Assembly (NCBI GenBank): GCA_030837965.1
Contig: JAUTXP010000043.1
Location: forward strand, 62,001-126,000
Direction of reading: 5' to 3'
Length of the DNA: 64,000 bases
Source: Acidimicrobiaceae bacterium
GTDB taxonomy: Bacteria > Actinomycetota > Acidimicrobiia > Acidimicrobiales > JAUTXP01
Both the position numbers and the translations under genes were made by a program. Below, piece after piece: positions 1 to 64,000 of this stretch (position 1 is the first letter of the stretch; every line of letters starts with the position of its first letter). Under the pieces are notes generated by a model. The model was not told where the DNA came from and did not search any database. It saw only the letters and a program-made list of their open reading frames with translations.

Positions 1-1
1 C

Positions 2-319
2 GGCTCCATCGGCGGACTGGTGCTGCGCTCGCCCATCGTGGGCATGGCCGCGGCGCCGGGCGGGCTGGGCTACTGGCTGGCCGGCGCGGACGGCGGCGTG
101 TTCGCCATCGGCCCCGCGGGCTACTTCGGCAACGCCGTGGGCCGCTCTTTGAAGGGCTCGGTCGTGGGCATGGCCTCGTCGCCCACTGGGCGGGGCTACT
201 GGCTGCTCGGGTCCGACGGCGGCGTGTTCGCCCAAGGCGACGCGGGCTTCTTCGGCTCCTTCGGAGGCGGCGGCCTCAATGCCCCGGCCCTGGCCATCGT
301 TCCTCGGCCCCAGACCTGA
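2..319 (+). CDS. C-terminal part of a GYW/DGGVF-repeat surface protein (5' end outside window)
   Basis: The reading frame is open from the left edge, so only about 105 C-terminal residues are visible. They hold two units of roughly 45 residues, each with a PIVGMA/SVVGMA segment, GYWL, then DGGVFA followed by a G-AG-FG segment. This repeat type is common in long, probably extracellular proteins of Acidimicrobiia-like actinobacteria and may form a beta-propeller-like or stalk structure; that is inference. No membrane anchor or sorting signal is seen at the C-terminus, which ends in a short proline-rich tail. Function unknown. Confidence 0.75.
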   Translation, partial: GSIGGLVLRSPIVGMAAAPGGLGYWLAGADGGVFAIGPAGYFGNAVGRSLKGSVVGMASSPTGRGYWLLGSDGGVFAQGDAGFFGSFGGGGLNAPALAIVPRPQT

Positions 320-407
320 GCCGGTTGACGCCCGTCCCCGCCGCCGCTTTGAACCATCCGGCACCACATGGCGGAATCCGTCCCCAGCAAGGGGTGTTGG
401 CCGGACC

Positions 408-950
408 ATGAGCACCACCGACACCTCCCACCCCCAGTCACAGCCCGACCAGTCACAGGCCGCCGAGCCGTCACAGCCCGCCGAGCCCGCTGTCGCGGTC
501 AAGGGCTTGGGCCACATCGTCTTGTACGTCTCCAGCCTCGAGCGCTCGGTGGCGTTCTATCGGGATGTGTTGGGCTGGCCCTTGGTTCTCGGCGGGTCGA
601 GCGAGCTCCCGGCTGCGGGCTTCTCCGCGGGCACGACCCATCACGACCTCCTGTTGATCGAGGTCGGCCCGGGCGCCACGCCCATCCCGAGGGGACGCAG
701 GGTGGGCATGTACCACTTCGGCGTGAAGATGGGCGACACCGACGACGAGCTGCGCGCCGTGCTGGCCCGGTTGCAAGCCCATCCCGACCTGGTGCGCGTC
801 GTCGGTGCCACCGACCACGGCGTGACCCACAGCCTGTACGTGCTGGACCCGGACGGGAATGAGGTCGAGCTCTACATCGATGTCGCCGACGTGGACTGGC
901 GGGCCGACCCGAGCCTCATCGCCAGCCCGCCCCGTCCCCTCACCCTCTGA
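408..950 (+). CDS. VOC-family (glyoxalase/extradiol dioxygenase fold) protein
   Basis: 180 residues from the ATG at 408; the frame is open further upstream but that extension looks like noncoding frame. The first ~35 residues are a Ser/Gln/Pro/Ala-rich repetitive tail (SQPDQSQ, AEPSQPAEPA), then a single VOC domain starts at GLGHIVLYVSSLERSVAFYR. The metal-ligand pattern of the fold is suggested by the first His (GHIVL), a His in the central MYHFGVKM strand and Glu in the final DPDGNEVELY strand. Substrate unknown; family members include glyoxalases, dioxygenases and resistance proteins. It stands alone between a repeat protein and convergent glnD. Confidence 0.85.
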   Translation: MSTTDTSHPQSQPDQSQAAEPSQPAEPAVAVKGLGHIVLYVSSLERSVAFYRDVLGWPLVLGGSSELPAAGFSAGTTHHDLLLIEVGPGATPIPRGRRVGMYHFGVKMGDTDDELRAVLARLQAHPDLVRVVGATDHGVTHSLYVLDPDGNEVELYIDVADVDWRADPSLIASPPRPLTL

Positions 951-969
951 CGAACTGGCCCCCTGAATA

Positions 970-3333
970 TCAGCCGAGGGAGGCGAGCGAGGCGAGGGAG
1001 TGGAGGATGGCCCGCTCCACCTCGACCAGGGCCATGGGGTCGGTGAGCTTCTTGCCGTCGGCGTCGCGCACGTAGAACGCGTCGACCACCTGGCTGCCTA
1101 GGGTCTGGACCTTGGCCGAGCGGATGTCGAGGTCGAGGTCGGCCAGGGCTCGGGTGATGGCGTAGAGCACGCCCACCGCGTCATGGGCATGCACGTCGAT
1201 CACGGTGGCGTCGGCCGACACCTCGTTGTCGAACGCCACCGACGCCTCGGCCAGCGGCCCCGCGTGCCTGCCTCGATAGGTGCGGGCCCGCTCGGCCACG
1301 CGGGCCTGCACAGCCAGCCTGCCGCTCAACGCCTGCTCGATGTCGGCCTGCACCTTGGACCACGGCGTCTCGGTGCGGAAGGGGTCGATGACGCGGAACT
1401 CGTTCAAGGCCCGTCCGTCCTCGCTCGAATAGGCGGCCGCGGCCAGCACGTCCAGCCCGTTCAAGGCCAGCACGCCCGCCACTCGGCTGAACAGACCGGG
1501 CCGGTCGTTGGTCATCACCGACACCACGTCGTCGTGGGCGCTCACCACCTGGTCGCCGACGGCCAGCCGGGCCAGTTGCGACGGCGTCGGAAAGCCGTTG
1601 CGTCCCGGCCCGACCGGACCGCCGCCGTCCAGCAGCGCGGCCACCCGTTCGACCAACTGGGCCACGGCCTTTGCCTTCCACTGGCCCCACGCCGAGGGCC
1701 CGGTGGCCAGCGAGTCGGCTTCGGTCAGCGCCGCGAGCAGGTGCAACCGCTCGATGGTGCCGAGCGCGCCCGCGACCCGCCCGATCGTCGCGGGATCGTC
1801 CAAGTCCCTGCGGGTGGCCACGTCGGCCAGCAGGAGGTGGTGCTCGACCAGGCAGGCCAATGTGTCGACGTCGCCTGCGCCAAAGCCCATCCGCGCTGCC
1901 GTCGACCTGGTCGTGCTCACGCTCGCCCCGAGGTGGTCACCGGCCCGGCCCTTGTCCTTGCCAGTGCCCTTGCCGTTGCCGTTGCCGATGCCGATGTCGT
2001 GCAACAGCGCGGCCACCACGAGCAGGTCGGCCCGCTCGACCCGCGACGCCAAGGCCGCCGCGTGCGCAGCCGTCTCCAACAGGTGCCGGTCGACGGTGTA
2101 GCGGTGGTAGGCGTCGAACTGGGGCAGTGAGCGGACCGAGTCCCACTCGGGCAACACCCGCGGCCACGCGCCCCGCTGGTCGAGCGACTCGATCACGCCG
2201 ATGGCCGCGGCACCGGCCGAGAGCAGCGAGACGAACAAGGCTCGGGCCTCGTCCGGCCACGGAACAGGCAGGGGAGCGACGGCCTGTCGCGCCAACCGCT
2301 CCAGGGTCTGGCGCTCGATAGCCAGGCCGTTGGCCGCCGCGGCCTCGGCCACCCGAAGGATGACGAGCGGGTCGCTCGCCACGTCGGCGTCGTCGGACAA
2401 CGCGGCCTCGCCACCGCGGCGCACCACTCCTGGCGCCAACGGCTGCAGTGTCTGCCGCGCCATCAATCGCGAGAGGCGTGGTTTGCCCACGTCGGCCGCG
2501 CCCACGCGCCGCCACGTGTCGTCGCTTATCCATGCGATCGTGCGCGCCGCGGCCGCGACCCTGGTCATCAACTCGTGTCTGTCCGCGTCGCCCAAGGCCG
2601 CGGCGACCACCGGCTGGATGGCCAACCCCAGCGCGTTGGCCGACTTGCCCGTGGCCCGCTGCAACGCGACTCGCCCGTCCAACAACACCTCATAGGCCAA
2701 GGCCAATTCGTCGGCGTCGCCCTCGGACAGCGCAGGCTTGGCCGCGTCGGCCCAGTGCAGCGAGTGCACGTCGCGGAGCCCGCCTCTTCCGTCCTTCAGG
2801 TCCGGCTCCAGCGCGAACGCGATCTCGCCCGCCGACGCGTGGCGCTGGTCGACGCGCGCCCGCAACTGGGTCAGCCAGTTGCGCCCGGCGCGCTGCCAAC
2901 GACGATGGGCCTCGTCCCGCAAACGGTCGGCCAACGACGGGTCGCCCGCCACGTGGCGGGCGCTCAACAAGGAGGTGGCCGAGTCGAGGTCGTTGGCGGC
3001 CACGTCCAAGGCCTCGGCCACGGAGGCCACGCTGTGTCCCAGCTTCAGGCCTTCGTCCCAGATCGGGTACCAGATGCGGTTGGCCACCGCGGCCACGTCC
3101 CGCCGCCGGTCGTGCACGAGGATCACGTCGATATCGCTCTGCGGGGCCAGCTCGGCCCGTCCATACCCGCCCACCGCGACCAAGGCCAAGCCGCCCTCGC
3201 CAGGGGCAGCCCCGCCCACGGCGTCGCCGAACACGAGCCTCAGCCAGTCGTCCACCAGATCGCTGTGGGCCCGGCACCAGGCCGAGCCGCGCAAGGCGTC
3301 GTCCGCCAGCAACGGTGCGCGCTCGAGGCCCAT
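970..3333 (-). CDS. glnD: [Protein-PII] uridylyl/adenylyltransferase GlnD
   Basis: 787 residues from ATG at 3333. GlnD senses nitrogen status and modifies PII. The nucleotidyltransferase motif GGYGRAEL with downstream DID lies at residues 55-69. An HD phosphohydrolase motif sits at about residues 445-446, and two C-terminal ACT domains follow, one near 590 (MTNDRPGLFSRVAGVL) and one near 710 (AHDAVGVLYAITRAL). The HD loop carries an unusual Gly/Asn/Lys repeat insertion (GNGNGKGTGKDKG) before GDH. It is divergent from amt-glnB, so all three nitrogen-control genes are neighbours. The frame is open far upstream into antisense of amt; ATG 3333 gives the family-typical length. Confidence 0.93.
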   Translation of the reverse strand: MGLERAPLLADDALRGSAWCRAHSDLVDDWLRLVFGDAVGGAAPGEGGLALVAVGGYGRAELAPQSDIDVILVHDRRRDVAAVANRIWYPIWDEGLKLGHSVASVAEALDVAANDLDSATSLLSARHVAGDPSLADRLRDEAHRRWQRAGRNWLTQLRARVDQRHASAGEIAFALEPDLKDGRGGLRDVHSLHWADAAKPALSEGDADELALAYEVLLDGRVALQRATGKSANALGLAIQPVVAAALGDADRHELMTRVAAAARTIAWISDDTWRRVGAADVGKPRLSRLMARQTLQPLAPGVVRRGGEAALSDDADVASDPLVILRVAEAAAANGLAIERQTLERLARQAVAPLPVPWPDEARALFVSLLSAGAAAIGVIESLDQRGAWPRVLPEWDSVRSLPQFDAYHRYTVDRHLLETAAHAAALASRVERADLLVVAALLHDIGIGNGNGKGTGKDKGRAGDHLGASVSTTRSTAARMGFGAGDVDTLACLVEHHLLLADVATRRDLDDPATIGRVAGALGTIERLHLLAALTEADSLATGPSAWGQWKAKAVAQLVERVAALLDGGGPVGPGRNGFPTPSQLARLAVGDQVVSAHDDVVSVMTNDRPGLFSRVAGVLALNGLDVLAAAAYSSEDGRALNEFRVIDPFRTETPWSKVQADIEQALSGRLAVQARVAERARTYRGRHAGPLAEASVAFDNEVSADATVIDVHAHDAVGVLYAITRALADLDLDIRSAKVQTLGSQVVDAFYVRDADGKKLTDPMALVEVERAILHSLASLASLG

Positions 3334-3373
3334 GACGGCAAGGTACGGCTCGCGCCCCTCGCACGGAACAGGC

Positions 3374-3389
3374 GAAACAACCCCGAAAC
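3374..3389. promoter_or_regulatory. Possible GlnR-like half-sites in the glnD/amt divergent intergenic region
   Basis: The 123-bp gap between divergent glnD and amt contains two GAAAC pentamers at 3374 and 3385, spaced 11 bp apart, and a third near 3429. GlnR operators in actinobacteria have GAAAC-type half-sites separated by 6 bp, and amt-glnB is a classic GlnR target. The complementary GTnAC half-sites are not clear here, so this is only a suggestion. Confidence 0.28.
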
Positions 3390-3456
3390 ACGATCTCAAT
3401 GGCGCGGCAACCCGACAGCGACCAATGCGAAACACCGGGTCCGTACGGTCCTCGAC

Positions 3457-5031
3457 ATGATCCGAACTCGCCTGCAGAGGCTCAAGGAAAAGGACACCCG
3501 GCGACTGTTCGTGGCGATCCTGGGCGGCAAGATGCTCGGGGTGCTGACGTTGCTCGGCATTATGAAGGGCGCGCTCTGGTACTTCGACAGCGCCGTCGGC
3601 GCCCTGCCGGTTGCCCCGTCGCACAGCGCCAACGAGCTGATCAACCCGATCAACACCATGTGGGTGCTCGTCACCGCGTTCCTGGTGTTCTTCATGCAGG
3701 CCGGCTTCATGGCCTTGGAGGCCGGGTTCGCCCGCAGCAGGGAGACGGTCAACATCTTGTTGGAGTGCGTGTTCGACACGTGCCTCTGCGGCGTGTTGTT
3801 CTGGGCCATCGGCTTCGCCTTCATGTTCGGCTCGGGCAACGGCGTCATCGGCCACCAGTACTTCTTCCTGCATGGGATCGGCGGCGGCTACGGCACGACG
3901 GGCGTTGCCTTCATGGCCTTCTTCCTGTTCCAGTTCGCCTTCGCGGACACGGCGTCGACCATCACGTCGGGCGCCATGGTCGGACGCACCGGGTTCAAGG
4001 GCGACATCCTCTACAGCATCTGCGTGAGCGGGTTCATCTACCCGATCTTCGGGCACTGGGTGTGGGGCCCCGGCGGGTGGCTGGGCAACACCATGGGCTG
4101 GTTCCACAGCATGGCGGGCGACGCTGTGTTCCGCGACTTCGCAGGCTCCACTGTCGTGCACACGGTCGGCGGCACGGTCGCCCTCATCGGCGCCATCGCC
4201 CTCGGCCCGCGCCTCGGTCGCAAGTTCAAGCGCGACGGTGGTGGCCCGACGCCTCCGCACGACCTGACGATGGCGTCGATCGGCGCCGTCATCTTGTGGT
4301 TCGGCTGGTACGGCTTCAACCCAGGCTCGACGCTGTCGGCCATGGACTGGACCGGCATCGGCCGGGTCGCAGGCAACACCACGTTGGCTGCGTGCGCAGG
4401 CGGCATGATCGCCGTGCTCTTCGTCTACCCGCGGTCCTACAAGTGGGACTTGGGCATGTCGCTGAACGGGTTCCTCGGCGGCCTGGTCGCCATCACCGCC
4501 CCGTGCTACTGGGTGTCGCCCACCGGCGCCTTGATCATCGGCGGTTTGGCCGGCGTCATCGTGCCGCTGGCCGTCGACCTGCTCGAGCACCTGCGGATCG
4601 ACGACCCCATCGGCGCCGTCCCCGTGCACATGGTCTGCGGCATCTGGGGCACGTTGTCCGTCGGCCTGTTCGCCACTGGGCAGTTCGGTCTGCCCACTGC
4701 GGACGGGGCCGACACGTCATTGGCCGTGCGCGGCCTCTTCTACCACGGCGGGACCGAGCAGCTTCGGGCCCAGGCCATCGGCAGCCTGTCGTGCCTGGTG
4801 GCGGTGGGCGGCGCGGCCCTCGTCATCATGTACGCCATCAAGGCCATCCGGGGCTCGTGGAGCCTGCGGGTCTCGCGAGACGGCGAGCTCGAGGGCCTCG
4901 ACCTGCACGAGCACGGCACGCCCGCCTACCACGTTGAGTTCGGCCAGGGCATGACCTACTCGGCGCCGCTGGGCATGTCGGGCGGCTTCGTCGAGAAGGT
5001 GCCGCCGGCCAAGACCCCCGAGCACGCGTAG
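3457..5031 (+). CDS. amt: Ammonium transporter Amt
   Basis: 524 residues from ATG at 3457. An Amt/Rh channel with about 11 membrane segments, importing ammonium. Characteristic stretches are visible: MQAGFMALEAGFARSRETVN near the N-terminus, FADTASTITSGAM, the first pore histidine in STVVHTVGG, and the second in the HMVCGIWG segment. The ~65-residue N-terminal extension before INPINTMW is longer than in E. coli AmtB and includes a hydrophobic stretch (LGVLTLLGIMKGALWYF), possibly an extra helix or signal. The C-terminal cytoplasmic tail is typical for PII docking. glnB follows after 12 bp, in line with the conserved amtB-glnK pair. Confidence 0.96.
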   Translation: MIRTRLQRLKEKDTRRLFVAILGGKMLGVLTLLGIMKGALWYFDSAVGALPVAPSHSANELINPINTMWVLVTAFLVFFMQAGFMALEAGFARSRETVNILLECVFDTCLCGVLFWAIGFAFMFGSGNGVIGHQYFFLHGIGGGYGTTGVAFMAFFLFQFAFADTASTITSGAMVGRTGFKGDILYSICVSGFIYPIFGHWVWGPGGWLGNTMGWFHSMAGDAVFRDFAGSTVVHTVGGTVALIGAIALGPRLGRKFKRDGGGPTPPHDLTMASIGAVILWFGWYGFNPGSTLSAMDWTGIGRVAGNTTLAACAGGMIAVLFVYPRSYKWDLGMSLNGFLGGLVAITAPCYWVSPTGALIIGGLAGVIVPLAVDLLEHLRIDDPIGAVPVHMVCGIWGTLSVGLFATGQFGLPTADGADTSLAVRGLFYHGGTEQLRAQAIGSLSCLVAVGGAALVIMYAIKAIRGSWSLRVSRDGELEGLDLHEHGTPAYHVEFGQGMTYSAPLGMSGGFVEKVPPAKTPEHA

Positions 5032-5385
<354 letters not shown>

Positions 5386-5428
5386 TTCGCGGGAAACGCA
5401 GGACTCTCGGGACTGAACGGCGACAACG

Positions 5429-6067
5429 GTGTCAGCCAGGAATTCCAAGCGCCCGCCCGTCGAGGTCGTTCCCCTCGACGGGCGGGCCCGTTCTGCGGCA
5501 GTACGCCGCCATCCCTCTCTGCTCGGCTACGGCACGGTGCTGTTGGTGGCCGCCGCGGCCGACGTGGGCGACGGCTTCGTGGAGGCCGTGACCCGCTTGG
5601 CCGAGGCCGTCAACGAAGGCGCGGCGGTCGACGTCGACGAGCTGGCCGATCAACTGGTGTCCCTGCCGGAAGTGGCGGGGCCGCTGGTCGAGTCCGCGCA
5701 ACGTGAGGCCGAGCTGCGCACGCGCATCTTGCGCGACCACGGCGATGTCGACATGGTCGACGCCGACGCCATGGCCGAATGGGAGGCCGAGGGCCGGGTG
5801 TTCGCCGTTCCCGTGCGCGGCAGCGCGCACTATCTGTCGTTCCAGTTCGACGCCGCGGGCACGCCGTTGCCGGTCGTGCGCGAGGTGCTCGACGCCATCG
5901 GCGACTGGCCGCCGTGGCAGATCGCGGCGTGGTTCGTCACGGCCAACGGCTTGTTGGGCCGCGAGCGTCCCGACGCCTTGTTGACGCAACGACCGAGCGC
6001 GGTGGTCGCGGCCGCTCGCCGGGACGCGGCCCGAGCCCACGTTTCGGGGAGGCGGCCTTCGGCGTAG
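5429..6067 (+). CDS. DUF2384-like (MbcA/ParS/Xre toxin-binding-type) domain protein
   Basis: 212 residues, GTG start at 5429. The C-terminal ~80 residues run GRVFAVPVRG, YLSFQFDAAGTPLPVV, then WPPWQIAAWFVTANGLLG and RPDALL. This is the pattern of DUF2384 antitoxin C-terminal domains, which usually read FPaFQFd-x-G-pLP and W-x-T-N-lG-g-P-l-L. The N-terminal ~120 residues are helical and not recognised. No RES-domain toxin is adjacent, so it is either an orphan antitoxin-like regulator or a housekeeping protein. It ends 1 bp before the next start and is probably co-transcribed with it. Confidence 0.6.
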   Translation: MSARNSKRPPVEVVPLDGRARSAAVRRHPSLLGYGTVLLVAAAADVGDGFVEAVTRLAEAVNEGAAVDVDELADQLVSLPEVAGPLVESAQREAELRTRILRDHGDVDMVDADAMAEWEAEGRVFAVPVRGSAHYLSFQFDAAGTPLPVVREVLDAIGDWPPWQIAAWFVTANGLLGRERPDALLTQRPSAVVAAARRDAARAHVSGRRPSA

Positions 6068-6068
6068 C

Positions 6069-7922
6069 GTGGCTTCGGTGAAGCCGGAGTGGCAGTGGTG
6101 GCCCGCGGCCGCGTTGCCCCCGGTGGCGGTGCTGGCCCTGGACCCCGGCGGGCTGTCCCCCTTCGGACCGGTGAAGTGGGCACTGGTGCCAGCGCTCGTG
6201 CTCGGGGCGTGGGCCGCGTCGACGTGGCTCGGGGGCCGGGCCCAGCCGAGGGTGCCGCGCCCGCTGGCCCTTGCCGGTATTGGGTTTTTGGCCGTCGTTG
6301 CGCTTGCCGCGGGCGCGGGGCTCGACCCGCTCTATGCGTGGACGGGCACCCCCGAGCGCCACTTCGGCGCGTTGACGTGGCTGCTGTGCGCGGTGGCCTT
6401 TGTGGTCGGGCATCGGCTCGACCGGGCGGGCGTACGCCTCGTCCTTGCGGGCGCAACCGCGGCGGTTGGCGTCCTCGGGGCGTGGTCAGGCGCCGAGGCG
6501 TTGGGATGGCGGCCCCTGCACCTGGTGGGCGCAGGAGCCAGGCCGGTGGGGACGCTGGGATCGTCGGCCTACCTCGGCGCCGCAGCCGTGCTGTTGGCGC
6601 CCGTGGCGTTGGGGTGGTGGGCGGGCCGACGGCGGTGGTGGTGGTGGGTGGGCCTGGCCGGCGCGTCGGGCGTCGTCGCCGCGGTGGTGTCCGGGGCGCG
6701 CGCCGCGTGGGTCGGCGGCGTTATCGCGCTGGTGGCATGGGCCTGGGCTCGTCGACCCGCCGGTCGCGTGGTGGCCGCGGCGGCCGGCGCGGTCGTCGTG
6801 GCCGTCGGGCTGGCCGTGGCCAGTGGAGTGGCCGGGCGCGTGCCCGACGCGGTGCAGGACCGGGACGGGGGCGCGCGGGGTCGGCTGGACGAATGGCGGG
6901 TGGCGGCGCGGGTGGTGGCGAAGCACCCGTTGGCGGGGACCGGCCCCGAGGGCTACCGCATTGCCTTCGGCGCGGCCGTCGGCGACCGCTACGAGATGGC
7001 CCACGGCCGCAACCCCTTGCCGGACCGGGCCCATGACGCGCTGCTCGACGTGGCCGCCACGACCGGCGTCTTCGGGCTGGCGTCATACGTGGTCGTGTTG
7101 CTGTTGGTCGGCCGCTACGTCGTGCGCGCCTTGCGCCGCTCGCCTCCTTGGGTCGCGGGGGCGGCGGCCGGCCTGTTGGCCTACGCCGTGCAGTCGGTGT
7201 TCCTGTTCCCTGTGGCCGAGTTGGAGCCGGTCGCCTGGCTGTTGGCCGGCATGGTGGTGCGGGCCGTGGCCGCGGGGGACGGCGATGCTGTCGTTCGGGC
7301 CCGGCCTCGGCCCGTCGTCGCCGGCGTCGCTTGCGTCTTGGCGGTTGGAGTCCTGGCCGCCGGTGCCCTGGACGTGGCTGCCGACCGCCGGGCCCGGGCC
7401 CTTCTGGCCCACGGCCCGTCGGCCCTGCCTTCACACCTTCGCCCCGACGCCCTGCGCTACCACCTGGTCGAGGCCCGCGCTGCCGAGGACGCAGGCCGAC
7501 TGGACGCGGCCATCGCGGCCGTGGACGACGGCTTGGACGTGTCGGGGCGAGACCCGGTGGCCAGGTCCGAGCGGGCCCGCTTGCTGCTCGAGCAGGCCAG
7601 GGCCACCCGAGCCCCGGCCGACGTGGCCGCGGCCCGCGCTGCTCTCGAGCGGGTCGCCCACGACGACCCTCGCAACGCGGAGGCGGCCTTGCGTCTTGGT
7701 GTCGCCCGCGCCTTGGCGGGCGACGAGGCCGGAGCCGAGCGGGCGTGGCGCAAGGCCGAGCGACTGGCTCCCCGCAGTCCGGCCGCGTCGGTCAACCTGG
7801 CCGTGGCCTACGCCCGAGCGGGCCAGTGGGACAAGGCTCGGGCCGCGGCGCGCGTCGCCCTTGACCGCGACCCGTCGAATCGACAGGCGGCCGAGATCCT
7901 TGAAACGTCGGATGGAACCTGA
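6069..7922 (+). CDS. O-antigen ligase/polymerase-family membrane protein with TPR tail
   Basis: 617 residues, GTG at 6069 directly after the upstream stop. The first ~420 residues have about 10-12 hydrophobic segments. A Wzy/WaaL-type periplasmic loop follows (RLDEWRVAARVVAKHPLAGT, GPEGYRIAF, then RAHDALLDVAATTGVFGL), matching O-antigen ligase family proteins that transfer or polymerise glycans on lipid carriers. Residues ~470-617 are Ala/Arg-rich tetratricopeptide-like repeats (ARAALERVAHDDPRNAEAAL, AERAWRKAERLAPRSPAASV). Substrate unknown; no other polysaccharide genes are adjacent. The stop at 7922 overlaps the next start. Confidence 0.82.
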   Translation: MASVKPEWQWWPAAALPPVAVLALDPGGLSPFGPVKWALVPALVLGAWAASTWLGGRAQPRVPRPLALAGIGFLAVVALAAGAGLDPLYAWTGTPERHFGALTWLLCAVAFVVGHRLDRAGVRLVLAGATAAVGVLGAWSGAEALGWRPLHLVGAGARPVGTLGSSAYLGAAAVLLAPVALGWWAGRRRWWWWVGLAGASGVVAAVVSGARAAWVGGVIALVAWAWARRPAGRVVAAAAGAVVVAVGLAVASGVAGRVPDAVQDRDGGARGRLDEWRVAARVVAKHPLAGTGPEGYRIAFGAAVGDRYEMAHGRNPLPDRAHDALLDVAATTGVFGLASYVVVLLLVGRYVVRALRRSPPWVAGAAAGLLAYAVQSVFLFPVAELEPVAWLLAGMVVRAVAAGDGDAVVRARPRPVVAGVACVLAVGVLAAGALDVAADRRARALLAHGPSALPSHLRPDALRYHLVEARAAEDAGRLDAAIAAVDDGLDVSGRDPVARSERARLLLEQARATRAPADVAAARAALERVAHDDPRNAEAALRLGVARALAGDEAGAERAWRKAERLAPRSPAASVNLAVAYARAGQWDKARAAARVALDRDPSNRQAAEILETSDGT

Positions 7923-8490
7923 TCGGCCTCCCGTCGGTGTACGGGATGTGACCGGCTTCGCCTTCTCCGCGACCGACCTGCCCGACGTGGCTCCACCGGT
8001 GCCGTCCGCCTGGGCCGAGGCCCGGTTCGACGACTTCTACCGGGGGACGCGCGATCCGGTGGCTCGGGCCTTGGCCGTGACGTTGGGCGACGGGCACCTG
8101 GCCGCCGAGGCGGTGGACGAGGCCATGGCCCGGGCCTATCAGCGGTGGGACCAAGTGGGCGGCTACGACAACCCCGGCGGCTGGGTCTACCGGGTCGGGT
8201 TGAACTGGGCCACGTCCGTGCTGCGCAGGCGGCGCAACGCTCCCGAGCCTGTGCCCGAACGAGGCCCGCACGACCTGGGCCCGATCGCCGAGCCCGACAT
8301 CGCCGTGGCCTTGCGGGAACTGGACGTGCGCCAGCGCGCCGTCATCGTGTGCCGGTACTACCTCGGCCTCTCGGAGGCGGAGACGGCGGCCGCCTTGGGC
8401 ACTCGGCCGGGCACCGTCAAGAGCCGCCTGCACCGAGGCCTGCGCCACCTTCATGCCCGACTCGACCATCTCCGTCCTCAGGAGCAGTGA
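7912..8490 (+). CDS. ECF-like (SigE-type) RNA polymerase sigma factor
   Basis: 192 residues from ATG 7912, overlapping the preceding gene by 11 bp; GTG 7948 is an alternative start. Sigma region 2 is seen in FDDFYRGTRDPVARALAV and AYQRWDQV followed by NPGGWVYRVGLNWA. Region 4 is VALRELDVRQRAVIVCRYY, LGLSEAETAAALGTRPGTVK, then SRLHRGLRHL. This resembles the SigE-family/SigM-like ECF group of actinobacteria. The stop overlaps the next start (TGATG), suggesting a sigma/anti-sigma pair. Confidence 0.9.
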   Translation: MEPDRPPVGVRDVTGFAFSATDLPDVAPPVPSAWAEARFDDFYRGTRDPVARALAVTLGDGHLAAEAVDEAMARAYQRWDQVGGYDNPGGWVYRVGLNWATSVLRRRRNAPEPVPERGPHDLGPIAEPDIAVALRELDVRQRAVIVCRYYLGLSEAETAAALGTRPGTVKSRLHRGLRHLHARLDHLRPQEQ

Positions 8491-10217
8491 TGAACAACGA
8501 CCTCGACCGCGATCTCGAATCTGATCTCGACTCTGACGTGGGCCTCGACCTCGACCGCGGACTGGCCCAGGCCGCGGCCCGCATGTACGTGCCGCCCGGC
8601 GACGTCGACTCGGTGCTGCGGCGCGGGCGGGGGCGCCAGCGCAGGCGCCGGGTGGTGGCAGGCGCGCTGACGGCGGCCGCGTTCGTGGCCACGACGGTGA
8701 CGGCCGTGAGCCTGGCGGGAAGGGACGCAGGGCACACGCCGGTGGCCACGGAAGGCCAAGTGGGCCGGGGCGACGTAGGTCTGGCGTGGCGCAAGGTTGC
8801 GCCCATGTCCGGGCTGGGCATGGGGTCGGCCGTTCGGCAAGGGTCGGTGCTCTACTCGGTGTCGACCGCGCCTGGGCAGGCCGACGTGCGCGGGGACCAA
8901 AGGCACCGCGTCGTGTGGCGCTCGACCGACGGGGTGGAATGGTCGCCTGCTTCGACGCTGGGCGACGACCTCTATTTGTCGGACCTGACCTCGCGCGACA
9001 ACCGCGTCTACGCGGTGGGCACGGCGCCGGCCACCTCGGCCGTGGGGGCCGCCGTCGGCGGCAAGGCTGCGTCCGACATGGTGGTGGGCTGGTCGGACGA
9101 CGGGGGCAGGAGTTGGCAGCGATCGCGGCTTCCCGTGGACATGAAGGCCATGGCCGCGCGCACCACGTTCGTGGGGCCTTCCGGCATGCAGGTCGCCGCC
9201 GGGCCGAAGGGGACGGTGGCGGTGGCGACCATGTCGGCCCGACTCAACCTGTCCTCGGTACTGCCCGCGGGCACGGCGGTGCCCGCCGGGTGGGCGGTGA
9301 CGGCGACCGGGGTCGATCTGCTGGCCCGAACGACGCCGTCGTGCCCGGCCGGGATGTCGCCCGAGCTGCGGGGGGACGAGGGCCGCCGGCTCAAGGCCGG
9401 TGCGGGCGCGTCGGGCGAGGAGACAGGGCCGGTGAGCTGCTTCAAGCCGGACAAGGCCACCACGCTGTTGTCGCCCCAACAGGCGTTTGGCGTGGCGGGC
9501 TCGTTGACATGGGCTGACCTGCACGTCGATGGGGATCTGTTGCGGGCCGTGCGCCGCCAGCCCGTGGCGTTCGTGGCCAAGGCAGGCTCGACCACGTTCG
9601 AGCGCATCGAGATGGAAGGCGTGGCCGAGGCCATGGGGGCGCCCATGCTGCACGCCGATGACGACGGCTTCGACATGGTGGTGACGTCGCTCGTGGGTGA
9701 GAGCGAGGCGCGCATGACGGTGCTGCACTCCGATGACGGCCGGCGGTGGACGTCGCTGGGCTCGCCCGGGCGAGGGTCCCCAGTGGCCGTGGGCCGATTG
9801 GGAGGCCGGGTGGCGGTGGTGGGCATGTCGGACAAGAGCGAGGCGGGCCTGTTCCGCTCGGACGGCGCCGGAGGCTGGTCGAGCACGCCGTTGGCCGACG
9901 TGGTCGAGCCCCAGCTTCCGCCCCACACCACGCTGGCCGTGTCCAGCGCCGACATCGGTCCGCTGGGCCTGGTGGCCGATGTGCTGGCCATCCCGACGAA
10001 TGGCGACGGGCCCGGGTCGAAGGAGCTGGGCGCGCACCGGTTGTTGGTCAGCAGGGACGGGGCCGCGTGGGGCGAGTTCGACGTCGACGGGTTGGCCGCC
10101 GAACACGTGCGGGCCGTCGGCCGGGTGCTGGTCACGGCGGACCGGGTGCTGGTCACCGCCACCGTCGGCCGGGCCGACGCCCCCCGCCAAGTCGTCCTGG
10201 TGGGCTCGCCCTCCTAA
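8490..10217 (+). CDS. Membrane-anchored protein, probable partner (anti-sigma or sensor) of the upstream sigma factor
   Basis: 575 residues, ATG at 8490 overlapping the sigma-factor stop by one base. An Asp/Leu/Arg-rich low-complexity N-terminus (DLDRDLESDLDSDVGLDLDR) is followed by a short cytoplasmic region (RMYVPPGDVDSVLRRGRGRQ) and one membrane helix around residues 55-75. A ~490-residue exterior part follows, with Asp/Ser-W segments (WRSTDGVEWSPAS, WSDDGGRSWQRS, HSDDGRRWTS) resembling BNR/Asp-box beta-propeller blades. No zinc-finger anti-sigma motif is visible. Order and coupling suggest that it regulates the sigma factor from the membrane; this is inference. Confidence 0.7.
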   Translation: MNNDLDRDLESDLDSDVGLDLDRGLAQAAARMYVPPGDVDSVLRRGRGRQRRRRVVAGALTAAAFVATTVTAVSLAGRDAGHTPVATEGQVGRGDVGLAWRKVAPMSGLGMGSAVRQGSVLYSVSTAPGQADVRGDQRHRVVWRSTDGVEWSPASTLGDDLYLSDLTSRDNRVYAVGTAPATSAVGAAVGGKAASDMVVGWSDDGGRSWQRSRLPVDMKAMAARTTFVGPSGMQVAAGPKGTVAVATMSARLNLSSVLPAGTAVPAGWAVTATGVDLLARTTPSCPAGMSPELRGDEGRRLKAGAGASGEETGPVSCFKPDKATTLLSPQQAFGVAGSLTWADLHVDGDLLRAVRRQPVAFVAKAGSTTFERIEMEGVAEAMGAPMLHADDDGFDMVVTSLVGESEARMTVLHSDDGRRWTSLGSPGRGSPVAVGRLGGRVAVVGMSDKSEAGLFRSDGAGGWSSTPLADVVEPQLPPHTTLAVSSADIGPLGLVADVLAIPTNGDGPGSKELGAHRLLVSRDGAAWGEFDVDGLAAEHVRAVGRVLVTADRVLVTATVGRADAPRQVVLVGSPS

Positions 10218-10233
10218 CCCCGGCCCCCCTCAT

Positions 10234-10264
10234 CTTTTCCACAGCACCTGTTGCTGTGGAAAAG
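10234..10264. repeat. Palindromic repeat copy 1 (inverted DnaA-box-like pair)
   Basis: A perfect 13-bp inverted repeat, CTTTTCCACAGCA / TGCTGTGGAAAAG, around the 5-bp loop CCTGT. It lies between convergent gene ends (10217 and 10290). Each arm contains TTTTCCACA, a match to the DnaA-box consensus TTWTNCACA. The loop is the reverse complement of that in copy 5, so this copy is in the reverse orientation. Confidence 0.95.
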
Positions 10265-10289
10265 TTCGTGGGGTTGTGAAACTGGGCGG

Positions 10290-10733
10290 TCAGCGACGGG
10301 TGGCGATGAAGACCGGGATCTGCCGCTCGGTGGCGCGCTGGTAGTCGGCGTAGGACGGGTAGGCGGCCACGGCCCGCTCCCACCATTCGTCCCGCTCCTC
10401 GCCGGTGGCCTCGCGCACCCTGGCATCGAAGGGCTCGGGCCCGTCCTGAATGGTGACAGCCTCAGGGTCGGCAACCAGGTTGTAGTACCAAACCGGATGC
10501 GTCGGCGCGCCTCCCATCGACGCCACCAGCGCATACTCGCCGTTGTGTTCCACCCGCATCAGCGGCGTCTTGCGCAGCTTGCCGGACTTGTTGCCCCGGG
10601 TGGTCACGATGATGACCGGCCTCCCGGTGTCGAGCAGCGTGTTGCCCTTCTGTCCGCCCGAGCTCTCGTAGGCCTCCACCTGGTCGCGTACCCACGACGA
10701 CGGGCTGGGCTCATATTCGCCTTCCAGAGTCAT
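10290..10733 (-). CDS. Ddn-type F420H2-dependent nitroreductase-family oxidoreductase
   Basis: 147 residues from ATG 10733. The split-barrel Ddn/FDOR fold is recognised by GRPVIIVTTRGNKSGKLRKT followed by PLMRVEHNGEYALVASMGG, then HPVWYYNLVADPEAVTIQDG and the C-terminal RATERQIPVFIATRR. Family members use deazaflavin F420 to reduce quinones, coumarins or nitroimidazoles. Its presence suggests that the organism makes F420. It is convergent with the upstream sensor gene, with palindromic repeat copy 1 between them. The natural substrate cannot be inferred. Confidence 0.93.
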   Translation of the reverse strand: MTLEGEYEPSPSSWVRDQVEAYESSGGQKGNTLLDTGRPVIIVTTRGNKSGKLRKTPLMRVEHNGEYALVASMGGAPTHPVWYYNLVADPEAVTIQDGPEPFDARVREATGEERDEWWERAVAAYPSYADYQRATERQIPVFIATRR

Positions 10734-10798
10734 ACCGGCAGCTTCGCGCCTGCTGTGGCCTGGCGCGAACGCCGCCCCTTCGGGGGACGAGGACCGGC

Positions 10799-11158
10799 CT
10801 ATTCGTCGCGGTGGTTCACCACGTTGATCACATTGCCGTCCGGCGCTCGTACGAAGAACCGTCGCACGCCCCAGGCCTCTTGCGTGAGTGGGTGAACGAT
10901 CTCGTAGCCCCGCCGTTGCGCCTCCGCGTATGCCTCGTCGATGCCGAGGCCGACGTGAACCGAGATGACCGAGTCGTGGGGGGCGGTGGCGTCGCGGGTG
11001 ACAAGCTGGACGGAGGCCTCGCCCGTGGGCGATCGGTAGCGCGCCACCCATCCCAAGTTGAATTCCTCCACGCTCAGGCCGAGGTAGTCGGTGTAAAAAT
11101 CACGGGCAGCGGCGATGTCCGGGACCGGAAGGTTCGCGTTGATGCCGGTGACTCGCAT
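10799..11158 (-). CDS. VOC-family protein
   Basis: 119 residues from ATG 11158, chosen because an AGGAGGA ribosome-binding site lies just upstream; the frame extends 10 codons further. A single glyoxalase/bleomycin-resistance fold starts at NLPVPDIAAARDFYTDYLGL and ends with RFFVRAPDGNVINVVNH. It lies 65 bp upstream of the Ddn-like gene on the same strand and may be co-transcribed with it. Substrate unknown. Confidence 0.88.
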   Translation of the reverse strand: MRVTGINANLPVPDIAAARDFYTDYLGLSVEEFNLGWVARYRSPTGEASVQLVTRDATAPHDSVISVHVGLGIDEAYAEAQRRGYEIVHPLTQEAWGVRRFFVRAPDGNVINVVNHRDE

Positions 11159-11435
11159 CGATCCTCCTCGTCCAGAACGGATGCCCACTGCCCGGCCAGG
11201 ACGGCCGACGTCGAACGCTAATCCGCCGCCGCAGTTGCCCAGGGGAGCGAGTCAGTCCCTCGGCTGAAGCTGGTCAACCGCGGCGGCCTGATCGCCTCCG
11301 GTTCGTCTCAACTGCGGCACGGAGCGAAGGCATGGCACGGTTCGGGTGGGCTACCGCCCCGCACCCACGCTGCTGGCGAGCGAACTCGGGTTCGCGTCGT
11401 TGGCGACCTGACACCAGGCGCCCTTGGCTTCCCCC
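11159..11435. other. Intergenic stretch without a recognisable gene
   Basis: After the AGGAGGA site and start of the VOC gene, about 275 bp show no frame with family resemblance. Base composition is slightly lower in GC than the flanks. It forms the left border of the decayed accessory stretch containing hicBA. Confidence 0.5.
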
Positions 11436-11525
11436 GATGCGAACAATGATCCGCTGATCGTGGGCGCGCCGGTGCTGCTGAGCGACCGCCACGCGAAGGT
11501 CCGGCGAGAGGGGCATCGCCGATGA
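11436..11525 (+). pseudogene. 90-bp gene fragment, copy A of a diverged duplicate
   Basis: Read on the + strand, this 30-codon fragment ends in RHAKVRRE-GHRR and a stop. Copy B at 12017-12106 has the same length and the same ending (RHAKVRRD-GYRR-stop), and both begin with ANN. The two copies bracket the hicBA locus. They look like C-terminal remnants of paralogous genes, of unknown family, left by an insertion or duplication. No intact gene frame leads into copy A. Confidence 0.5.
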
Positions 11526-11530
11526 CCCCA

Positions 11531-11785
11531 CTACAGCAAGGCCAGGAACTCCTCCACTGAGAGGCCCGACTGTCGGATGACCGATCGCAGCGTGCCGATT
11601 GCCAGCTCTCGATGCGCGGGCACGATCACGACCCGACCGTCTGCCGCGCGCAGCTTCATGTGGCTTCCCCGCTGACTCGCCTGCTCGAAGCCGCCCTTCT
11701 GGAGCGCGGTGACGACTTCGGCACCGGAGACGACCGGAAGCGCCGGGCTCCCGCCGAGAGTTCGATGGTGGCGATGATCGGAGGC
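11531..11785 (-). pseudogene. hicA: HicA-like toxin frame lacking a start codon
   Basis: The minus-strand frame reads LPVVSGAEVVTALQKGGFEQ, then SQRGSHMKLR with the HicA catalytic-type His, VVIVPAHRELAIGTL, and a C-terminal SVIRQSGLSVEEFLALL. This is a nearly complete HicA mRNA-interferase domain. Between the upstream in-frame TGA (11786-11788) and LPVVSG there is no ATG, GTG or TTG, and the frame overlaps the 3' part of hicB in another frame. Either a small indel fused hicB past its own stop and removed the hicA start, or expression depends on a rare start or frameshift. Most likely a decayed toxin gene. Confidence 0.65.
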
Positions 11786-11949
11786 TCAATGCTGTCGGGG
11801 AGCATCTCGTCCTCGAAGTACAGCTCCAGCGCCTCACGCAGGTTGGCGAGCGCTTCCTCGACGGTCCCGCCCTGGCTCGCGACCTCGACCTCCAGGCAGC
11901 GGGCAACCTGCCAGGACCCCTCGTGCGTGACGGCAGCCGTGAACCGCAT
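11656..11949 (-). CDS. hicB: HicB-family antitoxin, C-terminus out of register with hicA
   Basis: 97 residues from ATG 11949. The N-terminal ~66 residues (MRFTAAVTHEGSWQVARCLE, VEVASQGGTVEEALANLREA, LELYFEDEM) are a typical partial-RNase-H HicB domain, followed by PPIIATIELSA. The remaining ~30 residues are Arg/Ser-rich and read the hicA sequence in a different frame, so the native stop has probably been lost by an indel. An upstream extension of 43 codons exists but does not look like protein. The antitoxin domain may still be functional; the pair probably is not. Confidence 0.7.
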   Translation of the reverse strand: MRFTAAVTHEGSWQVARCLEVEVASQGGTVEEALANLREALELYFEDEMLPDSIEPPIIATIELSAGARRFRSSPVPKSSPRSRRAASSRRVSGEAT

Positions 11950-12016
11950 CGGCACCAGCGTACGCGCCGACGCTGCAGCAAAGTTCGCGTTGCGGCAAGC
12001 GCAGTTGGCCTCCCAC

Positions 12017-12106
12017 AACGCGAACAATGCGCTGACGATCGAGGGTCCGGTGCTCTCGCTCGCGCCGCGGCACGCCAAGGTCCGGCGGGACGGCTACCGC
12101 CGCTGA
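12017..12106 (+). pseudogene. 90-bp gene fragment, copy B of a diverged duplicate
   Basis: 30 codons in the same register as copy A at 11436-11525, with ANN at the beginning and RHAKVRRDGYRR-stop at the end. The + strand frame extends upstream through antisense of the hicB start region (AAAKFALRQAQLASH), so a little more of the ancestral gene may be present. No family recognised. Confidence 0.5.
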
Positions 12107-12393
12107 CTGCCGCCGCTCAATCGGGCGCTCAGTCGGGCGCGCACGAAGAACTCTCGGTTTAGCGAGCGCACACTGTCGGAGGTGCTGGTCAGGCGTCTGC
12201 GGGAGCGCGCAGTTGGAAAGCCGACGCCTGATGGGTGCGAGCGCCATCAGTATGCAGACATGGCCTCCGTTGTGGCGGGCGCGACCGAGTATGAGTGGAC
12301 TCACGTCTGGCTCAGGTCATACGTCGAAAGGTCTCCGTCCGCCTGCATCTTGAGAAGTGGCAAGCAGTCACTCGGCGGACCTGTCGACAGCCT
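12107..12393. other. Intergenic stretch with no supported gene
   Basis: About 285 bp between fragment copy B and the stop of the nuclease-like gene. Frames on both strands lack family features. Nothing repeat-like was seen. Confidence 0.5.
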
Positions 12394-13599
12394 TCAAGAG
12401 TTGACCCCCTCGAACGGTCCCTCAGGTCCCGGCCAGTTGTCGCTGAGCGAGAACAGGTCGCAGATCGGCCGCCTGGGCTTGCGCCATTCGAGCTCTCCGT
12501 TGCGCACTTCGCCGATCCAAATGAATTCGCAGTCGATCGCCAACGGACGCGCCGCCCCCGGATGGTGAACCAGGAGTGGCGCCTTCTTGGCCACTTCCCA
12601 CGGCTCGATGTAGGGCACGAACAGGACCGCGGACACGTTTGCGGCACCGACTCCCCCCGCTCGCCTCCACAACCCGTCGGGCCTCCGCGCTGACTGTGCC
12701 CGGACAGTGCCGTCGAGGGCGTATCCGACCCTCACTGCGTCGGAGCCGAAAAGCGCATCAACCAGGTCCGTCTCGTTGGTCGTGAACGTTGACCCGCTGA
12801 CAGCGATGACGTACGGAAGAGGTAAGTCGCCGTAGCGGCTCGCTTTGCGTCGCATTCTTCGCAGGAGGGGGCCGCGGTCGTCGATAATCTCCGCTTCGCC
12901 CGAGCCGTAGATCCCGACCGGACGGATCCCAGCGATACCTCGGGCGCTCCTCGACTTGGGATAGGCGCCGATCGTGAACGCCCAACCGTTCCACGCCCAT
13001 CGAAGACGCGGCATCGCGTCGGCAGTTCCCGCTGCAACTACCGAAGCGAGCACGTCGTCCGGGTCCAGCGTCTTCAGCCAGAGTTCTACCTCCGTTCGTA
13101 GCTGGCGCAGCGGCGGGGCGGCGGGGCCGGATGAATCGATGTCGACCCAGAGGAAGTAGTTCGGGGAGTCGATCTTGTTCAACTCGTCGTAGGCAACTCC
13201 CGTCCGGGCGTCGCTCGCCCGCGTCTCGGCGGCGGTACTCGCCACCGTCGCCTCAACAAACAGCTCCAACCCTTGCCGCACCGCCTTGAAGTCCGGGACT
13301 TTCGTAGTGGCGTGAACCGAAGGGTGGATCTCGATCGAGAACCCACACCGCACGAGAAGCTCATGTACATAGAGCTCCCAGAATGCCGATCGGAAGACGT
13401 CGTCGAGCGGCGAACGCAGCCGGGCCGCGATGTCTGCAGCGGCCTCGTCGGGGAGGCGGGCAACCCATTCGTTGATGAGCGCACGAACGCGAGCGAAGAG
13501 CATTTGGTCGACGCGGTCGAGGAAGCCCGACAGGGGCTCACCGTGGTGCGCCGGACGTCCGTCTGTTCGGAGCCATTCGGAAAACACAGGTTCAATCAC
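12394..13599 (-). CDS. Hypothetical protein with PD-(D/E)XK-like N-terminal region
   Basis: 401 residues from ATG 13599. Not assigned to a named family. Residues ~72-125 show a pattern compatible with a restriction-endonuclease-like core: a helix with Glu (FWELYVHELLVRCGFSIEIH), then PDF about 15 residues on, and LFVEATV on the following strand (E-x-T in place of E-x-K). The rest has no recognised domain; WVDIDSSG, an Arg-rich middle and a C-terminal ECEFIW-like strand are visible. It sits alone beside tRNA-Arg and a decayed toxin-antitoxin locus, a setting typical of accessory or defence genes. Its GC is lower than its neighbours', suggesting transfer. Confidence 0.65.
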   Translation of the reverse strand: MIEPVFSEWLRTDGRPAHHGEPLSGFLDRVDQMLFARVRALINEWVARLPDEAAADIAARLRSPLDDVFRSAFWELYVHELLVRCGFSIEIHPSVHATTKVPDFKAVRQGLELFVEATVASTAAETRASDARTGVAYDELNKIDSPNYFLWVDIDSSGPAAPPLRQLRTEVELWLKTLDPDDVLASVVAAGTADAMPRLRWAWNGWAFTIGAYPKSRSARGIAGIRPVGIYGSGEAEIIDDRGPLLRRMRRKASRYGDLPLPYVIAVSGSTFTTNETDLVDALFGSDAVRVGYALDGTVRAQSARRPDGLWRRAGGVGAANVSAVLFVPYIEPWEVAKKAPLLVHHPGAARPLAIDCEFIWIGEVRNGELEWRKPRRPICDLFSLSDNWPGPEGPFEGVNS

Positions 13600-13617
13600 G
13601 GCGTGGGCCTTTGCGGC

Positions 13618-13731
13618 TTAAAGATCCCACACCCCGAGCCACACGGCGAAGCCGATGGCGGCAGCGATGACGTAGACGGCTGCCAAGACGACGGGCACGG
13701 TTTCCTCGCGGCTGGTGAAGCTCCTGTACAC
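13618..13731 (-). CDS. Possible 37-residue single-span membrane protein
   Basis: A short frame with GTG at 13731 and TAA at 13618. It reads VYRSFTSREETVPVVLAAVY and then a hydrophobic helix ending AVWLGVWDL. The pattern of a short polar N-terminus, one ~22-residue helix and an acidic end is protein-like. No homolog is recognised and no strong ribosome-binding site is seen, so it may be chance or a gene remnant. Confidence 0.35.
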   Translation of the reverse strand: MYRSFTSREETVPVVLAAVYVIAAAIGFAVWLGVWDL

Positions 13732-14032
13732 ACGATCGTCCTCGCCCCGGCCTTAATGCCTCCCACTCCGCGTTATAGATCGGCGCGGCGAGCTGGCGTT
13801 CCATTCGGCCAATTATCGCGAACTTGCCCGTGTTGAGTTGCCCGAAGAGATCAGCAGGCTGCGCCAGGCCAGGCACAGGACGAGTCTGAGGCACTGACCG
13901 CGCTTCGCCCCCGGATGCAGGCGCTCGTCCACGAGATCAAAGTCGAGAGCCGGGCGAACATCGTGCCGGCGTTCCGCTTCCCGCCAGGGCTCACTAACCC
14001 TGACGGGAAAGTTCGCGTCCTGGCGAAGTCGG
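13732..14032. other. Non-coding or decayed stretch upstream of tRNA-Arg
   Basis: About 300 bp with no convincing gene. A + strand frame from about 13795 to 13897 (AFHSANYRELARVELPEEIS ending at a TGA) looks like a C-terminal protein fragment without a start. Lower GC than average; likely remnants of accessory DNA next to the tRNA. Confidence 0.4.
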
Positions 14033-14105
14033 CGCCCTCGGCAGGATTCGAACCTGCGACACACGGTTTAGGAAACCGATGCTCTATCCCCTGAGCTACG
14101 AGGGC
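14033..14105 (-). tRNA. tRNA-Arg (anticodon CCT)
   Basis: Read on the minus strand, the acceptor GCCCTCG pairs with CGAGGGC. The D arm is GCTCAGGGGATAGAGC, the anticodon loop TTCCTAA gives anticodon CCT, and the T arm is GCAGGTTCGAATCCTGC. The discriminator is G and CCA is not encoded. One mismatch (T-T) occurs at the outer pair of the anticodon stem. It decodes AGG. It flanks the accessory stretch at 11.2-14 kb; no integrase or duplicated tRNA end was found in the window. Confidence 0.95.
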
Positions 14106-14212
14106 AAGGGACTCCGTCCAGCTTGCTTGATCCGGGGCGAAGGCTCGCAACCCGTCCCGCCGTTCTGGGCCCGGGCAGTGGCGGCGACAGGTCGGGCGTA
14201 GAGGCCCGAGCC

Positions 14213-14587
14213 TTACCGTGCCTTGCCGGACTTGGCCGCCTTTGCAGGCTTGGGCGCCTTCGGTGGGAGGGCGCCGACGAAGGCCAGGGCCTTGGCCACC
14301 CATGGTTCGGCCTGCTCGGCCGTCCACGTCGCGGGCACGCTGGCGTACCCACCCATGGGCCGCTCGCCAGGCCCGAATGGGCCCGCGCCGGGCTGTTGTA
14401 ACAACGACGCAACGTCCTCGGCCGCCAGCTTGAGCCCCACGTCGGACCCGAGCAGGCCCATGAACATGTTGCCGTTGACGAAGGCGCCGAGGTTGCCGAA
14501 CATCGGCTTCACCTCCACGCCGGGCTCATCGGGCACCAGTGAGTGGAACCACTCCCTGTCCGCCTCGGTGGGCTTGGGCATCTTCAT
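14213..14587 (-). CDS. TfoX/Sxy N-terminal domain protein
   Basis: 124 residues from ATG 14587 (a second ATG lies two codons on). The TfoX-N signature is visible in PDEPGVEVKPMFGNLGAFVN, then GNMFMGLLGSDVGLKL, and a region ending GYASVPATW. C-terminal tail Lys/Ala/Pro-rich (PPKAPKPAKAAKSGKAR). In gammaproteobacteria TfoX activates competence; stand-alone actinobacterial homologs are of unknown function. A perfect 24-bp palindrome lies 24 bp upstream of the start, inside the repeat at 14599-14646. Confidence 0.85.
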   Translation of the reverse strand: MKMPKPTEADREWFHSLVPDEPGVEVKPMFGNLGAFVNGNMFMGLLGSDVGLKLAAEDVASLLQQPGAGPFGPGERPMGGYASVPATWTAEQAEPWVAKALAFVGALPPKAPKPAKAAKSGKAR

Positions 14588-14598
14588 CACGCTGGCCT

Positions 14599-14646
14599 GT
14601 TCTTGGCAGGCCCAGTTCGACATGTCGAACTGGGGCTGACTAGAAG
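14599..14646 (-). repeat. 48-bp dispersed repeat with 24-bp palindrome, copy 1
   Basis: Contains the perfect palindrome at 14611-14634, with half-site CCCAGTTCGACA and its reverse complement. In minus orientation the whole 48 bp aligns with 54684-54731: GTCAGCC, CAGTTCGA, ATG, CGAACT and CCTGCC are shared in the same spacing, about 34 of 42 core positions. It sits just upstream of the TfoX-like gene and could be an operator or a small mobile palindromic element. Confidence 0.7.
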
Positions 14647-14718
14647 CGCAAGGGCTCGGGGCCAGATCCGCGGCACGGCTCCGGGCCAGGGTCGGGGCGT
14701 GGGCACCACGGACGACGT

Positions 14719-15060
14719 TTAGCGCTCGGCGGTGAGAGCGGGCAACTCGTCGACCCGCACCCGCAGCCGCACGCCGCCGTCGTCCCATGCGGCCACGTCG
14801 TCCCACGTCACCACGCGCACGTGCCGGGCCAGGCGCTCGAAGAACACCCTCAACAGCCACGGCCCCCGCATGTGCCCTCGGTGGAACCCCAGCCTGATGC
14901 CCACCGCCGACCGGCCCACCAACAGGGCGTCGACCCGAAAGGCGGCGCCGGCCAGTCCCTGCAACGGCCCGTCCTGCACCAGCCGCGCGTCGTGCACCCG
15001 GCCGATGGGCCGAGCCTCGGCGTCGTACACGGTCTCGTGCAGCAGCTCACTCAGCCTCAT
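14719..15060 (-). CDS. PRC-barrel-domain protein
   Basis: 113 residues from ATG 15060, overlapping the 3' end of the preceding gene by 14 bp. The N-terminus reads MRLSELLHETVYDAEARPIG, then RVHDARLVQDGPLQG, the pattern of a PRC-barrel beta sheet (start, D-x-G-x-G and a following strand). The middle is Arg/Gly-rich (FRVDALLVGRSAVGIRLGFH), and the C-terminal RLRVRVDELPAL repeats the barrel-like pattern. Last gene of an operon with a second PRC-like protein, an NRAMP-related transporter and a lipoprotein. Likely an accessory or sensor domain for the transporter; inference. Confidence 0.65.
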   Translation of the reverse strand: MRLSELLHETVYDAEARPIGRVHDARLVQDGPLQGLAGAAFRVDALLVGRSAVGIRLGFHRGHMRGPWLLRVFFERLARHVRVVTWDDVAAWDDGGVRLRVRVDELPALTAER

Positions 15061-15541
15061 GCGCGCCCCCGGGGACATGGCTGGTGATGTGCTCTCGGGC
15101 CCAGCGCTCCAACGACATGGTGGCCAAGCGATCCCGATCGGTCCCGAGGGTGACGTGGTTGTCGATCCCAGCGACCAGGCTCATCGGGACGCGGGCCGGG
15201 TCGTCCAACAAGTCGGCCTCGCCGTCCCGCCGCGCCACCTCACCAGCCGCCACCTCACCCGCTCCGGCCCCCGCCTCGAGCCCCCGCCCCGGCCACATGG
15301 CCCGATTGACCCGCTGCCACCACAGGCCCCAACGCCGCCGCCGCAGTCGGTACGCGAGCATCCCGGGCCCGGCCAGCAGGGCGGACACATACAGGGTGCC
15401 TGTGTCGCCCGAGTAGGACAGCTCGAGGTCGTCGACCTTGCCGCACGCCTTGTCGTTGCGGTCCACCATCTGCCGGTCCAACAGGCTGAGCCCGGCATAC
15501 AGCACGCGCCCGCCGCCCACGCTCGCCTCGTCGCCCGCCAT
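15047..15541 (-). CDS. PRC-barrel-like protein encoded with NRAMP-related transporter
   Basis: 164 residues, ATG at 15541 overlapping the transporter's TGA (TGATG). GRVLYAGLSLLDRQMVDRND followed by ACGKVDDLELS is a PRC-barrel-like segment. A basic, Trp-containing hydrophobic middle (LAYRLRRRRWGLWWQRVN) and a C-terminal barrel-like segment (VPMSLVAGIDNHVTLGTDRD) follow. Probably a cytosolic or membrane-associated accessory of the transporter. Not recognised beyond the PRC resemblance. Confidence 0.55.
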   Translation of the reverse strand: MAGDEASVGGGRVLYAGLSLLDRQMVDRNDKACGKVDDLELSYSGDTGTLYVSALLAGPGMLAYRLRRRRWGLWWQRVNRAMWPGRGLEAGAGAGEVAAGEVARRDGEADLLDDPARVPMSLVAGIDNHVTLGTDRDRLATMSLERWAREHITSHVPGGAHEAE

Positions 15542-16770
15542 CACGCACCTGCCTTGGTGATGATCATCAGCGGGATGGTGGCCACCGCCACCAACACCAG
15601 GATGACCAAGTAGATGAAGGCCAAGAAGTTTGTGAAACGTCCGTTCACGTGCTCGCCCACATAGTCGGGATCGTTGGCGATGACGAGGATCGGGAAGTAG
15701 GTGAGAGGCAGGGCGGCGGCGGACAGGACGATCGAGTACTCGGTCACCTTCACCGGGTCGACGCCGCTGGCTGCGAACAGCACGCCCGCCAGGATGGCCA
15801 TGGCGATGACCACGTGGAAGCGCGACGACTCGTTGGGCCGGAGATGCTTGCCCCACGGCCAGCCGAAGTGCTGCGCCACCGTGTAGCCGGACGACAATGC
15901 CGTCTCCAACGCAGCCCCGAACGTGGCCGCGAAGATCCCGAGCAGCAGCAGGGCCAGACCGAGCTTGCCCATGATGAAGGCAGTGGGCAGGGCGACCTGC
16001 GAGAGCTGGTCGACCGAGATCTGCCGGGGGGCGAACACCATGGTGGCGGCGAGCATGATGCTGAGCGAGAGCAGTCCGCCGAGCGGGAAGCCGATGAGCA
16101 CGTTGGCCCGCTCCACCATCAGGTCCTTCTCCGTCCACTTCTCCTCGACCGCGCCGGACGAGAAGAAGAAGACCTCGTACGGCGTCATGGCCGCGCCGAA
16201 GAGGGCGATGCCGTAATAGGCGTACGTGAACGGCGTCTCGCCCTTGGGCACGTGCGGGTGCGACGCGGCGTGGAACACCGAATTCCAGTCGGGTCCCAGC
16301 TTCCAGACCGTCACCACGAACACCAGCAGGGCCAGGCCCAATAGCCCGAACACCTTCTCCATGGCCCCGAACGGCATCCGCCAGATGACCAGCCACACCA
16401 AGAACCCGGACACCGGCAGCAGGAAGATGTAGTTGACGCTCACCACCAGCGAGATGGCGATGGCCACGCCCGCGATCTCCGCGGTCATGGTCAAGAAGTT
16501 GATGAAGAAGGCGGCCACCAGATTCACCAGGCCGAAGCCCGGTCCCAGCCGCTCCCGCACCAGATCGAACACGGCCCGCTTCGACATAGCGGCCACGCGC
16601 CCGCTCATCTCCGCGTAGAGGATGATGCCGACGACGCCGACCACCACGACCCACGCCAGGTTCATGCGAAAGCGCGCGCCGGTCTCGGCATTGGCCACCA
16701 GGTCGCCGATGTCGACGAAGCCGCCGATGGCGGTGAGGATGCCGAGGAAGATCTCGGCGACCCGCTTCAC
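15541..16770 (-). CDS. NRAMP-related divalent metal (possibly Mg2+) transporter
   Basis: 409 residues, GTG at 16770 overlapping the lipoprotein stop (GTGA). About 11 membrane segments with NRAMP-like topology. The first helix reads FLGILTAIGGFVDIGDLVAN: the canonical DPGN metal motif is replaced by DIGD. Helix 6 reads GAAMTPYEVFFFSSGAVEE, where canonical NRAMPs have an M-P-H-type motif. Such substitutions at both metal-binding helices mark NRAMP-related proteins rather than Mn/Fe transporters; Mg2+ transport is known for some of these, but specificity here is inference. Encoded between a lipoprotein and two PRC-barrel proteins. Confidence 0.8.
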   Translation of the reverse strand: MKRVAEIFLGILTAIGGFVDIGDLVANAETGARFRMNLAWVVVVGVVGIILYAEMSGRVAAMSKRAVFDLVRERLGPGFGLVNLVAAFFINFLTMTAEIAGVAIAISLVVSVNYIFLLPVSGFLVWLVIWRMPFGAMEKVFGLLGLALLVFVVTVWKLGPDWNSVFHAASHPHVPKGETPFTYAYYGIALFGAAMTPYEVFFFSSGAVEEKWTEKDLMVERANVLIGFPLGGLLSLSIMLAATMVFAPRQISVDQLSQVALPTAFIMGKLGLALLLLGIFAATFGAALETALSSGYTVAQHFGWPWGKHLRPNESSRFHVVIAMAILAGVLFAASGVDPVKVTEYSIVLSAAALPLTYFPILVIANDPDYVGEHVNGRFTNFLAFIYLVILVLVAVATIPLMIITKAGA

Positions 16771-17264
16771 TTCTGATGCTCCTCGGCGAAGTCGCTCAGG
16801 TGTTTCGAGTCGTCTTGGAGGTCTTGGGCGACCTGGTCCAGATCGAGCAGGTGGCCCCTGCGAACCGCGACTCGCACGGCGCTGATGTGGTCCACCACGT
16901 CGGACAGGATCTGATCCAGCTCGTCGCGCAGTTGATCGGCCTGGTCGTCCGGAGGCTGGATGGACTCGAACGTGCCCTGGACCCCGGACGCTGACCCTTC
17001 GATCTCGGAGACGAGTTCCGACAGGTAGGGCCCGAAGGCGTGATCCTTGGCTGCCGTGTCCGCGGCGAGGCGCACCGTCTCCACCGCGGACAGGGCCGAC
17101 TCGGCCGTCGTCACCGCTTTGCCCTCGTACTTGGAGAACGATCGGGCTGGACCGACAGGGTGGGACACGCACGCGCCTGCGGCCAGGGACCAAGTCAAGG
17201 CCCAACCGAGCATCGGCACCACCACAGCGCGGCGCATGGCATCCCGTGTACCCCGGCGCTTCAT
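16767..17264 (-). CDS. Putative lipoprotein
   Basis: 165 residues from ATG 17264. A basic N-terminus (MKRRGTRDAMRRAVVV) is followed by a hydrophobic stretch and lipobox-like LAAGAC, giving a predicted lipidated Cys near residue 32. The mature part is acidic and helical (ESALSAVETVRLAADTAAKD, LRDELDQILSDVVDHISAVR), with no recognised domain. First gene of the four-gene operon with the NRAMP-related transporter; its stop overlaps the transporter start, so the two probably act together. Confidence 0.65.
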   Translation of the reverse strand: MKRRGTRDAMRRAVVVPMLGWALTWSLAAGACVSHPVGPARSFSKYEGKAVTTAESALSAVETVRLAADTAAKDHAFGPYLSELVSEIEGSASGVQGTFESIQPPDDQADQLRDELDQILSDVVDHISAVRVAVRRGHLLDLDQVAQDLQDDSKHLSDFAEEHQK

Positions 17265-17347
17265 GAGTCCAATCCATGACCTCCGAGTGCCGTGCGCCCT
17301 GGGTGGGTAGTGCGGGTCGGCATGACGAAGACTGCTGGGGTGAGCCG

Positions 17348-18559
17348 GTGCGCGTCGCTCTCCTGACCCGCGAATATCCGCCCGACGTCTACGGCGGCGC
17401 GGGCGTTCACGTCGAGTACCTCAGCCGCGAGCTGGCACGCATCGTCGACGTCACCGTGCACTGCTGGGGGGACGACCGCCCATCGACGCCCAACGGTCCG
17501 AGGGTGGTCGGCCACCGCCCGTCGGAGCGGGCTGCAGGCCAGGCCGACCACGGCCCTGTCCTCGACGCGCTGTCGATCGACCTGGCCATGGCCGAGGCTT
17601 GCGCCGGGGCAGACCTCGTCCACTCCCACACGTGGTACGCCAACCTGGCCGGGCACTTGGCCAAGCTGCTCCACGGCGCGCCACACGTGGCCACCGTGCA
17701 CAGCCTCGAACCGTTGCGGCCGTGGAAGGCAGAGCAGTTGGGCGGCGGCTATGCGGTGTCGTCCTACTGCGAGAGGACGGGACTGGAGTCGGCCGACGCG
17801 GTGATCGCCGTATCCAGCGCGGTGGCCGACGACGTGTGCCGGGTGTATCCGTCCATCGCCCCCGAGCGGGTCCACGTGATCCACAACGGCGTCGACCCGC
17901 AGGACTACCGGCCGGAGCGGGCCGCGGGTGCGGCCCTGCTGGACCGTTTCGGCGTCGACCCGTCCCGGCCGGTGGTGCTGTTCGTGGGCCGCATCACCCG
18001 CCAAAAGGGCATCCACCTTCTGTTGGAGGCGGTCCGCGATCTGCCCGTGGGCGTGCAGGTCGTGCTGCGGGCAGGCTCGCCCGACACGGCCGAGATCGAG
18101 CGGGAGGTGGCCGAAGGGGTGGCCGCGGCCAAGGCCGAGGGCCACGAGGTGACCGTCATCGAGTCGTCGCTGGCCCGCGAGGAGCTGACCGCGCTGATCG
18201 GCGCCGCCACCGTCTTGTGCTGCCCGTCGGTGTACGAGCCCTTCGGCCTGGTCAACGTGGAGGCCATGGCCTGCGCCGTCCCGGTGGTGGCTTCGGCCGT
18301 GGGCGGCATCCCCGAAGCGGTGGAGCACGGGACGACCGGGCTGCTCGTCCCCGTCGAGGCGCGGGCCGACGGGACAGGCCAGCCCACGGACCCGAGCGCC
18401 TACGCCAGGGACCTGGCCGCGGCCCTGACCCGGCTGGTCGAGGACCCCGAGCTGGCGGCCAAGATGGGGGAGGCCGGACGCCAGCGGGTGGTGGACCGCT
18501 TCTCCTGGCGGCAGGTCGCGGCCCGCACCTGTGCGTTGTACGAGCGGATTCTTGGGTAG
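17348..18559 (+). CDS. glgM: Actinobacterial glycogen synthase / alpha-maltose-1-phosphate synthase (GlgA/GlgM, GT4)
   Basis: 403 residues, GTG at 17348; the frame is open upstream but family proteins begin at this V/MRVALLTREYPP. A GT4 glycosyltransferase transferring glucose from ADP-glucose. Visible motifs: the glycine-rich acceptor loop in YPPDVYGGAGVH, FVGRITRQKGIHLLLEAV at the start of the second Rossmann domain, and the E-x7-E region CPSVYEPFGLVNVEAMACAV. It matches the mycobacterial Rv1212c type, which makes maltose-1-phosphate for alpha-glucan synthesis. No glgC or glgE is in the window. Confidence 0.92.
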   Translation: MRVALLTREYPPDVYGGAGVHVEYLSRELARIVDVTVHCWGDDRPSTPNGPRVVGHRPSERAAGQADHGPVLDALSIDLAMAEACAGADLVHSHTWYANLAGHLAKLLHGAPHVATVHSLEPLRPWKAEQLGGGYAVSSYCERTGLESADAVIAVSSAVADDVCRVYPSIAPERVHVIHNGVDPQDYRPERAAGAALLDRFGVDPSRPVVLFVGRITRQKGIHLLLEAVRDLPVGVQVVLRAGSPDTAEIEREVAEGVAAAKAEGHEVTVIESSLAREELTALIGAATVLCCPSVYEPFGLVNVEAMACAVPVVASAVGGIPEAVEHGTTGLLVPVEARADGTGQPTDPSAYARDLAAALTRLVEDPELAAKMGEAGRQRVVDRFSWRQVAARTCALYERILG

Positions 18560-18777
18560 AACGACTGCTGTTTGATGCGTTTCGGCGGATTTCAGCGAAT
18601 TCCCGGCTGGCCCATGGTGGTAACTGTTGGTATTGTTGACGGGTCATGCCGCTGGCGCTCACGCGCGCCAGAACGTCACCCGCACGGCATGTCAGTCGGC
18701 AGGACTCGACGGGTGTCGGGTGCCGCCGCTTGCACAAGCGGGTCGGTTTGGTGTGACGTTGCAGCGAGAGGTGAACA

Positions 18778-19710
18778 GTGGCGACGAACCGCGTAGATCA
18801 CGACGAAGAAGACCTGGTCAGGCTCTACCTCCGAGATATCGGACGGCATGAGCTCCTGACCAAGGACGACGAGGCCAGACTGGGTCGCGCCATCGAGTCT
18901 GCGGCCTTGGCCCGCAAGGACTTGGAGGCGGGCAAGCACACGCCGTCCCAGCGGGCCAAGCTTCGTCGCACCATTCGAGAGGGCGAGGAGGCGGCGCAGA
19001 CGTTCGTCAACGCCAACCTCCGGCTCGTCGTCTCCATCGCCAAGCGTTACCAGGCGTCCGGGCTGCCCCTGCTCGACCTGGTGCAGGAGGGCAACCTGGG
19101 TCTGGTTCACGCGGTGGAGAAGTTCGACTACCGCAAGGGCTTCAAGTTCTCGACCTACGCCACGTGGTGGATCCGCCAGGCCATCGCCCGCGGCATCGCC
19201 AACAACGGCCGCACGATCCGGCTGCCTGTCCACGCCGGTGACCTCCTGCGTCAGTTGCAGCAGGCCCGGTCGCGCCTGGAGCTCGAACTGGGCCGCAAGC
19301 CCAGCGTGGGCGACTTGGCCGAGGACCTCGGCCTGTCCGAGCAGCAGGTGCTCGACGTGCTGCGTCACGCCTCCGAGCCCATGAGCCTCTCGCAGCCCAT
19401 GTCGCCCGACGGCGACGACGAGTTCGGCGACTTCGTGGAGGACACGCTGGCCACCTCGCCCTTGGAGGCGGCGGTGGAGTCGGTGCTGTCCGACGAGCTC
19501 GATCGGCTGCTGCGGGTGCTGGACGAGCGCGAGCGAGAGATCCTGCGCCTGCGCTACGGCCTGGACCGCACCGACCCGCGCACGCTGGACGAGGTGGGCG
19601 AGCGGTTCAACCTGACCCGCGAGCGCATCCGCCAGATCGAGGCCCGGGCCATGTCGAAGCTGCGGCATCCGTCGCTGGCCGACGACGCCCGCAGCCTGCT
19701 CATCGGCTGA
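18778..19710 (+). CDS. Group 2 (RpoD-like) sigma factor
   Basis: 310 residues, GTG at 18778 with GAGAGG upstream. Regions in order: 1.2 (DLVRLYLRDIGRHELLTKDD), 2 (NLRLVVSIAKRYQ and LLDLVQEGNLGLVHAVEKFD plus STYATWWIRQAI), 3 (RTIRLPVHAGDLLRQLQQAR) and 4 (EREREILRLRYGLDRTDPRT, LTRERIRQIEARAMSKLRHP). It lacks the long region 1.1 of the primary sigma factor, so it is probably a SigB/SigF-like alternative or group-2 factor; housekeeping function cannot be excluded. The ~220-bp upstream gap is long enough for its own regulation. Confidence 0.93.
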   Translation: MATNRVDHDEEDLVRLYLRDIGRHELLTKDDEARLGRAIESAALARKDLEAGKHTPSQRAKLRRTIREGEEAAQTFVNANLRLVVSIAKRYQASGLPLLDLVQEGNLGLVHAVEKFDYRKGFKFSTYATWWIRQAIARGIANNGRTIRLPVHAGDLLRQLQQARSRLELELGRKPSVGDLAEDLGLSEQQVLDVLRHASEPMSLSQPMSPDGDDEFGDFVEDTLATSPLEAAVESVLSDELDRLLRVLDEREREILRLRYGLDRTDPRTLDEVGERFNLTRERIRQIEARAMSKLRHPSLADDARSLLIG

Positions 19711-19737
19711 CCCTCCCGCGCACGCCCGCTTCCCGCG

Positions 19738-19768
19738 CTTTTCCACAGCAGCAGGTGCTGTGGAAAAG
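19738..19768. repeat. Palindromic repeat copy 2
   Basis: 13-bp arms identical to copy 1 around loop GCAGG. It lies between the convergent ends of the sigma factor (19710) and the acetyltransferase (19775), 6 bp from the latter's stop. Confidence 0.95.
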
Positions 19769-19774
19769 TTCGCG

Positions 19775-20392
19775 TCAGTAGGGCGAGCCTGGGCGGTCGT
19801 GGTCGAGGACCAGGCCCATCACGACCGCGTCCCACAGCTCGCCGTTGCGACGGGGCCAGTGGCGTCGCAGTCTGCCCTCCACCTCGAAGCCGAACTTCTC
19901 GTACAGGGCTTGGGCCGCGGCGTTGTGGGGCCACAGTTGCAGGGCGATCTTGTGGGCGCCGTGGTCCCTGGCGAACTCGATGCCCGCGGCCATGAGCAGG
20001 GTGCCCACGCCCCGCCCGCGGTACTGGTCGAGGATGGCCATGCCCAGGTCGGCCACGCCGTAGGCCGGCACCGCGAGGAACAGGTGGCCGACGACCTGGC
20101 CCTCGCCTTCGCCTTCGCCCGAGGGGGAGGCGGAGGCGCGGTCGACGGAGGCGCGGTCGACGGCCAGGAGGTTGACGGCGTTGTCGTCGGCCAGCGTGCG
20201 TTTGAAGCCGGCTTGACGGGCGTCGCAGTCGATAGGCAGTTCGGTCCCGATCCACTTGCCCTCGGCCGCCACCTGCTCGAACACGTCCATCCAGGCGTCG
20301 AAGTCGCCCGCTTCTGCGGGACGCACGACGATGTCGGGCCGCGGCGCTGGCGCCGGTTCCGGCTCGGCCTCGTCGTGCCGCCCAGTGGTCAC
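19775..20392 (-). CDS. GNAT-family N-acetyltransferase
   Basis: 205 residues, GTG at 20392 overlapping the dehalogenase stop (GTGA). N-terminal low-complexity EPEPAPAPRP. The GNAT domain runs from IVVRPAEAGDFDAWMDVFEQ to the C-terminus: acetyl-CoA-binding loop DQYRGRGVGTLLMAAGIEFA and FELWP-like HKIALQLWPHNAAAQALYEK, FGFEVEGRLRRH. A repetitive insert of VDRAS and EG units interrupts the beta strands before the CoA motif. Substrate unknown. Confidence 0.88.
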   Translation of the reverse strand: MTTGRHDEAEPEPAPAPRPDIVVRPAEAGDFDAWMDVFEQVAAEGKWIGTELPIDCDARQAGFKRTLADDNAVNLLAVDRASVDRASASPSGEGEGEGQVVGHLFLAVPAYGVADLGMAILDQYRGRGVGTLLMAAGIEFARDHGAHKIALQLWPHNAAAQALYEKFGFEVEGRLRRHWPRRNGELWDAVVMGLVLDHDRPGSPY

Positions 20393-21315
20393 GGCGTGGC
20401 CGCCATGAAGTCGACCACCACTTGGGCCAGGTCCTCGCCCTTGTCCTCCTGGAGGAAGTGGCCCGCGCCCACGATGGTGGTGTGGGGCTGGCCTGCCGCG
20501 CCCGCGATGCCGGCCTGCAGGTGGCGGTCCGCGCCGCGGGTGATGGGGTCGCTGTCGGCGAAGGCGGTGAGGAAGGGCTTGTCGAATCGGGCCAGCGACT
20601 CCCAAGCCGTGCGGTTCGGGCCCGCGGCCGGGTCATCCGGGCTGGTGGGGACGAGCAGCGGGAACTGCCGGGCCCCCTCCTTGTGCGACTCGTCGGGGAA
20701 GGGCGCGTCGTAGGCCGCGACCACCTCGGCCGCCGGCGCGGTGGCGCAGCCGCCCGCCACGATGCGTCCCACCGGAAGCTCGGGCACCTCTTGGGAGAAC
20801 TTCTGCCAGGCGAGGAAGGCCTCGCCGGGGTCGCGGTCGCCAGTCGGGAGGAAGGTGTTGGCCGCCACCACCCGGGCGAAGCGGTCGGGGTGCTCGGCCA
20901 CCAGACGCAGTCCGAGCAGCCCGCCCCAGTCCTGGCACACGAGGGTGATGCCGCGCAGGTCCAGTTGATCGACGACCACGGACCGGAGCCAGTCGACGTG
21001 GCGCTGGTAGGTGTAGTCCGTGCGCTTGGCGGGCTTGTCCGAGCGGCCGAACCCAACCAGGTCGGGAGCGATGGCGCGGTGGCCCGCACCCGTGATGACC
21101 GGGATCATCTTGCGGTAGAGGTAGCTCCACGACGGCTCGCCGTGGAGCATGAGCACAGGCCCGGCGTCGGCAGGGCCCTCGTCCACGTAGTGGACCCGCA
21201 GCGTGGCGCTGCCGCCGCCGCTGCCGTCGCCGGCAGGAATCTCTACATAGTGCGGCTCGAACGGATAGCCGGGCAGGTTGGCGAAGCGGTCGTCGGGCGT
21301 GCGCAGGGTCTCCAC
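20389..21315 (-). CDS. dhmA: Haloalkane dehalogenase (alpha/beta hydrolase)
   Basis: 308 residues from ATG 21315. Haloalkane dehalogenases release halide and alcohol from haloalkanes. Family signatures: HGEPSWSYLYRKMIP (oxyanion and halide-binding region, residues 58-72), nucleophile Asp129 with halide-binding Trp130 in CQDWGGLLGL, a downstream FADSDPI acid segment and the catalytic His in GAGHFLQED. The HGEPSW form places it with the DhlA/DhmA-type subfamily. A short Gly/Ser repeat (GDGSGGGSA) sits near residue 30. Translationally coupled to the GNAT gene. Substrate range unknown. Confidence 0.9.
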   Translation of the reverse strand: METLRTPDDRFANLPGYPFEPHYVEIPAGDGSGGGSATLRVHYVDEGPADAGPVLMLHGEPSWSYLYRKMIPVITGAGHRAIAPDLVGFGRSDKPAKRTDYTYQRHVDWLRSVVVDQLDLRGITLVCQDWGGLLGLRLVAEHPDRFARVVAANTFLPTGDRDPGEAFLAWQKFSQEVPELPVGRIVAGGCATAPAAEVVAAYDAPFPDESHKEGARQFPLLVPTSPDDPAAGPNRTAWESLARFDKPFLTAFADSDPITRGADRHLQAGIAGAAGQPHTTIVGAGHFLQEDKGEDLAQVVVDFMAATP

Positions 21316-21357
21316 TTGGCCGAGCCTAAGAGACGGACTCTGGTCCTCGCCTGGGGG

Positions 21358-24300
21358 TTATACCGGCGCCATGCTCGCCCGCACCATCGACTCGACCTCG
21401 GCCACCGCGCCGGGCAGGTCCCGCACATCGCGCTGGCGGGGCTTGCCCCCCGACACAAAGACGAATGTGCACCGGGCCACGGGGGTGCCCAGTGAGCGCT
21501 CCAAGGCCAAGGCGTAGGCCGCGGCCTGGAGTCGATAGCGGTCGACCGCGCTGTCCACCTCGGCGTCGGACCGCACGGTGTCGGTCTTGTAGTCGACCAC
21601 CACCAGCCCTTCGGGCGTCTCATACAGCAGGTCGACGAAGCCCTCGATGGTGAGATCGCCCACCGGGGCGGCCACGTAGACCTCGCGCCAATGCCGATGG
21701 GCCACCGCCTGTCGCACCGCGGCGCTGGCCAGCGCGGCCCGGGCCAGCCGCTCGACCTCGTCGGCCTTGGCGTCGACCCCCTCGGCCGCGGCCTGGGCCC
21801 TGGCCAACTCGGCCGCCCCATCGCCGCTGGCCAGGTCGACCGACTGGAGCACGGCGTGCACGGCCCGCCCGATCGACGTGCCCGCTCGACCCCGCCGCCA
21901 CGGCGGCGCGTCCGGCTCGGGCTCATCGCCGCCCGACGTGCCTCCAGCGGCGTGGTCGATCGAGGCCGCAGCGATGGTGGTGGCCGCCTTGACCGGTGCC
22001 CGGCGCAGACGGGCGATGCGCTCCTGGCGCTCGGCGTCCCACTCTCTGCGCCTGCCCGCGGCCCGGGGGTCGGGCGTGGGCGCGGTGGCGGCCGACTGGG
22101 ACACCAGGGCGAAGGGCACATCCAGCCTGCGCCACAAGTCGGGGTGATCGGCCATCACCCGAGCCACCTCGGCCGCCTGCGACCGGTCGCCCGGCTTGCG
22201 ATGCAGGCTCACCACCAAGTGGTCCCGCGCCCGGGTGGTGGCCACATACAACAGGCGAAGCTGCTCGTGGCGGTCCATGTCCCGCTCCCGCTCGGCCAGG
22301 ACCGCAAACCCCTCCGTCTGAAAGCGCCCGGCCTTGGCCTCCGGCCTGCCGTCCTCCGACCACAGCACCCGGCCGCCGCCTCCACCCCCCGAGGCGATGC
22401 GGTTCAGGCCGCTCAAGACCACGACCGGGAACTCCAGACCCTTGGCCCCGTGCACGGTGAGGATGCGCACGGCATCGTCGTCGGCCTCGGGCAGGACCGC
22501 TTCTCGGGCCCTGCTCTCGTCGCCGACCTGGCGCTCGGCCCACGCCAAGAAGGCCCGCAGCGTGGTTCCCCCCGACTCCTCGAAGGCCCGGGCCTGGTCC
22601 AGCACCCAGCGCAGCCTGCGCCAGTGGTCGCGGGGCCTGCGATGGGCAAAGGCCAGCTCCAGCAGCCGCAGCTCGCGGATGACCCGGTCGACCAAGGCCG
22701 AGGGCGTGGTCCACCACCGGTCCCGGTGGAGTTGGTCCAGGGTGCGCATGCCCGCCACCACCGGGTGCTCGTGGGCCAGCGAGTCGGGCGCGGCCGCGCC
22801 CACCCGCCAGCGCCCGCCCGCCTGCCGATAGGCGAAGAGGTCGTCGTCCCCGCAGGCCAGTCCGGGTGACCGCAACGCGGCGACCACGGCCACCTCGTCC
22901 GTTGGGTCGTCCACGGCCTGCAGCACGGCCAACAGGTCGCGCACCTCCTGCGTGGACCACACCAACGACGCGCTCTCCACCCGATAGGGCACGTCGGCAT
23001 CCTCCAACGCCGCCTCCAACTGGGGGAGCGAGGTGCGGGTGGGCAGCAGGATGGCGATGTCCGACAGGTTGGCCGGCCGGCTCCTGGGTCGGCCGCCCGA
23101 CTCGTTATTGCCGGTGACGGGCCAGGCCTCGCGCACGATGCGCTCCACGGTGGCCGCGATGTCGGCTGCCTCCTCCTCCCTGACCTGGGCCATGCTCCCG
23201 CTGCGCTCGTCGCCCAGCAGCACAACCGGCGGCTGGTGGGCTTGGGCGGACCGCCCGAGCCGCACGTCGTCACTGCCGCCATCGGTCCGGCCGGGCGACA
23301 GCGGCGCGTAAGCAGCCTGGGCGCCGGGCGCGCCTTGGCCCATGAGCGCGCTGAACAGGTGGTTGACGAAGGCGAGGATGCCCGGCACCGAGCGGAAGTT
23401 GCGGCTCAGTTGCAGGGGCTGGTCGACCATCTCGGCGCGCACCCGAAGGAACAAGGAGATGTCGGCCCGGCGAAACCGGTAGATCGACTGCTTGGCGTCG
23501 CCCACGAAGAACAGGCGGCCCGGGGCCGGGCTCATCCCAGTCCAGCCCTCGGCCGACGATCCATCCGCCGACGCGGCCTCGGCCGTGAGCAGCACGGCCA
23601 ATTCGACTTGGAGGGGGTCGGTGTCCTGAAACTCGTCGATCAGCAGATGGCTGTAGCGGGCCGACAGGGCGTGGCGGACCTCCGGGTGGCTGCGCAACAC
23701 GTCCCTGGCCCGCACGAGCAGGTCGTGGAAGGCAAGTCGGCCCGCCCTGGCCCGCTCGCCCGCGCCTTGTCGGGTGAAGTCGGCCAGGGCTCCGAGCAGG
23801 GCACCGAGCACCTCTCTGCGGACGCCGTCGAGCAGGGCCAGCCTGGCCTCGTCCGCGGCCTGGCACGCATCCCGCACGTCCGTGGTGGGGCAGGCCCACT
23901 GCTCCTGCCTGCCCAGCGCGCACGTGAGGGCGGGCAGGGCATTGACCTGGTGCAACAGTTCGACCTCGGACCGGCCCGACGCCGCGTCCAGGCGCTGGGC
24001 CCAGTCGGCCAAACGGGTCAGGTGCTGGGCCAGGCGGTCATCGTCGGCGCGGCAATGCGGGATGAACCTGGCCGCCTCTTGCATGGCCGTGATCAGGGAC
24101 TTGGGATCGACCTGGCTCAGACCTCCCCACCCAGGCCCGGCCGCGAGCCCGGCCTCGGCCAGCCGGTCGTCATGGTCGGCCAAGGCCGCGGCCACGTCTC
24201 GCAGGTCCCGCAGGTTGAGGCCCACGGCCAAGCCCCGCAGCAGGGCATCCTCGTAGGCCGGGTCATCCAATAGCCGGTCCACGAACGCGGACCAGCGCTG

Positions 24301-24726
24301 GTCGAACTCGATGGAGGCCTGAATCTCGTCCAGCACCTCGAAAGACGGGGGCAGGCCGGCTTCCAGCGGGTACTCGGCCAGCAGACGCTGGGCGAAGGCG
24401 TGCAGGGTGGCGATGGCGGCCTCGTCCACCTGCGCCACCGCCTCGGTCGTCACCCGACCGGCCCTGGCCGCCTCTTCCAACGCGGCCCTGACGCGGTGGC
24501 GCAGTTCGGCCGCGGCCGCCTCGGTGAACGTGATGGCGGCGATGCCGCGCATGTCCACGCCCTGCTCCGCCAAGGCCTGGATTCGACCCACCAACGCGGT
24601 GGTCTTGCCCGTGCCCGCTCCCGCCTCCACGAACAAGGTCTGGTCCAGCCGGGTGGCCACGGCCAGCCGCGCCTCGGCATCCGCGTCCGCGTTCGCGTTC
24701 GCGTTCGTGCCCACGCCGTCGCTCAC
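21358..24726 (-). CDS. addA: AddA/RecB-like UvrD-family helicase with C-terminal nuclease domain
   Basis: 1122 residues, GTG at 24726 overlapping the addB stop. Motif I is EAGAGTGKTTALVGRI (residues 34-49), motif II DEFQDTDPLQVELAV, then FVGDAKQSIYRFRRADISLF and LTVHGAKGLEFPVVVL, RLLYVATTRARDHLVV. The C-terminus holds a PD-(D/E)XK nuclease: GFVDLLYETPEGLVVVDYKT. With the upstream AddB-like gene it should form a dsDNA-end-processing helicase-nuclease for recombinational repair (AddAB/AdnAB-like). The N-terminus has a repetitive NANANADADAEA segment encoded by GCGTTC-type hexamers. Confidence 0.92.
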   Translation of the reverse strand: MSDGVGTNANANADADAEARLAVATRLDQTLFVEAGAGTGKTTALVGRIQALAEQGVDMRGIAAITFTEAAAAELRHRVRAALEEAARAGRVTTEAVAQVDEAAIATLHAFAQRLLAEYPLEAGLPPSFEVLDEIQASIEFDQRWSAFVDRLLDDPAYEDALLRGLAVGLNLRDLRDVAAALADHDDRLAEAGLAAGPGWGGLSQVDPKSLITAMQEAARFIPHCRADDDRLAQHLTRLADWAQRLDAASGRSEVELLHQVNALPALTCALGRQEQWACPTTDVRDACQAADEARLALLDGVRREVLGALLGALADFTRQGAGERARAGRLAFHDLLVRARDVLRSHPEVRHALSARYSHLLIDEFQDTDPLQVELAVLLTAEAASADGSSAEGWTGMSPAPGRLFFVGDAKQSIYRFRRADISLFLRVRAEMVDQPLQLSRNFRSVPGILAFVNHLFSALMGQGAPGAQAAYAPLSPGRTDGGSDDVRLGRSAQAHQPPVVLLGDERSGSMAQVREEEAADIAATVERIVREAWPVTGNNESGGRPRSRPANLSDIAILLPTRTSLPQLEAALEDADVPYRVESASLVWSTQEVRDLLAVLQAVDDPTDEVAVVAALRSPGLACGDDDLFAYRQAGGRWRVGAAAPDSLAHEHPVVAGMRTLDQLHRDRWWTTPSALVDRVIRELRLLELAFAHRRPRDHWRRLRWVLDQARAFEESGGTTLRAFLAWAERQVGDESRAREAVLPEADDDAVRILTVHGAKGLEFPVVVLSGLNRIASGGGGGGRVLWSEDGRPEAKAGRFQTEGFAVLAERERDMDRHEQLRLLYVATTRARDHLVVSLHRKPGDRSQAAEVARVMADHPDLWRRLDVPFALVSQSAATAPTPDPRAAGRRREWDAERQERIARLRRAPVKAATTIAAASIDHAAGGTSGGDEPEPDAPPWRRGRAGTSIGRAVHAVLQSVDLASGDGAAELARAQAAAEGVDAKADEVERLARAALASAAVRQAVAHRHWREVYVAAPVGDLTIEGFVDLLYETPEGLVVVDYKTDTVRSDAEVDSAVDRYRLQAAAYALALERSLGTPVARCTFVFVSGGKPRQRDVRDLPGAVAEVESMVRASMAPV

Positions 24727-27700
24727 GGTCCCTCCCCTTCGGCCAAGGCCACGTAGTCGGCCAGGACCGGCGTGGACCGTTTGCGCTCCCACTGCCTGCC
24801 CCGGTCCCGCTGGCACAGCCGGTCGTAGTCGCACCAGGCGCAGTTGCGATAGGTCTGGCGATCGATCTCGCCGGGCCGAGCCGGGAACACGCCCGCCGAG
24901 ATGCCGTCGGCCACCACGTTGAGCACATCCCGCAGACGGGCCAGCACCCGTTCGTCCACGTGGTACCCGATCGAGTCGAACCTGCCCTTCTCCGACGTGA
25001 ACCAGTACCGGGCCCGCACCGGCTGGCTGGTGGGATGCCGGGCGCCCGCGGCGAGCGCGTATAGCGGGAGCTGGAGCCGGCGACCCCGGTCGACCGGGTC
25101 GGCTTCCGCGTTCTTACGCAGGTCCTCGTACTCCCGCAGGCTGCCCGTCTTGTAGTCGGTGACCACGAGGTCATCGGTGGCTGGGTCGTGGTCCACACGA
25201 TCAGCCGAGCCCCGGAACCGCAGCTCTCGTCCGTCATCGAGCGGGACCACCACGGGCTCCTCGTCCTCCATGCCGAAGGCCAACTCGGCGGCCAAGGGGC
25301 TCAGGCGGTCGTCCTCGTAGAACCGGCGCAGCTCCCTGACCAGCAGCTCGCGCTCGTAGCGCCAGAACAAGGGCTTGCCGGTGAGGCCCCTGGCCTCGAC
25401 CTCGGCGCATGCGTCGTGGGCGATGGCCAGCAGGCGCTCGAGGGAGCGGTCCTCGCCCGCCAGCAACGTGCGCACGTAGCGCTCGAGGATGGCGTGGACC
25501 AGGGTGCCCTTCTCCATGGGCCGGATGCGCAGGATCTCCTCCGGCTTCTCGGTGGCCCCGACCCGCAGCACTTGGCGCAGCAGGTAGCGCATGGGACAGG
25601 TGGCGTAGAGCTCGAGGCTGGTGGGCGACATCACCGCGCCCAGTCCCGCGGCCGCGCTGGCGTCGGCGCCCACCAGTCCGTCGAAGCGGGTCAGCCTTAC
25701 CCCGGCCCGGGCCGCAGCCGCCTCCAGTCCGACGGCCAGCCTGGGGACCTCGGCGGCCAAGAAGTGGGTTCGGGCCGATCCACCCTCGACGTGCCAACGG
25801 CTGAGCGAGGCCAGGTCGTAGTCGGCCAGGGACGCGGGTGCGCGTTCGTGGGCCAGCCCGGCCTCGAAGCTGGCAATGGTGACGATGCCAGGGTGGCTGG
25901 CTCCAGCCAGGTCTTCGGCCGACAGGACGGATGCGCCGGTCAGGCCTTGCGCAGCATCAAGCAGCCAGCGTGAGGGCAGCCGCTCCCGGCCTCGGCGCGG
26001 GTCGAAACGGGGCCACAGCAGCACCCGTTCCCCGGCCGCGGCCAACGCGGCGAGCAGGTCGTCGTGGTCGTCGTGGTCGTGCTGGCTGTTGCCGTCGTGG
26101 ATGTCTGCGGCTTCGCCGTCGGCGTCGAGCTCCGGGATCAAGCCGGTGCGCCGGTCGGTGGCGGGCAGCGTGCCTTCGGCCAGGCCCAGCACGAACACGG
26201 TGTCGAAGTCCGTGGCCCGGGCCGAGCTCAGCGGTGCGACGAAGACACCGTCGCCGAACGTGCCCAGCCTGCCCGCGGGCGTGTCCAACTCCTGCTCCAA
26301 CGCCCGCACGAAGGTCGGCAGCTCGACCGGCTCGCGGCCCGCGACCACGGCATCGAGCCCGGCCAGCCGGTCGAGTGTGGCGAGTACCTGACGCCAGCCC
26401 TCTTGCTCCTCATCGGGCCACCGTCGATGGTCGGCCTCGCCGCCCAGCACTTGGGCCAGCGCGGCCTTGGCCCAGGCCGCGTAGTCCGACCAGGCCACGC
26501 ACGCCGAAGGATCGGCTGCGGTCACCAGGTCGGCCATGAACCGGCGCAGGCCGTCGGCCCTGGCCATGGCCCGCTCGAAGCGACCGCGGGTGTTGCGGCC
26601 CGGCTCGTCCTCGGCCTCGTTGCCTTCATCACGGGCCGCGGCCTGGGCCACCTGCTCGGCCAGGGCCGCGATGTGACGGTCAAGTCGCTCCTGCCATTGA
26701 CCGGCGCCCTCGACGACTCCCGCTTCCCGCGAGGCCCGGTCCCATGGCGCGGCCGACACGGGCGCGCCCGCGCCATCGAGAATGGGCGCCGACGCCAGCC
26801 AGGCCATCACGTCCTCCCTGCGCCACCCGCACTCCGGCAGGCGCAACAGCCCGAGCAGGGTGACGCCCGCGACCACATCCCGCAGCCTGCGCACGGCCGG
26901 TCCGCTGGCCGGGATTCCGGCTGCCGCGACCTGCTGCGCGAGCACGAGCGCGTAGGGCTCGGCCGCCGGATACAGCACGGCCATGCGGTGCAAAGGCACG
27001 CCTTGGCCCAGGCGGTCCATGACGCCGCGCAAGGCAGCGCGCACCTCTTGGTCCGGGTCGGGCGCGCCCACGATCTCGTCCACCCGCGGCGGCGACTCGC
27101 GGTCGAGCGCGACGTCGATCACGGTCACCCTCGAACCGAGCGCGTCGAGCAACACCTGCTCTGCATGGGCCAGGCGACCAGGCGCATAGACGATCACGTG
27201 ACCGATGTCGGGATGGGCGCCCGCGTGGGCCCGAGCGGCGGCGGCCGCGGCCAGCAACAGATCGGCCTCGTCGTACCAGTCCGGGGCAAGGGTGGCCCGC
27301 ACCGCTCGCACCAACCGCACGACATCGCCGGTGCGCTCGCCGCGGGCAGAAAGGGAGTCGAGCGCAGGCGGACTGAGGGCGCGCAGGTCCCGACAGGCCC
27401 GGACGAGGGCCCGCTCGGTGGCCGGGTGGGACGCCACTTCTTTGAAGCAGCCGGGCGCCGCGGCCAGGGCTTGCCTGACGGCGTGGGCCAGCACCGCGGG
27501 CGAGAGCGGGCGGCGGCCTGATCGGGCCAGGCCGGGGCCGCCCAGCAGCTCGGCCAGCCGACCGAGGACGAGAAAGACCACGTTGACCAGGCCGGGCGGG
27601 GTGGCGCCCAGCCGACGACGCAAGGACAAGGCCGAATAGTTGGACGGCACCACGACCGTGACGGGGGCCAGCCTGTCCTCGGCCTGGCGCGCCGATACCA

Positions 27701-27758
27701 CCTGCTGGAGCAGGCGGACGGCGGGCGGGCCGGCGGCGGTGGACAGGAGTTCAGGCAT
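24723..27758 (-). CDS. addB: AddB-like PD-(D/E)XK nuclease subunit with Fe-S cluster motif
   Basis: 1011 residues from ATG 27758. The N-terminal ~700 residues are an inactivated UvrD-like helicase (VVVPSNYSALSLRRRLG where a Walker A would be). The C-terminal nuclease reads LRFRGSADRVDHDPATDDLV, then VVTDYKTGS with the catalytic D-x-K. The cysteines of a nuclease-associated Fe-S cluster are present: CPMRYLL upstream and CAWCDYDRLCQRD near the end. Coupled by a GTGA overlap to addA. Partner of the helicase-nuclease complex; both subunits keep nuclease residues, as in AddAB. Confidence 0.88.
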   Translation of the reverse strand: MPELLSTAAGPPAVRLLQQVVSARQAEDRLAPVTVVVPSNYSALSLRRRLGATPPGLVNVVFLVLGRLAELLGGPGLARSGRRPLSPAVLAHAVRQALAAAPGCFKEVASHPATERALVRACRDLRALSPPALDSLSARGERTGDVVRLVRAVRATLAPDWYDEADLLLAAAAAARAHAGAHPDIGHVIVYAPGRLAHAEQVLLDALGSRVTVIDVALDRESPPRVDEIVGAPDPDQEVRAALRGVMDRLGQGVPLHRMAVLYPAAEPYALVLAQQVAAAGIPASGPAVRRLRDVVAGVTLLGLLRLPECGWRREDVMAWLASAPILDGAGAPVSAAPWDRASREAGVVEGAGQWQERLDRHIAALAEQVAQAAARDEGNEAEDEPGRNTRGRFERAMARADGLRRFMADLVTAADPSACVAWSDYAAWAKAALAQVLGGEADHRRWPDEEQEGWRQVLATLDRLAGLDAVVAGREPVELPTFVRALEQELDTPAGRLGTFGDGVFVAPLSSARATDFDTVFVLGLAEGTLPATDRRTGLIPELDADGEAADIHDGNSQHDHDDHDDLLAALAAAGERVLLWPRFDPRRGRERLPSRWLLDAAQGLTGASVLSAEDLAGASHPGIVTIASFEAGLAHERAPASLADYDLASLSRWHVEGGSARTHFLAAEVPRLAVGLEAAAARAGVRLTRFDGLVGADASAAAGLGAVMSPTSLELYATCPMRYLLRQVLRVGATEKPEEILRIRPMEKGTLVHAILERYVRTLLAGEDRSLERLLAIAHDACAEVEARGLTGKPLFWRYERELLVRELRRFYEDDRLSPLAAELAFGMEDEEPVVVPLDDGRELRFRGSADRVDHDPATDDLVVTDYKTGSLREYEDLRKNAEADPVDRGRRLQLPLYALAAGARHPTSQPVRARYWFTSEKGRFDSIGYHVDERVLARLRDVLNVVADGISAGVFPARPGEIDRQTYRNCAWCDYDRLCQRDRGRQWERKRSTPVLADYVALAEGEGP

Positions 27759-27838
27759 CGATGGGGAGGGTACGCCGGGGGTGTAACAACAACGCGCACC
27801 GGGCAAATGGCCGGGTCGGAAGGCTAGGTTCGCGGCCA

Positions 27839-28183
27839 ATGGACGAGTTCGGGATCGAGGTGGGCCAGCGGGAGGGCTGCACGGTGGTGGCCGTTCGGGG
27901 TGAAGTCGACCTGGCCACCGCGCCCGCCCTCAAGAACTGCCTGCTCGACCTGGTGGCCGGGGGCGTGACGGAGATCGTGGTGGACCTGTCTTCGACCGAC
28001 TTCCTCGACTCCACCGGCCTGGGCGCCGTCGTGGCTGCCTACAAGCGAGTGCGGGTCCACGAGGGGCACCTGAAGCTGGTGGCCACCAGCGCCCGGGTGA
28101 AGCGGGTGTTCGAGATCACCAACCTCGACCGGGTGGTGCCCATTTGCGCCACGGTCGAGGAGGCCTGCGCCGCGTTCGGCTAG
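27839..28183 (+). CDS. STAS-domain anti-anti-sigma factor
   Basis: 114 residues from ATG 27839; an in-frame upstream extension looks noncoding. A STAS fold with the SpoIIAA-type motif TDFLDSTGLGAVVAAYKRVR, whose Ser is the usual phosphorylation site. It probably binds an anti-sigma kinase in a partner-switching pathway; no kinase is adjacent, so the partner is elsewhere (two sigma factors are in this window, but linkage is not shown). Confidence 0.92.
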   Translation: MDEFGIEVGQREGCTVVAVRGEVDLATAPALKNCLLDLVAGGVTEIVVDLSSTDFLDSTGLGAVVAAYKRVRVHEGHLKLVATSARVKRVFEITNLDRVVPICATVEEACAAFG

Positions 28184-28204
28184 GGCGAGGGCGGCGAGTC
28201 GGCT

Positions 28205-28936
28205 GTGTGCGGACGTTTCGTTTCGGCCACGCCCCCTGCGGTCTTGGCCGACACCTTCAGGGTCGACGAGGTGAAGCTCGGCGGCGGCGGGGATGGCGGG
28301 ACCGGGCCTGAGCCCAGTTACAACGTGGCCCCTACGGACGACGTCATCGCGGTGGCTGTGTCGAAGGACGGGCATCGCCAGTTGGGGACGTTCCGCTGGG
28401 GGCTGGTGCCGAGCTGGGCCAAGGACATGTCCATCGGCAACCGCATGATCAACCTGCGGGCCGACACGGTGAAGGACAAGCCGTCGTTCCGCAAGACGCT
28501 GGCCCGGCGGCGCTGCATCATCCCGGCCGACGGGTTCTACGAGTGGAAGGACATGGGGAAGGGGCGCAAGAAGCAGCCCTTCTTCATTCGGGCCCGCAGT
28601 GGGGAGCCGCTGGCCCTGGCTGGGCTGTGGGAGGTGTGGAAGGACAGGGAACAGCAGGATGCCGAGTGGCTCAAGTCCTGCACCATCATCACCACCGAGC
28701 CCAACGCCTTGTTGGCGCCCATTCACGACCGGATGCCGGTGGTGCTGCCGCCGTCGGTGTGGGACGTGTGGCTCGACCCGGCCAATGACGACGTGGCCGA
28801 GTTGGAGAAGCTGTTGGTGCCCTCGCCCGAGGATCTGCTGGAGCTGTATCCGGTCAGCGCCGAGGTGAACAGCGTGCAGAACAACGGGGCCCAGTTGGTG
28901 ATCCCGCTGGAGGGCCACGAAGCCGAGCCCGACTGA
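28205..28936 (+). CDS. SRAP/YedK-family DNA-protein crosslink protein (HMCES-like)
   Basis: 243 residues, GTG at 28205. The catalytic Cys is residue 2 (VCGRFVS), exposed after N-terminal Met removal, and covalently traps abasic sites in ssDNA. Other conserved parts: YNVAPTDDVIAV, LGTFRWGLVPSWAKD, NLRADTVKDKPSFRKTLARR, RCIIPADGFYEWK, then TEPNALLAPIHDRMPVVL with the conserved His. Full family length. It follows the STAS gene by 21 bp. Confidence 0.95.
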   Translation: MCGRFVSATPPAVLADTFRVDEVKLGGGGDGGTGPEPSYNVAPTDDVIAVAVSKDGHRQLGTFRWGLVPSWAKDMSIGNRMINLRADTVKDKPSFRKTLARRRCIIPADGFYEWKDMGKGRKKQPFFIRARSGEPLALAGLWEVWKDREQQDAEWLKSCTIITTEPNALLAPIHDRMPVVLPPSVWDVWLDPANDDVAELEKLLVPSPEDLLELYPVSAEVNSVQNNGAQLVIPLEGHEAEPD

Positions 28937-28974
28937 GCCGAGCCCGCCGCACCGGCCAGCCCTCGCGGTCCCGC

Positions 28975-29021
28975 TTCTGGGCACCTTTTCTTGTCCAGGG
29001 GCGAAGTTTTGGTGCCCAGAA
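28975..29021. terminator. 11-bp inverted repeat, candidate terminator
   Basis: TTCTGGGCACC at 28975-28985 is repeated as GGTGCCCAGAA at 29011-29021, with a 25-nt loop flanked by TTTT at both ends. It lies 39 bp after the SRAP stop and could end its transcript, although the loop is long and no U-tract follows. Confidence 0.5.
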
Positions 29022-29180
29022 CGGGGGGCGGGGAGTGGGCGGCCGGGGAGGGCGGCAGGGGAGGGCGGGGCCGGGTCGGGGGGCAGAGCAGGCGGGGAGG
29101 CCGGGCGGGGCACGTTTCGACACGGCGACCGGGCCTGGGCGTAGTGATGGTTGGAAGCCGTCGCTCAGGGAGGCAGCGTC

Positions 29181-29693
29181 ATGCGGAGAATGTTCTTGGC
29201 CCTAGCGGCCGTGCTCGCCATTGTCGTGGCCACCGCATCGCCTGGCGGCGCCGCCACCGTCGGGGGCGGGGGTGTCCTGGTCGGCGCAGGGACGGTCACC
29301 AGCGGGGCGGGGGGTCTGCCCATCCCGCCGCCGGGCGTGCCCGCCGACGCGACCTTCTCCGGCACGCTGGTGGGGACGGTCGACCTCGCCGTCGGCACGT
29401 TCTCATGCAACCTCAACTTCGTCAATGTGCCGGTTCGGATCGGCGCCATCGTTCTCCAGGAGAGCGTGTCGTTCGGCAGCGGCACCTGGACCGGCGGGTG
29501 CGCCGCGCCGGTGACCGGCTGCACGGGGACCTACGCCCGCGTGGCCTCGGAACTGGTGATGGCGGGCGCATGCACGGTCAACGGGCATTCGGGCACGTGG
29601 ACGGCCGAGTTGTTGTGGGTGCCGACGTCGGTCAACCCGACGACGTCCTTCTCGTTGGCAGGCGCGGTCGCGCTCGTCGTGGCGTCGACCTAG
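29181..29693 (+). CDS. Secreted protein of unknown function
   Basis: 170 residues from ATG 29181, with AGGGAGG upstream. Signal peptide MRRMFLALAAVLAIVVATAS with likely cleavage after GGAA. The mature protein is Gly/Thr/Val-rich and beta-strand-like, with about six Cys (FSCNLNF, GGCAAP, GCTGTY, GACTVNG) that could form disulfides. No anchor. Not recognised. Confidence 0.7.
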   Translation: MRRMFLALAAVLAIVVATASPGGAATVGGGGVLVGAGTVTSGAGGLPIPPPGVPADATFSGTLVGTVDLAVGTFSCNLNFVNVPVRIGAIVLQESVSFGSGTWTGGCAAPVTGCTGTYARVASELVMAGACTVNGHSGTWTAELLWVPTSVNPTTSFSLAGAVALVVAST

Positions 29694-29721
29694 ACGGCCG
29701 GCCCGTCCGCCCGGACGCGGC

Positions 29722-30486
29722 CTAGATGCGAAAGTGGCGCCAGGCTTCGAGCACCGACGCGTCGCCGAAGACCTCGAAGGACCCCGACCCCGCCTCCGAC
29801 CCAGGGTCGATGCGGTTCCACAGCAGCAGCAACAGATCCGACGCGCCGGCGCGCACGGCGCAGTCGCCCTTGGCGTGGGCCCGGGTGATGTCGGCCACGC
29901 CGCCGCCGATGCCCACCAGCCACTCGCCTTCGACGTCGGTGCAATGGACATGCAGGGTGCCGGGCAGCGACAGGTCGGGGACCCGGGAGATGAACGTGGT
30001 GAGGAAGACGTCGAGCAGCTCGTCGATGCCGTCCACGGCCAAGGCCGGGTCGATTGCGGCACCCGCACCCGAACCCGCCCCCGCTCCCGCGCCTGCCGCC
30101 ACCTGGCCGTCCCACCGGTGCACGGTCGTCTCCTGGGCCATGCGTCGAGGCCAGAAGCCCGCCACCTTGGGCCCGTTGAGCGACCAGTTCCACACCGGCT
30201 CGTCGGCCGGCGTGTCCCGCAACACCGACACCAACGCGGCCACGCCCTCCTCGAACGGCGGCTGCGGGCCCAAGTCTTGAAGGGCCACATACCCCTGCGC
30301 CCGGGTGCGCACGGCCTCGGCCACCCGGTGGTGCACGCCGCCCACATGGTCGAGCAGGTCGGCCGCCGTCCAGTCCGGACAGGTCGGCACCGGCGCGTCG
30401 GGACCCGCGGCCCGCACCGCCTGAGCCAGGGCGGCGCTGTCCGACTCGATTGCGGCCAGGTAGTCGTCCAACGTCAGGGTGGGCAC
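29722..30486 (-). CDS. Mycothiol-dependent maleylpyruvate isomerase-like (TIGR03083, DinB-like) protein
   Basis: 254 residues, GTG at 30486. The N-terminal DinB-like four-helix domain includes VPTCPDWTAADLLDHVGGVH, whose His would be a metal ligand, and WPRRMAQETTVHRWDGQVA with the second His ligand region. The C-terminal MDMPI-type domain follows, with HVHCTDVEGEWLVGIGGG and AHAKGDCAVRAGASDLLLLL. A repeat insert of Ala-Gly (AGAGAGAGSGAGA) separates the domains. The family uses mycothiol in some members; substrate unknown. Divergent from the FAD oxidoreductase with an 11-bp gap. Confidence 0.88.
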   Translation of the reverse strand: MPTLTLDDYLAAIESDSAALAQAVRAAGPDAPVPTCPDWTAADLLDHVGGVHHRVAEAVRTRAQGYVALQDLGPQPPFEEGVAALVSVLRDTPADEPVWNWSLNGPKVAGFWPRRMAQETTVHRWDGQVAAGAGAGAGSGAGAAIDPALAVDGIDELLDVFLTTFISRVPDLSLPGTLHVHCTDVEGEWLVGIGGGVADITRAHAKGDCAVRAGASDLLLLLWNRIDPGSEAGSGSFEVFGDASVLEAWRHFRI

Positions 30487-30497
30487 GACCCGACACT

Positions 30498-31649
30498 ATG
30501 GGAGTTGTGCATGACCCGGTCTGGCCCAGGGACGACCGCGCGGCCCAGGCCGGGCCGCGGCTGACGGGCTCGGTCCAGGCCGACGTGTGCGTGGTCGGGC
30601 TGGGCGGCTCGGGGCTGGCCGCGGTGGACGAGGCGCTGCGCATGGGGCGTTCGGTGGTGGGCATCGATGCCGGGCCCGTGGCCGGTGGGGCCGCGGGACG
30701 CAACGGCGGCTTTCTCCTGGCAGGCACGGCCGACTTCCATCACGACGCGGTGGCCCGCCTTGGTCGGGAGCGGGCTGCGGCCATCTACCGCCTCACCCTG
30801 CGCGAGTTGGACGGGCTCGAACTGGCCCTGCCCGACATCGTGCGCCGAGTGGGCAGCCTCAGGGCGGCCGACTCCGAAGACGAGATGGCCGACTGCGAGC
30901 GCATGCTGGCTGCCCTGCGCGCCGACGGGTTCGACGCCGAGAGCTACGAAGGACCCGAGGGCGTGGGCGTCCTGCTCCCTGCCGACGGCGCCTTCGACCC
31001 CTTGGCCCGCTGCCTACACATGGCCCAAGCGGCCCGCAGCGAAGGGGCCGACCTGTTCGAGCACACGCCTGTGTCGGTGGGCTCGATCGACGTCACGACC
31101 CCCGCCGGCCGCATCGACTGCGACGCCCTGGTCATCGCCGTCGACGGCGGCTTGGAGCGCGTCGTCCCCGACGTGGCATCAAGAGTGCGGACCGCCCGGC
31201 TCCAGATGCTGGCCACCGAGCCGGTGCCGCCTCGCTTCGCCCGACCCGTGTATGCCCGCTGGGGTTACGACTACTGGCAACAGCTCCCGTCGGGCGCGGT
31301 CGCGCTGGGCGGGTGCAGGGACTTGTTTGCAGACGACGAGTGGTCGCTCGACCCCACGCCGACCGAACCAGTACAGCGCGCCCTCGACCGACTGTTGGCC
31401 GAGCGCGTCGGCCTTCCCGAAGCAAGGGTGACCCATCGATGGGCCGGATGTGTCGGCTACACCGACGACCGCATGCCTATCTGCGAACTGGTGCGGCCTG
31501 GCGTGGCCGTGGCGGGCGGTTACTGCGGGACGGGCAACGTGCTCGGCCCGCTGTGCGCCCGGACTGCGCTCCGACTCGCCTTGGGGCTCCCGCTCGACGA
31601 GTTGACGCCGCTGGCCAGCACGGGCGCCAGCGCCAGCGCCGGCCCTTAG
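30498..31649 (+). CDS. FAD-dependent oxidoreductase (DAO/DadA family)
   Basis: 383 residues from ATG 30498. The Rossmann ADP-binding motif DVCVVGLGGSGLAAVDEALR lies near residues 28-47, followed by GGAAGRNGGFLLAGTADF, typical of D-amino-acid oxidase/glycine-oxidase-like enzymes. The C-terminal flavin-binding region is WAGCVGYTDDRMPICE and AGGYCGTGNVLGPLCARTA. The tail is a short Ala/Ser repeat. Its stop overlaps the convergent dxs stop by 4 bp. Substrate unknown. Confidence 0.88.
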   Translation: MGVVHDPVWPRDDRAAQAGPRLTGSVQADVCVVGLGGSGLAAVDEALRMGRSVVGIDAGPVAGGAAGRNGGFLLAGTADFHHDAVARLGRERAAAIYRLTLRELDGLELALPDIVRRVGSLRAADSEDEMADCERMLAALRADGFDAESYEGPEGVGVLLPADGAFDPLARCLHMAQAARSEGADLFEHTPVSVGSIDVTTPAGRIDCDALVIAVDGGLERVVPDVASRVRTARLQMLATEPVPPRFARPVYARWGYDYWQQLPSGAVALGGCRDLFADDEWSLDPTPTEPVQRALDRLLAERVGLPEARVTHRWAGCVGYTDDRMPICELVRPGVAVAGGYCGTGNVLGPLCARTALRLALGLPLDELTPLASTGASASAGP

Positions 31650-33493
31650 ACGGTGGAGTCGGCCCGGGACTGGCGCACCGCGGCCACGATGCCTGCCGCG
31701 TCGAGCCCGAAGCGCGACAGCAGGGCGGACGGCTTGGCCTGGGGGATGAACTCGTCGGGCAGTCCCAACGTCAGCACCTTGGCCGCCGATCCTCGGGACC
31801 GCAGTGCGTCGGCCATGAAGGCGCCGGCCCCGCCCACGCGCACGCCGTCCTCCACGGTGACGACCACGTTGTGGGCCGCGGCGTCGTCCAGCATGGCCGG
31901 GTCCAGGGGCTTGACCACACGCACGTCCCAGATGGTGGCGTCCAACTCGACCGCGGCCTTCTCCGCTTCTTCCACCAGCTTGCCCACGGCCAGCACGCAC
32001 ACGCCGGACTCGCCTCGACGCACTTGTCGAGCGGCCAGACCGGACCCGGTATCGGCCTCGTCCACATGGCGGGCCGCGCCCTTGGGATAGCGGATGGCTG
32101 CGGGCCCGTCGAGCTCGAGCGCGTCGCGAAGCATGACGGCCAGCTCCTGCGCGGACGAAGGAGCGAACACGGTCATGCCCGGGATCTTGAGGCACAACGA
32201 CATGTCGAGCACGCCGTGGTGCGAAGGGCCGTCGTCGCCGGTGATGCCCGCCCGGTCGAGGGCGAAGATGACGGGCAGGCCGTGCAGACCCACGTCGTAC
32301 ACGGCCTGGTCGAAGGCCCGGGTGAAGAAGGTCGAGTAGACGGCGACCACGGGGCGCAGGCCCGCCATGGCCATGCCCGCGGCCGATGTCACCGCGTGCT
32401 GCTCGGCGATGCCCACGTCGTGGAAGCGGTCGGGAAAGCGCTCGGCAAAGGGGATGAGGCCGGTGGGCCCGGGCATGGCCGCGGTGATGGCGTGGACCTG
32501 CGGATGGCGCTCGCCCATGTCCAACATGGCCTCGGCAAAAGCCTCCGTGTAGCCCGCGGGCGCCCACTTGGGCGGACCGGTCACGGGATCGAACTGGGGC
32601 GCGTCGTGCAGGCACTTCTCGTCGTCGTCCTCCGCAGGCGTGTAGCCCCTGCCCTTCTGCGTGAGGACGTGGACGACGATGGGCCCGTCGTAGGCGGCCG
32701 CGTTGCGCAGCGCCACTTCGAGACCGGCGATGTCGTGGCCGTCGATGGGCCCCGTGTAGCGCACCCCGAGCGACTCGAAGAACACGGTGGGCTCGACGAC
32801 CTCGCGCACGGCCGCCTTCAGGCCCTGCAACGACGAGTAGGCCAACTCGCCCACCGCGGGCAGGTCGCGCACCACTTGCTCGAGGCGGTCCCGCCAGTGG
32901 ACGTAGCCGGGATTGAGCCGAAGCCTGCTCACGCTCTCGCCCAGCTTGGAGACGGTGGGGGCGTAGGAGCGGCCGTTGTCGTTGAGGACGATGACGACGC
33001 GCCGACCCGAGTGGCCCAGGTTGTTGAGGCCCTCGAACGCCATGCCGCCGGTCATGGAGCCGTCGCCGATGACGGCCACCACTCTGCGGTCCGCGCCCGA
33101 CTCCTCGACGCCGGTGGCGATGCCGTGGGCGTAGCTCAAGATGGTGGAGGCGTGGGAGTTCTCGACCCAGTCGTGCTCCGACTCGCGCCGCGACGGATAA
33201 CCGGACAAGCCGCCCTCTTGGCGCAAGGTGGCGAAGCGGTCCCGCCTGCCCGTGATCAGCTTGTGGACGTAGGCCTGGTGGCCGGTGTCCCACAGGAGGA
33301 TGTCCCGGGGCGAGTCGAACACCCGGTGCAGGGCCAGGGTCAGTTCGACCGCGCCCAGGTTGGACCCGAGGTGCCCGCCGGTGACGGACACGGCCTGCAC
33401 GACGAACTCGCGGATCTCGGCGGCCAGCGTGGCCAAGTCCTCCGGGCCCAGGGCCCGCAGGTCGGCCGGTCCGTTGATCGTCTCCAGAAGCAT
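31646..33493 (-). CDS. dxs: 1-Deoxy-D-xylulose-5-phosphate synthase
   Basis: 615 residues from ATG 33493. TPP-dependent condensation of pyruvate and glyceraldehyde-3-phosphate, first step of the MEP isoprenoid pathway. Signatures: GGHLGSNLGAVELTLALHRV, LWDTGHQAYVHKLITGR, the TPP motif VVAVIGDGSMTGGMAFEGLN, HVLTQKGRGYTPAE, RFHDVGIAEQHAVTSAAGMA and DDGPSHHG in the transketolase pyrimidine domain. Slightly shorter than the ~630-residue average. A prenyl diphosphate synthase is 2 kb away, consistent with isoprenoid metabolism here. Confidence 0.97.
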   Translation of the reverse strand: MLLETINGPADLRALGPEDLATLAAEIREFVVQAVSVTGGHLGSNLGAVELTLALHRVFDSPRDILLWDTGHQAYVHKLITGRRDRFATLRQEGGLSGYPSRRESEHDWVENSHASTILSYAHGIATGVEESGADRRVVAVIGDGSMTGGMAFEGLNNLGHSGRRVVIVLNDNGRSYAPTVSKLGESVSRLRLNPGYVHWRDRLEQVVRDLPAVGELAYSSLQGLKAAVREVVEPTVFFESLGVRYTGPIDGHDIAGLEVALRNAAAYDGPIVVHVLTQKGRGYTPAEDDDEKCLHDAPQFDPVTGPPKWAPAGYTEAFAEAMLDMGERHPQVHAITAAMPGPTGLIPFAERFPDRFHDVGIAEQHAVTSAAGMAMAGLRPVVAVYSTFFTRAFDQAVYDVGLHGLPVIFALDRAGITGDDGPSHHGVLDMSLCLKIPGMTVFAPSSAQELAVMLRDALELDGPAAIRYPKGAARHVDEADTGSGLAARQVRRGESGVCVLAVGKLVEEAEKAAVELDATIWDVRVVKPLDPAMLDDAAAHNVVVTVEDGVRVGGAGAFMADALRSRGSAAKVLTLGLPDEFIPQAKPSALLSRFGLDAAGIVAAVRQSRADSTV

Positions 33494-33555
33494 TTAGGCT
33501 CCACGGTAGTGCCGCTTCCAACCCTGGAAGGAACCGGCCTCCGCCCCCATTCCAA

Positions 33556-33586
33556 CTTTTCCACAGCACCTGCTGCTGTGGAAAAG
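33556..33586. repeat. Palindromic repeat copy 3
   Basis: Same 13-bp arms, loop CCTGC (the reverse complement of GCAGG in copies 2, 4 and 6). Unlike the other copies it lies between divergent gene starts (dxs at 33493 and the LPXTG mini-gene at 33728), where a terminator would not be expected. Confidence 0.95.
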
Positions 33587-33727
33587 TCGCGGGGTTGCCG
33601 AGGGCGCAGCGTGACTCGGCCGCGCTGGCGCATTGACATGACTAGGCATATCGGTGCCAGTCGGGTGGGGCGCGAACCGTCCCTTCGGGCTATTAGCTCG
33701 GCGCTGGAACAAGCCGACACTTGCCCT

Positions 33728-33865
33728 ATGTCGTTTACCGTGTCACTCGAAGTGCCCGTGCGGCCGCCCTCGCTTCCGCGTACCGGCACCAGCATCGAGC
33801 TCATGATCGCCTTGGCCCTGCTGCTCGTCGTGGCGGGCGCCCTCGTTCTGCGAGTGGCCCGATGA
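33728..33865 (+). CDS. 45-residue LPXTG-type mini-protein
   Basis: ATG at 33728; the stop overlaps the next start (ATGA). A polar N-terminus of ~15 residues is followed by a sortase motif and anchor: SLPRTGTSIELMIALALLLV, then a few hydrophobics and the basic end RVAR. Thus LPRTG, a hydrophobic helix and positive tail are all there, but there is no N-terminal signal peptide and hardly any mature domain. In Firmicute csc clusters a small LPXTG protein accompanies WxL and DUF916 proteins, which is what follows here. No sortase gene is in the window. Confidence 0.65.
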   Translation: MSFTVSLEVPVRPPSLPRTGTSIELMIALALLLVVAGALVLRVAR

Positions 33866-34848
33866 AGGGGCTCCGGCGCTTCGTCGCCCTCGCCGCCGTG
33901 GCCGCGCTGGGCGTGGCCGCAACCGTCCCGGCCTCGGCCGACCAGGTGACGGTCTCCATCACCAATCCCGGCGGGAGCCGCACGCTCTACGTCGAGAACC
34001 TGTTGGGCCAGCCGCTGACCGCGCTGGACTTCGGGACCAGCAGGAGCCAGCCCTTCCGGGTCCGCGTGGTCGACGCCACCATGGACCGCTCGGGCTTTCA
34101 AGTGCTCACGACCATGTCGCACCTCTACAAGGTCTCGGGCCAGTCGTACGACTGGGCCAGCAAGATCGCGTCGTCCGACCTGGCCATCTCCTATCCGCCC
34201 AACCCGTTGAACCTGCTGAACGTGCGGGCCGTGGTGGCGCCCATCTTCGACATGACCGAGACCCTCACCGGCACGCTTTGCACCACGGTGCAGGCCGCGG
34301 GCGGGTCGTGCACGGTGGCCATGTCCGCCATCGACGGGCTGCGTCAGACGGTGGACCTGGTGATCGACCTGGCCGACCTGAACAACCTTCCCCTGATCCC
34401 GCAGATCGGTGAGGTCGGCGACTTCACCTCGCCGGACTTCGCGGGCATCGGCGCCAACGACCCGGCCAAGCCGAACACCTTCACCCCCACCAACCGGCGG
34501 GTCATCTCCGGTGCCGTCTCGACCGCGACGACCACGCTCACCTCGGTGACCAACGCCTTGAAGGCACTCGTCGCCCAGCAGGCCGTGGGCTCGCTGGTCG
34601 ACCCCGACACGCTGAGCGGGGCCGTGCGTGACGCCTTGGGCGGACCGGTGTTCGACGCCCTGCCTGCTTCGAGCGTGCAGACGATCATGGACGGGCTGAC
34701 GGCCACGGTTCGAAACATCGCCTCGGCTGACATCGTCGGGCAGTCGGGCACGTACCTGTCGTATCCCAAGCTCGACGTGACCGTGCCGGACAACACCTCG
34801 CCCGGCAGCTACCAGGGCACGCTGGTGGTCACCGCCGTCCAGCTGTGA
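33862..34848 (+). CDS. Secreted beta-rich surface protein, WxL-cluster-like
   Basis: 328 residues from ATG 33862. Signal peptide MKGLRRFVALAAVAALGVAA, cleavage likely after ASA. The mature protein starts with a beta-rich domain (QVTVSITNPGGSRTLYVENL), has a helical middle (TTLTSVTNALKALVAQQAVG) and ends in a beta-strand tail (VTVPDNTSPGSYQGTLVVTA). That tail resembles the end of WxL-type and related wall-binding domains, although a WxL tripeptide is not seen. Two Cys at CTTVQAAGGSC. Coupled on both sides by overlapping stop/start codons. Presumed surface complex component. Confidence 0.65.
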   Translation: MKGLRRFVALAAVAALGVAATVPASADQVTVSITNPGGSRTLYVENLLGQPLTALDFGTSRSQPFRVRVVDATMDRSGFQVLTTMSHLYKVSGQSYDWASKIASSDLAISYPPNPLNLLNVRAVVAPIFDMTETLTGTLCTTVQAAGGSCTVAMSAIDGLRQTVDLVIDLADLNNLPLIPQIGEVGDFTSPDFAGIGANDPAKPNTFTPTNRRVISGAVSTATTTLTSVTNALKALVAQQAVGSLVDPDTLSGAVRDALGGPVFDALPASSVQTIMDGLTATVRNIASADIVGQSGTYLSYPKLDVTVPDNTSPGSYQGTLVVTAVQL

Positions 34849-35489
34849 GACGGACGATCCTGGCCCTCGGGCTCCTGTTCGCGACTTGGTGGCCGGCGCA
34901 GTCTGCGTCGGCCATCGAGACGTCCTCGTTCGGCCTCGGGCCGGCGGGGCCCTCGAGCCGGACCGCGCTGCACGAAGACGTTCGCCCGGGCCACCACACC
35001 GATGACGCCGTGCGGGTCTGGAACAAGACCGACAAGCCCGTGGTCGTGAACCTGGCCGTGCAAGGCGCCACCATCGACAAGGCCGGTCAGGTGAGCCTGG
35101 GCGGCAACGCCGGGGCAGCCCGCTGGGTGCGCCTCTCGTCGGCCAAGGTCACCCTCGCCCCTCATGCCTCGGTCGAGGTCCCGGTCGCGTTCGAAGGGCC
35201 GCGCACGATGCCCTCAGGGACGTCGACGGCGGCCATCGTGGCCGAGGCCGAGAGCGGGCCGGGCGGCTCGTCCAGCGTCGCCGTGCTCCAACGGGTCGCG
35301 CTGATGGTCTACGCCAAGGCGCCGACGGGTTCGCCGCTGCGGGCCGCGTTGGGCTGGGCCGCATGGGTTGCTGTCGCCTTGTTGGTCGGGGTGGTGGGCT
35401 ACGTGGCGTTCATGCGCAGGCCGCGTCGACAGGCCGTGCAGAGCCTGCGGCATGTGGGCGCGCTGGCACGCGTCCCGCACCCTTCCTAA
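34845..35489 (+). CDS. Membrane-anchored DUF916/WxLIP-like protein
   Basis: 214 residues, GTG at 34845 overlapping the upstream TGA. Signal peptide MRRTILALGLLFATWWPAQS. The exterior domain has the DUF916 (WxL-interacting protein) pattern: DVRPGHHTDDAVRVWNKTDK, then VVVNLAVQGATIDKAGQVSL, and VTLAPHASVEVPVAFEGPRT followed by PSGTSTAAIVA. One C-terminal membrane helix (GWAAWVAVALLVGVVGYVAF) and a basic cytoplasmic tail. In WxL clusters such proteins hold the secreted WxL partner at the envelope; here the likely partner is the preceding gene. Confidence 0.68.
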   Translation: MRRTILALGLLFATWWPAQSASAIETSSFGLGPAGPSSRTALHEDVRPGHHTDDAVRVWNKTDKPVVVNLAVQGATIDKAGQVSLGGNAGAARWVRLSSAKVTLAPHASVEVPVAFEGPRTMPSGTSTAAIVAEAESGPGGSSSVAVLQRVALMVYAKAPTGSPLRAALGWAAWVAVALLVGVVGYVAFMRRPRRQAVQSLRHVGALARVPHPS

Positions 35490-35520
35490 CTGCTCAGTCG
35501 GGTCAGTCGACTCAGTCGGG
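35490..35520. repeat. Short direct repeats between convergent genes
   Basis: The ~30-bp gap between the DUF916-like gene and the prenyl synthase contains repeats of the pentamer/hexamer CAGTCG and GGTCAG (CTCAGTCGGGTCAGT twice around a GACTC). They may be an imperfect hairpin or slippage product. Confidence 0.5.
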
Positions 35521-36576
35521 TCAGTGGTCGCGGCCGGCCACGTAGACGGCCAATGCCTCCAACTCCGTACGGGCCTCGTCGGTGATCGGCGTGCGGGCCA
35601 AGGCGAGCAGCGACTGGTCGAGCAGTTCGCCGATGCGGGCCTCCACCTTGTCCTTGGCGCCGGTGGCCACGAGCACCTCTTGCAGTTGCGTGATCTCGTC
35701 CTCGGCCAGATCGGGCGAGCCGAAGCGGCGGGCCAGCAGTTCGGCCGCAGCGCCGTCGGCCTCGGCCGCGGCCAGCGCGTACAGCGCGGTGGGCTTGCCC
35801 TCCCGCAGGTCCTCGCCCACCGGCTTGCCGGTCACGGCCGTGTCCCCGAAGACGCCGAGGAGGTCGTCGCGCAGTTGGAAGGCCTCGCCCAACGGCGCGC
35901 CGAACGCGGTCAGCGGGTCCTGCAATTCGTTCAGTCTTCCGGCCAACGCGGCACCCAGGTGCAGAGGCCGTTCGGTCGTGTAGCGACCGGACTTGTAGAT
36001 GCAGATGCGCCGGGCCGCGTCCACTGACGCGTCGCGCCGGACCGTGCCCAACAGGTCGAGGTATTGGCCGATGTTGACCTCGAGCCGAAGCTCGGTGAAC
36101 ACGTCCAGCGCGTCACCAGGCGCGTCCCGCAGGAACAGGTCGGCGTAGACGAAGGCCAGGTCGCCGACGAGGATCCCGACCCCTTCGCCAAAGCGCCTTG
36201 CCTCGCCGTGCCACTGGCCCGCAGCGTGCAGGTCTTGGAACAGCACATGGGTTGCGTCCAGGCCTCGGCGGGTGATGGAGCCGTCCATGATGTCGTCGTG
36301 GATGAGGGCGAAGGTGTGGAGCAGTTCGAGGGCCGCGCCCGCGTCGACCACCCTTGCCGCGTCGGGGTCGCCGCCCGCGCCCACGAAGGCCCAGTGGCAG
36401 AAGGCGGGCCGCAGCCGCTTGCCGCCTGCGAGGACAAGGCGCCGCAGCGCATCGAGGGGGGCGGCCAGGTCCGGGTCGACGGTGCGCCAACGCCCCAACT
36501 CGGCGACCAGCACCTCGTCGATGCGCTGTTGCACCCGGCTCGCGATCAGGGTGAGTCGGGCGGGCGCCTCGGTCAT
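35521..36576 (-). CDS. Polyprenyl (geranylgeranyl-type) diphosphate synthase
   Basis: 351 residues from ATG 36576; a second ATG 16 codons upstream is possible. A trans-isoprenyl diphosphate synthase that condenses IPP with an allylic diphosphate. First Asp-rich motif in HTFALIHDDIMDGSITRRG, second in FQLRDDLLGVFGD, plus the upstream GGKRLRPAFC and KSGRYTTERPL segments. Short chain-length residues before the first motif (LELLHTF) fit C15-C20 products, but this cannot be fixed by eye. dxs nearby supplies IPP precursor. Confidence 0.92.
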   Translation of the reverse strand: MTEAPARLTLIASRVQQRIDEVLVAELGRWRTVDPDLAAPLDALRRLVLAGGKRLRPAFCHWAFVGAGGDPDAARVVDAGAALELLHTFALIHDDIMDGSITRRGLDATHVLFQDLHAAGQWHGEARRFGEGVGILVGDLAFVYADLFLRDAPGDALDVFTELRLEVNIGQYLDLLGTVRRDASVDAARRICIYKSGRYTTERPLHLGAALAGRLNELQDPLTAFGAPLGEAFQLRDDLLGVFGDTAVTGKPVGEDLREGKPTALYALAAAEADGAAAELLARRFGSPDLAEDEITQLQEVLVATGAKDKVEARIGELLDQSLLALARTPITDEARTELEALAVYVAGRDH

Positions 36577-36622
36577 CGCCACGCGGTCGAGCCTAGGGGC
36601 CGCGCCGGTAGGGTGCCCGGCC

Positions 36623-37393
36623 ATGGCCTACACACCTTTCGACCTGACCGGGCGGGTGGCCTTGGTGACGGGCGGCAACGGCGGCATCGGGCTGGGCATG
36701 GCGTCGGCGTTGGCCGCGGCGGGCGCCGACGTGGCCGTGTGGGGCACCAATGAAGACAAGAACGATGCCGCTGTCGCCGCGCTGGCGGAGCACGGCACGC
36801 GGGTCGCCGCTTTCGTCTGCGATGTGGGTGACGAGGCCGCCGTCGAGTCCGCCTTCGCGGCGACGGTCGAGGCCTTCGGCCGGGTCGACACGTGCGTGGC
36901 CAACGCGGGCGTGGGCGGCGGCGGCGCGTCGTTCGTGGACCTGTCGATGGACGAGTGGCGCCGGGTCATGCGGGTCAACATGGAGGGCGCGTTCCTCACC
37001 CTTCGGGCCGCGGCCAGGCACATGGTGGAGCGGGGCCAAGGCGGGTCGCTGATCGGCGTGGCCAGCCTGGCCGCCATCGAGGGGGCGGCCCGCAACGAGC
37101 ACTACGCGGCGACCAAGGGCGGCCTGACGTCGATGATGCGGGGGTTGGCGGTGGAGTTGGCCCGGCACCGCATCAGGGCCAACTCGGTGCTGCCGGGCTG
37201 GATCGAGACGGCCATGACCGAGGGCGCGTTCGGCAACGAGCGCTTCACCGAGAAGGTGCTGCCGCGCGTGCCGCTGCGGCGGTGGGGGACGCCCGCCGAC
37301 TTCGGCGGCGTGGCCGTGTACCTGGCCAGCGATGCGTCCGGCTATCACACGGGCGACAGCTTCGTCATCGACGGCGGCTACGCCGTCTTCTAA
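36623..37393 (+). CDS. Short-chain dehydrogenase/reductase (SDR)
   Basis: 256 residues from ATG 36623, divergent from the prenyl synthase. Classical SDR: TGxxxGIG cofactor motif in VTGGNGGIGLGMASALAAAG, CDVGD, NAG in CVANAGVGGGG, the active-site YAATK in ARNEHYAATKGGLTSMMRG, and the NSVLPGWIETAMT region. C-terminal DSFVIDGGYAVF. NAD(P)H-dependent; substrate unknown. Confidence 0.93.
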   Translation: MAYTPFDLTGRVALVTGGNGGIGLGMASALAAAGADVAVWGTNEDKNDAAVAALAEHGTRVAAFVCDVGDEAAVESAFAATVEAFGRVDTCVANAGVGGGGASFVDLSMDEWRRVMRVNMEGAFLTLRAAARHMVERGQGGSLIGVASLAAIEGAARNEHYAATKGGLTSMMRGLAVELARHRIRANSVLPGWIETAMTEGAFGNERFTEKVLPRVPLRRWGTPADFGGVAVYLASDASGYHTGDSFVIDGGYAVF

Positions 37394-37399
37394 GCCGGA

Positions 37400-37442
37400 C
37401 TGGAGGACATGCCCTGTGGTTTCCGCAGGCCATGTCCTCCAG
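37400..37442. terminator. Strong hairpin between convergent genes
   Basis: CTGGAGGACATG at 37400-37411 pairs with CATGTCCTCCAG at 37431-37442. Inside it CCTG (37413) pairs with CAGG (37426), giving a 16-bp bulged stem. It lies 6 bp after the SDR stop and upstream of the end of the cyclic-nucleotide-binding gene, so it is probably a bidirectional, factor-assisted terminator. Confidence 0.7.
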
Positions 37443-37502
37443 ACGCGCGGGGGCGGGCGGCGGGGGCGGGGGGTGGCAGGGGGCGGGCGGCCCGCGGGCG
37501 GG

Positions 37503-37922
37503 TCAGACCTTGGCGTCGAGGTCGTGCAGGCGACGGGCCATGCCCGTGAGGAGGCGCACACTGATGGTCGGCACCTCGGACAGCAGGCCCTTGAACGAGC
37601 GTTGCGACAGCACCAGCACCTTGACCGGCGTGGTGGCGGTCACCGTGGCATTGCGGGGCGCCTTGTCCAGCAGGGCCAGCTCGCCGAACCACTCGCCCGC
37701 GCCGAGCACGGCCAGCTCCTTGCCCTTGCGGGTCACGCGTGCGCTGCCGGACAACAGGATGAAGAACTCCTGACCAGGGTCGCCCTCGCGCACCAGGGTC
37801 GTGCCCGGCTCGAAGGCCACCTCGTCGGTGTGCCTGCCGATCTCGCCCAGCTCCTTCTTGGTGCAGGCGCTGAACATCGGGACTTCGGCGAGGTGGGCCA
37901 GGTACTGGTCGCGTCGAGGCAT
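37503..37922 (-). CDS. Cyclic-nucleotide-binding-domain protein (CRP-like, no HTH)
   Basis: 139 residues from ATG 37922 with AGGAGAG upstream. A single cNMP-binding beta barrel: FEPGTTLVREGDPGQEFFIL, LLSGSARVTRKGKELAVLGA, then the phosphate-binding cassette GEWFGELALLDKAPRNATVT. The cassette GELALLD-x-x-x-RNATV keeps Glu and Arg, compatible with cAMP binding. No DNA-binding domain follows, so it is a regulatory or scaffold protein rather than a transcription factor. Preceded by repeat copy 4. Confidence 0.9.
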   Translation of the reverse strand: MPRRDQYLAHLAEVPMFSACTKKELGEIGRHTDEVAFEPGTTLVREGDPGQEFFILLSGSARVTRKGKELAVLGAGEWFGELALLDKAPRNATVTATTPVKVLVLSQRSFKGLLSEVPTISVRLLTGMARRLHDLDAKV

Positions 37923-37988
37923 GGCTCTCTCCTTCGGGAGAACGGGACGATATCCCTGCGAACCGCTCCGGCACGAAGCCCGAGCCGA

Positions 37989-38019
37989 CTTTTCCACAGC
38001 AGCAGGTGCTGTGGAAAAG
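37989..38019. repeat. Palindromic repeat copy 4
   Basis: Same arms, loop GCAGG; outer bases extend the pairing by one (ACTTTTCC/GGAAAAGT). It abuts the stop codon (38020) of the PAP2 gene and lies 67 bp upstream of the cyclic-nucleotide-binding gene start, in a tandem arrangement. Confidence 0.95.
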
Positions 38020-38832
38020 TTAACGGCCGCGGGCGGCCCTGGTGTTGAAGGCCGTGATCAGCCGACCCAGTCCGAATCCGCAGGCCAGCACCACGGCCCC
38101 GCCCACGGCGTCGAGGATGTAGTGGTTGGCCGTGACCACGATGGCGAACAGGGTGAGGAACGGATAGGCCAGGGCCAGGGCCTTGGCCCATGGACGTTTC
38201 AGCATCGGCAGCAGCACCAGCGCCGACCATGACGACCAGGCGAAGTGCAGGCTGGGCATGGCCGCGTACTGGTTCGAGATCTTCTGCATGGCTCCCGAGT
38301 CGAACGACCACAGGCCGCCGAAGCGCTGCAGCGTGTCCACGAAGCCGTACTCGTGGAGCAGCCGAGGGGGCATGAGGGGGAAGGCCGCGAACCCGATCAA
38401 GGCCAGCGCGGTGGTGCAGGCCAGCGTGTTGCGCCAAAGCGGATACCGGTCCTTCATGCGCCGGAACAGCACGATCAACGCGACGGCCGTCACCACGAAA
38501 TGGGCGGTCCCGTAGAACACGTCCCAGAACTGGATGAACCACCGATAGGGCAGGAACAGGTCTTGGATGCGGTGCTCTTGGAAGGCGCCGACCAGCCGTT
38601 CGAGACGGATCACTCGATGCGCGTTGGTGCGGGCGTGGGTAGCGGACACGGTGGCCGATCCCTGCGTGTTCCGCACCGCCGTGTAGATGGCGTAGAAGGC
38701 CAGGATGTAAAGCAGCTCGCGCCACCATCGGAGGCGGGGCCGAGCCCCGACGGCATCGACCCCATCGGCGCCGACGCCGCTGTCCCCGCCGACCCCGCCG
38801 ACGGTCTCGGTCGCTCCCGCTCCTGCGCTCAC
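38020..38832 (-). CDS. PAP2-family (inositol-phosphotransferase Aur1/Ipt1-like) membrane protein
   Basis: 270 residues, GTG at 38832 overlapping the preceding stop. N-terminal Gly/Val-rich repetitive tail (GGVGGDSGVGADGVDAVG), then about six membrane helices. The PAP2 catalytic motifs are MPPRLLHEYGF, QYAAMPSLHFAWSSWSALVL and ANHYILDAVGGAVV, that is PSLH with its His and the final H-x3-D. Likely hydrolyses or transfers a lipid-linked phosphate at the outer membrane face. Coupled with a flippase-like gene. Confidence 0.88.
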   Translation of the reverse strand: MSAGAGATETVGGVGGDSGVGADGVDAVGARPRLRWWRELLYILAFYAIYTAVRNTQGSATVSATHARTNAHRVIRLERLVGAFQEHRIQDLFLPYRWFIQFWDVFYGTAHFVVTAVALIVLFRRMKDRYPLWRNTLACTTALALIGFAAFPLMPPRLLHEYGFVDTLQRFGGLWSFDSGAMQKISNQYAAMPSLHFAWSSWSALVLLPMLKRPWAKALALAYPFLTLFAIVVTANHYILDAVGGAVVLACGFGLGRLITAFNTRAARGR

Positions 38833-39818
38833 GCCATGGTCCGCTGTCGGACCCGGCCCCCGCCGGTGGCGAATGCGGGCGCGCCGGCCAGGCTGGCCAC
38901 CAGGTTCACGCCGTAGACGAGCACGCCAAGGGCGATGGCCTCGTGCGTGGCCACGCCGAGAGGGTGAAGGAACAGCACGAATGCACCTTCGCGCACGCCG
39001 AGCCCGCCGATGGTGACGGGCAGCACTTGCACGATGGCCACCGCAGGCATGAAGGCGAGCATGGCCGTCCAGCCCACGTCCATGCCCAACGCGGCCGCGG
39101 CCAAGAACGCGGCCAGCACGACGGCGAGCTGGTACACGAAGCCCGCCACCAACACCTCGACCGCGGCGGCCGGGTGCTCGCGGAACCTGACCAGTCCCAA
39201 GTGGACGGCGGCCACGAACCGGCGCCAGCCCTCGGAATGCCCGAGCCGTCCGCCCACGCGCGGGCTGGCCGCGCTGATCAGGACCACGCCAAGCAGTACG
39301 AGCGTGCCGACCGATATGGCCTCGGCCACATGACTGGCCGCGCCCAGCCCCCGCAGGCTCGGGTTGACCGTCAGCCCGACCAAGGTGATGACGGGCAGCA
39401 CGATCCACCCGGACAGACGCTCCAACACCACCGACGCGAACGTCGTCGGCCGTTTGCCGTTGGCCGCGGACAGGCGGGTCACCCGCAGCACGTCCCCGCC
39501 GATGGTGGACGGCAGGAAGTTGCTGACGAAGAGGCCCGCGAACGTGTGCACCACAAGGGCGACCAGGCCCGCGGGGGCCTCGAGCGCGGTCAGCACACGC
39601 TGCCAGCGCACGGCCGAAAGCACGACGCCGACCAGGGTCACGGCGATGGCCGCGGCCAGGTCCACGACGGCATGCGAGTCCCACTGCGTGAACAGGCTGC
39701 GCAGGTGCACCCGCCGGAGCAGCACGATCAGCATCAACGCCGACACGACGGCCCGCAGCAGGGGAGCGGCCGAGCGCAGGCGCGCGCCGAAGCCGCCCTC
39801 GCTCGTCCCGGTGGTCAC
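38829..39818 (-). CDS. Lysylphosphatidylglycerol synthase TM-like (UPF0104/YbhN) membrane protein
   Basis: 329 residues, GTG at 39818. Eight or so membrane helices. Family motifs: LSAVRWQRVLTALEAP, VVHTFAGLFVSNFLPSTIGG, DVLRVTRLSAANGKRPTTFA, SVVLERLSGWIVLPV, and PVTIGGLGVREGAFVLFLHP near the C-terminus. Such proteins are thought to act as lipid flippases or membrane parts of lipid-modifying systems. Coupled to the PAP2 protein downstream, suggesting a joint lipid/glycan role. Confidence 0.88.
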   Translation of the reverse strand: MTTGTSEGGFGARLRSAAPLLRAVVSALMLIVLLRRVHLRSLFTQWDSHAVVDLAAAIAVTLVGVVLSAVRWQRVLTALEAPAGLVALVVHTFAGLFVSNFLPSTIGGDVLRVTRLSAANGKRPTTFASVVLERLSGWIVLPVITLVGLTVNPSLRGLGAASHVAEAISVGTLVLLGVVLISAASPRVGGRLGHSEGWRRFVAAVHLGLVRFREHPAAAVEVLVAGFVYQLAVVLAAFLAAAALGMDVGWTAMLAFMPAVAIVQVLPVTIGGLGVREGAFVLFLHPLGVATHEAIALGVLVYGVNLVASLAGAPAFATGGGRVRQRTMA

Positions 39819-39838
39819 CCTCCTAGGGTAAAGCAGCG

Positions 39839-40603
39839 GTGGCCCCTGAACGGCCGGATCGGCGCCTGCTGCTGGTGCATGGGTTCGGCGGATCGCGTCT
39901 CGACTTCGCCGACTGGCTTCCTCGATTCGATGCCGCGGGCTGGCAGGCCCACGCCGTAGAACTGCCTGGCCACGGCTCGGCCCTGGCCGACCCCACGGGC
40001 TATTCACTGTCCGCCTTCGCCGACTTCGTCCTGGCCGAGGCCGACCGTCTGGGCTGGCCCCGCTTCATGCTGCTCGGCCACTCGATGGGCGGCATGATCG
40101 CCCAACTCGTCGCCCTCGGCCGCGGTGCCGATCGGCTCGACGGGCTCATCCTCATGGGCACCAGCCACGGCCCCATCCCGGTCGAGCGCGACGTGATCGA
40201 GCTGGGCCAGTCCATCGTCCGCTCGGGCGGCCTGGCCGCGTTGGTGGAGGCCCAGCGGGGCAGGCCGGGCTCGTCCTCCCACGAGCGCCTGCTGCGGGAC
40301 CGGCCCGGTTACCGGGAGTTCATGGAGTCCAAGGCCCTGGCCATGGACCCGGCCATGTGGCTGGCCTTGGTCGAGGAGATGGCCGGCCAGGCCGACCGGT
40401 TGGACGGGCTGCGTTCGCTTGCACTAGCCACGCTGGTTGTGGTGGGCGAGCAGGACGACTTCCGACCGGCCTGTGAACGGCTGGCCCAGGCCATCCCCGG
40501 CGCCCGCCTGGCCGTCATCGCCGACGCGGGCCACTCGCCGCAGTTCGAGGCGCCCGAGGCCTGGTGGCATGAGATCAGTTCGTTCTTGGAGGAGGTCGGT
40601 TGA
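39839..40603 (+). CDS. Alpha/beta hydrolase
   Basis: 254 residues, GTG at 39839. Core motifs: LLLVHGFGGSRLDFADWLPR with the oxyanion HG, nucleophile Ser in MLLGHSMGGMIAQL, Asp in LVVVGEQDDFRPA and His in IADAGHSPQFEAPEAW. Resembles MenH/pimeloyl-esterase-like small hydrolases. The last codon overlaps the next start (TGATG), so it is co-translated with the TPP enzyme. Substrate unknown. Confidence 0.9.
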   Translation: MAPERPDRRLLLVHGFGGSRLDFADWLPRFDAAGWQAHAVELPGHGSALADPTGYSLSAFADFVLAEADRLGWPRFMLLGHSMGGMIAQLVALGRGADRLDGLILMGTSHGPIPVERDVIELGQSIVRSGGLAALVEAQRGRPGSSSHERLLRDRPGYREFMESKALAMDPAMWLALVEEMAGQADRLDGLRSLALATLVVVGEQDDFRPACERLAQAIPGARLAVIADAGHSPQFEAPEAWWHEISSFLEEVG

Positions 40604-42228
40604 TGGGCAGCACCATGGACGGCAACGGCGGCGACCTGGCTTTGGCCGCGCTGGCCGCGTACGGCGTGCGCGAGCTGTTCACCTTGAACGGCGCCCACAT
40701 CTGGCCTCTGTACGACGCTGCTCGACGGGCCGACGTCCGCCTGATCGACACCCGCCACGAACAGACCGCGGCCTTCGCGGCCGAAGGCCTGGCCAAGCTT
40801 CTTCGCCGACCGGCCGTGGCTGCGTTGACCGCAGGGCCTGGGGTCACCAACGGCATCTCGCCGGTGGCCTCGGCCCAGTCCACCGGCGCACCTCTGATCG
40901 TGTTGGGCGGGCGGGCGCCCGCCGGGCGGTGGGGCCACGGGTCGTTGCAGGAGTTCGACCACGTCCCGCTGCTCACGCCCATCACCAAGTTCGCGGCGAC
41001 TGCGCCCACCACCGATGCCATCGCCTCCGTTGTGGGCCAAGCCGCGGCGGCCGCGTCCACTCCCCATCGGGGACCCGCCTTCGTGGACATCGGCATCGAC
41101 GTGATCTTCGGCCAGGCCGCGGGCGTGGAGGTCCCGGCCGCGGTAGACGGCCGCGGCGTGGAGCCCGACGCGGATCAGGCCATGAAGGCGGCTGCCCTGT
41201 TGGCTGCGGCCGATCGGCCCGTCCTCGTGGCCGGCACCGACGTGTGGTGGAACGGGGCCGAGGACGCGCTGCGAGCGGTGGTCGAGGGCCTGCGCGTGCC
41301 GACGTTCTTGAACGGGCTGGGCCGAGGATGTCTGCCCGCTGACCACCAGCTCGCCTTCTCGCGCACCCGCAGCTTCTTGAAGCAGGCCGACGTCATCGTC
41401 GTGGTGGGCACGCCGATGGACTTCCGCCTGTCCTTCGGGCGGTTCGGCGACGCCCAGGTCGTGCACATCGCCGACGACCCGTCCGTTCTGGCGTCGCATG
41501 TGGACCTGGCCGCGGGCGTCCCCGGCGACTTGAGAACGATTCTCAATCTCGTTTCCGACTTCTCCGGGTCTCGGGCCGACCACGAGCCGTGGATCGCCAA
41601 ACTGCGTGACGAGGAGGACGCGCGCCGGGCGTCGGAGGCCGACGATCTCGCCGTCGACACTGACCCAATCCACCCCGCTCGGATCTATGGCGAGTTGCGG
41701 CCCCGCCTCGACCGCGACGCGGTGGTGGTCAACGACGGCGGCGACTTCGTGTCCTTCAGCGGCAAGTACGTCGAGTCGTTCCAGCCCGGATGCTGGCTCG
41801 ACCCTGGCCCGCTCGGCTGCCTGGGCACGGGGCTGGGCTACTCCATCGCGGCGCGGGTGGCCCACCCTGACCGGCAGGTGGTGGCCTTGTTGGGCGATGG
41901 CGCGGCCGGATTCTCGCTGATGGACGTGGACACCTTGGTGCGCCACCAACTTCCGGTCGTGATGGTCGTGGGCAACAACGGCATCTGGGGGCTGGAGAAG
42001 ATCCCGATGCAGATGATCTACGACGGATGGGACGCGGCCTGCGACCTCCAGCCGGGGTGTCGCTACGACGACGTGGTCAAGGCGCTGGGCGGGGCAGGCG
42101 AGACGGTCACCTCGCCGGGCGAGATCGGCCCCGCCTTGGACCGGGCATTCGCCGCGGGCGTGCCCTATCTGGTGAACGTGCTGACCGACCCGAAGGTCGC
42201 CTACCCCCGAAGCTCCTCGCTCGTCTGA
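40603..42228 (+). CDS. Acetolactate synthase-like TPP-dependent enzyme
   Basis: 541 residues from ATG 40603. Three-domain TPP enzyme: the pyrimidine-binding Glu in RHEQTAAFAAEGLAKLLRRP, AALTAGPGVTNGISPVASAQ, a central domain (ADRPVLVAGTDVWWNGAEDA), and the PP-binding motif LLGDGAAGFSLMDVDTLVRH followed by VGNNGIWGLEKIPM. Related to acetolactate synthase large subunits, oxalyl-CoA decarboxylases and benzaldehyde-lyase-type enzymes; the true reaction cannot be named by eye. No ilvN/ilvC neighbours, so it is unlikely to be the biosynthetic AHAS. Confidence 0.87.
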   Translation: MGSTMDGNGGDLALAALAAYGVRELFTLNGAHIWPLYDAARRADVRLIDTRHEQTAAFAAEGLAKLLRRPAVAALTAGPGVTNGISPVASAQSTGAPLIVLGGRAPAGRWGHGSLQEFDHVPLLTPITKFAATAPTTDAIASVVGQAAAAASTPHRGPAFVDIGIDVIFGQAAGVEVPAAVDGRGVEPDADQAMKAAALLAAADRPVLVAGTDVWWNGAEDALRAVVEGLRVPTFLNGLGRGCLPADHQLAFSRTRSFLKQADVIVVVGTPMDFRLSFGRFGDAQVVHIADDPSVLASHVDLAAGVPGDLRTILNLVSDFSGSRADHEPWIAKLRDEEDARRASEADDLAVDTDPIHPARIYGELRPRLDRDAVVVNDGGDFVSFSGKYVESFQPGCWLDPGPLGCLGTGLGYSIAARVAHPDRQVVALLGDGAAGFSLMDVDTLVRHQLPVVMVVGNNGIWGLEKIPMQMIYDGWDAACDLQPGCRYDDVVKALGGAGETVTSPGEIGPALDRAFAAGVPYLVNVLTDPKVAYPRSSSLV

Positions 42229-42599
42229 GTCGTCGAGAGGAACCGGCTGCGCTCCACGACGACGCGGGTCAACTTGGCCGCGCCGATCAGGCCGTGGTCG
42301 TCGTTGGCCGTGGCCGTGAAGGTGAGTCGGCGGCCCTCGACCTTCTCCAAGGTGGCCTCCGCGACCACGTTCCCGCCCACCGCGGTCGGCGCCAGGTGGT
42401 CGAGCTGCACCCGCATCCCGACCGTCGTCTCGCCTTGGCCCAGACCGCCTGCGACGGCCATGCAGCACGCTTCTTCGCACAAGGCGACGAGTCGCGGTGT
42501 GGCCAGGACGGGCACGTCGCCCGAGCCCATGGCGATGGCGGTGTCGGCCTCGGTGACGGTCAACTCGACGCGGGCCGAGCGACCGGGCTGAAGAGGCAC
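42201..42599 (-). CDS. Hotdog-fold thioesterase (FlK-like)
   Basis: 132 residues, GTG at 42599. Overlaps the 3' end of the convergent TPP gene by 28 bp. The fluoroacetyl-CoA-thioesterase-type pattern is VLATPRLVALCEEACCMAVA with Thr and Glu, then TTVGMRVQLDHLAPTAVGG with the catalytic His. The C-terminal strands (GRRLTFTATANDDHGLIGAA) complete the hotdog fold. Acyl-CoA substrate unknown. Confidence 0.88.
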   Translation of the reverse strand: MPLQPGRSARVELTVTEADTAIAMGSGDVPVLATPRLVALCEEACCMAVAGGLGQGETTVGMRVQLDHLAPTAVGGNVVAEATLEKVEGRRLTFTATANDDHGLIGAAKLTRVVVERSRFLSTTQTSEELRG

Positions 42600-42615
42600 G
42601 GCGTTACGATACGGC

Positions 42616-44457
42616 GTGCCGTCCCTACGCAGCTATCTGGAGATCCGCGCCGCCGCGCTGGTCAACTTCTCGCCCGACGGATCGTGGGTGCTGGTGTCGT
42701 CGAACCTGTCAGGCACGCCTCAGCTCTACCGGGTGGCGCGGGACGGAGGCGACCTGGTCCAGCTCACCGACTTCGACGAAGCCGTGGGCGGGGCCTACCT
42801 GCCTGCGAGCAACGAGATCGTCCTGACCAGGGACGAGGGCGGCAACGAGCGCCATCAGTTGTGGCTCATGTCCGACCAGCCCGGCTCCGAGCCTCGGCCG
42901 CTGGTCAACGACCCCGAGCACATTCATCGACTCGGTGGGGCGCGCCGGGACGGGTCGCTGCTTTCGTATGCGTCGAACGCGGGGAACGGCGTGGACTTCG
43001 ACGTCTACGTGATCGGCCTGTCGGACGGCCGCGATGGAAGCGTGCATGCGACCGACGCGCCCCGGCGCGTGTTCGACATGGGCGGCTGGTGCGCGGCGGG
43101 CGGGTTCTCGCCAGACGGGCGATGGCTGGCCGTGCAACGGTTGACCGAGCGCAACGGCGACTCCGACCTGTACGTCGTGGACGTGGAGTCGGGCGAGGTC
43201 GTGCACGTCTCGCCTCACGACGACGATGCGTCCTTCAGCGGACCGTCGTGGCTGGCCGACTCGTCTGCCTTCTACTTCACCACCGACCAAGGCCGCGACC
43301 GCATGGCCGTGGCCCGCTTCGACATGTCGACGCGTCGGTGGGAGTACGTGCTCGAACGGGACTGGGACTGCTCGGTCACCATGAACTGGCCGGGGACGCG
43401 CCTGCTCTTGAGCACCAACGAGGAGGGCTACACGAGGGCCTGGCTGCTCGACCCCGCCACCCTGTCCGAGGTGGGCGAGGTGGTGTTGCCGGGTCAGGGC
43501 ATCGGCTCGTTCGGGTTCTCCCGGGACGGGCGGTATCTGGGCTACTCGTTCGCATCCGCGGTGGAGCAGGGCGACGTCTGGCTGTACGACTGCGAGGGCG
43601 GTCAGACCACTCGCCTCACGACCTCGCCCACCGCGGTGTCGCGGGGCGACTTGGTGGAGCCGACGTTGCACCGGTTCGAGTCGTTCGACGGCGAGCAGGT
43701 GCCGGTGTTCATGTACCGGCCCGCTGGTGTCGGCGATGGTGACGGCGGCGGCGGCGGGTCGGCCGCTCCGGCCCCGGTCGTCGTCTACATCCATGGCGGG
43801 CCCGAGTCGCAGTTCGTGCCTTCATTCAACCCGCTCATCCAGTTCTTCGTGTCGCGGGGCTTCAGCGTCGCCGCGCCCAACGTGCGGGGCTCGACCGGGT
43901 ACGGCAAGCGCTACCACCATCTCGACGACGTCGACAAGCGGCTCGACTCGGTGCAGGACCTGGTCGCCCTGCACGACTGGCTGACCGGCCAGCCCGGCGT
44001 CGACGCGGCGCGGGTGGCGCTGATGGGCGGTTCGTACGGCGGCTACATGGTGTTGGCCGGACTGGCCTTTCACCCCGAGCGATGGGCCGCAGGGGTGGAC
44101 ATCGTCGGCATCTCCAGCCTGGTCACGTTCTTGGAGAACACGTCGGTGTGGCGACGGGCGTTTCGCGAGCGCGAGTACGGATCGTTGGAGCGCGACAGGG
44201 AGTTCCTCGAGTCGGCGTCGCCCATCAACTTCGTGGACGACATGCGGGCGCCGCTGTTCATCATCCATGGGGCCAATGATCCGCGCGTGCCCGTCTCCGA
44301 GGCCGAGCAGATCCACAAGGTGTTGGCCGACAAGGGCGTGCGCTGCGAGCTGTTGGTGTACGAGGACGAGGGCCACGGCCTGGTCAAACTGCGCAACCGG
44401 CTCGATGCCTATCCCAAGGTGGCCGACTTCCTGGACGAGGTACTGGGTGCGGGTTGA
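42616..44457 (+). CDS. S9-family prolyl oligopeptidase-like serine peptidase
   Basis: 613 residues, GTG at 42616, divergent from the thioesterase with a 16-bp gap. An N-terminal ~370-residue WD/TolB-like propeller (LVNFSPDGSWVLVSSNLSGT and similar blades) is followed by the catalytic alpha/beta domain. That domain has VYIHGGPESQFVPSF, NVRGSTGYGKRYH, nucleophile Ser in MGGSYGGYMVLAGLAFHPER, Asp in HGANDPRVPVSEAEQI and His in YEDEGHGLVKLRNR. Acylaminoacyl-peptidase/DPP-type intracellular enzyme; no signal peptide. Confidence 0.93.
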   Translation: MPSLRSYLEIRAAALVNFSPDGSWVLVSSNLSGTPQLYRVARDGGDLVQLTDFDEAVGGAYLPASNEIVLTRDEGGNERHQLWLMSDQPGSEPRPLVNDPEHIHRLGGARRDGSLLSYASNAGNGVDFDVYVIGLSDGRDGSVHATDAPRRVFDMGGWCAAGGFSPDGRWLAVQRLTERNGDSDLYVVDVESGEVVHVSPHDDDASFSGPSWLADSSAFYFTTDQGRDRMAVARFDMSTRRWEYVLERDWDCSVTMNWPGTRLLLSTNEEGYTRAWLLDPATLSEVGEVVLPGQGIGSFGFSRDGRYLGYSFASAVEQGDVWLYDCEGGQTTRLTTSPTAVSRGDLVEPTLHRFESFDGEQVPVFMYRPAGVGDGDGGGGGSAAPAPVVVYIHGGPESQFVPSFNPLIQFFVSRGFSVAAPNVRGSTGYGKRYHHLDDVDKRLDSVQDLVALHDWLTGQPGVDAARVALMGGSYGGYMVLAGLAFHPERWAAGVDIVGISSLVTFLENTSVWRRAFREREYGSLERDREFLESASPINFVDDMRAPLFIIHGANDPRVPVSEAEQIHKVLADKGVRCELLVYEDEGHGLVKLRNRLDAYPKVADFLDEVLGAG

Positions 44458-45109
44458 CATGCACCTGCACACCATGTGGTCGGGCGACGCCACGACCACG
44501 CCCGACGAGTTGGCCGAGGCGGTTGTCGCGGCCGGGCTCGACGTGGTGTGCATCACCGACCACTCGACCACGAACGGCGCTCTCGAACTACAGCACTCGG
44601 GCGCGTTGGGCGACGGCGTGCAGGTCGTGGTCGGGCAGGAGTCGCGCACGTGGGCAGGGGAGCTGATCGGGCTGTTCCTCTCGGCCCGCATCCCGCCGGG
44701 GCTGAGGCCCGGGGAGTTCGTGGCCGCGGTCCGGGAGCAGGGCGGGCTGGTGTACGTGCCCCATCCGTTCGACCCCATGCGCCACTGCCTACACGAGGAC
44801 GTGCTGATCGAGTTGGCCGCCGCGGGCGGGGTGGACGTGATCGAGGGGCTGAACGCCAAGACCTCGCTGCCGGCGTTGAACGACAAGGCCGTGCAGTTCG
44901 CGGCCGAGCACGGTCTGGCCGTCGGGGCGGGGTCCGATGCCCACGTGCCCGCGGCGGTCGGTGCCGCCTACGTCGACGTGCCCGAGTTCGACGCCGGGTC
45001 GGCGTCGTCGTTCCTGGCCGCGCTGGCTTCGGGGCGGCTGGTGGGCGGCCACTACGATCCCCCGCGGGAATGGCGGCCGCGCATCGTGCCGTCGACCAAG
45101 TCGACCTGA
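44447..45109 (+). CDS. PHP-domain phosphoesterase-like protein
   Basis: 220 residues, GTG at 44447, overlapping the peptidase stop by 11 bp; the ATG at 44459 gives a version 4 residues shorter. Metal-binding PHP motifs: VDMHLHTMWSGD (HxH), VVCITDHSTTNGA (TDH), GQESRTW (E), YVPHPFDPMRHC (PHP) and VGAGSDAHVPAAVGAAY (SDAH). Probably a metal-dependent phosphoesterase, or nuclease-like; substrate unknown. Confidence 0.9.
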   Translation: MRVDMHLHTMWSGDATTTPDELAEAVVAAGLDVVCITDHSTTNGALELQHSGALGDGVQVVVGQESRTWAGELIGLFLSARIPPGLRPGEFVAAVREQGGLVYVPHPFDPMRHCLHEDVLIELAAAGGVDVIEGLNAKTSLPALNDKAVQFAAEHGLAVGAGSDAHVPAAVGAAYVDVPEFDAGSASSFLAALASGRLVGGHYDPPREWRPRIVPSTKST

Positions 45110-45178
45110 TCCGGCCAACGCCTTCATCCCGATGTCGCCCGATCCCACTGATCCCACTGATCCTCCTGATCCCACCTG
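45110..45178. repeat. Short GATCCCACT tandem repeats upstream of uppP
   Basis: Between the PHP stop and the uppP start the sequence has three to four near-copies of the nonamer GATCCCACT (last ones GATCCTCCT, GATCCCACC). They end at the uppP start codon and leave no clear ribosome-binding site except the CTGATG overlap region. Likely slippage-generated. Confidence 0.5.
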
Positions 45179-46006
45179 ATGCCGATCCTCCACGCCATCG
45201 TCCTTGGCATCACCCAAGGACTGTCCGAGTTCCTGCCCGTCTCGTCCAGCGGCCACTTGATCCTGGTGCCGTGGCTGTTCAAGTGGACGGAGCTGACCCG
45301 GCACCCGGACTTGAACAAGACCTTCGACGTGGCCTTGCACATCGGCACCTTCGTGGGCGCCATCGCCTACTTCCGTCTGGAGCTGTTGCGGCTGCTCGCC
45401 GCCGCGCTGCGGACGGTGCGCCGACGGCGGATCGAGACGCCCGACGAGCGGCTGGCCTGGCTGCTGCTGCTGTCGGCCGTGCCCGGCGCCCTGACCGGGG
45501 CCGCGCTGGAGAGCGTGATCGAGGAGCACTTGGGCAAGCCCTGGCTGATCGGCATCATGCTGATCGTGTTCGGCCTGGTCCTGGGCGCGTCCGACCGACT
45601 GGCTGAGCGGCGCGAGATGGGCGAGTTCGGGCTGCGCGATGCCGTGCTCATGGGCGTGGCCCAGGCCGCGGCCTTGCAGCCCGGCGTGTCCCGATCGGGT
45701 GTGACCATCTCGGCCGGACGGGCCTTGGGCTACACGCGCGACGCGGCGGCGCGCATCTCGTTCTTGATGAGCCTGCCCATCATCGGCGGGGCCGGGCTCT
45801 ACAAGGCGCTCGACGTGGCGGGCGGGTCGGGCATCCCGGCGGGCTTCGGCCCTGCATTCGCCTGGGGCTTCGTGGCGTCCGCCGTAACCGGGTTCGCGGC
45901 CGTCTGGCTGCTGCTGCGCTACGTGCGGACGCACTCGTTTGCCCCGTTCGTGGCCTATCGAGTGGCCGTAGGCGTCGTCGTCCTCGTCATCGCCGCCCTC
46001 CGCTGA
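45179..46006 (+). CDS. uppP: Undecaprenyl-diphosphatase UppP (BacA)
   Basis: 275 residues from ATG 45179. An eight-helix membrane enzyme dephosphorylating undecaprenyl diphosphate for cell-wall synthesis; it confers bacitracin tolerance. Both active-site regions are present: LGITQGLSEFLPVSSSGHLI, and QAAALQPGVSRSGVTISAGR. Family-typical length and C-terminus. The 3' end is overlapped by the convergent AbiEi-like gene and followed at 11 bp by palindromic repeat copy 5. Confidence 0.96.
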   Translation: MPILHAIVLGITQGLSEFLPVSSSGHLILVPWLFKWTELTRHPDLNKTFDVALHIGTFVGAIAYFRLELLRLLAAALRTVRRRRIETPDERLAWLLLLSAVPGALTGAALESVIEEHLGKPWLIGIMLIVFGLVLGASDRLAERREMGEFGLRDAVLMGVAQAAALQPGVSRSGVTISAGRALGYTRDAAARISFLMSLPIIGGAGLYKALDVAGGSGIPAGFGPAFAWGFVASAVTGFAAVWLLLRYVRTHSFAPFVAYRVAVGVVVLVIAALR

Positions 46007-46931
46007 CCCCTTCCAACTTTTCCACAGCAACAGGTGCTGTGGAAAAGCGCGAGAGATGGCGGCGGAGGGCGCTCAAGACGGTGTCGCGGGGCGTGCGGGC
46101 GCTGGCCGACACGACCTGCCACCCCGCGGCCTGGAGAGTGGCCACCTTCTCGTGGTCCCGGTCGAAGGCGGCGCGAGTCCGATGCGGGGCGAACCCGTTG
46201 ACCTCCAGCGCGACCCGGGCGTCCGGCCAGGCGAAATCGAGGACGAACAGCCGGCTGCCGACGGCGACCTGATGCTGGGTGACCGCGGGCGGCAGTCCGG
46301 CCTGGCGCAGGATCTTGTGCCACATGGCCTCGAGCGGCGTGGTGCCCTCGGCCTCGCCCACCAGGCCCAGCATGGCGATGGCGCCGTTGACGTCATTGGC
46401 CGCGGCGTGCTCGGCCGCTCGGCGGACATCGGCGTATTCACACAGTCGGCGCATGATCGACTCGTGGACCAGTCGCTCGACCCAGTCGGGCATGAGCACC
46501 GACGTCAGGTCGATGAGGGTGCGCGGCACTGACGTGACGGGGATCCCCTCGCATTGAGAAACCTCGTCGGGACCGAGCGGGCCTTCGCAGGACACGGCGC
46601 CGTGCAGGCGCGGCCGAATTCCCTCGGCGGCCGTCAACTCCACCAGGTGCGGCGGCCGGGCCAGCAGGCCGTGCAGCCAGGCCGCGCTGCGATGCGAGAC
46701 GACAGCCCGGGGCGCGGCCAGCGCCGCGGCGCGGATCGGGCGGGCCTTGTCTACGGGGGCACCGGCCACGGCCAACACCCCCTTCCTGACCGGGAGCAAC
46801 TGGCGCTCGTGCACAAGCCGGTTGACGGCGCTGGGCGACGCCCCGGCCAGCCGAAGCTGGGCTGAGGTCACCAGGCCCGCCTGCGCCTCGGCGATGGCGG
46901 TGATCGACCGCCAGTGGTCCGCCCTCACCAC
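45987..46931 (-). CDS. AbiEi-like winged-helix / DUF559 (Vsr-like) endonuclease-fold protein
   Basis: 314 residues, GTG at 46931 (or 46928), overlapping the SAF gene's stop. The N-terminal wHTH (AEAQAGLVTSAQLRLAGASP, then RGVLAVAG-like KGVLAVAGAP) is the AbiEi_4 antitoxin-type domain. The C-terminal ~100 residues have the DUF559/Vsr nuclease fold: FVLDFAWPDARVALEVNGFA followed by RTRAAFDRDHEKVATLQAAG and WQVVSAS. The last residues, FSTAPVAVEK and on, are encoded by palindromic repeat copy 5, and the gene overlaps uppP by 20 bp. Widespread in actinobacteria; role unknown. Confidence 0.82.
   Translation of the reverse strand: MVRADHWRSITAIAEAQAGLVTSAQLRLAGASPSAVNRLVHERQLLPVRKGVLAVAGAPVDKARPIRAAALAAPRAVVSHRSAAWLHGLLARPPHLVELTAAEGIRPRLHGAVSCEGPLGPDEVSQCEGIPVTSVPRTLIDLTSVLMPDWVERLVHESIMRRLCEYADVRRAAEHAAANDVNGAIAMLGLVGEAEGTTPLEAMWHKILRQAGLPPAVTQHQVAVGSRLFVLDFAWPDARVALEVNGFAPHRTRAAFDRDHEKVATLQAAGWQVVSASARTPRDTVLSALRRHLSRFSTAPVAVEKLEGVSGGRR
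46017..46047. repeat. Palindromic repeat copy 5, translated in the AbiEi-like gene
   Basis: Same arms, loop ACAGG (the complement of copy 1's loop). It starts 11 bp after the uppP stop, but lies inside the 3' coding end of the minus-strand AbiEi-like gene, where it encodes FSTAPVAVEK. Confidence 0.95.
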
Positions 46932-47659
46932 CCACCCCCGATCTTTTCCACAGCAGCAGGTGCTGTGGAAAAGTTTGAGGGGGTCGGGGTAGCGAGGGTG
47001 AGGGCGAGGGTGATGGTGGCCCGGGCCAGCGCGAAGGCCACGCGGGGCGCGTCGTCGGCGGGGACGGCGATGGTGACCGCGCCGGACGCAACCTCGAGGA
47101 CGGGCGCGGCGGCGGCGACTACCACGGTCGGATCGGACGTGTCGTCTGCGGGCACCGACGGCGAGGACGACGAGGACGACGACGTGTCGAAGGTGGCCAG
47201 CACGTCGACCGCGTCGCCCACGGCCACGTGCAGGCCGGCATCGTCGACCGGGACGGCGACGGCGCGCATCCCCGGCGGCACCAGCGCGGCGACGCCCCGC
47301 AACCCATCGGGCGCGAGCCGGCCCTGGAGCACGACCTCTCCCGGCCACAACGCGACGGCCGCGGCCCGGCCCACGACCGCGTCGACGCCGGCTGCGGCCT
47401 GCGCGGGCACCAGTCGGGCAGGCATGGCCACCACGCGCACATCCCGCCGGGCCAGCACCACGCCGGGCTCGACGGGCCTGGCCATCACCACCGTCGGGCG
47501 CAGCCGGCCCCACCTGGCCACCTCGGCGTCGGCCCGGGCCGAGACCTGCAACACGGACACGGCCGTCACCGCGGCCAACCCCAACGTGATCAGCCAGAAC
47601 CCCACAGGGTGCCGGCGCAGTCGAAGACGAAATCGATATCGATATCGATAGAGCGGCAC
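46925..47659 (-). CDS. SAF-domain (CpaB/RcpC-like) membrane-anchored protein
   Basis: 244 residues, GTG at 47659 chosen because GGGAGGAG lies 8 bp upstream; an in-frame ATG at 47761 would overlap mtnP. A basic repetitive N-terminus (LYRYRYRFRLRLRR, encoded by TATCGA hexamers) precedes one membrane helix (FWLITLGLAAVTAVSVLQVS). The SAF domain (TVVMARPVEPGVVLARRDVR, AVGRAAAV-like segment) and a RcpC-like C-terminal region follow. A Ser-repeat linker is present. The C-terminus NFSTAPAAVEK is encoded by repeat copy 6. Pilus-assembly role is possible, but no tad genes are near. Confidence 0.75.
   Translation of the reverse strand: MPLYRYRYRFRLRLRRHPVGFWLITLGLAAVTAVSVLQVSARADAEVARWGRLRPTVVMARPVEPGVVLARRDVRVVAMPARLVPAQAAAGVDAVVGRAAAVALWPGEVVLQGRLAPDGLRGVAALVPPGMRAVAVPVDDAGLHVAVGDAVDVLATFDTSSSSSSSPSVPADDTSDPTVVVAAAAPVLEVASGAVTIAVPADDAPRVAFALARATITLALTLATPTPSNFSTAPAAVEKIGGGW
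46943..46973. repeat. Palindromic repeat copy 6, translated in the SAF gene
   Basis: Same arms, loop GCAGG. It is located 12 bp upstream of the AbiEi-like start codon and inside the 3' end of the SAF-domain gene, where it encodes FSTAPAAVEK. Copies 5 and 6 flank the AbiEi-like gene, less than 1 kb apart. Confidence 0.95.
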
Positions 47660-47721
47660 GGGCGCGCTCCTCCCAACTCGAAAACTGCGAAGCAACGAGA
47701 GGGGGAAGCGGCGGTCGAACC

Positions 47722-48531
47722 CTACGCGCCGAGCGGCCCCGAGGAAAGGGCTTCGGCGCATGAGCACCCGGCCCGTTCGGGCACGGCCGGGATGGCCGCG
47801 AACAACAGCTCGCGCGTGCGGGCCACGCTCTTGCGCAAGACCTCGAAGACGACGTCGATGGTGACTGGCTCGATCCCGTCCACGCCTTCGAGCCCGGTGT
47901 CGTAGTCGGTGATGAGGGCCAGTCCCGCGTAACACAGGCCCAACTCACGAGCCAGGTACGCCTCCGGGTATTGCGTCATGTTGACCACCTCCCAGCCCGC
48001 CGCCCGGAACCAGGCCGACTCCGCTCGGGTGGAGAACCGCGGCCCCTGCACCACCACGACCGTGCCTCGGTCGTGGGCCACCACGTCCACGGTCGACGCG
48101 GCCGTGCGCAACACGCTCCGAAGCTCGGGGCAGTAGGGGTCAGCGAACGAGACATGGCCAACCACACCGCCGTCGGAGTATGTGTCCGGCCTGCCCCACG
48201 TGCGGTCAACCAACTGGTCGAGGACGACGAACTCGCCGGGGTGCACTTCAGGTTGCAGCGAGCCCGCCGCGCACGGCCCGAACACCCGCTGCACGCCCAC
48301 CTCGCGCAGGGCCCACACGTTGGCCCGGTAGTTGACCCTGTGGGGCGGGAACTCGTGGTCCTTGCCGTGCCGGGGGAGGAAGGCCACCGAGCGGCCGCCC
48401 ACCTGGCCGACAGCAACCGGCGCGGACGGCGGGCCATACGGCGTGTGCACGTTGAGCTCGACCACGTCTTCGAGGAAGTCGTAGAAGCCGGACCCGCCGA
48501 AGACGCCGATGTCGGCCGTGGGCCGGCTCAC
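47722..48531 (-). CDS. mtnP: S-methyl-5'-thioadenosine phosphorylase (MTAP/PNP family)
   Basis: 269 residues, GTG at 48531. Phosphorolysis of methylthioadenosine in methionine salvage; purine nucleoside phosphorylase activity is an alternative. Motifs: DIGVFGGSGFYDFLEDV, AFLPRHGKDHEFPPHRVNYR, GPCAAGSLQPEVHPGEFVVL, VVVVQGPRFSTRAESAWFRA, and NMTQYPEAYLARELGLCYAG with the substrate-binding Met. The C-terminus carries several Cys (CSCAEAL). It follows the zinc-ribbon gene on the same strand by 10 bp. Confidence 0.92.
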   Translation of the reverse strand: MSRPTADIGVFGGSGFYDFLEDVVELNVHTPYGPPSAPVAVGQVGGRSVAFLPRHGKDHEFPPHRVNYRANVWALREVGVQRVFGPCAAGSLQPEVHPGEFVVLDQLVDRTWGRPDTYSDGGVVGHVSFADPYCPELRSVLRTAASTVDVVAHDRGTVVVVQGPRFSTRAESAWFRAAGWEVVNMTQYPEAYLARELGLCYAGLALITDYDTGLEGVDGIEPVTIDVVFEVLRKSVARTRELLFAAIPAVPERAGCSCAEALSSGPLGA

Positions 48532-48541
48532 CCTCGATGCG

Positions 48542-48862
48542 TCAGGCCGTGGCCGACTTCGACGTCGACGTGGACCCGCTGTCCTTCTTGGCCGACCCGC
48601 CATCGGACTTTGACCCGGAGCCGCCGTCCTTTTTGGCGGGCGTGCCCTCAGACCCCGACGAGCTCGACGACGACTCCTTGGGCGCGGGGCGACTGTCCGT
48701 CTTGTAGAAGCCGCTGCCCTTGAAGGCGATGCCGATCGACCCGAACACCTTGCGCAGCTCGCCGCCGCAGTTCGGGCACGTGGTGAGGGGATCGTCCTTG
48801 AACGACTGGACGATCTCCAGATGCTCGCCGCAGCTCTTGCATGCGTATTCGTACGTGGGCAT
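48542..48862 (-). CDS. ruc: FmdB-type zinc ribbon protein, Ruc-like redox-regulated chaperone candidate
   Basis: 106 residues from ATG 48862. The N-terminal zinc ribbon has four Cys at 8, 11, 29 and 32 (YACKSCG ... TTCPNCG). A long Ser/Gly/Lys low-complexity, presumably disordered tail follows (SSSSSSGSEG, KKDGGSGSKSDGG). This layout matches M. tuberculosis Rv0991c (Ruc), a redox-regulated chaperone encoded close to galU-moeA. Here too galU-moeA are adjacent, and a CIRCE operator lies 18 bp upstream. Cys oxidation with zinc release would be the expected switch; in this organism that is inference. Confidence 0.82.
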   Translation of the reverse strand: MPTYEYACKSCGEHLEIVQSFKDDPLTTCPNCGGELRKVFGSIGIAFKGSGFYKTDSRPAPKESSSSSSGSEGTPAKKDGGSGSKSDGGSAKKDSGSTSTSKSATA

Positions 48863-48880
48863 GGGACCGAGAGCCTCCGA

Positions 48881-48907
48881 TTAGCACTCACCCTGGTTGA
48901 GTGCCAA
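48881..48907. promoter_or_regulatory. CIRCE operator (HrcA binding site)
   Basis: TTAGCACTC at 48881-48889, a 9-bp spacer, and GAGTGCCAA at 48899-48907. This matches the CIRCE consensus (TTAGCACTC-N9-GAGTGCTAA) at 17 of 18 arm positions. It lies between the Ruc-like gene (start 48862) and plsY (start 48936) and could control either; the downstream chaperone-type gene is the expected target. Confidence 0.9.
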
Positions 48908-48935
48908 GTGTACCGCTGACGCCGTCGTCTTTACC

Positions 48936-49535
48936 ATGGCCCCGATGGCCGTGGCGTTGACGATCGCCGCCTACCTCCTCGGGACCTTCCCGACGGCCGT
49001 GCTTGTGGCGCGGGCCAAGGGCCACGACGTGACGCAGGAGGGGTCGGGCAATCCGGGCGCGACCAACGTCTACCGGGTGGCGGGCAGGCGGGCGGCCATG
49101 TTCGTGTTCGCAGGCGACTTGTTCAAAGGCGTGATCGCTGCTGGGGTCGGACTGGCCGTGGCCGACCGGACCACTGCGCTGGCCATGGGGGCGGCGGCAG
49201 TCGTGGGCCACTGCCTGCCCGTGACCCGGCGGTTCAAGGGCGGCAAGGGGGTGGCCACCGCGGCCGGGTTCGCCGTGGTCATCGAGCCGGTCATCGGCCT
49301 GGTCGCAGGCGTCTGCTGGCTGATCGTGTTGAAGGCGACGAAGCGGGCCAGCCTGGCCTCGCTGGCCATTGTGGTCGCCCTTCCCCTCGCCGTGCTGGCC
49401 CGCCGCGGCCCCCACATCGAAGCGCTCGTCGTGTCCTTGGTCGCCGTGTTCATCGTGTCGAGACACGCCCGCAACATCGCTCGACTTGTTCGTGGAGAAG
49501 AGGCCTCGCTGCGCGGGGTAGAGAGGAGCGGATGA
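48936..49535 (+). CDS. plsY: Acyl-phosphate glycerol-3-phosphate acyltransferase PlsY
   Basis: 199 residues from ATG 48936 (another ATG 3 codons on). Membrane enzyme making lysophosphatidic acid from acyl-phosphate. Motifs: AAYLLGTFPTAVLVARAKG, the conserved GSGNPGATNVYRVAGRRAA, GDLFKGVIAA, GHCLPVTRRFKGGKGVATAA and a C-terminal basic end. First gene of a forward cluster plsY-galU-moeA-moaA-moaC with overlapping or close starts. Confidence 0.94.
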   Translation: MAPMAVALTIAAYLLGTFPTAVLVARAKGHDVTQEGSGNPGATNVYRVAGRRAAMFVFAGDLFKGVIAAGVGLAVADRTTALAMGAAAVVGHCLPVTRRFKGGKGVATAAGFAVVIEPVIGLVAGVCWLIVLKATKRASLASLAIVVALPLAVLARRGPHIEALVVSLVAVFIVSRHARNIARLVRGEEASLRGVERSG

Positions 49536-50413
49536 AATTGATCCGCAAGGCCGTCATTCCCGCCGCCGGGCTGGGGACTCGTTTCCTGCCCGCCACCAAG
49601 GCGCAGCCCAAAGAGATGCTGCCCGTGGTGGACAAGCCCGCCATCCAATGGGTCGTGGAGGAGGCCGTGCGCTCCGGGATCCGGGACATCCTCATCATCA
49701 CCGGCCGGGGCAAGCGCTCCATCGAGGACCACTTCGACCGCACCTTCGAGCTCGAGTACTACCTCGAACAGGGCGGCAAGGACGACCAGCTGAAGGAGAT
49801 CCAGGCCCTGGCCGAAATGGCCGACATCCACTACGTCCGCCAGGGCGAGCCCCGCGGCCTGGGGCACGCCGTCGGGGTCGCCCGCCAGCACGTGGGCGGC
49901 GAGTCCTTCGTGGTCATGCTGGGCGACGACATCATGAGCGAGGACTCCACCGTTCTCCACGACATGCTCCAGGCCCATCAGCGCTTCGGCCGGTCGGTGG
50001 TGGCTTTGAAGGAGGTGTCGCCTGCCGAGATCTCGTCCTACGGGTGCGCCCGCGCCGACGTGGTCGACGGGCCCATCGTGCGCGTGGAGGAGATCGTGGA
50101 GAAGCCGTCGCCGGAAGAGGCGCCATCCAACCTGGCCGTCATGGGCCGGTACGTCTTCACGCCGGAGATCTTCGACGTGCTGGACCGGGTCGAGCCGGGC
50201 AAGGGCGGCGAGATCCAGTTGACCGACGCCATCGGGCTGCTTCTCGAGGAGCAGGAGGTCTACGGCTACTGCTTCCAAGAGGGGCGCTACGACATCGGCA
50301 ACAAGCTCGACTACCTGCGGGCCACCGTGGAGTTGGCGTTGCAGCGGGACGACCTCGGGCCCCCGTTCGCGGCCTTCTTGCGTGACCTCGTGGAGCGCCG
50401 CGTCGGGGAGTGA
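49532..50413 (+). CDS. galU: UTP-glucose-1-phosphate uridylyltransferase GalU
   Basis: 293 residues, ATG at 49532 overlapping the plsY stop by 4 bp. Makes UDP-glucose. N-terminal nucleotide-binding motif AVIPAAGLGTRFLPATKAQP with KEMLPVVDKPAIQ, the VRQGEPRGLGHAVGVAR segment, MLGDDIM and VEKPSPEEAPSNLAVMGRYV. Full length. Coupled to moeA by a GTGA overlap. In mycobacteria galU (Rv0993) likewise precedes moeA1 (Rv0994). Confidence 0.97.
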   Translation: MKLIRKAVIPAAGLGTRFLPATKAQPKEMLPVVDKPAIQWVVEEAVRSGIRDILIITGRGKRSIEDHFDRTFELEYYLEQGGKDDQLKEIQALAEMADIHYVRQGEPRGLGHAVGVARQHVGGESFVVMLGDDIMSEDSTVLHDMLQAHQRFGRSVVALKEVSPAEISSYGCARADVVDGPIVRVEEIVEKPSPEEAPSNLAVMGRYVFTPEIFDVLDRVEPGKGGEIQLTDAIGLLLEEQEVYGYCFQEGRYDIGNKLDYLRATVELALQRDDLGPPFAAFLRDLVERRVGE

Positions 50414-51618
50414 TCTCACTCGACGAGGCCCGGGGGACCGTGCTGGCGGGCTGTGCGCGCCTGCCTGCAACCCGCGTCCCAATTGACGACGCCCTCGGCC
50501 TGGTGACCAGCGAGGCCATCGTCTCGCCCGAGCCCGTGCCGCCGTTCGCCAACACCGCCATGGACGGGTTCGCGGTGCGAGCGGAGGACACGTCTGGCGC
50601 ACCAGTGCCGTTGACCGTCGTGGGCACCATCGCCGCGGGCGCGGCGCCCGACATACCGGTCGGGCCGGGCGAGGCCGTGCGCATCATGACCGGCGCGCCC
50701 ATCCCGCCCGGTGCTGACGCCGTCGTGATGGTCGAGCGCACCCAGATGGCCGAGGACGGCGGCACCGTCATGGTGCTGGCCGCGGCGTCGAAAGGCGACC
50801 ACGTGCGCGCCGCAGGTGAGGACGTCGCCGCGGGGGACGAGGTCTTCCCGCCCGGGACGGATCTGGAGGCGGGCCACCTGGGGGTGCTGGCCAGCATCGG
50901 GCTGGTCGAGGTTCCGGTGTACCGGCGGCCATGTGTCGGCGTGCTGTCCACCGGCGACGAACTGGTGGACGACGACCGGCCCTTGCGGCCAGGCCAGATT
51001 CGAGACGCCAACCGCCACACGCTGCTGGCCCTCGTCCGCTCGGCGGGGTGCACGCCCGTGGACCTCGGCGTGGTGCCCGACGATCTCGGAGTGATCACTC
51101 GAACGTTGGAGCAGGCACTCTCAGAGTGCGACGCGCTCATCACGAGCGGCGGTGTCAGCGTGGGCGACTTCGACTACGTGAAGGTGGCCCTCGACCAGTT
51201 GAGCGGCGGGGGCATGCGCTGGATGCAGGTGGCCATCAAACCGGCCAAGCCGCTGGCCTTCGGCGCCGTAGGGGGCGTGCCTGTGTTCGGCCTCCCTGGC
51301 AACCCGGTCTCGTCCATGGTGAGCTTCGAACTGTTCGCCCGGCCCGGCCTGCGCACGCTGCTCGGCACCTCGAGAGTGATCACTCCAACCGTGCGAGCGA
51401 TCGCTCGAGAGCACTTGCACAGACACTCTGATGGCAAGACCCATTTCGTGCGGGTGCGGGCCGACTGGGGCGACGACGGCAGGCTGCACGTGCGGTCGTC
51501 GGGTGGGCAGGCCTCGAACCTGTTGCGGTCGATGGCGCTGGCCAACGCGCTGGCCGTCCTGCCCGACGGCGACGGCGTGGGTGCGGGTGGAGACGTCGAA
51601 GTCCTGCTTCTCCCGTAG
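50410..51618 (+). CDS. moeA: Molybdopterin molybdenumtransferase MoeA
   Basis: 402 residues, GTG at 50410 overlapping galU. Inserts molybdate into adenylylated molybdopterin. Motifs: PPFANTAMDGFAVRAED, IMTGAPIPPGADAVVMVE, GVLSTGDELV, GQIRDANRHTLLALV, ITSGGVSVGDFDYVKVAL and FGLPGNPVSSMVSFELF. It contains three internal GAG-NGATCN-CTC-type palindromes (51089, 51374 and 51394). Part of the molybdenum-cofactor set with moaA and moaC. Confidence 0.96.
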   Translation: MISLDEARGTVLAGCARLPATRVPIDDALGLVTSEAIVSPEPVPPFANTAMDGFAVRAEDTSGAPVPLTVVGTIAAGAAPDIPVGPGEAVRIMTGAPIPPGADAVVMVERTQMAEDGGTVMVLAAASKGDHVRAAGEDVAAGDEVFPPGTDLEAGHLGVLASIGLVEVPVYRRPCVGVLSTGDELVDDDRPLRPGQIRDANRHTLLALVRSAGCTPVDLGVVPDDLGVITRTLEQALSECDALITSGGVSVGDFDYVKVALDQLSGGGMRWMQVAIKPAKPLAFGAVGGVPVFGLPGNPVSSMVSFELFARPGLRTLLGTSRVITPTVRAIAREHLHRHSDGKTHFVRVRADWGDDGRLHVRSSGGQASNLLRSMALANALAVLPDGDGVGAGGDVEVLLLP

Positions 51619-51627
51619 GCTGGGACG

Positions 51628-52611
51628 GTGACCACGCCGCTCGTCGACCCGCACGGCCGGGTCGTTCGGGACCTGCGCATCTCGGTCACGGACCGCTGCA
51701 ACTTCCGGTGCACGTATTGCATGCCGGAAGAGGGGATGACGTGGCTGCCCCGCAGCGAGGTGCTCACCTTCGAGGAGATCGAGCGGGTTGCTCGCATCTG
51801 CGTCGAGCGGTACGGCTTCGGCAGCATCCGGCTCACCGGCGGCGAGCCGACCGTGCGGGCCCACCTGCCGCTGCTGGTGGAGAAGCTGGCCGGGCTGGGG
51901 GTCGACCTGGCGATGACGACCAACGGGGCCACGCTGCGACTCTTGGCGGCCGACCTGCGCAGGGCGGGCCTCAACCGGGTGAACATCTCGCTCGACTCGT
52001 TGCGGGCCGAGCGGTTCGAGGCCCTCACCCGGCGCAACGCGCTGGCCGACGTGCTCGACGGCATCGACGCCGCGGTGGAGGCGGGTTTCTCGCCGGTCAA
52101 GGTCAACTGTGTCCTCATTCGGGGCGTCAATGACGACGAGGCCATCGCCTTCGCCGAGTTCGGACGTCGCCGGGGCGTGGTGATCCGCTTCATCGAGTTC
52201 ATGCCCTTGGACGCGGACGGGGCCTGGTCGGCGGCGAGCGTGGTGCCGGCGGCCGAGGTGGTGTCGACCATCGACGCCGTCTACCCGCTGGAGCCAGTGG
52301 CGTCGGGCTCGGCGCCCGCTGAACGGTGGCGCTACCGGGACGGCGGAGGCGAGATCGGCGTCATCAGCAGCGTCACGAACTCCTTCTGCGGTACGTGCGA
52401 CCGGGTGCGGCTCACGGCCGAGGGCCAGTTCCGCAACTGCCTGTTCGCCGTGCGCGAGACCGACCTGCGAGCCGTGCTGCGGGGTGGCGGGTCGGACGAC
52501 GACGTGGCCGCCGCAGTCGAGGCCGAGGTCGGGCGCAAGTGGGCCGGGCACAGCATCGGCCAGGTGACGTTCGTGCGCCCGGACCGCAGCATGAGCCAGA
52601 TCGGCGGCTGA
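51628..52611 (+). CDS. moaA: GTP 3',8-cyclase MoaA
   Basis: 327 residues, GTG at 51628. Radical SAM enzyme making 3',8-cyclo-GTP, the first Moco intermediate. The N-terminal 4Fe-4S motif is CNFRCTYC; the C-terminal second cluster is CGTCDRVRLTAEGQFRNC. The protein ends in the GG dipeptide needed for activity. LTGGEPTVRAHLPLLVEK and NISLDSLRAERFEALTRRN are typical. The gene follows moeA by 9 bp. Confidence 0.97.
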   Translation: MTTPLVDPHGRVVRDLRISVTDRCNFRCTYCMPEEGMTWLPRSEVLTFEEIERVARICVERYGFGSIRLTGGEPTVRAHLPLLVEKLAGLGVDLAMTTNGATLRLLAADLRRAGLNRVNISLDSLRAERFEALTRRNALADVLDGIDAAVEAGFSPVKVNCVLIRGVNDDEAIAFAEFGRRRGVVIRFIEFMPLDADGAWSAASVVPAAEVVSTIDAVYPLEPVASGSAPAERWRYRDGGGEIGVISSVTNSFCGTCDRVRLTAEGQFRNCLFAVRETDLRAVLRGGGSDDDVAAAVEAEVGRKWAGHSIGQVTFVRPDRSMSQIGG

Positions 52612-52638
52612 CGCGGCGTCGGTCCTACACTCGGTCGC

Positions 52639-53142
52639 ATGGCCGACCGGGGCTTCACGCATCTCGATCCTCTGGGCAGGGCCCGGATGGTCGACGTCAC
52701 ACCCAAAGAGCCAACGCACCGACGGGCCATCGCCCGGTGCAAGGTGTTCATGCAGCCCGAGACGACGGCGATGGTGGCCAACAACGCGGTGACCAAGGGC
52801 GACGTGCTGGCCGTGGCCCGGGTGGCGGGCATCCAGGCGGCCAAGCGCACGGTGGACCTCATCCCGTTGTGCCATCAGTTGACCATCGGGTCCGTGTACG
52901 TGAACTTCCATCTGGACGACGACTTCATCGAGGTCGAGTCCCAGGTGGAGACGGTGGACAGGACGGGCGTGGAGATGGAGGCCATGACGGCGTGCGCCAT
53001 CGCCGCCCTCACGATCTACGACATGTGCAAGTCGATGGATCGAGGGATGAGCATCGGCGAACTGGCCTTGTGGGAGAAGGTCGGCGGCCGTTCCGGCGTG
53101 TGGCGCAGGCCGGTGGCCGACGGCTCGTCGTCCGAGTTCTGA
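52639..53142 (+). CDS. moaC: Cyclic pyranopterin monophosphate synthase MoaC
   Basis: 167 residues from ATG 52639. Second step of Moco synthesis, converting 3',8-cyclo-GTP to cPMP. Signature segments: GRARMVDVTPKEPTHRRAIA, KGDVLAVARVAGIQAAKRTV, DLIPLCHQLTIGSVYVNF, VDRTGVEMEAMTACAIAALT and IYDMCKSMDRGM. Its C-terminal tail is slightly longer than usual. With moeA and moaA it forms the cofactor cluster; moaB/mog and moaDE are not in the window. Confidence 0.97.
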   Translation: MADRGFTHLDPLGRARMVDVTPKEPTHRRAIARCKVFMQPETTAMVANNAVTKGDVLAVARVAGIQAAKRTVDLIPLCHQLTIGSVYVNFHLDDDFIEVESQVETVDRTGVEMEAMTACAIAALTIYDMCKSMDRGMSIGELALWEKVGGRSGVWRRPVADGSSSEF

Positions 53143-53349
53143 CGGGTCTCTGACGAGGTAGGGGCTGGTCAGGGAGTTGGCGGGCGGCGCTCACTGCAGC
53201 TAGCTTTTCCCGGTTCGACTGGTTCGAGAAAATTGCCCCGAGCGGGCCGCGTGGGATAGGAACTACGCCGCCCCAGGACCACGGGCCATCCACCGCCGGC
53301 GTGCTTTGGCGCGGTACGGTCCCCGAGTCGCAAAGGTAGGTCGAGGAGC

Positions 53350-53901
53350 TTGACCATCGTGGTGCTGCTGATCCTCGCCGGAATCTGGGCTGCTGTGCTC
53401 GTCCCGTGGGTGCGCTCGCGCGTCGAGCCCGGCGCGGCCGACTCCATTGGCGACTTCCGCCGCCAGCTCGGCGTGCTGCAGCGCACTGGCCCGGCCACCG
53501 TGGCGCCGGCCAACCGGCTGCGGGTGCCCCCGTACCAGCCCGGTGTGCCCAACCCGTATGGCGCCCATTACGCCGTGCGTCGTTCTGCGCCCGCGTCCCT
53601 GTCGTCGCCCGATGCGGCCCGTCGGGCCCGCACGTTGAAGCGGCGCCGGGACGTGCTGTTCAGCCTGCTCGGCGGGATGACGGGCACGCTTGTGCTCGGG
53701 CTGCTGCCGCCGTTCCACCTGCTGCTCGTGCTGCATGTCCTGCTCGACCTGGCCTTCGCCGGCTACATCGGCCTGTTGGTCCAGATGCGCAACGCGGCGG
53801 CCGAGCGGGACATGAAGCTGCGGTTCCTGCCGGGCGCGATGGGTGCGATGGGTTCGTCGATGCCTGACGCCATCCCGGCTCGCGTCCGCTCGGCCAACTA
53901 G
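53350..53901 (+). CDS. Conserved actinobacterial membrane protein (Rv0996-region-like)
   Basis: 183 residues, TTG at 53350 with GGAG upstream. An N-terminal membrane helix (IVVLLILAGIWAAVLVPWV), a Pro-rich loop (VPPYQPGVPNPYG), then a basic linker (RRARTLKRRRD) and two helices (LGGMTGTLVLGLLPPFHLLL and following). Function unknown. The position after galU-moeA matches mycobacterial Rv0993-Rv0996, where a membrane protein gene follows. The ~200-bp gap after moaC may hold its promoter. Confidence 0.72.
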   Translation: MTIVVLLILAGIWAAVLVPWVRSRVEPGAADSIGDFRRQLGVLQRTGPATVAPANRLRVPPYQPGVPNPYGAHYAVRRSAPASLSSPDAARRARTLKRRRDVLFSLLGGMTGTLVLGLLPPFHLLLVLHVLLDLAFAGYIGLLVQMRNAAAERDMKLRFLPGAMGAMGSSMPDAIPARVRSAN

Positions 53902-53914
53902 CAGCGCCACGCCT

Positions 53915-54568
53915 TTGGCCGAGCGCGTGGCCGCCGAGCTGGGCGGCTTGTTGGAGCCGTTGTTGGCCCGCCTCGACGCCGCCCACCGGGCCCGCGAGCA
54001 AGGCTTGGCCGCATGCCGCCGGACCATCCGAGCCTGCGGTCAGGCCATCCGCGCCATCCACCGCTCACAGCCTGACTTGGTGGCCTCGTTCACGGCCGAC
54101 GCCGAGACCGCGCTGCGAGAGGCCCAAGCTGTGCTGCGGCCCCATCCGTCAGTCGCCTACGCCGGATTCCTGCACGATGCCGAGAAGGAGTACGTGGAGG
54201 CGTTGCTCACTGCCGCGTTGGTGGCAGGGTCCCCGCTGCCGTCGATGGAGGAGATCGGGGTCGAGCCCGCTTCGTGGCTGAAAGGCTTGACCGAGGCCGC
54301 CTCCGAGTTGCGCAGGCACCTGCTGGACCGACTGCGGGCGGGCGAACTGGCTCGGGGCGAGGCCTTGTTGCTGCAGATGGAGGACGTCTACGACCAGTTG
54401 GTCACGGTCGACTATCCCGACGCGCTGACCGGTGGCCTGCGGCGGTCGGTGGACGCGCTGCGGGCCGTGCTGGAACGAAGCCGGGCCGACGTGACCACGA
54501 CCGTGTTGCAGTCCCGCTTGCAGGCGTCGCTCGACCGCGCCACCGGCACTGCCTCCGCCACCCCCTGA
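53915..54568 (+). CDS. Translin-family (COG2178-like) RNA/ssDNA-binding protein
   Basis: 217 residues with a TTG start at 53915; GTG 53927 and an upstream ATG at 53843 overlapping the previous gene are alternatives. All-helical pattern of archaeal/eukaryotic translins: LDAAHRAREQGLAACRRTIR, ACGQAIRAIHRSQPDLVASF, LHDAEKEYVEALLTAALVAG, LKGLTEAASELRRHLLDRLR, then LLQMEDVYDQLVTVDYPDAL and GLRRSVDALRAVLERSRADV. Translin forms octameric rings binding ssRNA/DNA. Rare and poorly studied in bacteria. Confidence 0.75.
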   Translation: MAERVAAELGGLLEPLLARLDAAHRAREQGLAACRRTIRACGQAIRAIHRSQPDLVASFTADAETALREAQAVLRPHPSVAYAGFLHDAEKEYVEALLTAALVAGSPLPSMEEIGVEPASWLKGLTEAASELRRHLLDRLRAGELARGEALLLQMEDVYDQLVTVDYPDALTGGLRRSVDALRAVLERSRADVTTTVLQSRLQASLDRATGTASATP

Positions 54569-54683
54569 CCGCGCCGCCCCCGCCCGCCCTTGGCCGCCCC
54601 GCTCTTGCGCGGCTCCCGCCCGCTGGCTCGCCCTTGCGCGGAGGCCCGCCGGCCCCCGCCCTTGCCCGCTCAGGCCCTCTCTC

Positions 54684-54731
54684 CTTCTTGTCAGCCTCAG
54701 TTCGAGATGGCGAACTCATCCTGCCGCGAAC
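54684..54731 (+). repeat. 48-bp dispersed repeat, copy 2
   Basis: Aligned with the reverse complement of 14599-14646: shared CTTCT, GTCAGCC, CAGTTCGA, ATG, CGAACT and CCTGCC at the same spacing, 8 differences over the 42-bp core. The central inverted repeat is AGTTCG-N6-CGAACT. Located in the 270-bp gap between the translin-like gene and tRNA-Ala. Confidence 0.65.
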
Positions 54732-54834
54732 CGTGGGCGGCCAGGGCGAGGGCGGCGTGGGCGAGGGCGGCGAGGGCGAGGGCGGAAGGGCGGGTTGGGT
54801 GGCGGAAGGCCTCAGCTATCCTCGACCGCGCCGC

Positions 54835-54910
54835 GGGGGTGTAGCTCAGTTGGCAGAGCGCTACGTTCGCAACGTAGAAGTCGGCGGTTCGAATCCGCTC
54901 ACCTCCACCA
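54835..54910 (+). tRNA. tRNA-Ala (anticodon CGC)
   Basis: Acceptor GGGGGTG pairs with CACCTCC and includes the Ala identity pair G3-U70. D arm GCTCAGTTGGCAGAGC, anticodon stem CTACG/CGTAG around loop TTCGCAA (anticodon CGC), T arm GGCGGTTCGAATCCGCT, discriminator A and encoded CCA. Its 3' half is overlapped on the other strand by the serine recombinase gene, marking the insertion site of the element to its right. Confidence 0.96.
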
Positions 54911-56624
54911 AAGCAGGCTTACTCGAACCCCCACCAAGGGCCGTCACGAGTAAGCCAGCCCCGTAAGACAAGCCTTCGGCGGCGCAACCGGGATCGGTTG
55001 CGCCGTCTGCGTTCAGCGCCTCCTGGGCCGCCACCAGCGGCCCAATCGGCTCGGTCAGGCAGACGCCGCTCACGCCATCGACGTCGATGTACAGCTTGTC
55101 GAAGAAGGCCTGGTTGAGCAGCCGCCGCTGCGCATCGTCCAGCCGCTCGTAGAGGCACTGGGGATCAGCCAGCAAGCAGAGTGCCAGTTCGATGGCCTCG
55201 GCTCCGGCCTCCAGTCCCGATTCCACTTTCGCCAACTCGGCAGTCAGCCGGGTTTGCTCGGCCGTCAGCTTGTCCAGCCGGGCCCGCAGCTTGTCCCGTG
55301 GCAGTCCGCCGTCCTCGGCCAGGTCGAGCAGCCGTTCCTCCCGGGCGTCGAGCTTCCGAAGTTCGGCCTTGAGGTGCCGGCGCATCAGGTCGGCGGCCTG
55401 CTGCTCGTCGGCCAGCGCCTGCCGCACCGTGGCCCGCACCCGCTGGGCGAACTCCGGCGTGATGCGAATGCGGGCGTAGGCGCGGGCAACGGCCTCCTCC
55501 ACGCTGTCCCAGCTGAGGTAGGGCAGCTCGCAGGTGTGCTGCTGGCGGCCCCGGCAGAAGAAGTACCAGTACGTCTTGCCCTGGCGACCGACCGCCCGCT
55601 GGACGATCACCCGGGACTCTCGGCCCCGGTCGTGGCAATCGCCGCACCAGACTGAGCCCTTGAGGTAGTGGTGGTGCTTGCGCTGCCGCTCCCCGGCTGT
55701 CGCCTTGGCGTCGAGCACCTGCAGCACCTTGGCGAAGACCTCAGGCGTCACCAGCGCCGGGTGCCGACCCTCGTATTCCTGGCCCTCGTACTCGACCTTG
55801 CCGAGGTAGTAGCGGTGGCGCAGCATCAGCCGCAGCTTCTCGATCGAGACCGGGCCGACCGGGCGGCGGGCAGTACCCCGGGTCACCAGCCCCCGCTTGG
55901 TCAGCTCGTTGCGCAGGCCGGTGAGCGTGTAGCGGCCCGTGGCGTAGAGCTCGAAGGCCTGGGTGATGAGCGGACCCCGCTCGGGGTCGACGATGACGCT
56001 GCGCACCTCCCGGCCCTCGAACTGCTCCCGGACGTTCAGGTAGCCGAGTGGCGCCTGACCGAGGGTGCCGCCCCGACGAGCCTTCTCGCCCATCTTGTAG
56101 CGGATGTCTGCGCCGTCCTCAGCTGAGCGGAACTCGTTGATCGTCGCCAGGATGCCGTGCATCAACTGACCGACCGGCGTGCTGTCTATGTGCTCGGTGG
56201 CCGACACCAGCGTCACACCGAACTGCCGCAAGCTCATCATGACCAGGGCATCATCGATCCGATTGCGGTTCATGCGGGACAGCTTGTAGACGACCACGAA
56301 ATCGACATCCCGCTGCTGCTTGATGCGGCTCAGCATCGCCTGAAAAGCCGGGCGCTTGTCCATGCTGGTGGCCGTCTTGCCCGGCTCGATGAACTCATCG
56401 ACGATCGACAGACCCAACTGCTCGGCCTTGCGCTGGCAGGCCAGTCGCTGGGCCGGGATCGACAACCCCTCGGGGTCGTAATCGGTAGTGACCTGGCTCT
56501 TGGTGCTCACCCGCAGATACAACACCGCCCGCCCCGTGACAGCCGTCGGTGGGTCGGACGGGCCCGTTGGCGGTCGACGCTGCAGACCGACCGGTGGTGC
56601 TGGGGCGTTCGGCGTTAACGCCAT
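54861..56624 (-). CDS. Large serine recombinase (integrase)
   Basis: 587 residues from ATG 56624, AAAGGAG upstream. Resolvase catalytic domain: AVLYLRVSTKSQVTTDYDPE with the active Ser, then VDFVVVYKLSRMNRNRIDDA. Recombinase domain: GQAPLGYLNVREQ and RGLVTRGTARR-like segment. Zinc-ribbon: VWCGDCHDRG ... CRGRQQHTCELPYLSWDSVE, followed by a coiled coil (LKAELRKLDAREERLLDLAE). The last residues, VSGFEPPTSTLRT, are the antisense translation of tRNA-Ala. The stop TAG thus lies in the tRNA anticodon region, so the integration crossover probably created this 3' end. Confidence 0.92.
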   Translation of the reverse strand: MALTPNAPAPPVGLQRRPPTGPSDPPTAVTGRAVLYLRVSTKSQVTTDYDPEGLSIPAQRLACQRKAEQLGLSIVDEFIEPGKTATSMDKRPAFQAMLSRIKQQRDVDFVVVYKLSRMNRNRIDDALVMMSLRQFGVTLVSATEHIDSTPVGQLMHGILATINEFRSAEDGADIRYKMGEKARRGGTLGQAPLGYLNVREQFEGREVRSVIVDPERGPLITQAFELYATGRYTLTGLRNELTKRGLVTRGTARRPVGPVSIEKLRLMLRHRYYLGKVEYEGQEYEGRHPALVTPEVFAKVLQVLDAKATAGERQRKHHHYLKGSVWCGDCHDRGRESRVIVQRAVGRQGKTYWYFFCRGRQQHTCELPYLSWDSVEEAVARAYARIRITPEFAQRVRATVRQALADEQQAADLMRRHLKAELRKLDAREERLLDLAEDGGLPRDKLRARLDKLTAEQTRLTAELAKVESGLEAGAEAIELALCLLADPQCLYERLDDAQRRLLNQAFFDKLYIDVDGVSGVCLTEPIGPLVAAQEALNADGATDPGCAAEGLSYGAGLLVTALGGGSSKPALVEVSGFEPPTSTLRT

Positions 56625-56646
56625 CGGCTGTCTCCTTTCACGACCT

Positions 56647-57045
56647 TCAACGGGCCTTCACCCGATGCTGGCGCCCGGCAACCGGGGCAGCGGCCCGCTC
56701 GGACGGGTCGGCGTAGTCGCTGGCGGCGATTACTCGCACACCGGCTTGGGCGAAGCGAGCTAATAATGTCGCCCGGTCACCGTCGTTCGCACTGAGGCGC
56801 TGCCAGTCCGCGACTACCACGCATTCATAATCCCGGTCGTCTTCCAGTTGATAGAGCAGCCCGATCAGGCCGGGCCGATCAATCACACTGGCGCCAGTGG
56901 CGTTGTCCTCGAAGCCGTCCACCAGGTCCACCCCGAGCCGCTCGGCGGCCGCCTGACAGAAGCGCTGCTGCTTGGCCATACATGCGCTCGATGCCGGATG
57001 CCATTTCGAGCAACGCCGATACATCACTGCTTTAGTGTGGTTCAT
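56647..57045 (-). CDS. Resolvase N-terminal-domain-only protein
   Basis: 132 residues from ATG 57045 with a strong AAGGAGGTGA site, inside the last codons of the ImmA gene (14-bp overlap). Serine-recombinase catalytic fold: KAVMYRRCSKWHPASSACMA with a Ser at the expected position, GLIGLLYQLEDDRDYECVVV, ADWQRLSANDGDRATLLARF. It lacks DNA-binding and zinc-ribbon domains. It could modulate the integrase or be an excision factor, or be a degenerate duplicate; its strong translation start argues for function. Confidence 0.75.
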   Translation of the reverse strand: MNHTKAVMYRRCSKWHPASSACMAKQQRFCQAAAERLGVDLVDGFEDNATGASVIDRPGLIGLLYQLEDDRDYECVVVADWQRLSANDGDRATLLARFAQAGVRVIAASDYADPSERAAAPVAGRQHRVKAR

Positions 57046-57706
57046 AAGTCACCTCCTTCTTATATTGTTCATTCGACGGGGCCAAGGGCCGCCGCCGGTA
57101 ATACCGGCCCGTGCTCTCAGTGTTCTCCGGCCGTTGCAAGGACCAGTCGGCGGTCGCCACGCCGCAGCGGGCTCGGCCGCCCGACAGGCCGGTTTGTTGC
57201 AGACGAACCTCCATCGCTCGCTGCGAGACGGCGAAGCGTTCGGCCAACTCCTTGGGCGCCTGGAGCCCGCTGCCCCAGGCGGCCTTTAACCACGGCCGGG
57301 GCACCAGTAGGCAGCCAGCGAAGAAGTCGCAGACGGCCTCAACGAACTCCTTACGTTCGTGCTGTGGCACCGCCTGGTAGAGCACCTGGCGGAAGCGGTC
57401 GTCGAGGATGTGCTTGAACTCGTGGGCCAGGCTGAAGCGCTGGCGCATCGGCGGCTCGGCACTTCGCAGCAGAATCATCCAGTAGCCGTTCGACCAGTCC
57501 GTCACCCCCGACACCGGCAGCCAATGGACTTGCTCGACCAGCAGCCGAGGCAAGTCGGTGATGATGCGCATCGGCACCGGCGGCTCGGCAACGCCTGCCA
57601 ACCGCAGGAAACGAGCCGCCTGCTGCTCGGCAATCCGCAGTGCCTCGGCCCGTCTGAGCGGACGGATGGGGACGAAGTCCCGCAACTCGGTCAGGACGCC
57701 GCTCAT
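57032..57706 (-). CDS. ImmA/IrrE-family metallopeptidase
   Basis: 224 residues, ATG at 57706 overlapping the XRE gene stop (ATGA). Zinc protease motif HEFKHILDDRF (HExxH) with the downstream acidic ligand region FVEAVCDFFAGCLLVPRPWL. In ICEs and phages (ImmA of ICEBs1) such proteases cleave the paired XRE repressor and induce the element. The C-terminal ~60 residues (LAERFAVSQRAMEVRLQQTG) form a helix-turn-helix-like part. The pairing with the XRE repressor immediately upstream fits this. Confidence 0.9.
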   Translation of the reverse strand: MSGVLTELRDFVPIRPLRRAEALRIAEQQAARFLRLAGVAEPPVPMRIITDLPRLLVEQVHWLPVSGVTDWSNGYWMILLRSAEPPMRQRFSLAHEFKHILDDRFRQVLYQAVPQHERKEFVEAVCDFFAGCLLVPRPWLKAAWGSGLQAPKELAERFAVSQRAMEVRLQQTGLSGGRARCGVATADWSLQRPENTESTGRYYRRRPLAPSNEQYKKEVTYEPH

Positions 57707-58179
57707 GCCGCTTTCCGATCACCCGCTACCGCCGGATCGTCCCACGGCCCGCCGGTCGGCCGGGGCTGGGCCTTCGGACCGGGCTTTCGGGGCTGCCGGG
57801 GCTTCGGCGGGAACACCGCCTCACCCTCAGGGATGCCGTATTGGCTGCGCAGAAAGCCGAAGTAACCCTCCAACTGGGTGATCGCTTCGGGTGGCAGGTG
57901 GTATTTGCTGCGCAAGTAGCCCCGGAAGGTCGGCAGTCCCTGCGGTGCCGTGTAGCCCGCCAGTCCGTAGAGGTCGGCCAGCGGCACGTCAAGGACAGCG
58001 GCCATCTGCGCCAGGTTGCCTGCATCGGGCTTCTTGATGGTGCTTCGCTCGACTTTGCTCCAATAGGTGGCGTCAAGACCGGAAGCGGCGGCGGCATTGT
58101 CCAGTGACCACCCCAGGTTCTGTCGGTGAGAACGGATGAACTTTCCGAGGCTGTCCGGTGTACTAGTGCGGTTTGCCAT
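57703..58179 (-). CDS. XRE-family repressor with helix-turn-helix
   Basis: 158 residues from ATG 58179 (AGGA 9 bp upstream; ATG 58194 is an alternative). N-terminal HTH: KFIRSHRQNLGWSLDNAAAA, SGLDATYWSKVERSTIKKPD, LAQMAAVLDVPLADLYGLAG. A C-terminal Pro-rich tail is present. It is likely the repressor of the element, cleaved by the co-encoded ImmA-like protease. The upstream AT-rich region with two ACTAGT sites is its probable operator. Confidence 0.88.
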   Translation of the reverse strand: MANRTSTPDSLGKFIRSHRQNLGWSLDNAAAASGLDATYWSKVERSTIKKPDAGNLAQMAAVLDVPLADLYGLAGYTAPQGLPTFRGYLRSKYHLPPEAITQLEGYFGFLRSQYGIPEGEAVFPPKPRQPRKPGPKAQPRPTGGPWDDPAVAGDRKAA

Positions 58180-58260
58180 AGAACTGATCCTCATTACTAG
58201 TCTTATTATCCCAAATATATCGCGCATAGGCAACCTGATTACGCAGTGGAATTGACAACA
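58161..58260. promoter_or_regulatory. AT-rich promoter/operator region of the element regulator
   Basis: An unusually AT-rich patch upstream of the XRE gene. Read on the minus strand it contains GATAAT at a -10-like position (58203-58213 region). Two ACTAGT palindromes lie at 58162-58167 and 58196-58201, 34 bp apart, bracketing the start codon region. They are candidates for the XRE repressor's operator sites. Confidence 0.45.
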
Positions 58261-58279
58261 TGCCACCCCTGGAACGGCT

Positions 58280-58605
58280 TCATTGCCCCCGCCATCGGGC
58301 CCGCACCGCAAAGCGGTGCAGTGCCCGGACGCTCAGCACCTCGGGCACGAGCGTCGGGCCGAGGGCGACTTGGTCGATCACGACCCAGCGCCCGGGCTCG
58401 GCCGGACCGCTGAGCATTTCTTCGAGTTGGCGCTCAAGCATCGGTGTCGATGCCAGTGGGTTCAGCCAGCGGCCCCGGGGCCACTCGCCCCGGGCCAGGC
58501 TGGCGGCGTCGGCGGCGAAGACCGCCGGACCGGCTCGGGGGATTTCGTCATAGGCGTGCAGCCATATATCGCCGTGTCGGCTTCGGTGGGTTGTCGTTTG
58601 CTCAT
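58280..58605 (-). pseudogene. Hypothetical small element protein with an apparent frameshift
   Basis: A good ribosome-binding site (AAAGGAG) precedes ATG 58605, giving MSKRQPTEADTAIYG and a stop at 58462. The protein-like continuation is in another frame: GDIWLHAYDEIPRAGPAVFA, EWPRGRWLNPLASTPMLERQ, EEMLSGPAEPGRWVVIDQVA, PEVLSVRALHRFAVRAR. That frame has no start codon nearby. A single indel around codons 10-14 would join them, producing a ~108-residue protein. The family is not recognised; frameshift, sequencing error or programmed shift are all possible. Confidence 0.5.
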
Positions 58606-58640
58606 TTCGTTGCTCCTTTGTTCGGTTAGGCGTCCGGTAA

Positions 58641-59660
58641 TCAGGCGGCTGTTGGCGACGCCCGGGCTCGTTGGGCGCTGATGCGCTGCCAGGCCAGCGC
58701 CGCATTGGCCGAAACCAACTCGACACCCAGCCAGTCACGGCCCTGCTGCTCGGCGATGAGCGCCGTGGTGCCGGAGCCGAGAAACGGGTCGCAGACCAGG
58801 CCCGGCCGCCAAGCGGCGATGCAGCCACAGACGGGCCTGACCTCGCCCAGCCGGTCACGGTGACGCTGCCGTTGCCAGGGCCGGTGGCAGGCCTGGCAGA
58901 CCCGTTCGGGGCACCCGGCCCGGATTGGGTCGAGCACGAGCCCCGCCGGGAAGACGGCGAAGTGGGCGCCGCCGAAGCTGGCCGTGCCGAGGGACCAGAC
59001 GTCGCCGGGGTTCTTGCCGAGTGGATGCCCGCTGATTCCGGCCGACCGCAGTTTGAGCAAGCCGTCGTTGCGACCGACGAATGGACCGGCCCACGCCCGA
59101 TCGCCACCGTATTTGCTGTGCGGTGGACGGCGGGCGGCCGACCGGCGGCTGGCGTGGGGACGCCGAATGACGTTGAGGTCGAAGTAGTAATGGCGGGAGC
59201 GCACCAGAAAGTAGAGCGGCTCCCACGTACAGGTCAGGCGATCGGCGACGCTGGCGGGCATGGCCGAGGTCTTGGCCCAGACAACTTTGTTGCGCACGAT
59301 CCAGCCCCGGCGACTAAGCGCCAACAGCAGTCGCTCCGGCGCCAAGAGCAGGCTTTTAGGTGGCGCACCAAACCGAGCGTGGCGGGAGTAGCTATCGCCC
59401 AGGTTGAGCCAGACACTGCCGCTGGGCGTCAGGACCCGGGCGATTTCATCCATCACGGCCACCAGCCGGGCGACGTAGCGGTCAACGTGCTCGTCGGTGC
59501 CGATCTCTTGCGGCCCGCCGCCGTAGCGTCGGAGCAAGTGGTACGGCGGGCTGGTGATGACACAGTCGACGCTGGACGACGGCAACTGGCGGAGTCGATC
59601 GACGGCGTCACCGACGAGGATGGTGTTGCGGGGCAGCTTTCCGAGCCGAGCAGCGCTCAT
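58641..59660 (-). CDS. DNA methyltransferase, beta-class (TSPPY) with zinc-ribbon insert
   Basis: 339 residues, ATG at 59660 overlapping the upstream stop. Catalytic motif IV is VDCVITSPPYHLLRRYGG, followed by VWLNLGDSYS; the SAM-binding motif I is near the C-terminus, LVCDPFLGSGTTALIAEQQG. The order IV then I defines the beta class (N4-cytosine or N6-adenine). Before motif I there is a Cys-rich insert (CPERVCQACHRPW and VCGC), zinc-ribbon-like. No restriction enzyme is beside it, so it is probably an orphan protective methylase of the mobile element. Confidence 0.9.
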   Translation of the reverse strand: MSAARLGKLPRNTILVGDAVDRLRQLPSSSVDCVITSPPYHLLRRYGGGPQEIGTDEHVDRYVARLVAVMDEIARVLTPSGSVWLNLGDSYSRHARFGAPPKSLLLAPERLLLALSRRGWIVRNKVVWAKTSAMPASVADRLTCTWEPLYFLVRSRHYYFDLNVIRRPHASRRSAARRPPHSKYGGDRAWAGPFVGRNDGLLKLRSAGISGHPLGKNPGDVWSLGTASFGGAHFAVFPAGLVLDPIRAGCPERVCQACHRPWQRQRHRDRLGEVRPVCGCIAAWRPGLVCDPFLGSGTTALIAEQQGRDWLGVELVSANAALAWQRISAQRARASPTAA

Positions 59661-60571
59661 GCCGACTCCCCGTCGCTCAAGGCCAGGACGGCCGTCACAA
59701 AGTGCCCCACGTCCGTGACTTGGAACAACGCCCAGGACTCGGCATCGATCCGAGCAAGGGCGTCGACCAAGCCGGTGGTCCGGCGTTCGTCCGGTGCCAC
59801 CCATAAGACCTTCGGGAAGACCTCGCTCGTGTGCTGCTCGTAGCCGCTGCGGAAGTAGTTGATGTAGCGCTGGGCCTTGGCGGTAATCCGGGCCGGGTGC
59901 TCGGTGGCTCGATCGACCTCGATGAAGTGCCGCAACTCCCAGCCGTGGGCCGTGGTGATGACGAAGGCGTCGGGCTTCAGGTCGGCCGGGCGGCCACCGG
60001 GGCCGGGATAGCGGCGCCAGCACTGCGGCTCCCCGTCAAACGTCACGAGCTCGAGCTGTTGCTTCGCCTCGGCCTCCTTGAGGGTCACGTAGCAGTCGGT
60101 GACCGCCAAGGCGTGGGCCAGGTGGCTGGCGCCGGGGGTCCAGGGGCGGCGGACGCGGCGCTGCTGTTGGATGGCGACGACGCGCTGGCCGACGACATCG
60201 AGGGCGTAGACGTAGCCCTCGCTGCCTGCCCGGACGCCACCGACCCGACGCTCCAGTCGGGCCAGGATGCGCAGCTTGGTCAACTTGGCGAGGTGGTGCC
60301 TAGCCAGGCGCTTACCGGTATCGGTGTCCGGCCAGTGCAGCCGCCGCAGCTGGTGGCCGGTAGCGATCTGGATGATCGACAGCGACTCGAGGACGGCCAG
60401 GTCGAGCGGCCCGAGGTCCTGGGCGATGCGACGAGCCCCTGCGGCGGTCACCCGAGCGGTAGCGACCACTGATCTTGTTAGACAGTCGTTGGCGTTATCG
60501 CCACCGTTACCCAAGCTGAGCAGCCGCTGGGCGGCTGCTGACTCGACGTGATCGGAGAAGCGAGCGGACAT
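59657..60571 (-). CDS. Replication-relaxation family protein
   Basis: 304 residues, ATG at 60571. Pattern of PF13814-type replication-relaxation/MobC-like proteins: an N-terminal winged helix (LDLAVLESLSIIQIATGHQL, RRLHWPDTDTGKRLARHHLA, KLTKLRILARLERRVGG), then a nuclease-like part with PDAFVITTAHGWELRHFIEV and a conserved RITAKAQRYINYF. In actinobacterial mobile elements these go with plasmid-type replication or mobilisation. Overlaps the methyltransferase start and the ATPase stop. Confidence 0.85.
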   Translation of the reverse strand: MSARFSDHVESAAAQRLLSLGNGGDNANDCLTRSVVATARVTAAGARRIAQDLGPLDLAVLESLSIIQIATGHQLRRLHWPDTDTGKRLARHHLAKLTKLRILARLERRVGGVRAGSEGYVYALDVVGQRVVAIQQQRRVRRPWTPGASHLAHALAVTDCYVTLKEAEAKQQLELVTFDGEPQCWRRYPGPGGRPADLKPDAFVITTAHGWELRHFIEVDRATEHPARITAKAQRYINYFRSGYEQHTSEVFPKVLWVAPDERRTTGLVDALARIDAESWALFQVTDVGHFVTAVLALSDGESA

Positions 60572-62829
60572 CAGATGCTCCTCCGGCTGCGGCCGATCGG
60601 TCGCTGGTTGTCGGGACCGTCGAAGCGCAAGCGGGCTTGCAGGGCGGCCTCGATGTCCGGGCGGTCGGCGCCGTAGCGCTGGCGGGAGCGGGCCTTGACC
60701 GCCTCAGCGGGGCGCAGCGCCGGGCCGAGCGGTTGGGTGCGGATGGTGGCCGCCGGTTGAGTGCGCCCGGCGGCGTAGACAGTGGTGACGGCCTCGAAGG
60801 CGTCGAGCCCCATCAGGTCGTCGGCCGTTAGCCCGGCGCCGAGTTCACGGGCCAGCTCGCTGGCGTCACCCCGGCCGCAGCCGAACACCACCCGGCTGCG
60901 GGCGTTGGCCAGCAGCGACTTCTTTAGTTCCGTCGGCAGCTGGTCGAGCAGTTGGTGGGCGGCCGTCAGGCCGACGCCGTAGCCGCGGGCCTGAGCCAGG
61001 AAGTCATTGAGCGAGGCCCCCGCCAGACGCAGGACGACCTGCACCTCGTCAACAATCACCATGGCCGGGCGGCGCTCGCTTGGCGGCATCCCCGCCCGGG
61101 CGGCCACCGCCTGCCAAATCTGGGCCATTAAGAAGGTGCCGAGCAGGCTGGCCGTCTCCTGGCCGAGCAACCCTTCCGGCAGCCGCACCAGCACCACCCG
61201 GCCGTCCCGTAGCAGGCCATCAAGGTCAATCGCCGGGGCTGCCTGGCCGAGGGTGTGTCGGAGCACCGAGCGGGAGGTGAAGGCCCGCACCTTGTTGAGC
61301 GGTGCCGCCGTGATGGCTGCCTGCTCGGCGCTCGACAAGGCGCTAAAGGCCGCCCAATAGGCCTGGAGGTTGGCATCGTTGACCCGGCCCAGCACAGCTC
61401 GGCGAAAGGCTGCATCAGCCAAGAACGCCGGGACCTCGCAGATGGTGAAGCCGGGCAGGCTGGTCAGGGTGAGCAGGGCGTGGCGCGTCAGGTCTGAGGA
61501 GCGCGGCCCCCAAGCTGCCTTCCAGATGGCCGCCATGATCGACACCAGTCGGTCAACGACGAGCTCCCGGCTGGCGGGGGTGGAGCGCAGCGGGTCGAAG
61601 CCGACCGGGCGGTCGTCCGTCGGGTCGAGGACGATGACGTCGTCTATCCGGTTCTCCGGCAGGCGCTCGAGGATGTTGTCGATCAGCGTGCCGTCCTTGG
61701 CGTCAACCACGATCAGCCCACGGCCCGGCTCGGCCAGGTCGGACAACGCAATCTGGCTCAGGAGCACGGTCTTGCCCACGCCGGTGGGCCCGACGGCATG
61801 GACGTGGTGCAAGCGGCCATTGGTGGTTAGGGCCACCGGCCGCTCGGTAGCCGGGTAGGTGCCGATCCCGAGGACGGTGCCGGTCTTCGGCACGCTCAAC
61901 GGCACCGGCAGCAACCGACAGCCGCCCAGGGTCAAGCCGGGAAGCTGCTCCACCTCGATCGGCCAGCCGATCAGGCCGCTGGCCTCGGTGACGTTGAGGA
62001 TGCCGCCGGGCCAGGCCATGAGTGGTGCTTGGCGACGAGACATGCGGCGAGCGACGAACGCCATCGGAAGCCAGCGGCGGCGCAGCAGTACGCCGGGTGC
62101 CCGCGTTCCGTGCCAGGCGGCTTCAACGTGGCGCAGCAAGGAGCGTGCCCGTCGGGCAGAGGCTCCCGTGACGCCGATTCGGCCGACGCCTACCAGCAGC
62201 GGCGTCCGATGCTTTTGCCGGAGCGCTGTTGCGGCCTCGCTGGTGGCGACCACACCATCCGTCCCGGCCAGCGGATACAGGTTGTCCCCACCAGTCGCCA
62301 AGCGAGTCGGCGGCACCGGGGCGGCTGGTCCGAGGACGTATTGAATGGTCACGGCCTCGCTGCCGTCGAGCGGCTGGAGTGCCGCCAGCAGTCGTGCGCC
62401 GAGTGCCGCCACATCAACCGTCAAGGGCCGCTCGCTGGTGGACAGCCGATACTCAGCACCGTGCCGCACGGCCAGTTCGGATCGCTGGCCTCGCTGGTAG
62501 CGCACACTCGGCAGGTGCGCGCTCAGGAGGGCCGTCACGTACCGCTCCCAGCGCTCGGGGATGAGCAACCAGTGCGTGATGCCGTCACGGGTCGCCTGGA
62601 TTTCGCTGATGAGGAACGGCACGCCAATGAGCCACCGTTTCCACCACGGCGGGAGGCTGCCACTCCATCCGGCCCAGAACGCCTCGACTCCGGCAGCGGG
62701 CATGTTGCGAGGAAGCCGCAGGCTGTACATCACGAGTGTCTGACGAGCGACCGACAGGTGGCTTGCCCGCTGAACCAGAACGGCCGTCACGAACAGCACC
62801 AGCGCCGCACCGAAGCCGAGCAGGTTCAT
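60571..62829 (-). CDS. Conjugative coupling-type ATPase (TraG/VirD4/TraC-like)
   Basis: 752 residues, ATG at 62829. N-terminal membrane anchor (LLGFGAALVLFVTAVLVQRA). Walker A in VGPTGVGKTVLLSQIALSDL, then GLIVVDAKDGTLIDNILERL and VIVLDPTDDRPVGFDPLRS. Walker B-like RPAMVIVDEVQVVLRLAGAS, then QARGYGVGLTAAHQLLDQL. A FtsK/HerA-type ATPase of type IV coupling proteins that delivers DNA to a conjugation channel. It indicates that the element is conjugative or mobilisable. Coupled to small genes upstream. Confidence 0.88.
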   Translation of the reverse strand: MNLLGFGAALVLFVTAVLVQRASHLSVARQTLVMYSLRLPRNMPAAGVEAFWAGWSGSLPPWWKRWLIGVPFLISEIQATRDGITHWLLIPERWERYVTALLSAHLPSVRYQRGQRSELAVRHGAEYRLSTSERPLTVDVAALGARLLAALQPLDGSEAVTIQYVLGPAAPVPPTRLATGGDNLYPLAGTDGVVATSEAATALRQKHRTPLLVGVGRIGVTGASARRARSLLRHVEAAWHGTRAPGVLLRRRWLPMAFVARRMSRRQAPLMAWPGGILNVTEASGLIGWPIEVEQLPGLTLGGCRLLPVPLSVPKTGTVLGIGTYPATERPVALTTNGRLHHVHAVGPTGVGKTVLLSQIALSDLAEPGRGLIVVDAKDGTLIDNILERLPENRIDDVIVLDPTDDRPVGFDPLRSTPASRELVVDRLVSIMAAIWKAAWGPRSSDLTRHALLTLTSLPGFTICEVPAFLADAAFRRAVLGRVNDANLQAYWAAFSALSSAEQAAITAAPLNKVRAFTSRSVLRHTLGQAAPAIDLDGLLRDGRVVLVRLPEGLLGQETASLLGTFLMAQIWQAVAARAGMPPSERRPAMVIVDEVQVVLRLAGASLNDFLAQARGYGVGLTAAHQLLDQLPTELKKSLLANARSRVVFGCGRGDASELARELGAGLTADDLMGLDAFEAVTTVYAAGRTQPAATIRTQPLGPALRPAEAVKARSRQRYGADRPDIEAALQARLRFDGPDNQRPIGRSRRSI

Positions 62830-62990
62830 GAGGCTGCCTCCCGTGGCGGGTCGGTCCGTTTGAACCGCTTGGCAAGCCGGTCGCGCTCAGCGGGCGTCAG
62901 TTGCTCGGCGAAGCGCAGGAGGGCGAACGCCAGCTTGTCTAGATCTACTTCCGTCCGGTTGACGGCCCGGACCCGAATGGGTCTTGCCAT
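62826..62990 (-). CDS. Small conserved element protein
   Basis: 54 residues from ATG 62990, with a near-perfect AGGAGGTG site; its stop overlaps the ATPase start (ATGA). Sequence MARPIRVRAVNRTEVDLDKL followed by an amphipathic helix (LLRFAEQLTPAERDRLAKRF). Similar tiny proteins often sit beside coupling-protein genes in actinobacterial elements. Function unknown. Confidence 0.75.
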   Translation of the reverse strand: MARPIRVRAVNRTEVDLDKLAFALLRFAEQLTPAERDRLAKRFKRTDPPREAAS

Positions 62991-63135
62991 GGTTCGCACC
63001 TCCTTTCGTTTGGGTTAAGGGCGCGTCGAAGAAGGGCCCTGCATTGCTGCTGGTTCCGCCGATCACGCCGTCTGTCCTCGCTATACGACACGGCGACGGC
63101 TGCTGTCCAACGTGGTTTTTACAACGGGCCCCCCG
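62991..63135. other. 145-bp gap in the element operon
   Basis: Contains the ribosome-binding site of the 54-residue gene and an A/T-richer patch (TATACGACACGG). It may carry a promoter for the genes to its left. No coding frame is apparent. Confidence 0.4.
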
Positions 63136-63303
63136 CTAGCGAAAGGGGAAACGTCCCTGAGGCTTGAGCAGCCAGACGATGACGCTGGCGAGCACCAGCA
63201 AGACCGTCAACGGTCCGATGGCTTGAGCGACCAGCCCGGCGGCAACGTGAATAGCCACCGCCGCGGCAAGCAGGAGGGCAAGTGCCCGCACGATGGCGTT
63301 CAT
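63136..63303 (-). CDS. Small two-helix membrane protein
   Basis: 55 residues from ATG 63303, overlapping the next upstream stop by 4 bp. Two hydrophobic segments (LALLLAAAVAIHVAAGLVA and PLTVLLVLASVIVWLL) with a basic end (KPQGRFPFR). Size and topology recall small PrgI/VirB2-like or accessory membrane proteins of conjugation operons, but no family is recognised. Confidence 0.7.
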   Translation of the reverse strand: MNAIVRALALLLAAAVAIHVAAGLVAQAIGPLTVLLVLASVIVWLLKPQGRFPFR

Positions 63304-63560
63304 GGCGACTGCTTCCCCAGGCGCGGCCCGCGGCGTTCCTTGAGGGATGGGGTGGCCGGGGCCTCGTGTCCGCGGATCAGCGCCACGACCTCCATCACCA
63401 GGGCGGCGTCGTTCAGCGCACGGGCGAGCCTGCGGCGGTGCCGATAGTCCTTCCAGCGCTTCCGCCACTCGGGCACGTACTCGTCCCAGATGAACCACAG
63501 CATGGCTACCCAGAACAAGACACCGCTGAGCACGAGTCCCCACCCGATGACCTGGATCAT
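63300..63560 (-). CDS. Small membrane protein with charged cytoplasmic tail
   Basis: 86 residues from ATG 63560. One N-terminal helix (MIQVIGWGLVLSGVLFWVAM), then a basic, helical tail (EWRKRWKDYRHRRRLARALN). Coupled by ATGA overlaps to both neighbours, so it belongs to one transcription unit of the mobile element. Not recognised. Confidence 0.72.
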   Translation of the reverse strand: MIQVIGWGLVLSGVLFWVAMLWFIWDEYVPEWRKRWKDYRHRRRLARALNDAALVMEVVALIRGHEAPATPSLKERRGPRLGKQSP

Positions 63561-63877
63561 TCGATTCTCCTTGCCCCCCGCGGACGCCGTGCCGTGACGG
63601 GTGGAAGCTGCGCGCCCGTCGGAAGGGCGAAGGATTCGTGCGTGTGCTCGGTGTGAGCGGCTTCCGTGGTCACACCGGCCGTCTGGCGCTCGTCATGCTC
63701 GGCTTCGAACGACAGCACCAGGCGGGCGCTCAGGCTGTGATCCCCGAGGTTGGCGAGAATGGTGGCGGTCAGCGTGCGTTTGATTCGCTCGACATCGTCG
63801 CTACTGACTTCGATGAGCTTGCGCCCGCCTCCGACAACGGCTTGCCCGGCTCGATTGATTCGCCCCCAGCAGGTCAT
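63557..63877 (-). CDS. Hypothetical element protein
   Basis: 106 residues from ATG 63877, selected because it overlaps the upstream stop (ATGA); ATG 63889 is also in frame. MTCWGRINRAGQAVVGGG is followed by an acidic central helix (SSDDVERIKRTLTATILANL) and a C-terminus rich in His/Thr (TEAAHTEHTHES). No family recognised. Confidence 0.68.
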   Translation of the reverse strand: MTCWGRINRAGQAVVGGGRKLIEVSSDDVERIKRTLTATILANLGDHSLSARLVLSFEAEHDERQTAGVTTEAAHTEHTHESFALPTGAQLPPVTARRPRGARRIE

Positions 63878-64000
63878 GGCAGTTCCCATTGGCTGTACAG
63901 GTTGCGCTGAATCTTCTTGACCTGCCCGACCGTTTCGGCCTCGACCTCGGCCAGCAGGACGTTCAGCGTGGGATCGTCCCGGGCCAACATCCTCCGGTGC
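63874..64000 (-). CDS. C-terminal end of an element gene running off the right edge
   Basis: The frame ends at the stop 63874-63876 and is open to the window edge, giving at least 41 residues: MLARDDPTLNVLLAEVEAET and a basic QVKKIQRNLYSQWELP end. The internal ATG at 63988-63990 has no spaced ribosome-binding site, so the gene probably begins outside. Not recognised. Confidence 0.6.
   Translation of the reverse strand, partial: HRRMLARDDPTLNVLLAEVEAETVGQVKKIQRNLYSQWELP

Follow-up and report, generated by a model that had tools for sequence, protein, structure and literature searches.

Lactobacilli, listeriae and enterococci commonly carry clusters of the csc (WxL) type. In the clusters of Firmicutes, CscA is a WxLIP protein with DUF916 and DUF3324 domains, CscB and CscC are WxL proteins, and CscD is a small LPXTG protein. 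Siezen (2006) described the CscD members as LPXTG proteins of 90–140 residues with a signal peptide, and these short peptides gave no informative alignment (PMC1534035); what this tiny protein does has been a standing question ever since. In the AlphaFold predictions of Hassan and colleagues, a strand of the WxLIP is placed in a gap of the WxL protein and completes its sandwich (PMC10599100), and the N-terminal strand of WxL was noted as possibly rearranging (PMC9772566). In B. subtilis, the N-terminus of TapA resembles the donor strand of TasA, and TapA was proposed as the supplier of the first strand (PMC9674648; PMC10151520). A text search of an open-access library found no paper that proposes a donor strand for WxL.

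Here we analysed a window of 64,000 nucleotides from an Acidimicrobiaceae bacterium, which carries a three-gene cassette with a very small LPXTG protein (hereafter the mini). The cassette belongs to the csc/WxL type, in a reduced form. The main new finding, common to Firmicutes and Actinobacteria and unforeseen in an earlier sequence-only reading of the window, is the apparent copying of the mature N-terminal strand of the WxL protein by its small LPXTG partner.

Gene layout

The three overlapping open reading frames were verified, and both overlaps on which the earlier reading had linked them are real: ATGA between the mini gene and the WxL-like gene, and GTGA between the WxL-like and WxLIP-like genes (Table 1). 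Two minus-strand genes flank the cassette; we take them to be dxs-like (31646–33493) and polyprenyl-synthetase-like (35521–36624). A palindrome, CTTTTCCACAGCACCTGCTGCTGTGGAAAAG (31 nt, one or two variable central bases), has six copies in the window (10234, 19738, 33556, 37989, 46017 and 46943) and 151 in the whole genome (3.55 Mb), with no copy in a reversed control. The mini gene and the dxs-like gene are separated by one of these copies, and the palindrome is a candidate REP-like element or protein-binding site. Positions 29181–29693 of the window encode a secreted 170-aa protein with no Pfam match and unrelated genes on either side.

Table 1. Features of the cassette, in window coordinates.
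Feature	Position	Strand	Basis
Mini LPXTG gene, CscD-like, 45 aa, no signal peptide	33728..33865	+	ORF; PF00746; TIGR01167; kept in 12 loci
Strand-like N-terminal segment SFTVSLEVPV of mini, resembling the partner's mature N-terminal strand	33731..33760	+	Score 18 vs ≤16 elsewhere
LPRTG sortase motif	33773..33787	+	Sequence; LxxTG invariant in alignment A4 and in L069, L070, L072, L073
Mini membrane helix, residues 23–41, then RVAR	33794..33850	+	Hydropathy 2.81
Secreted WxL-like beta-sandwich protein, 328 aa	33862..34848	+	ORF; AlphaFold model of L052 homologue, core blocks pLDDT up to 95
Putative signal peptide of WxL-like protein, about residues 1–26	33862..33939	+	AxA at residues 24–26
QVTVSIT, N-terminal strand of the mature WxL-like protein (proposed as donor-type)	33943..33963	+	Alignment A2; L052 equivalent EVVVAV undocked in AlphaFold model
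C-terminal motif QSGTYLSYPKLDVTVPDNTSPGSYQGTLVVT, WxL-like without W	34741..34833	+	hhalign to actinobacterial WxL-like proteins, 31 columns
Short WxLIP/DUF916-like membrane protein, 214 aa	34845..35489	+	PF06030 E=5.7e-4; hhalign 97.5% to two-domain WxLIPs; Foldseek to solved WxLIP
Region matching WxLIP peptidoglycan-binding domain, residues 46–131	34980..35237	+	PF06030 profile match
C-terminal membrane helix of WxLIP-like protein, residues 171–190	35355..35414	+	Helix in AlphaFold model

Distribution and conservation

The WxLIP-like protein was searched against 99 related genomes, 397 genomes of the order, 396 of the phylum and the GTDB contig set and, for each of two distant matches, against about 200 genomes in its neighbourhood. 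Eleven further actinobacterial cassettes were found, giving 12 loci in total: L014 (=L055, Centralia_MAG_137), L016, L058, L052 (=L057, YU_71_112), L053 and L056 (Frankiaceae MAGs), L054 (Frankiales MAG), L069, L073, L070 and L072. Within the order, 5 of 397 genomes carry the cassette, which makes it rare, and it also occurs outside that order. All 12 loci hold a small LxxTG gene, so the mini gene and the cassette around it are conserved, as the sequence-only reading had required. The gene order is mini–WxL–WxLIP in most loci and WxL–WxLIP–mini in L016 and L058. Two close pairs of minis show purifying selection, with dN/dS of 0.28 (L053/L056) and 0.22 (L069/L073). The switch in gene order, the invariant LxxTG and the purifying selection make a chance origin of the mini gene untenable. 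In L052 the mini reads in frame into the WxL-like gene, and one base change restores the usual ATGA overlap; this fusion is possibly a one-base assembly error and was not relied on as proof of linkage.

Two other arrangements were seen in these genomes. SipW-like signal-peptidase-like genes lie by small secreted, partly TasA-like genes at L014:5980-6717 (by the cassette) and L015:6892-7512 (near a WxLIP gene). Separate two-gene sets of a WxL-like gene and a two-domain WxLIP gene occur at G000:C68 (L020, L024), L017, L021, L022 and L053:3604-5399; some have GW at the first motif, and no LPXTG partner was recognised in them.

The WxLIP-like protein and the sortases

The third protein has a GTG start, a signal peptide, a C-terminal helix and a basic tail, the layout of a DUF916 protein. 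Its assignment comes from profile and fold. Against PF06030 (WxLIP_PGBD), a search proposed with the sequence-only reading, it gave an E value of 5.7e-4 with a score of 20.4 bits, below the cut-off of 27.3. The short WxLIPs aligned with the two-domain actinobacterial WxLIPs (hhalign 97.5%, E=7e-12). For the window protein, AlphaFold gave a model with a mean pLDDT of 78.9, which Foldseek matched to the solved Enterococcus WxLIP, alone and WxL-bound (9i1y, 9i25), with E about 6e-7. This fold likeness, whose absence would have spoken against the earlier reading, bears out a DUF916/WxLIP-like protein. The same Foldseek list held the chaperones CsuC, CfaA, PapD and Caf1M (E about 2e-6 to 3e-5), together with CEP192 and HYDIN, unrelated proteins with a PapD-like fold. 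Many proteins other than chaperones have this PapD-like fold. The second WxLIP domain (DUF3324/HBD) is missing, as the 214-aa protein stops after one sandwich and the helix.

A sortase had also been expected, and the genome has three. The class E one (G000:C25) scored above its cut-off, and a second was best matched by class E; none of them adjoins the cassette in the window. Eight further cassette genomes were tested, and each has at least two sortases.

The WxL-like protein

The middle protein has a signal peptide and showed no significant family in the Pfam and NCBIfam searches. A PF13731 search had been suggested for it. The window protein gave no match to this profile, and among eight family members only L053 matched it, below threshold, over the first motif (E=0.0036, 17.8 bits against a cut-off of 25). 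The two Trp-x-Leu motifs are absent from the window protein. In alignment A2, conserved GFxV and GTLVVT occupy the expected W sites and no Trp is conserved. The tie to WxL proteins is weak, formed by the C-terminal motif (hhalign, 31 columns) and the sub-threshold first motif of L053; hhalign of alignment A2 against a single WxL-like protein gave no match. The description of a secreted, beta-rich protein stands, its WxL-type ending is weakly supported by the 31-column match, and PF13731 and the Trp motifs do not support it. Membership in PF13731 fails formally; the protein may still work in a WxL-like way. The cassette holds one WxL-like gene only, in place of a small and a large one.

The fused L052 chain was modelled by AlphaFold from a 12-sequence alignment. 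Residues 1–94 had pLDDT below 50, and the sandwich core blocks had 88–95. In this single-chain model (mean pLDDT 59.5), the strand of the mini was unplaced, as was EVVVAV (86–91), the N-terminal strand of the WxL part, and neither was docked in the core. Sequence searches found no small WxL domain and no small LPXTG protein among solved structures, and a search of a viral fold library returned noise only.

Direct PF13731 and PF06030 searches yield little, so the cassette was assigned by its profiles, by fold and by the context of its genes. Of the csc-like set that had been proposed, the DUF916 relative and the small LPXTG protein held up, as did the presence of sortases, and the WxL protein did not by PF13731 or Trp motifs. 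The suggestion of a distinct cell-surface system gives way to a reduced variant of the csc/WxL kind.

The mini and its topology

The mini, MSFTVSLEVPVRPPSLPRTGTSIELMIALALLLVVAGALVLRVAR, opens with MSFTVSLEVPVRPPSLPRTG. It passed Pfam Gram_pos_anchor (PF00746) with 20.1 bits against a cut-off of 20, and it was above the cut-off of NCBIfam LPXTG_anchor TIGR01167. As had been read earlier, it is LPRTG plus a membrane anchor and little else. Each of the 12 minis starts with a strand-like segment, followed by LxxTG, a single membrane helix and a basic tail, and with sortases in the genome the window mini has the features of a sortase substrate. It is a small LPXTG protein inside the cluster, like CscD; at 45 aa without a signal peptide it falls outside the 90–140 residues with signal peptide of CscD, into which its relatives L070 (110 aa) and L072 (102 aa) fall.

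Ten of the 12 minis have no hydrophobic N-terminus (best 11-residue hydropathy 0.4–1.4). In L070 and L072 (2.7 and 3.1, respectively) a signal peptide is clear and ends just ahead of the strand. For the window mini, no in-frame upstream extension was hydrophobic enough for a signal peptide, and hydropathy and extensions together confirm the earlier claim that it lacks one. Upstream in-frame extensions left the status of all ten unchanged, and four of the ten reach an in-frame stop within 12 codons. The signal-less minis pair with one-domain WxLIPs (about 190–225 aa, n=10) and the signal-bearing minis with two-domain WxLIPs (n=2).

After the signal peptide, the chain opens with the strand, QPLPVIVEV in L070 and QNAQTVDVFVTV in L072, with the cores LPVIVEV and VDVFVTV, respectively. 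In the signal-less minis the counterpart strand (GSVPVIVEV, QTVPVTVTV) is the extreme N-terminus. Because the signal peptides of L070 and L072 precede the equivalent strand, the N-terminus of the signal-less minis should also face outward, and their single helix would act as a reverse signal-anchor with the N-terminus outside. The higher helix hydropathy of the signal-less minis (1.9–2.9 versus 1.7 in the signal-bearing ones) and their basic tails fit this orientation. The mini might also be a small membrane peptide, a regulator or assembly factor, maybe facing inward, in which LPRTG is incidental. The missing signal peptide, the weak Pfam score (20.1 bits) and the very short chain agree with such a peptide, but LxxTG is invariant in 12 of 12 loci, and the basic tail, the sortases and the signal-bearing relatives make it very improbable.

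Strand mimicry between the LPXTG and WxL proteins

Each small LPXTG protein was compared, by its mature N-terminus, with the N-terminus of its partner WxL protein and with every other 22-residue window. The Firmicutes clusters were taken from plasmids and found with a self-written, consensus-like DUF916 peptide guided by the motif of PMC10599100. With cleavage sites set by eye and a biased strand composition, 10 of the 13 Firmicutes pairs topped every other window (scores of 25–42 against at most 20), and three pairs did not match. In E. innesii, YDSNGVTSFFG of the LPXTG protein stands against YTSNGAITFEA, YTSNGAVDFIP and YNSNGQITFEP of the WxL proteins; in E. mundtii, VETEGTIGFTG stands against VTTNGNIEFTP. 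The same LPXTG N-termini scored 12–24 against the WxLIP N-termini, with no comparable match. Two small LPXTG genes on Enterococcus plasmids (L077:3141-3526 and L093:4586-4938) are each split into two annotated genes, and frameshifts are possible there.

In the window, SFTVSLEV and QVTVSIT outscored all other 22-residue windows. Six of the 12 actinobacterial pairs were at or under 0.05, the related loci among them not being independent; in the remaining half, the likeness was indistinguishable from background. Strands of alternating V, T and S readily resemble one another. Two earlier tests were weaker. One, with 10-mers and shuffles, was only suggestive, placing 7 of 12 top matches at the N-terminus against 2.6 expected (rank-sum p=0.34); in the other, some WxL proteins lost the strand because their signal peptides were cut automatically. 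The window-versus-window test replaced both. A MAFFT alignment of the minis with whole WxL proteins put the strands on the WxL N-termini and misplaced the rest, and it was not used for folding.

Judged from these sequence comparisons, the copying of the WxL strand appears plain in Firmicutes and moderate in Actinobacteria. The putative donor strand resembles the subunit's own N-terminal strand, strongly in the former and moderately in the latter. The likeness could instead reflect a shared origin of secreted N-termini in an ordinary csc complex, where the LPXTG tether binds the WxLIP or another surface component in some other way. Siezen (2006) suggested anchoring via unknown interactions (PMC1534035), and half of the pairs from Actinobacteria show weak mimicry. 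However, the match is specific to the position of the WxL N-terminus in 10 of 13 Firmicutes pairs and absent against WxLIP N-termini, and the N-terminal strand is unplaced in the core of the model. We regard an ordinary complex as unlikely, although it deserves serious weight.

Proposed mechanism

The mimicry, the unplaced strands of the L052 model and the WxLIP/WxL and TapA/TasA precedents led us to propose, tentatively and at a little under an even chance, that the small LPXTG protein may be a wall-linked donor strand that anchors the WxL subunit within a reduced WxL/csc surface complex. The WxL-like protein would be an Ig-like beta-sandwich with its mature N-terminal strand outside its own compact core. 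The short WxLIP in the membrane may hold this subunit in the manner of a PapD-like chaperone. The mini would insert with its N-terminus out and without a signal peptide, and a sortase would cut LPRT|G and join the 19-residue peptide MSFTVSLEVPVRPPSLPRT to the wall. The mini strand could then fill the groove of the accepting protein, otherwise taken by the WxL-like N-terminal strand. In this way a WxL subunit would be fixed covalently to the wall, either singly or as the base on which a short chain of subunits stands.

A donor-strand-exchange fibre goes further: WxL subunits would polymerise, each handing its N-terminal strand to the next, with WxLIP acting as the chaperone in the membrane and the LPXTG protein forming the base in the wall. 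Such a fibre would be the Gram-positive equivalent of chaperone-usher pili. Small WxL proteins of Firmicutes have the architecture of strand, Pro linker and domain, and WxLIP resembles pilus chaperones. CfaB pilins were the best PDB matches of the L052 WxL-like model, but non-significantly (E=0.07 or worse), and the long linker is missing from the actinobacterial WxL-like proteins (alignment A2). A long fibre is less likely because overexpression of the E. faecalis elr operon gave no appendages visible by electron microscopy (PMC4522977), and we consider the fibre improbable. ElrA is detectable only in the presence of other elr genes (PMC4522977), as expected for a subunit that needs completion.

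Extended to all WxL/csc clusters of Firmicutes and Actinobacteria, the wall-linked donor strand would make them sortase-anchored donor-strand systems, with WxLIP as chaperone, WxL proteins as free-strand subunits and the LPXTG protein as a wall-linked strand copy, whose wall-linked part in the reduced actinobacterial form would be a 19-residue peptide, exported with no signal peptide. We hold this generalisation to be possible and somewhat less than probable. The strand copy offers a concrete and cheaply testable mechanism for the tiny csc LPXTG protein. If it is true, a bare strand with a sorting signal and no signal peptide would suffice to fasten a protein at the cell surface to the wall, and the actinobacterial cassette would be the minimal version.

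Comparison with known systems

The predicted fold of the window WxLIP-like protein matches the E. faecium WxLIP (PDB 9i1y, 9i25) over 152 columns; however, identity is 15–16% and the window protein is reduced to one domain and a helix. With chaperone-usher pili, the cassette shares a WxLIP-like model that resembles PapD-like chaperones and the logic of a sandwich subunit with an N-terminal strand; unlike them, it has no usher, belongs to a Gram-positive organism and has a membrane-bound chaperone-like protein. The cassette resembles the TasA/TapA/SipW system of B. subtilis in that a small partner has an N-terminus similar to the donor strand of the main beta-sandwich subunit (PMC9674648, PMC10151520). 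TapA, however, is a folded protein that is not known to have a sortase motif, no sequence relation is shown and TasA/TapA/SipW has no WxLIP. The cassette shares with the Firmicutes csc clusters the three kinds of gene and their adjacency. In both, only a short peptide precedes the motif in the small LPXTG protein, the WxLIP has a C-terminal membrane helix, and the LPXTG N-terminus resembles that of WxL. In contrast to the Firmicutes clusters, 10 of the 12 actinobacterial minis have no signal peptide, the short WxLIP has no DUF3324, and the WxL-like protein has no Trp motifs and is not accompanied by a separate large WxL protein.
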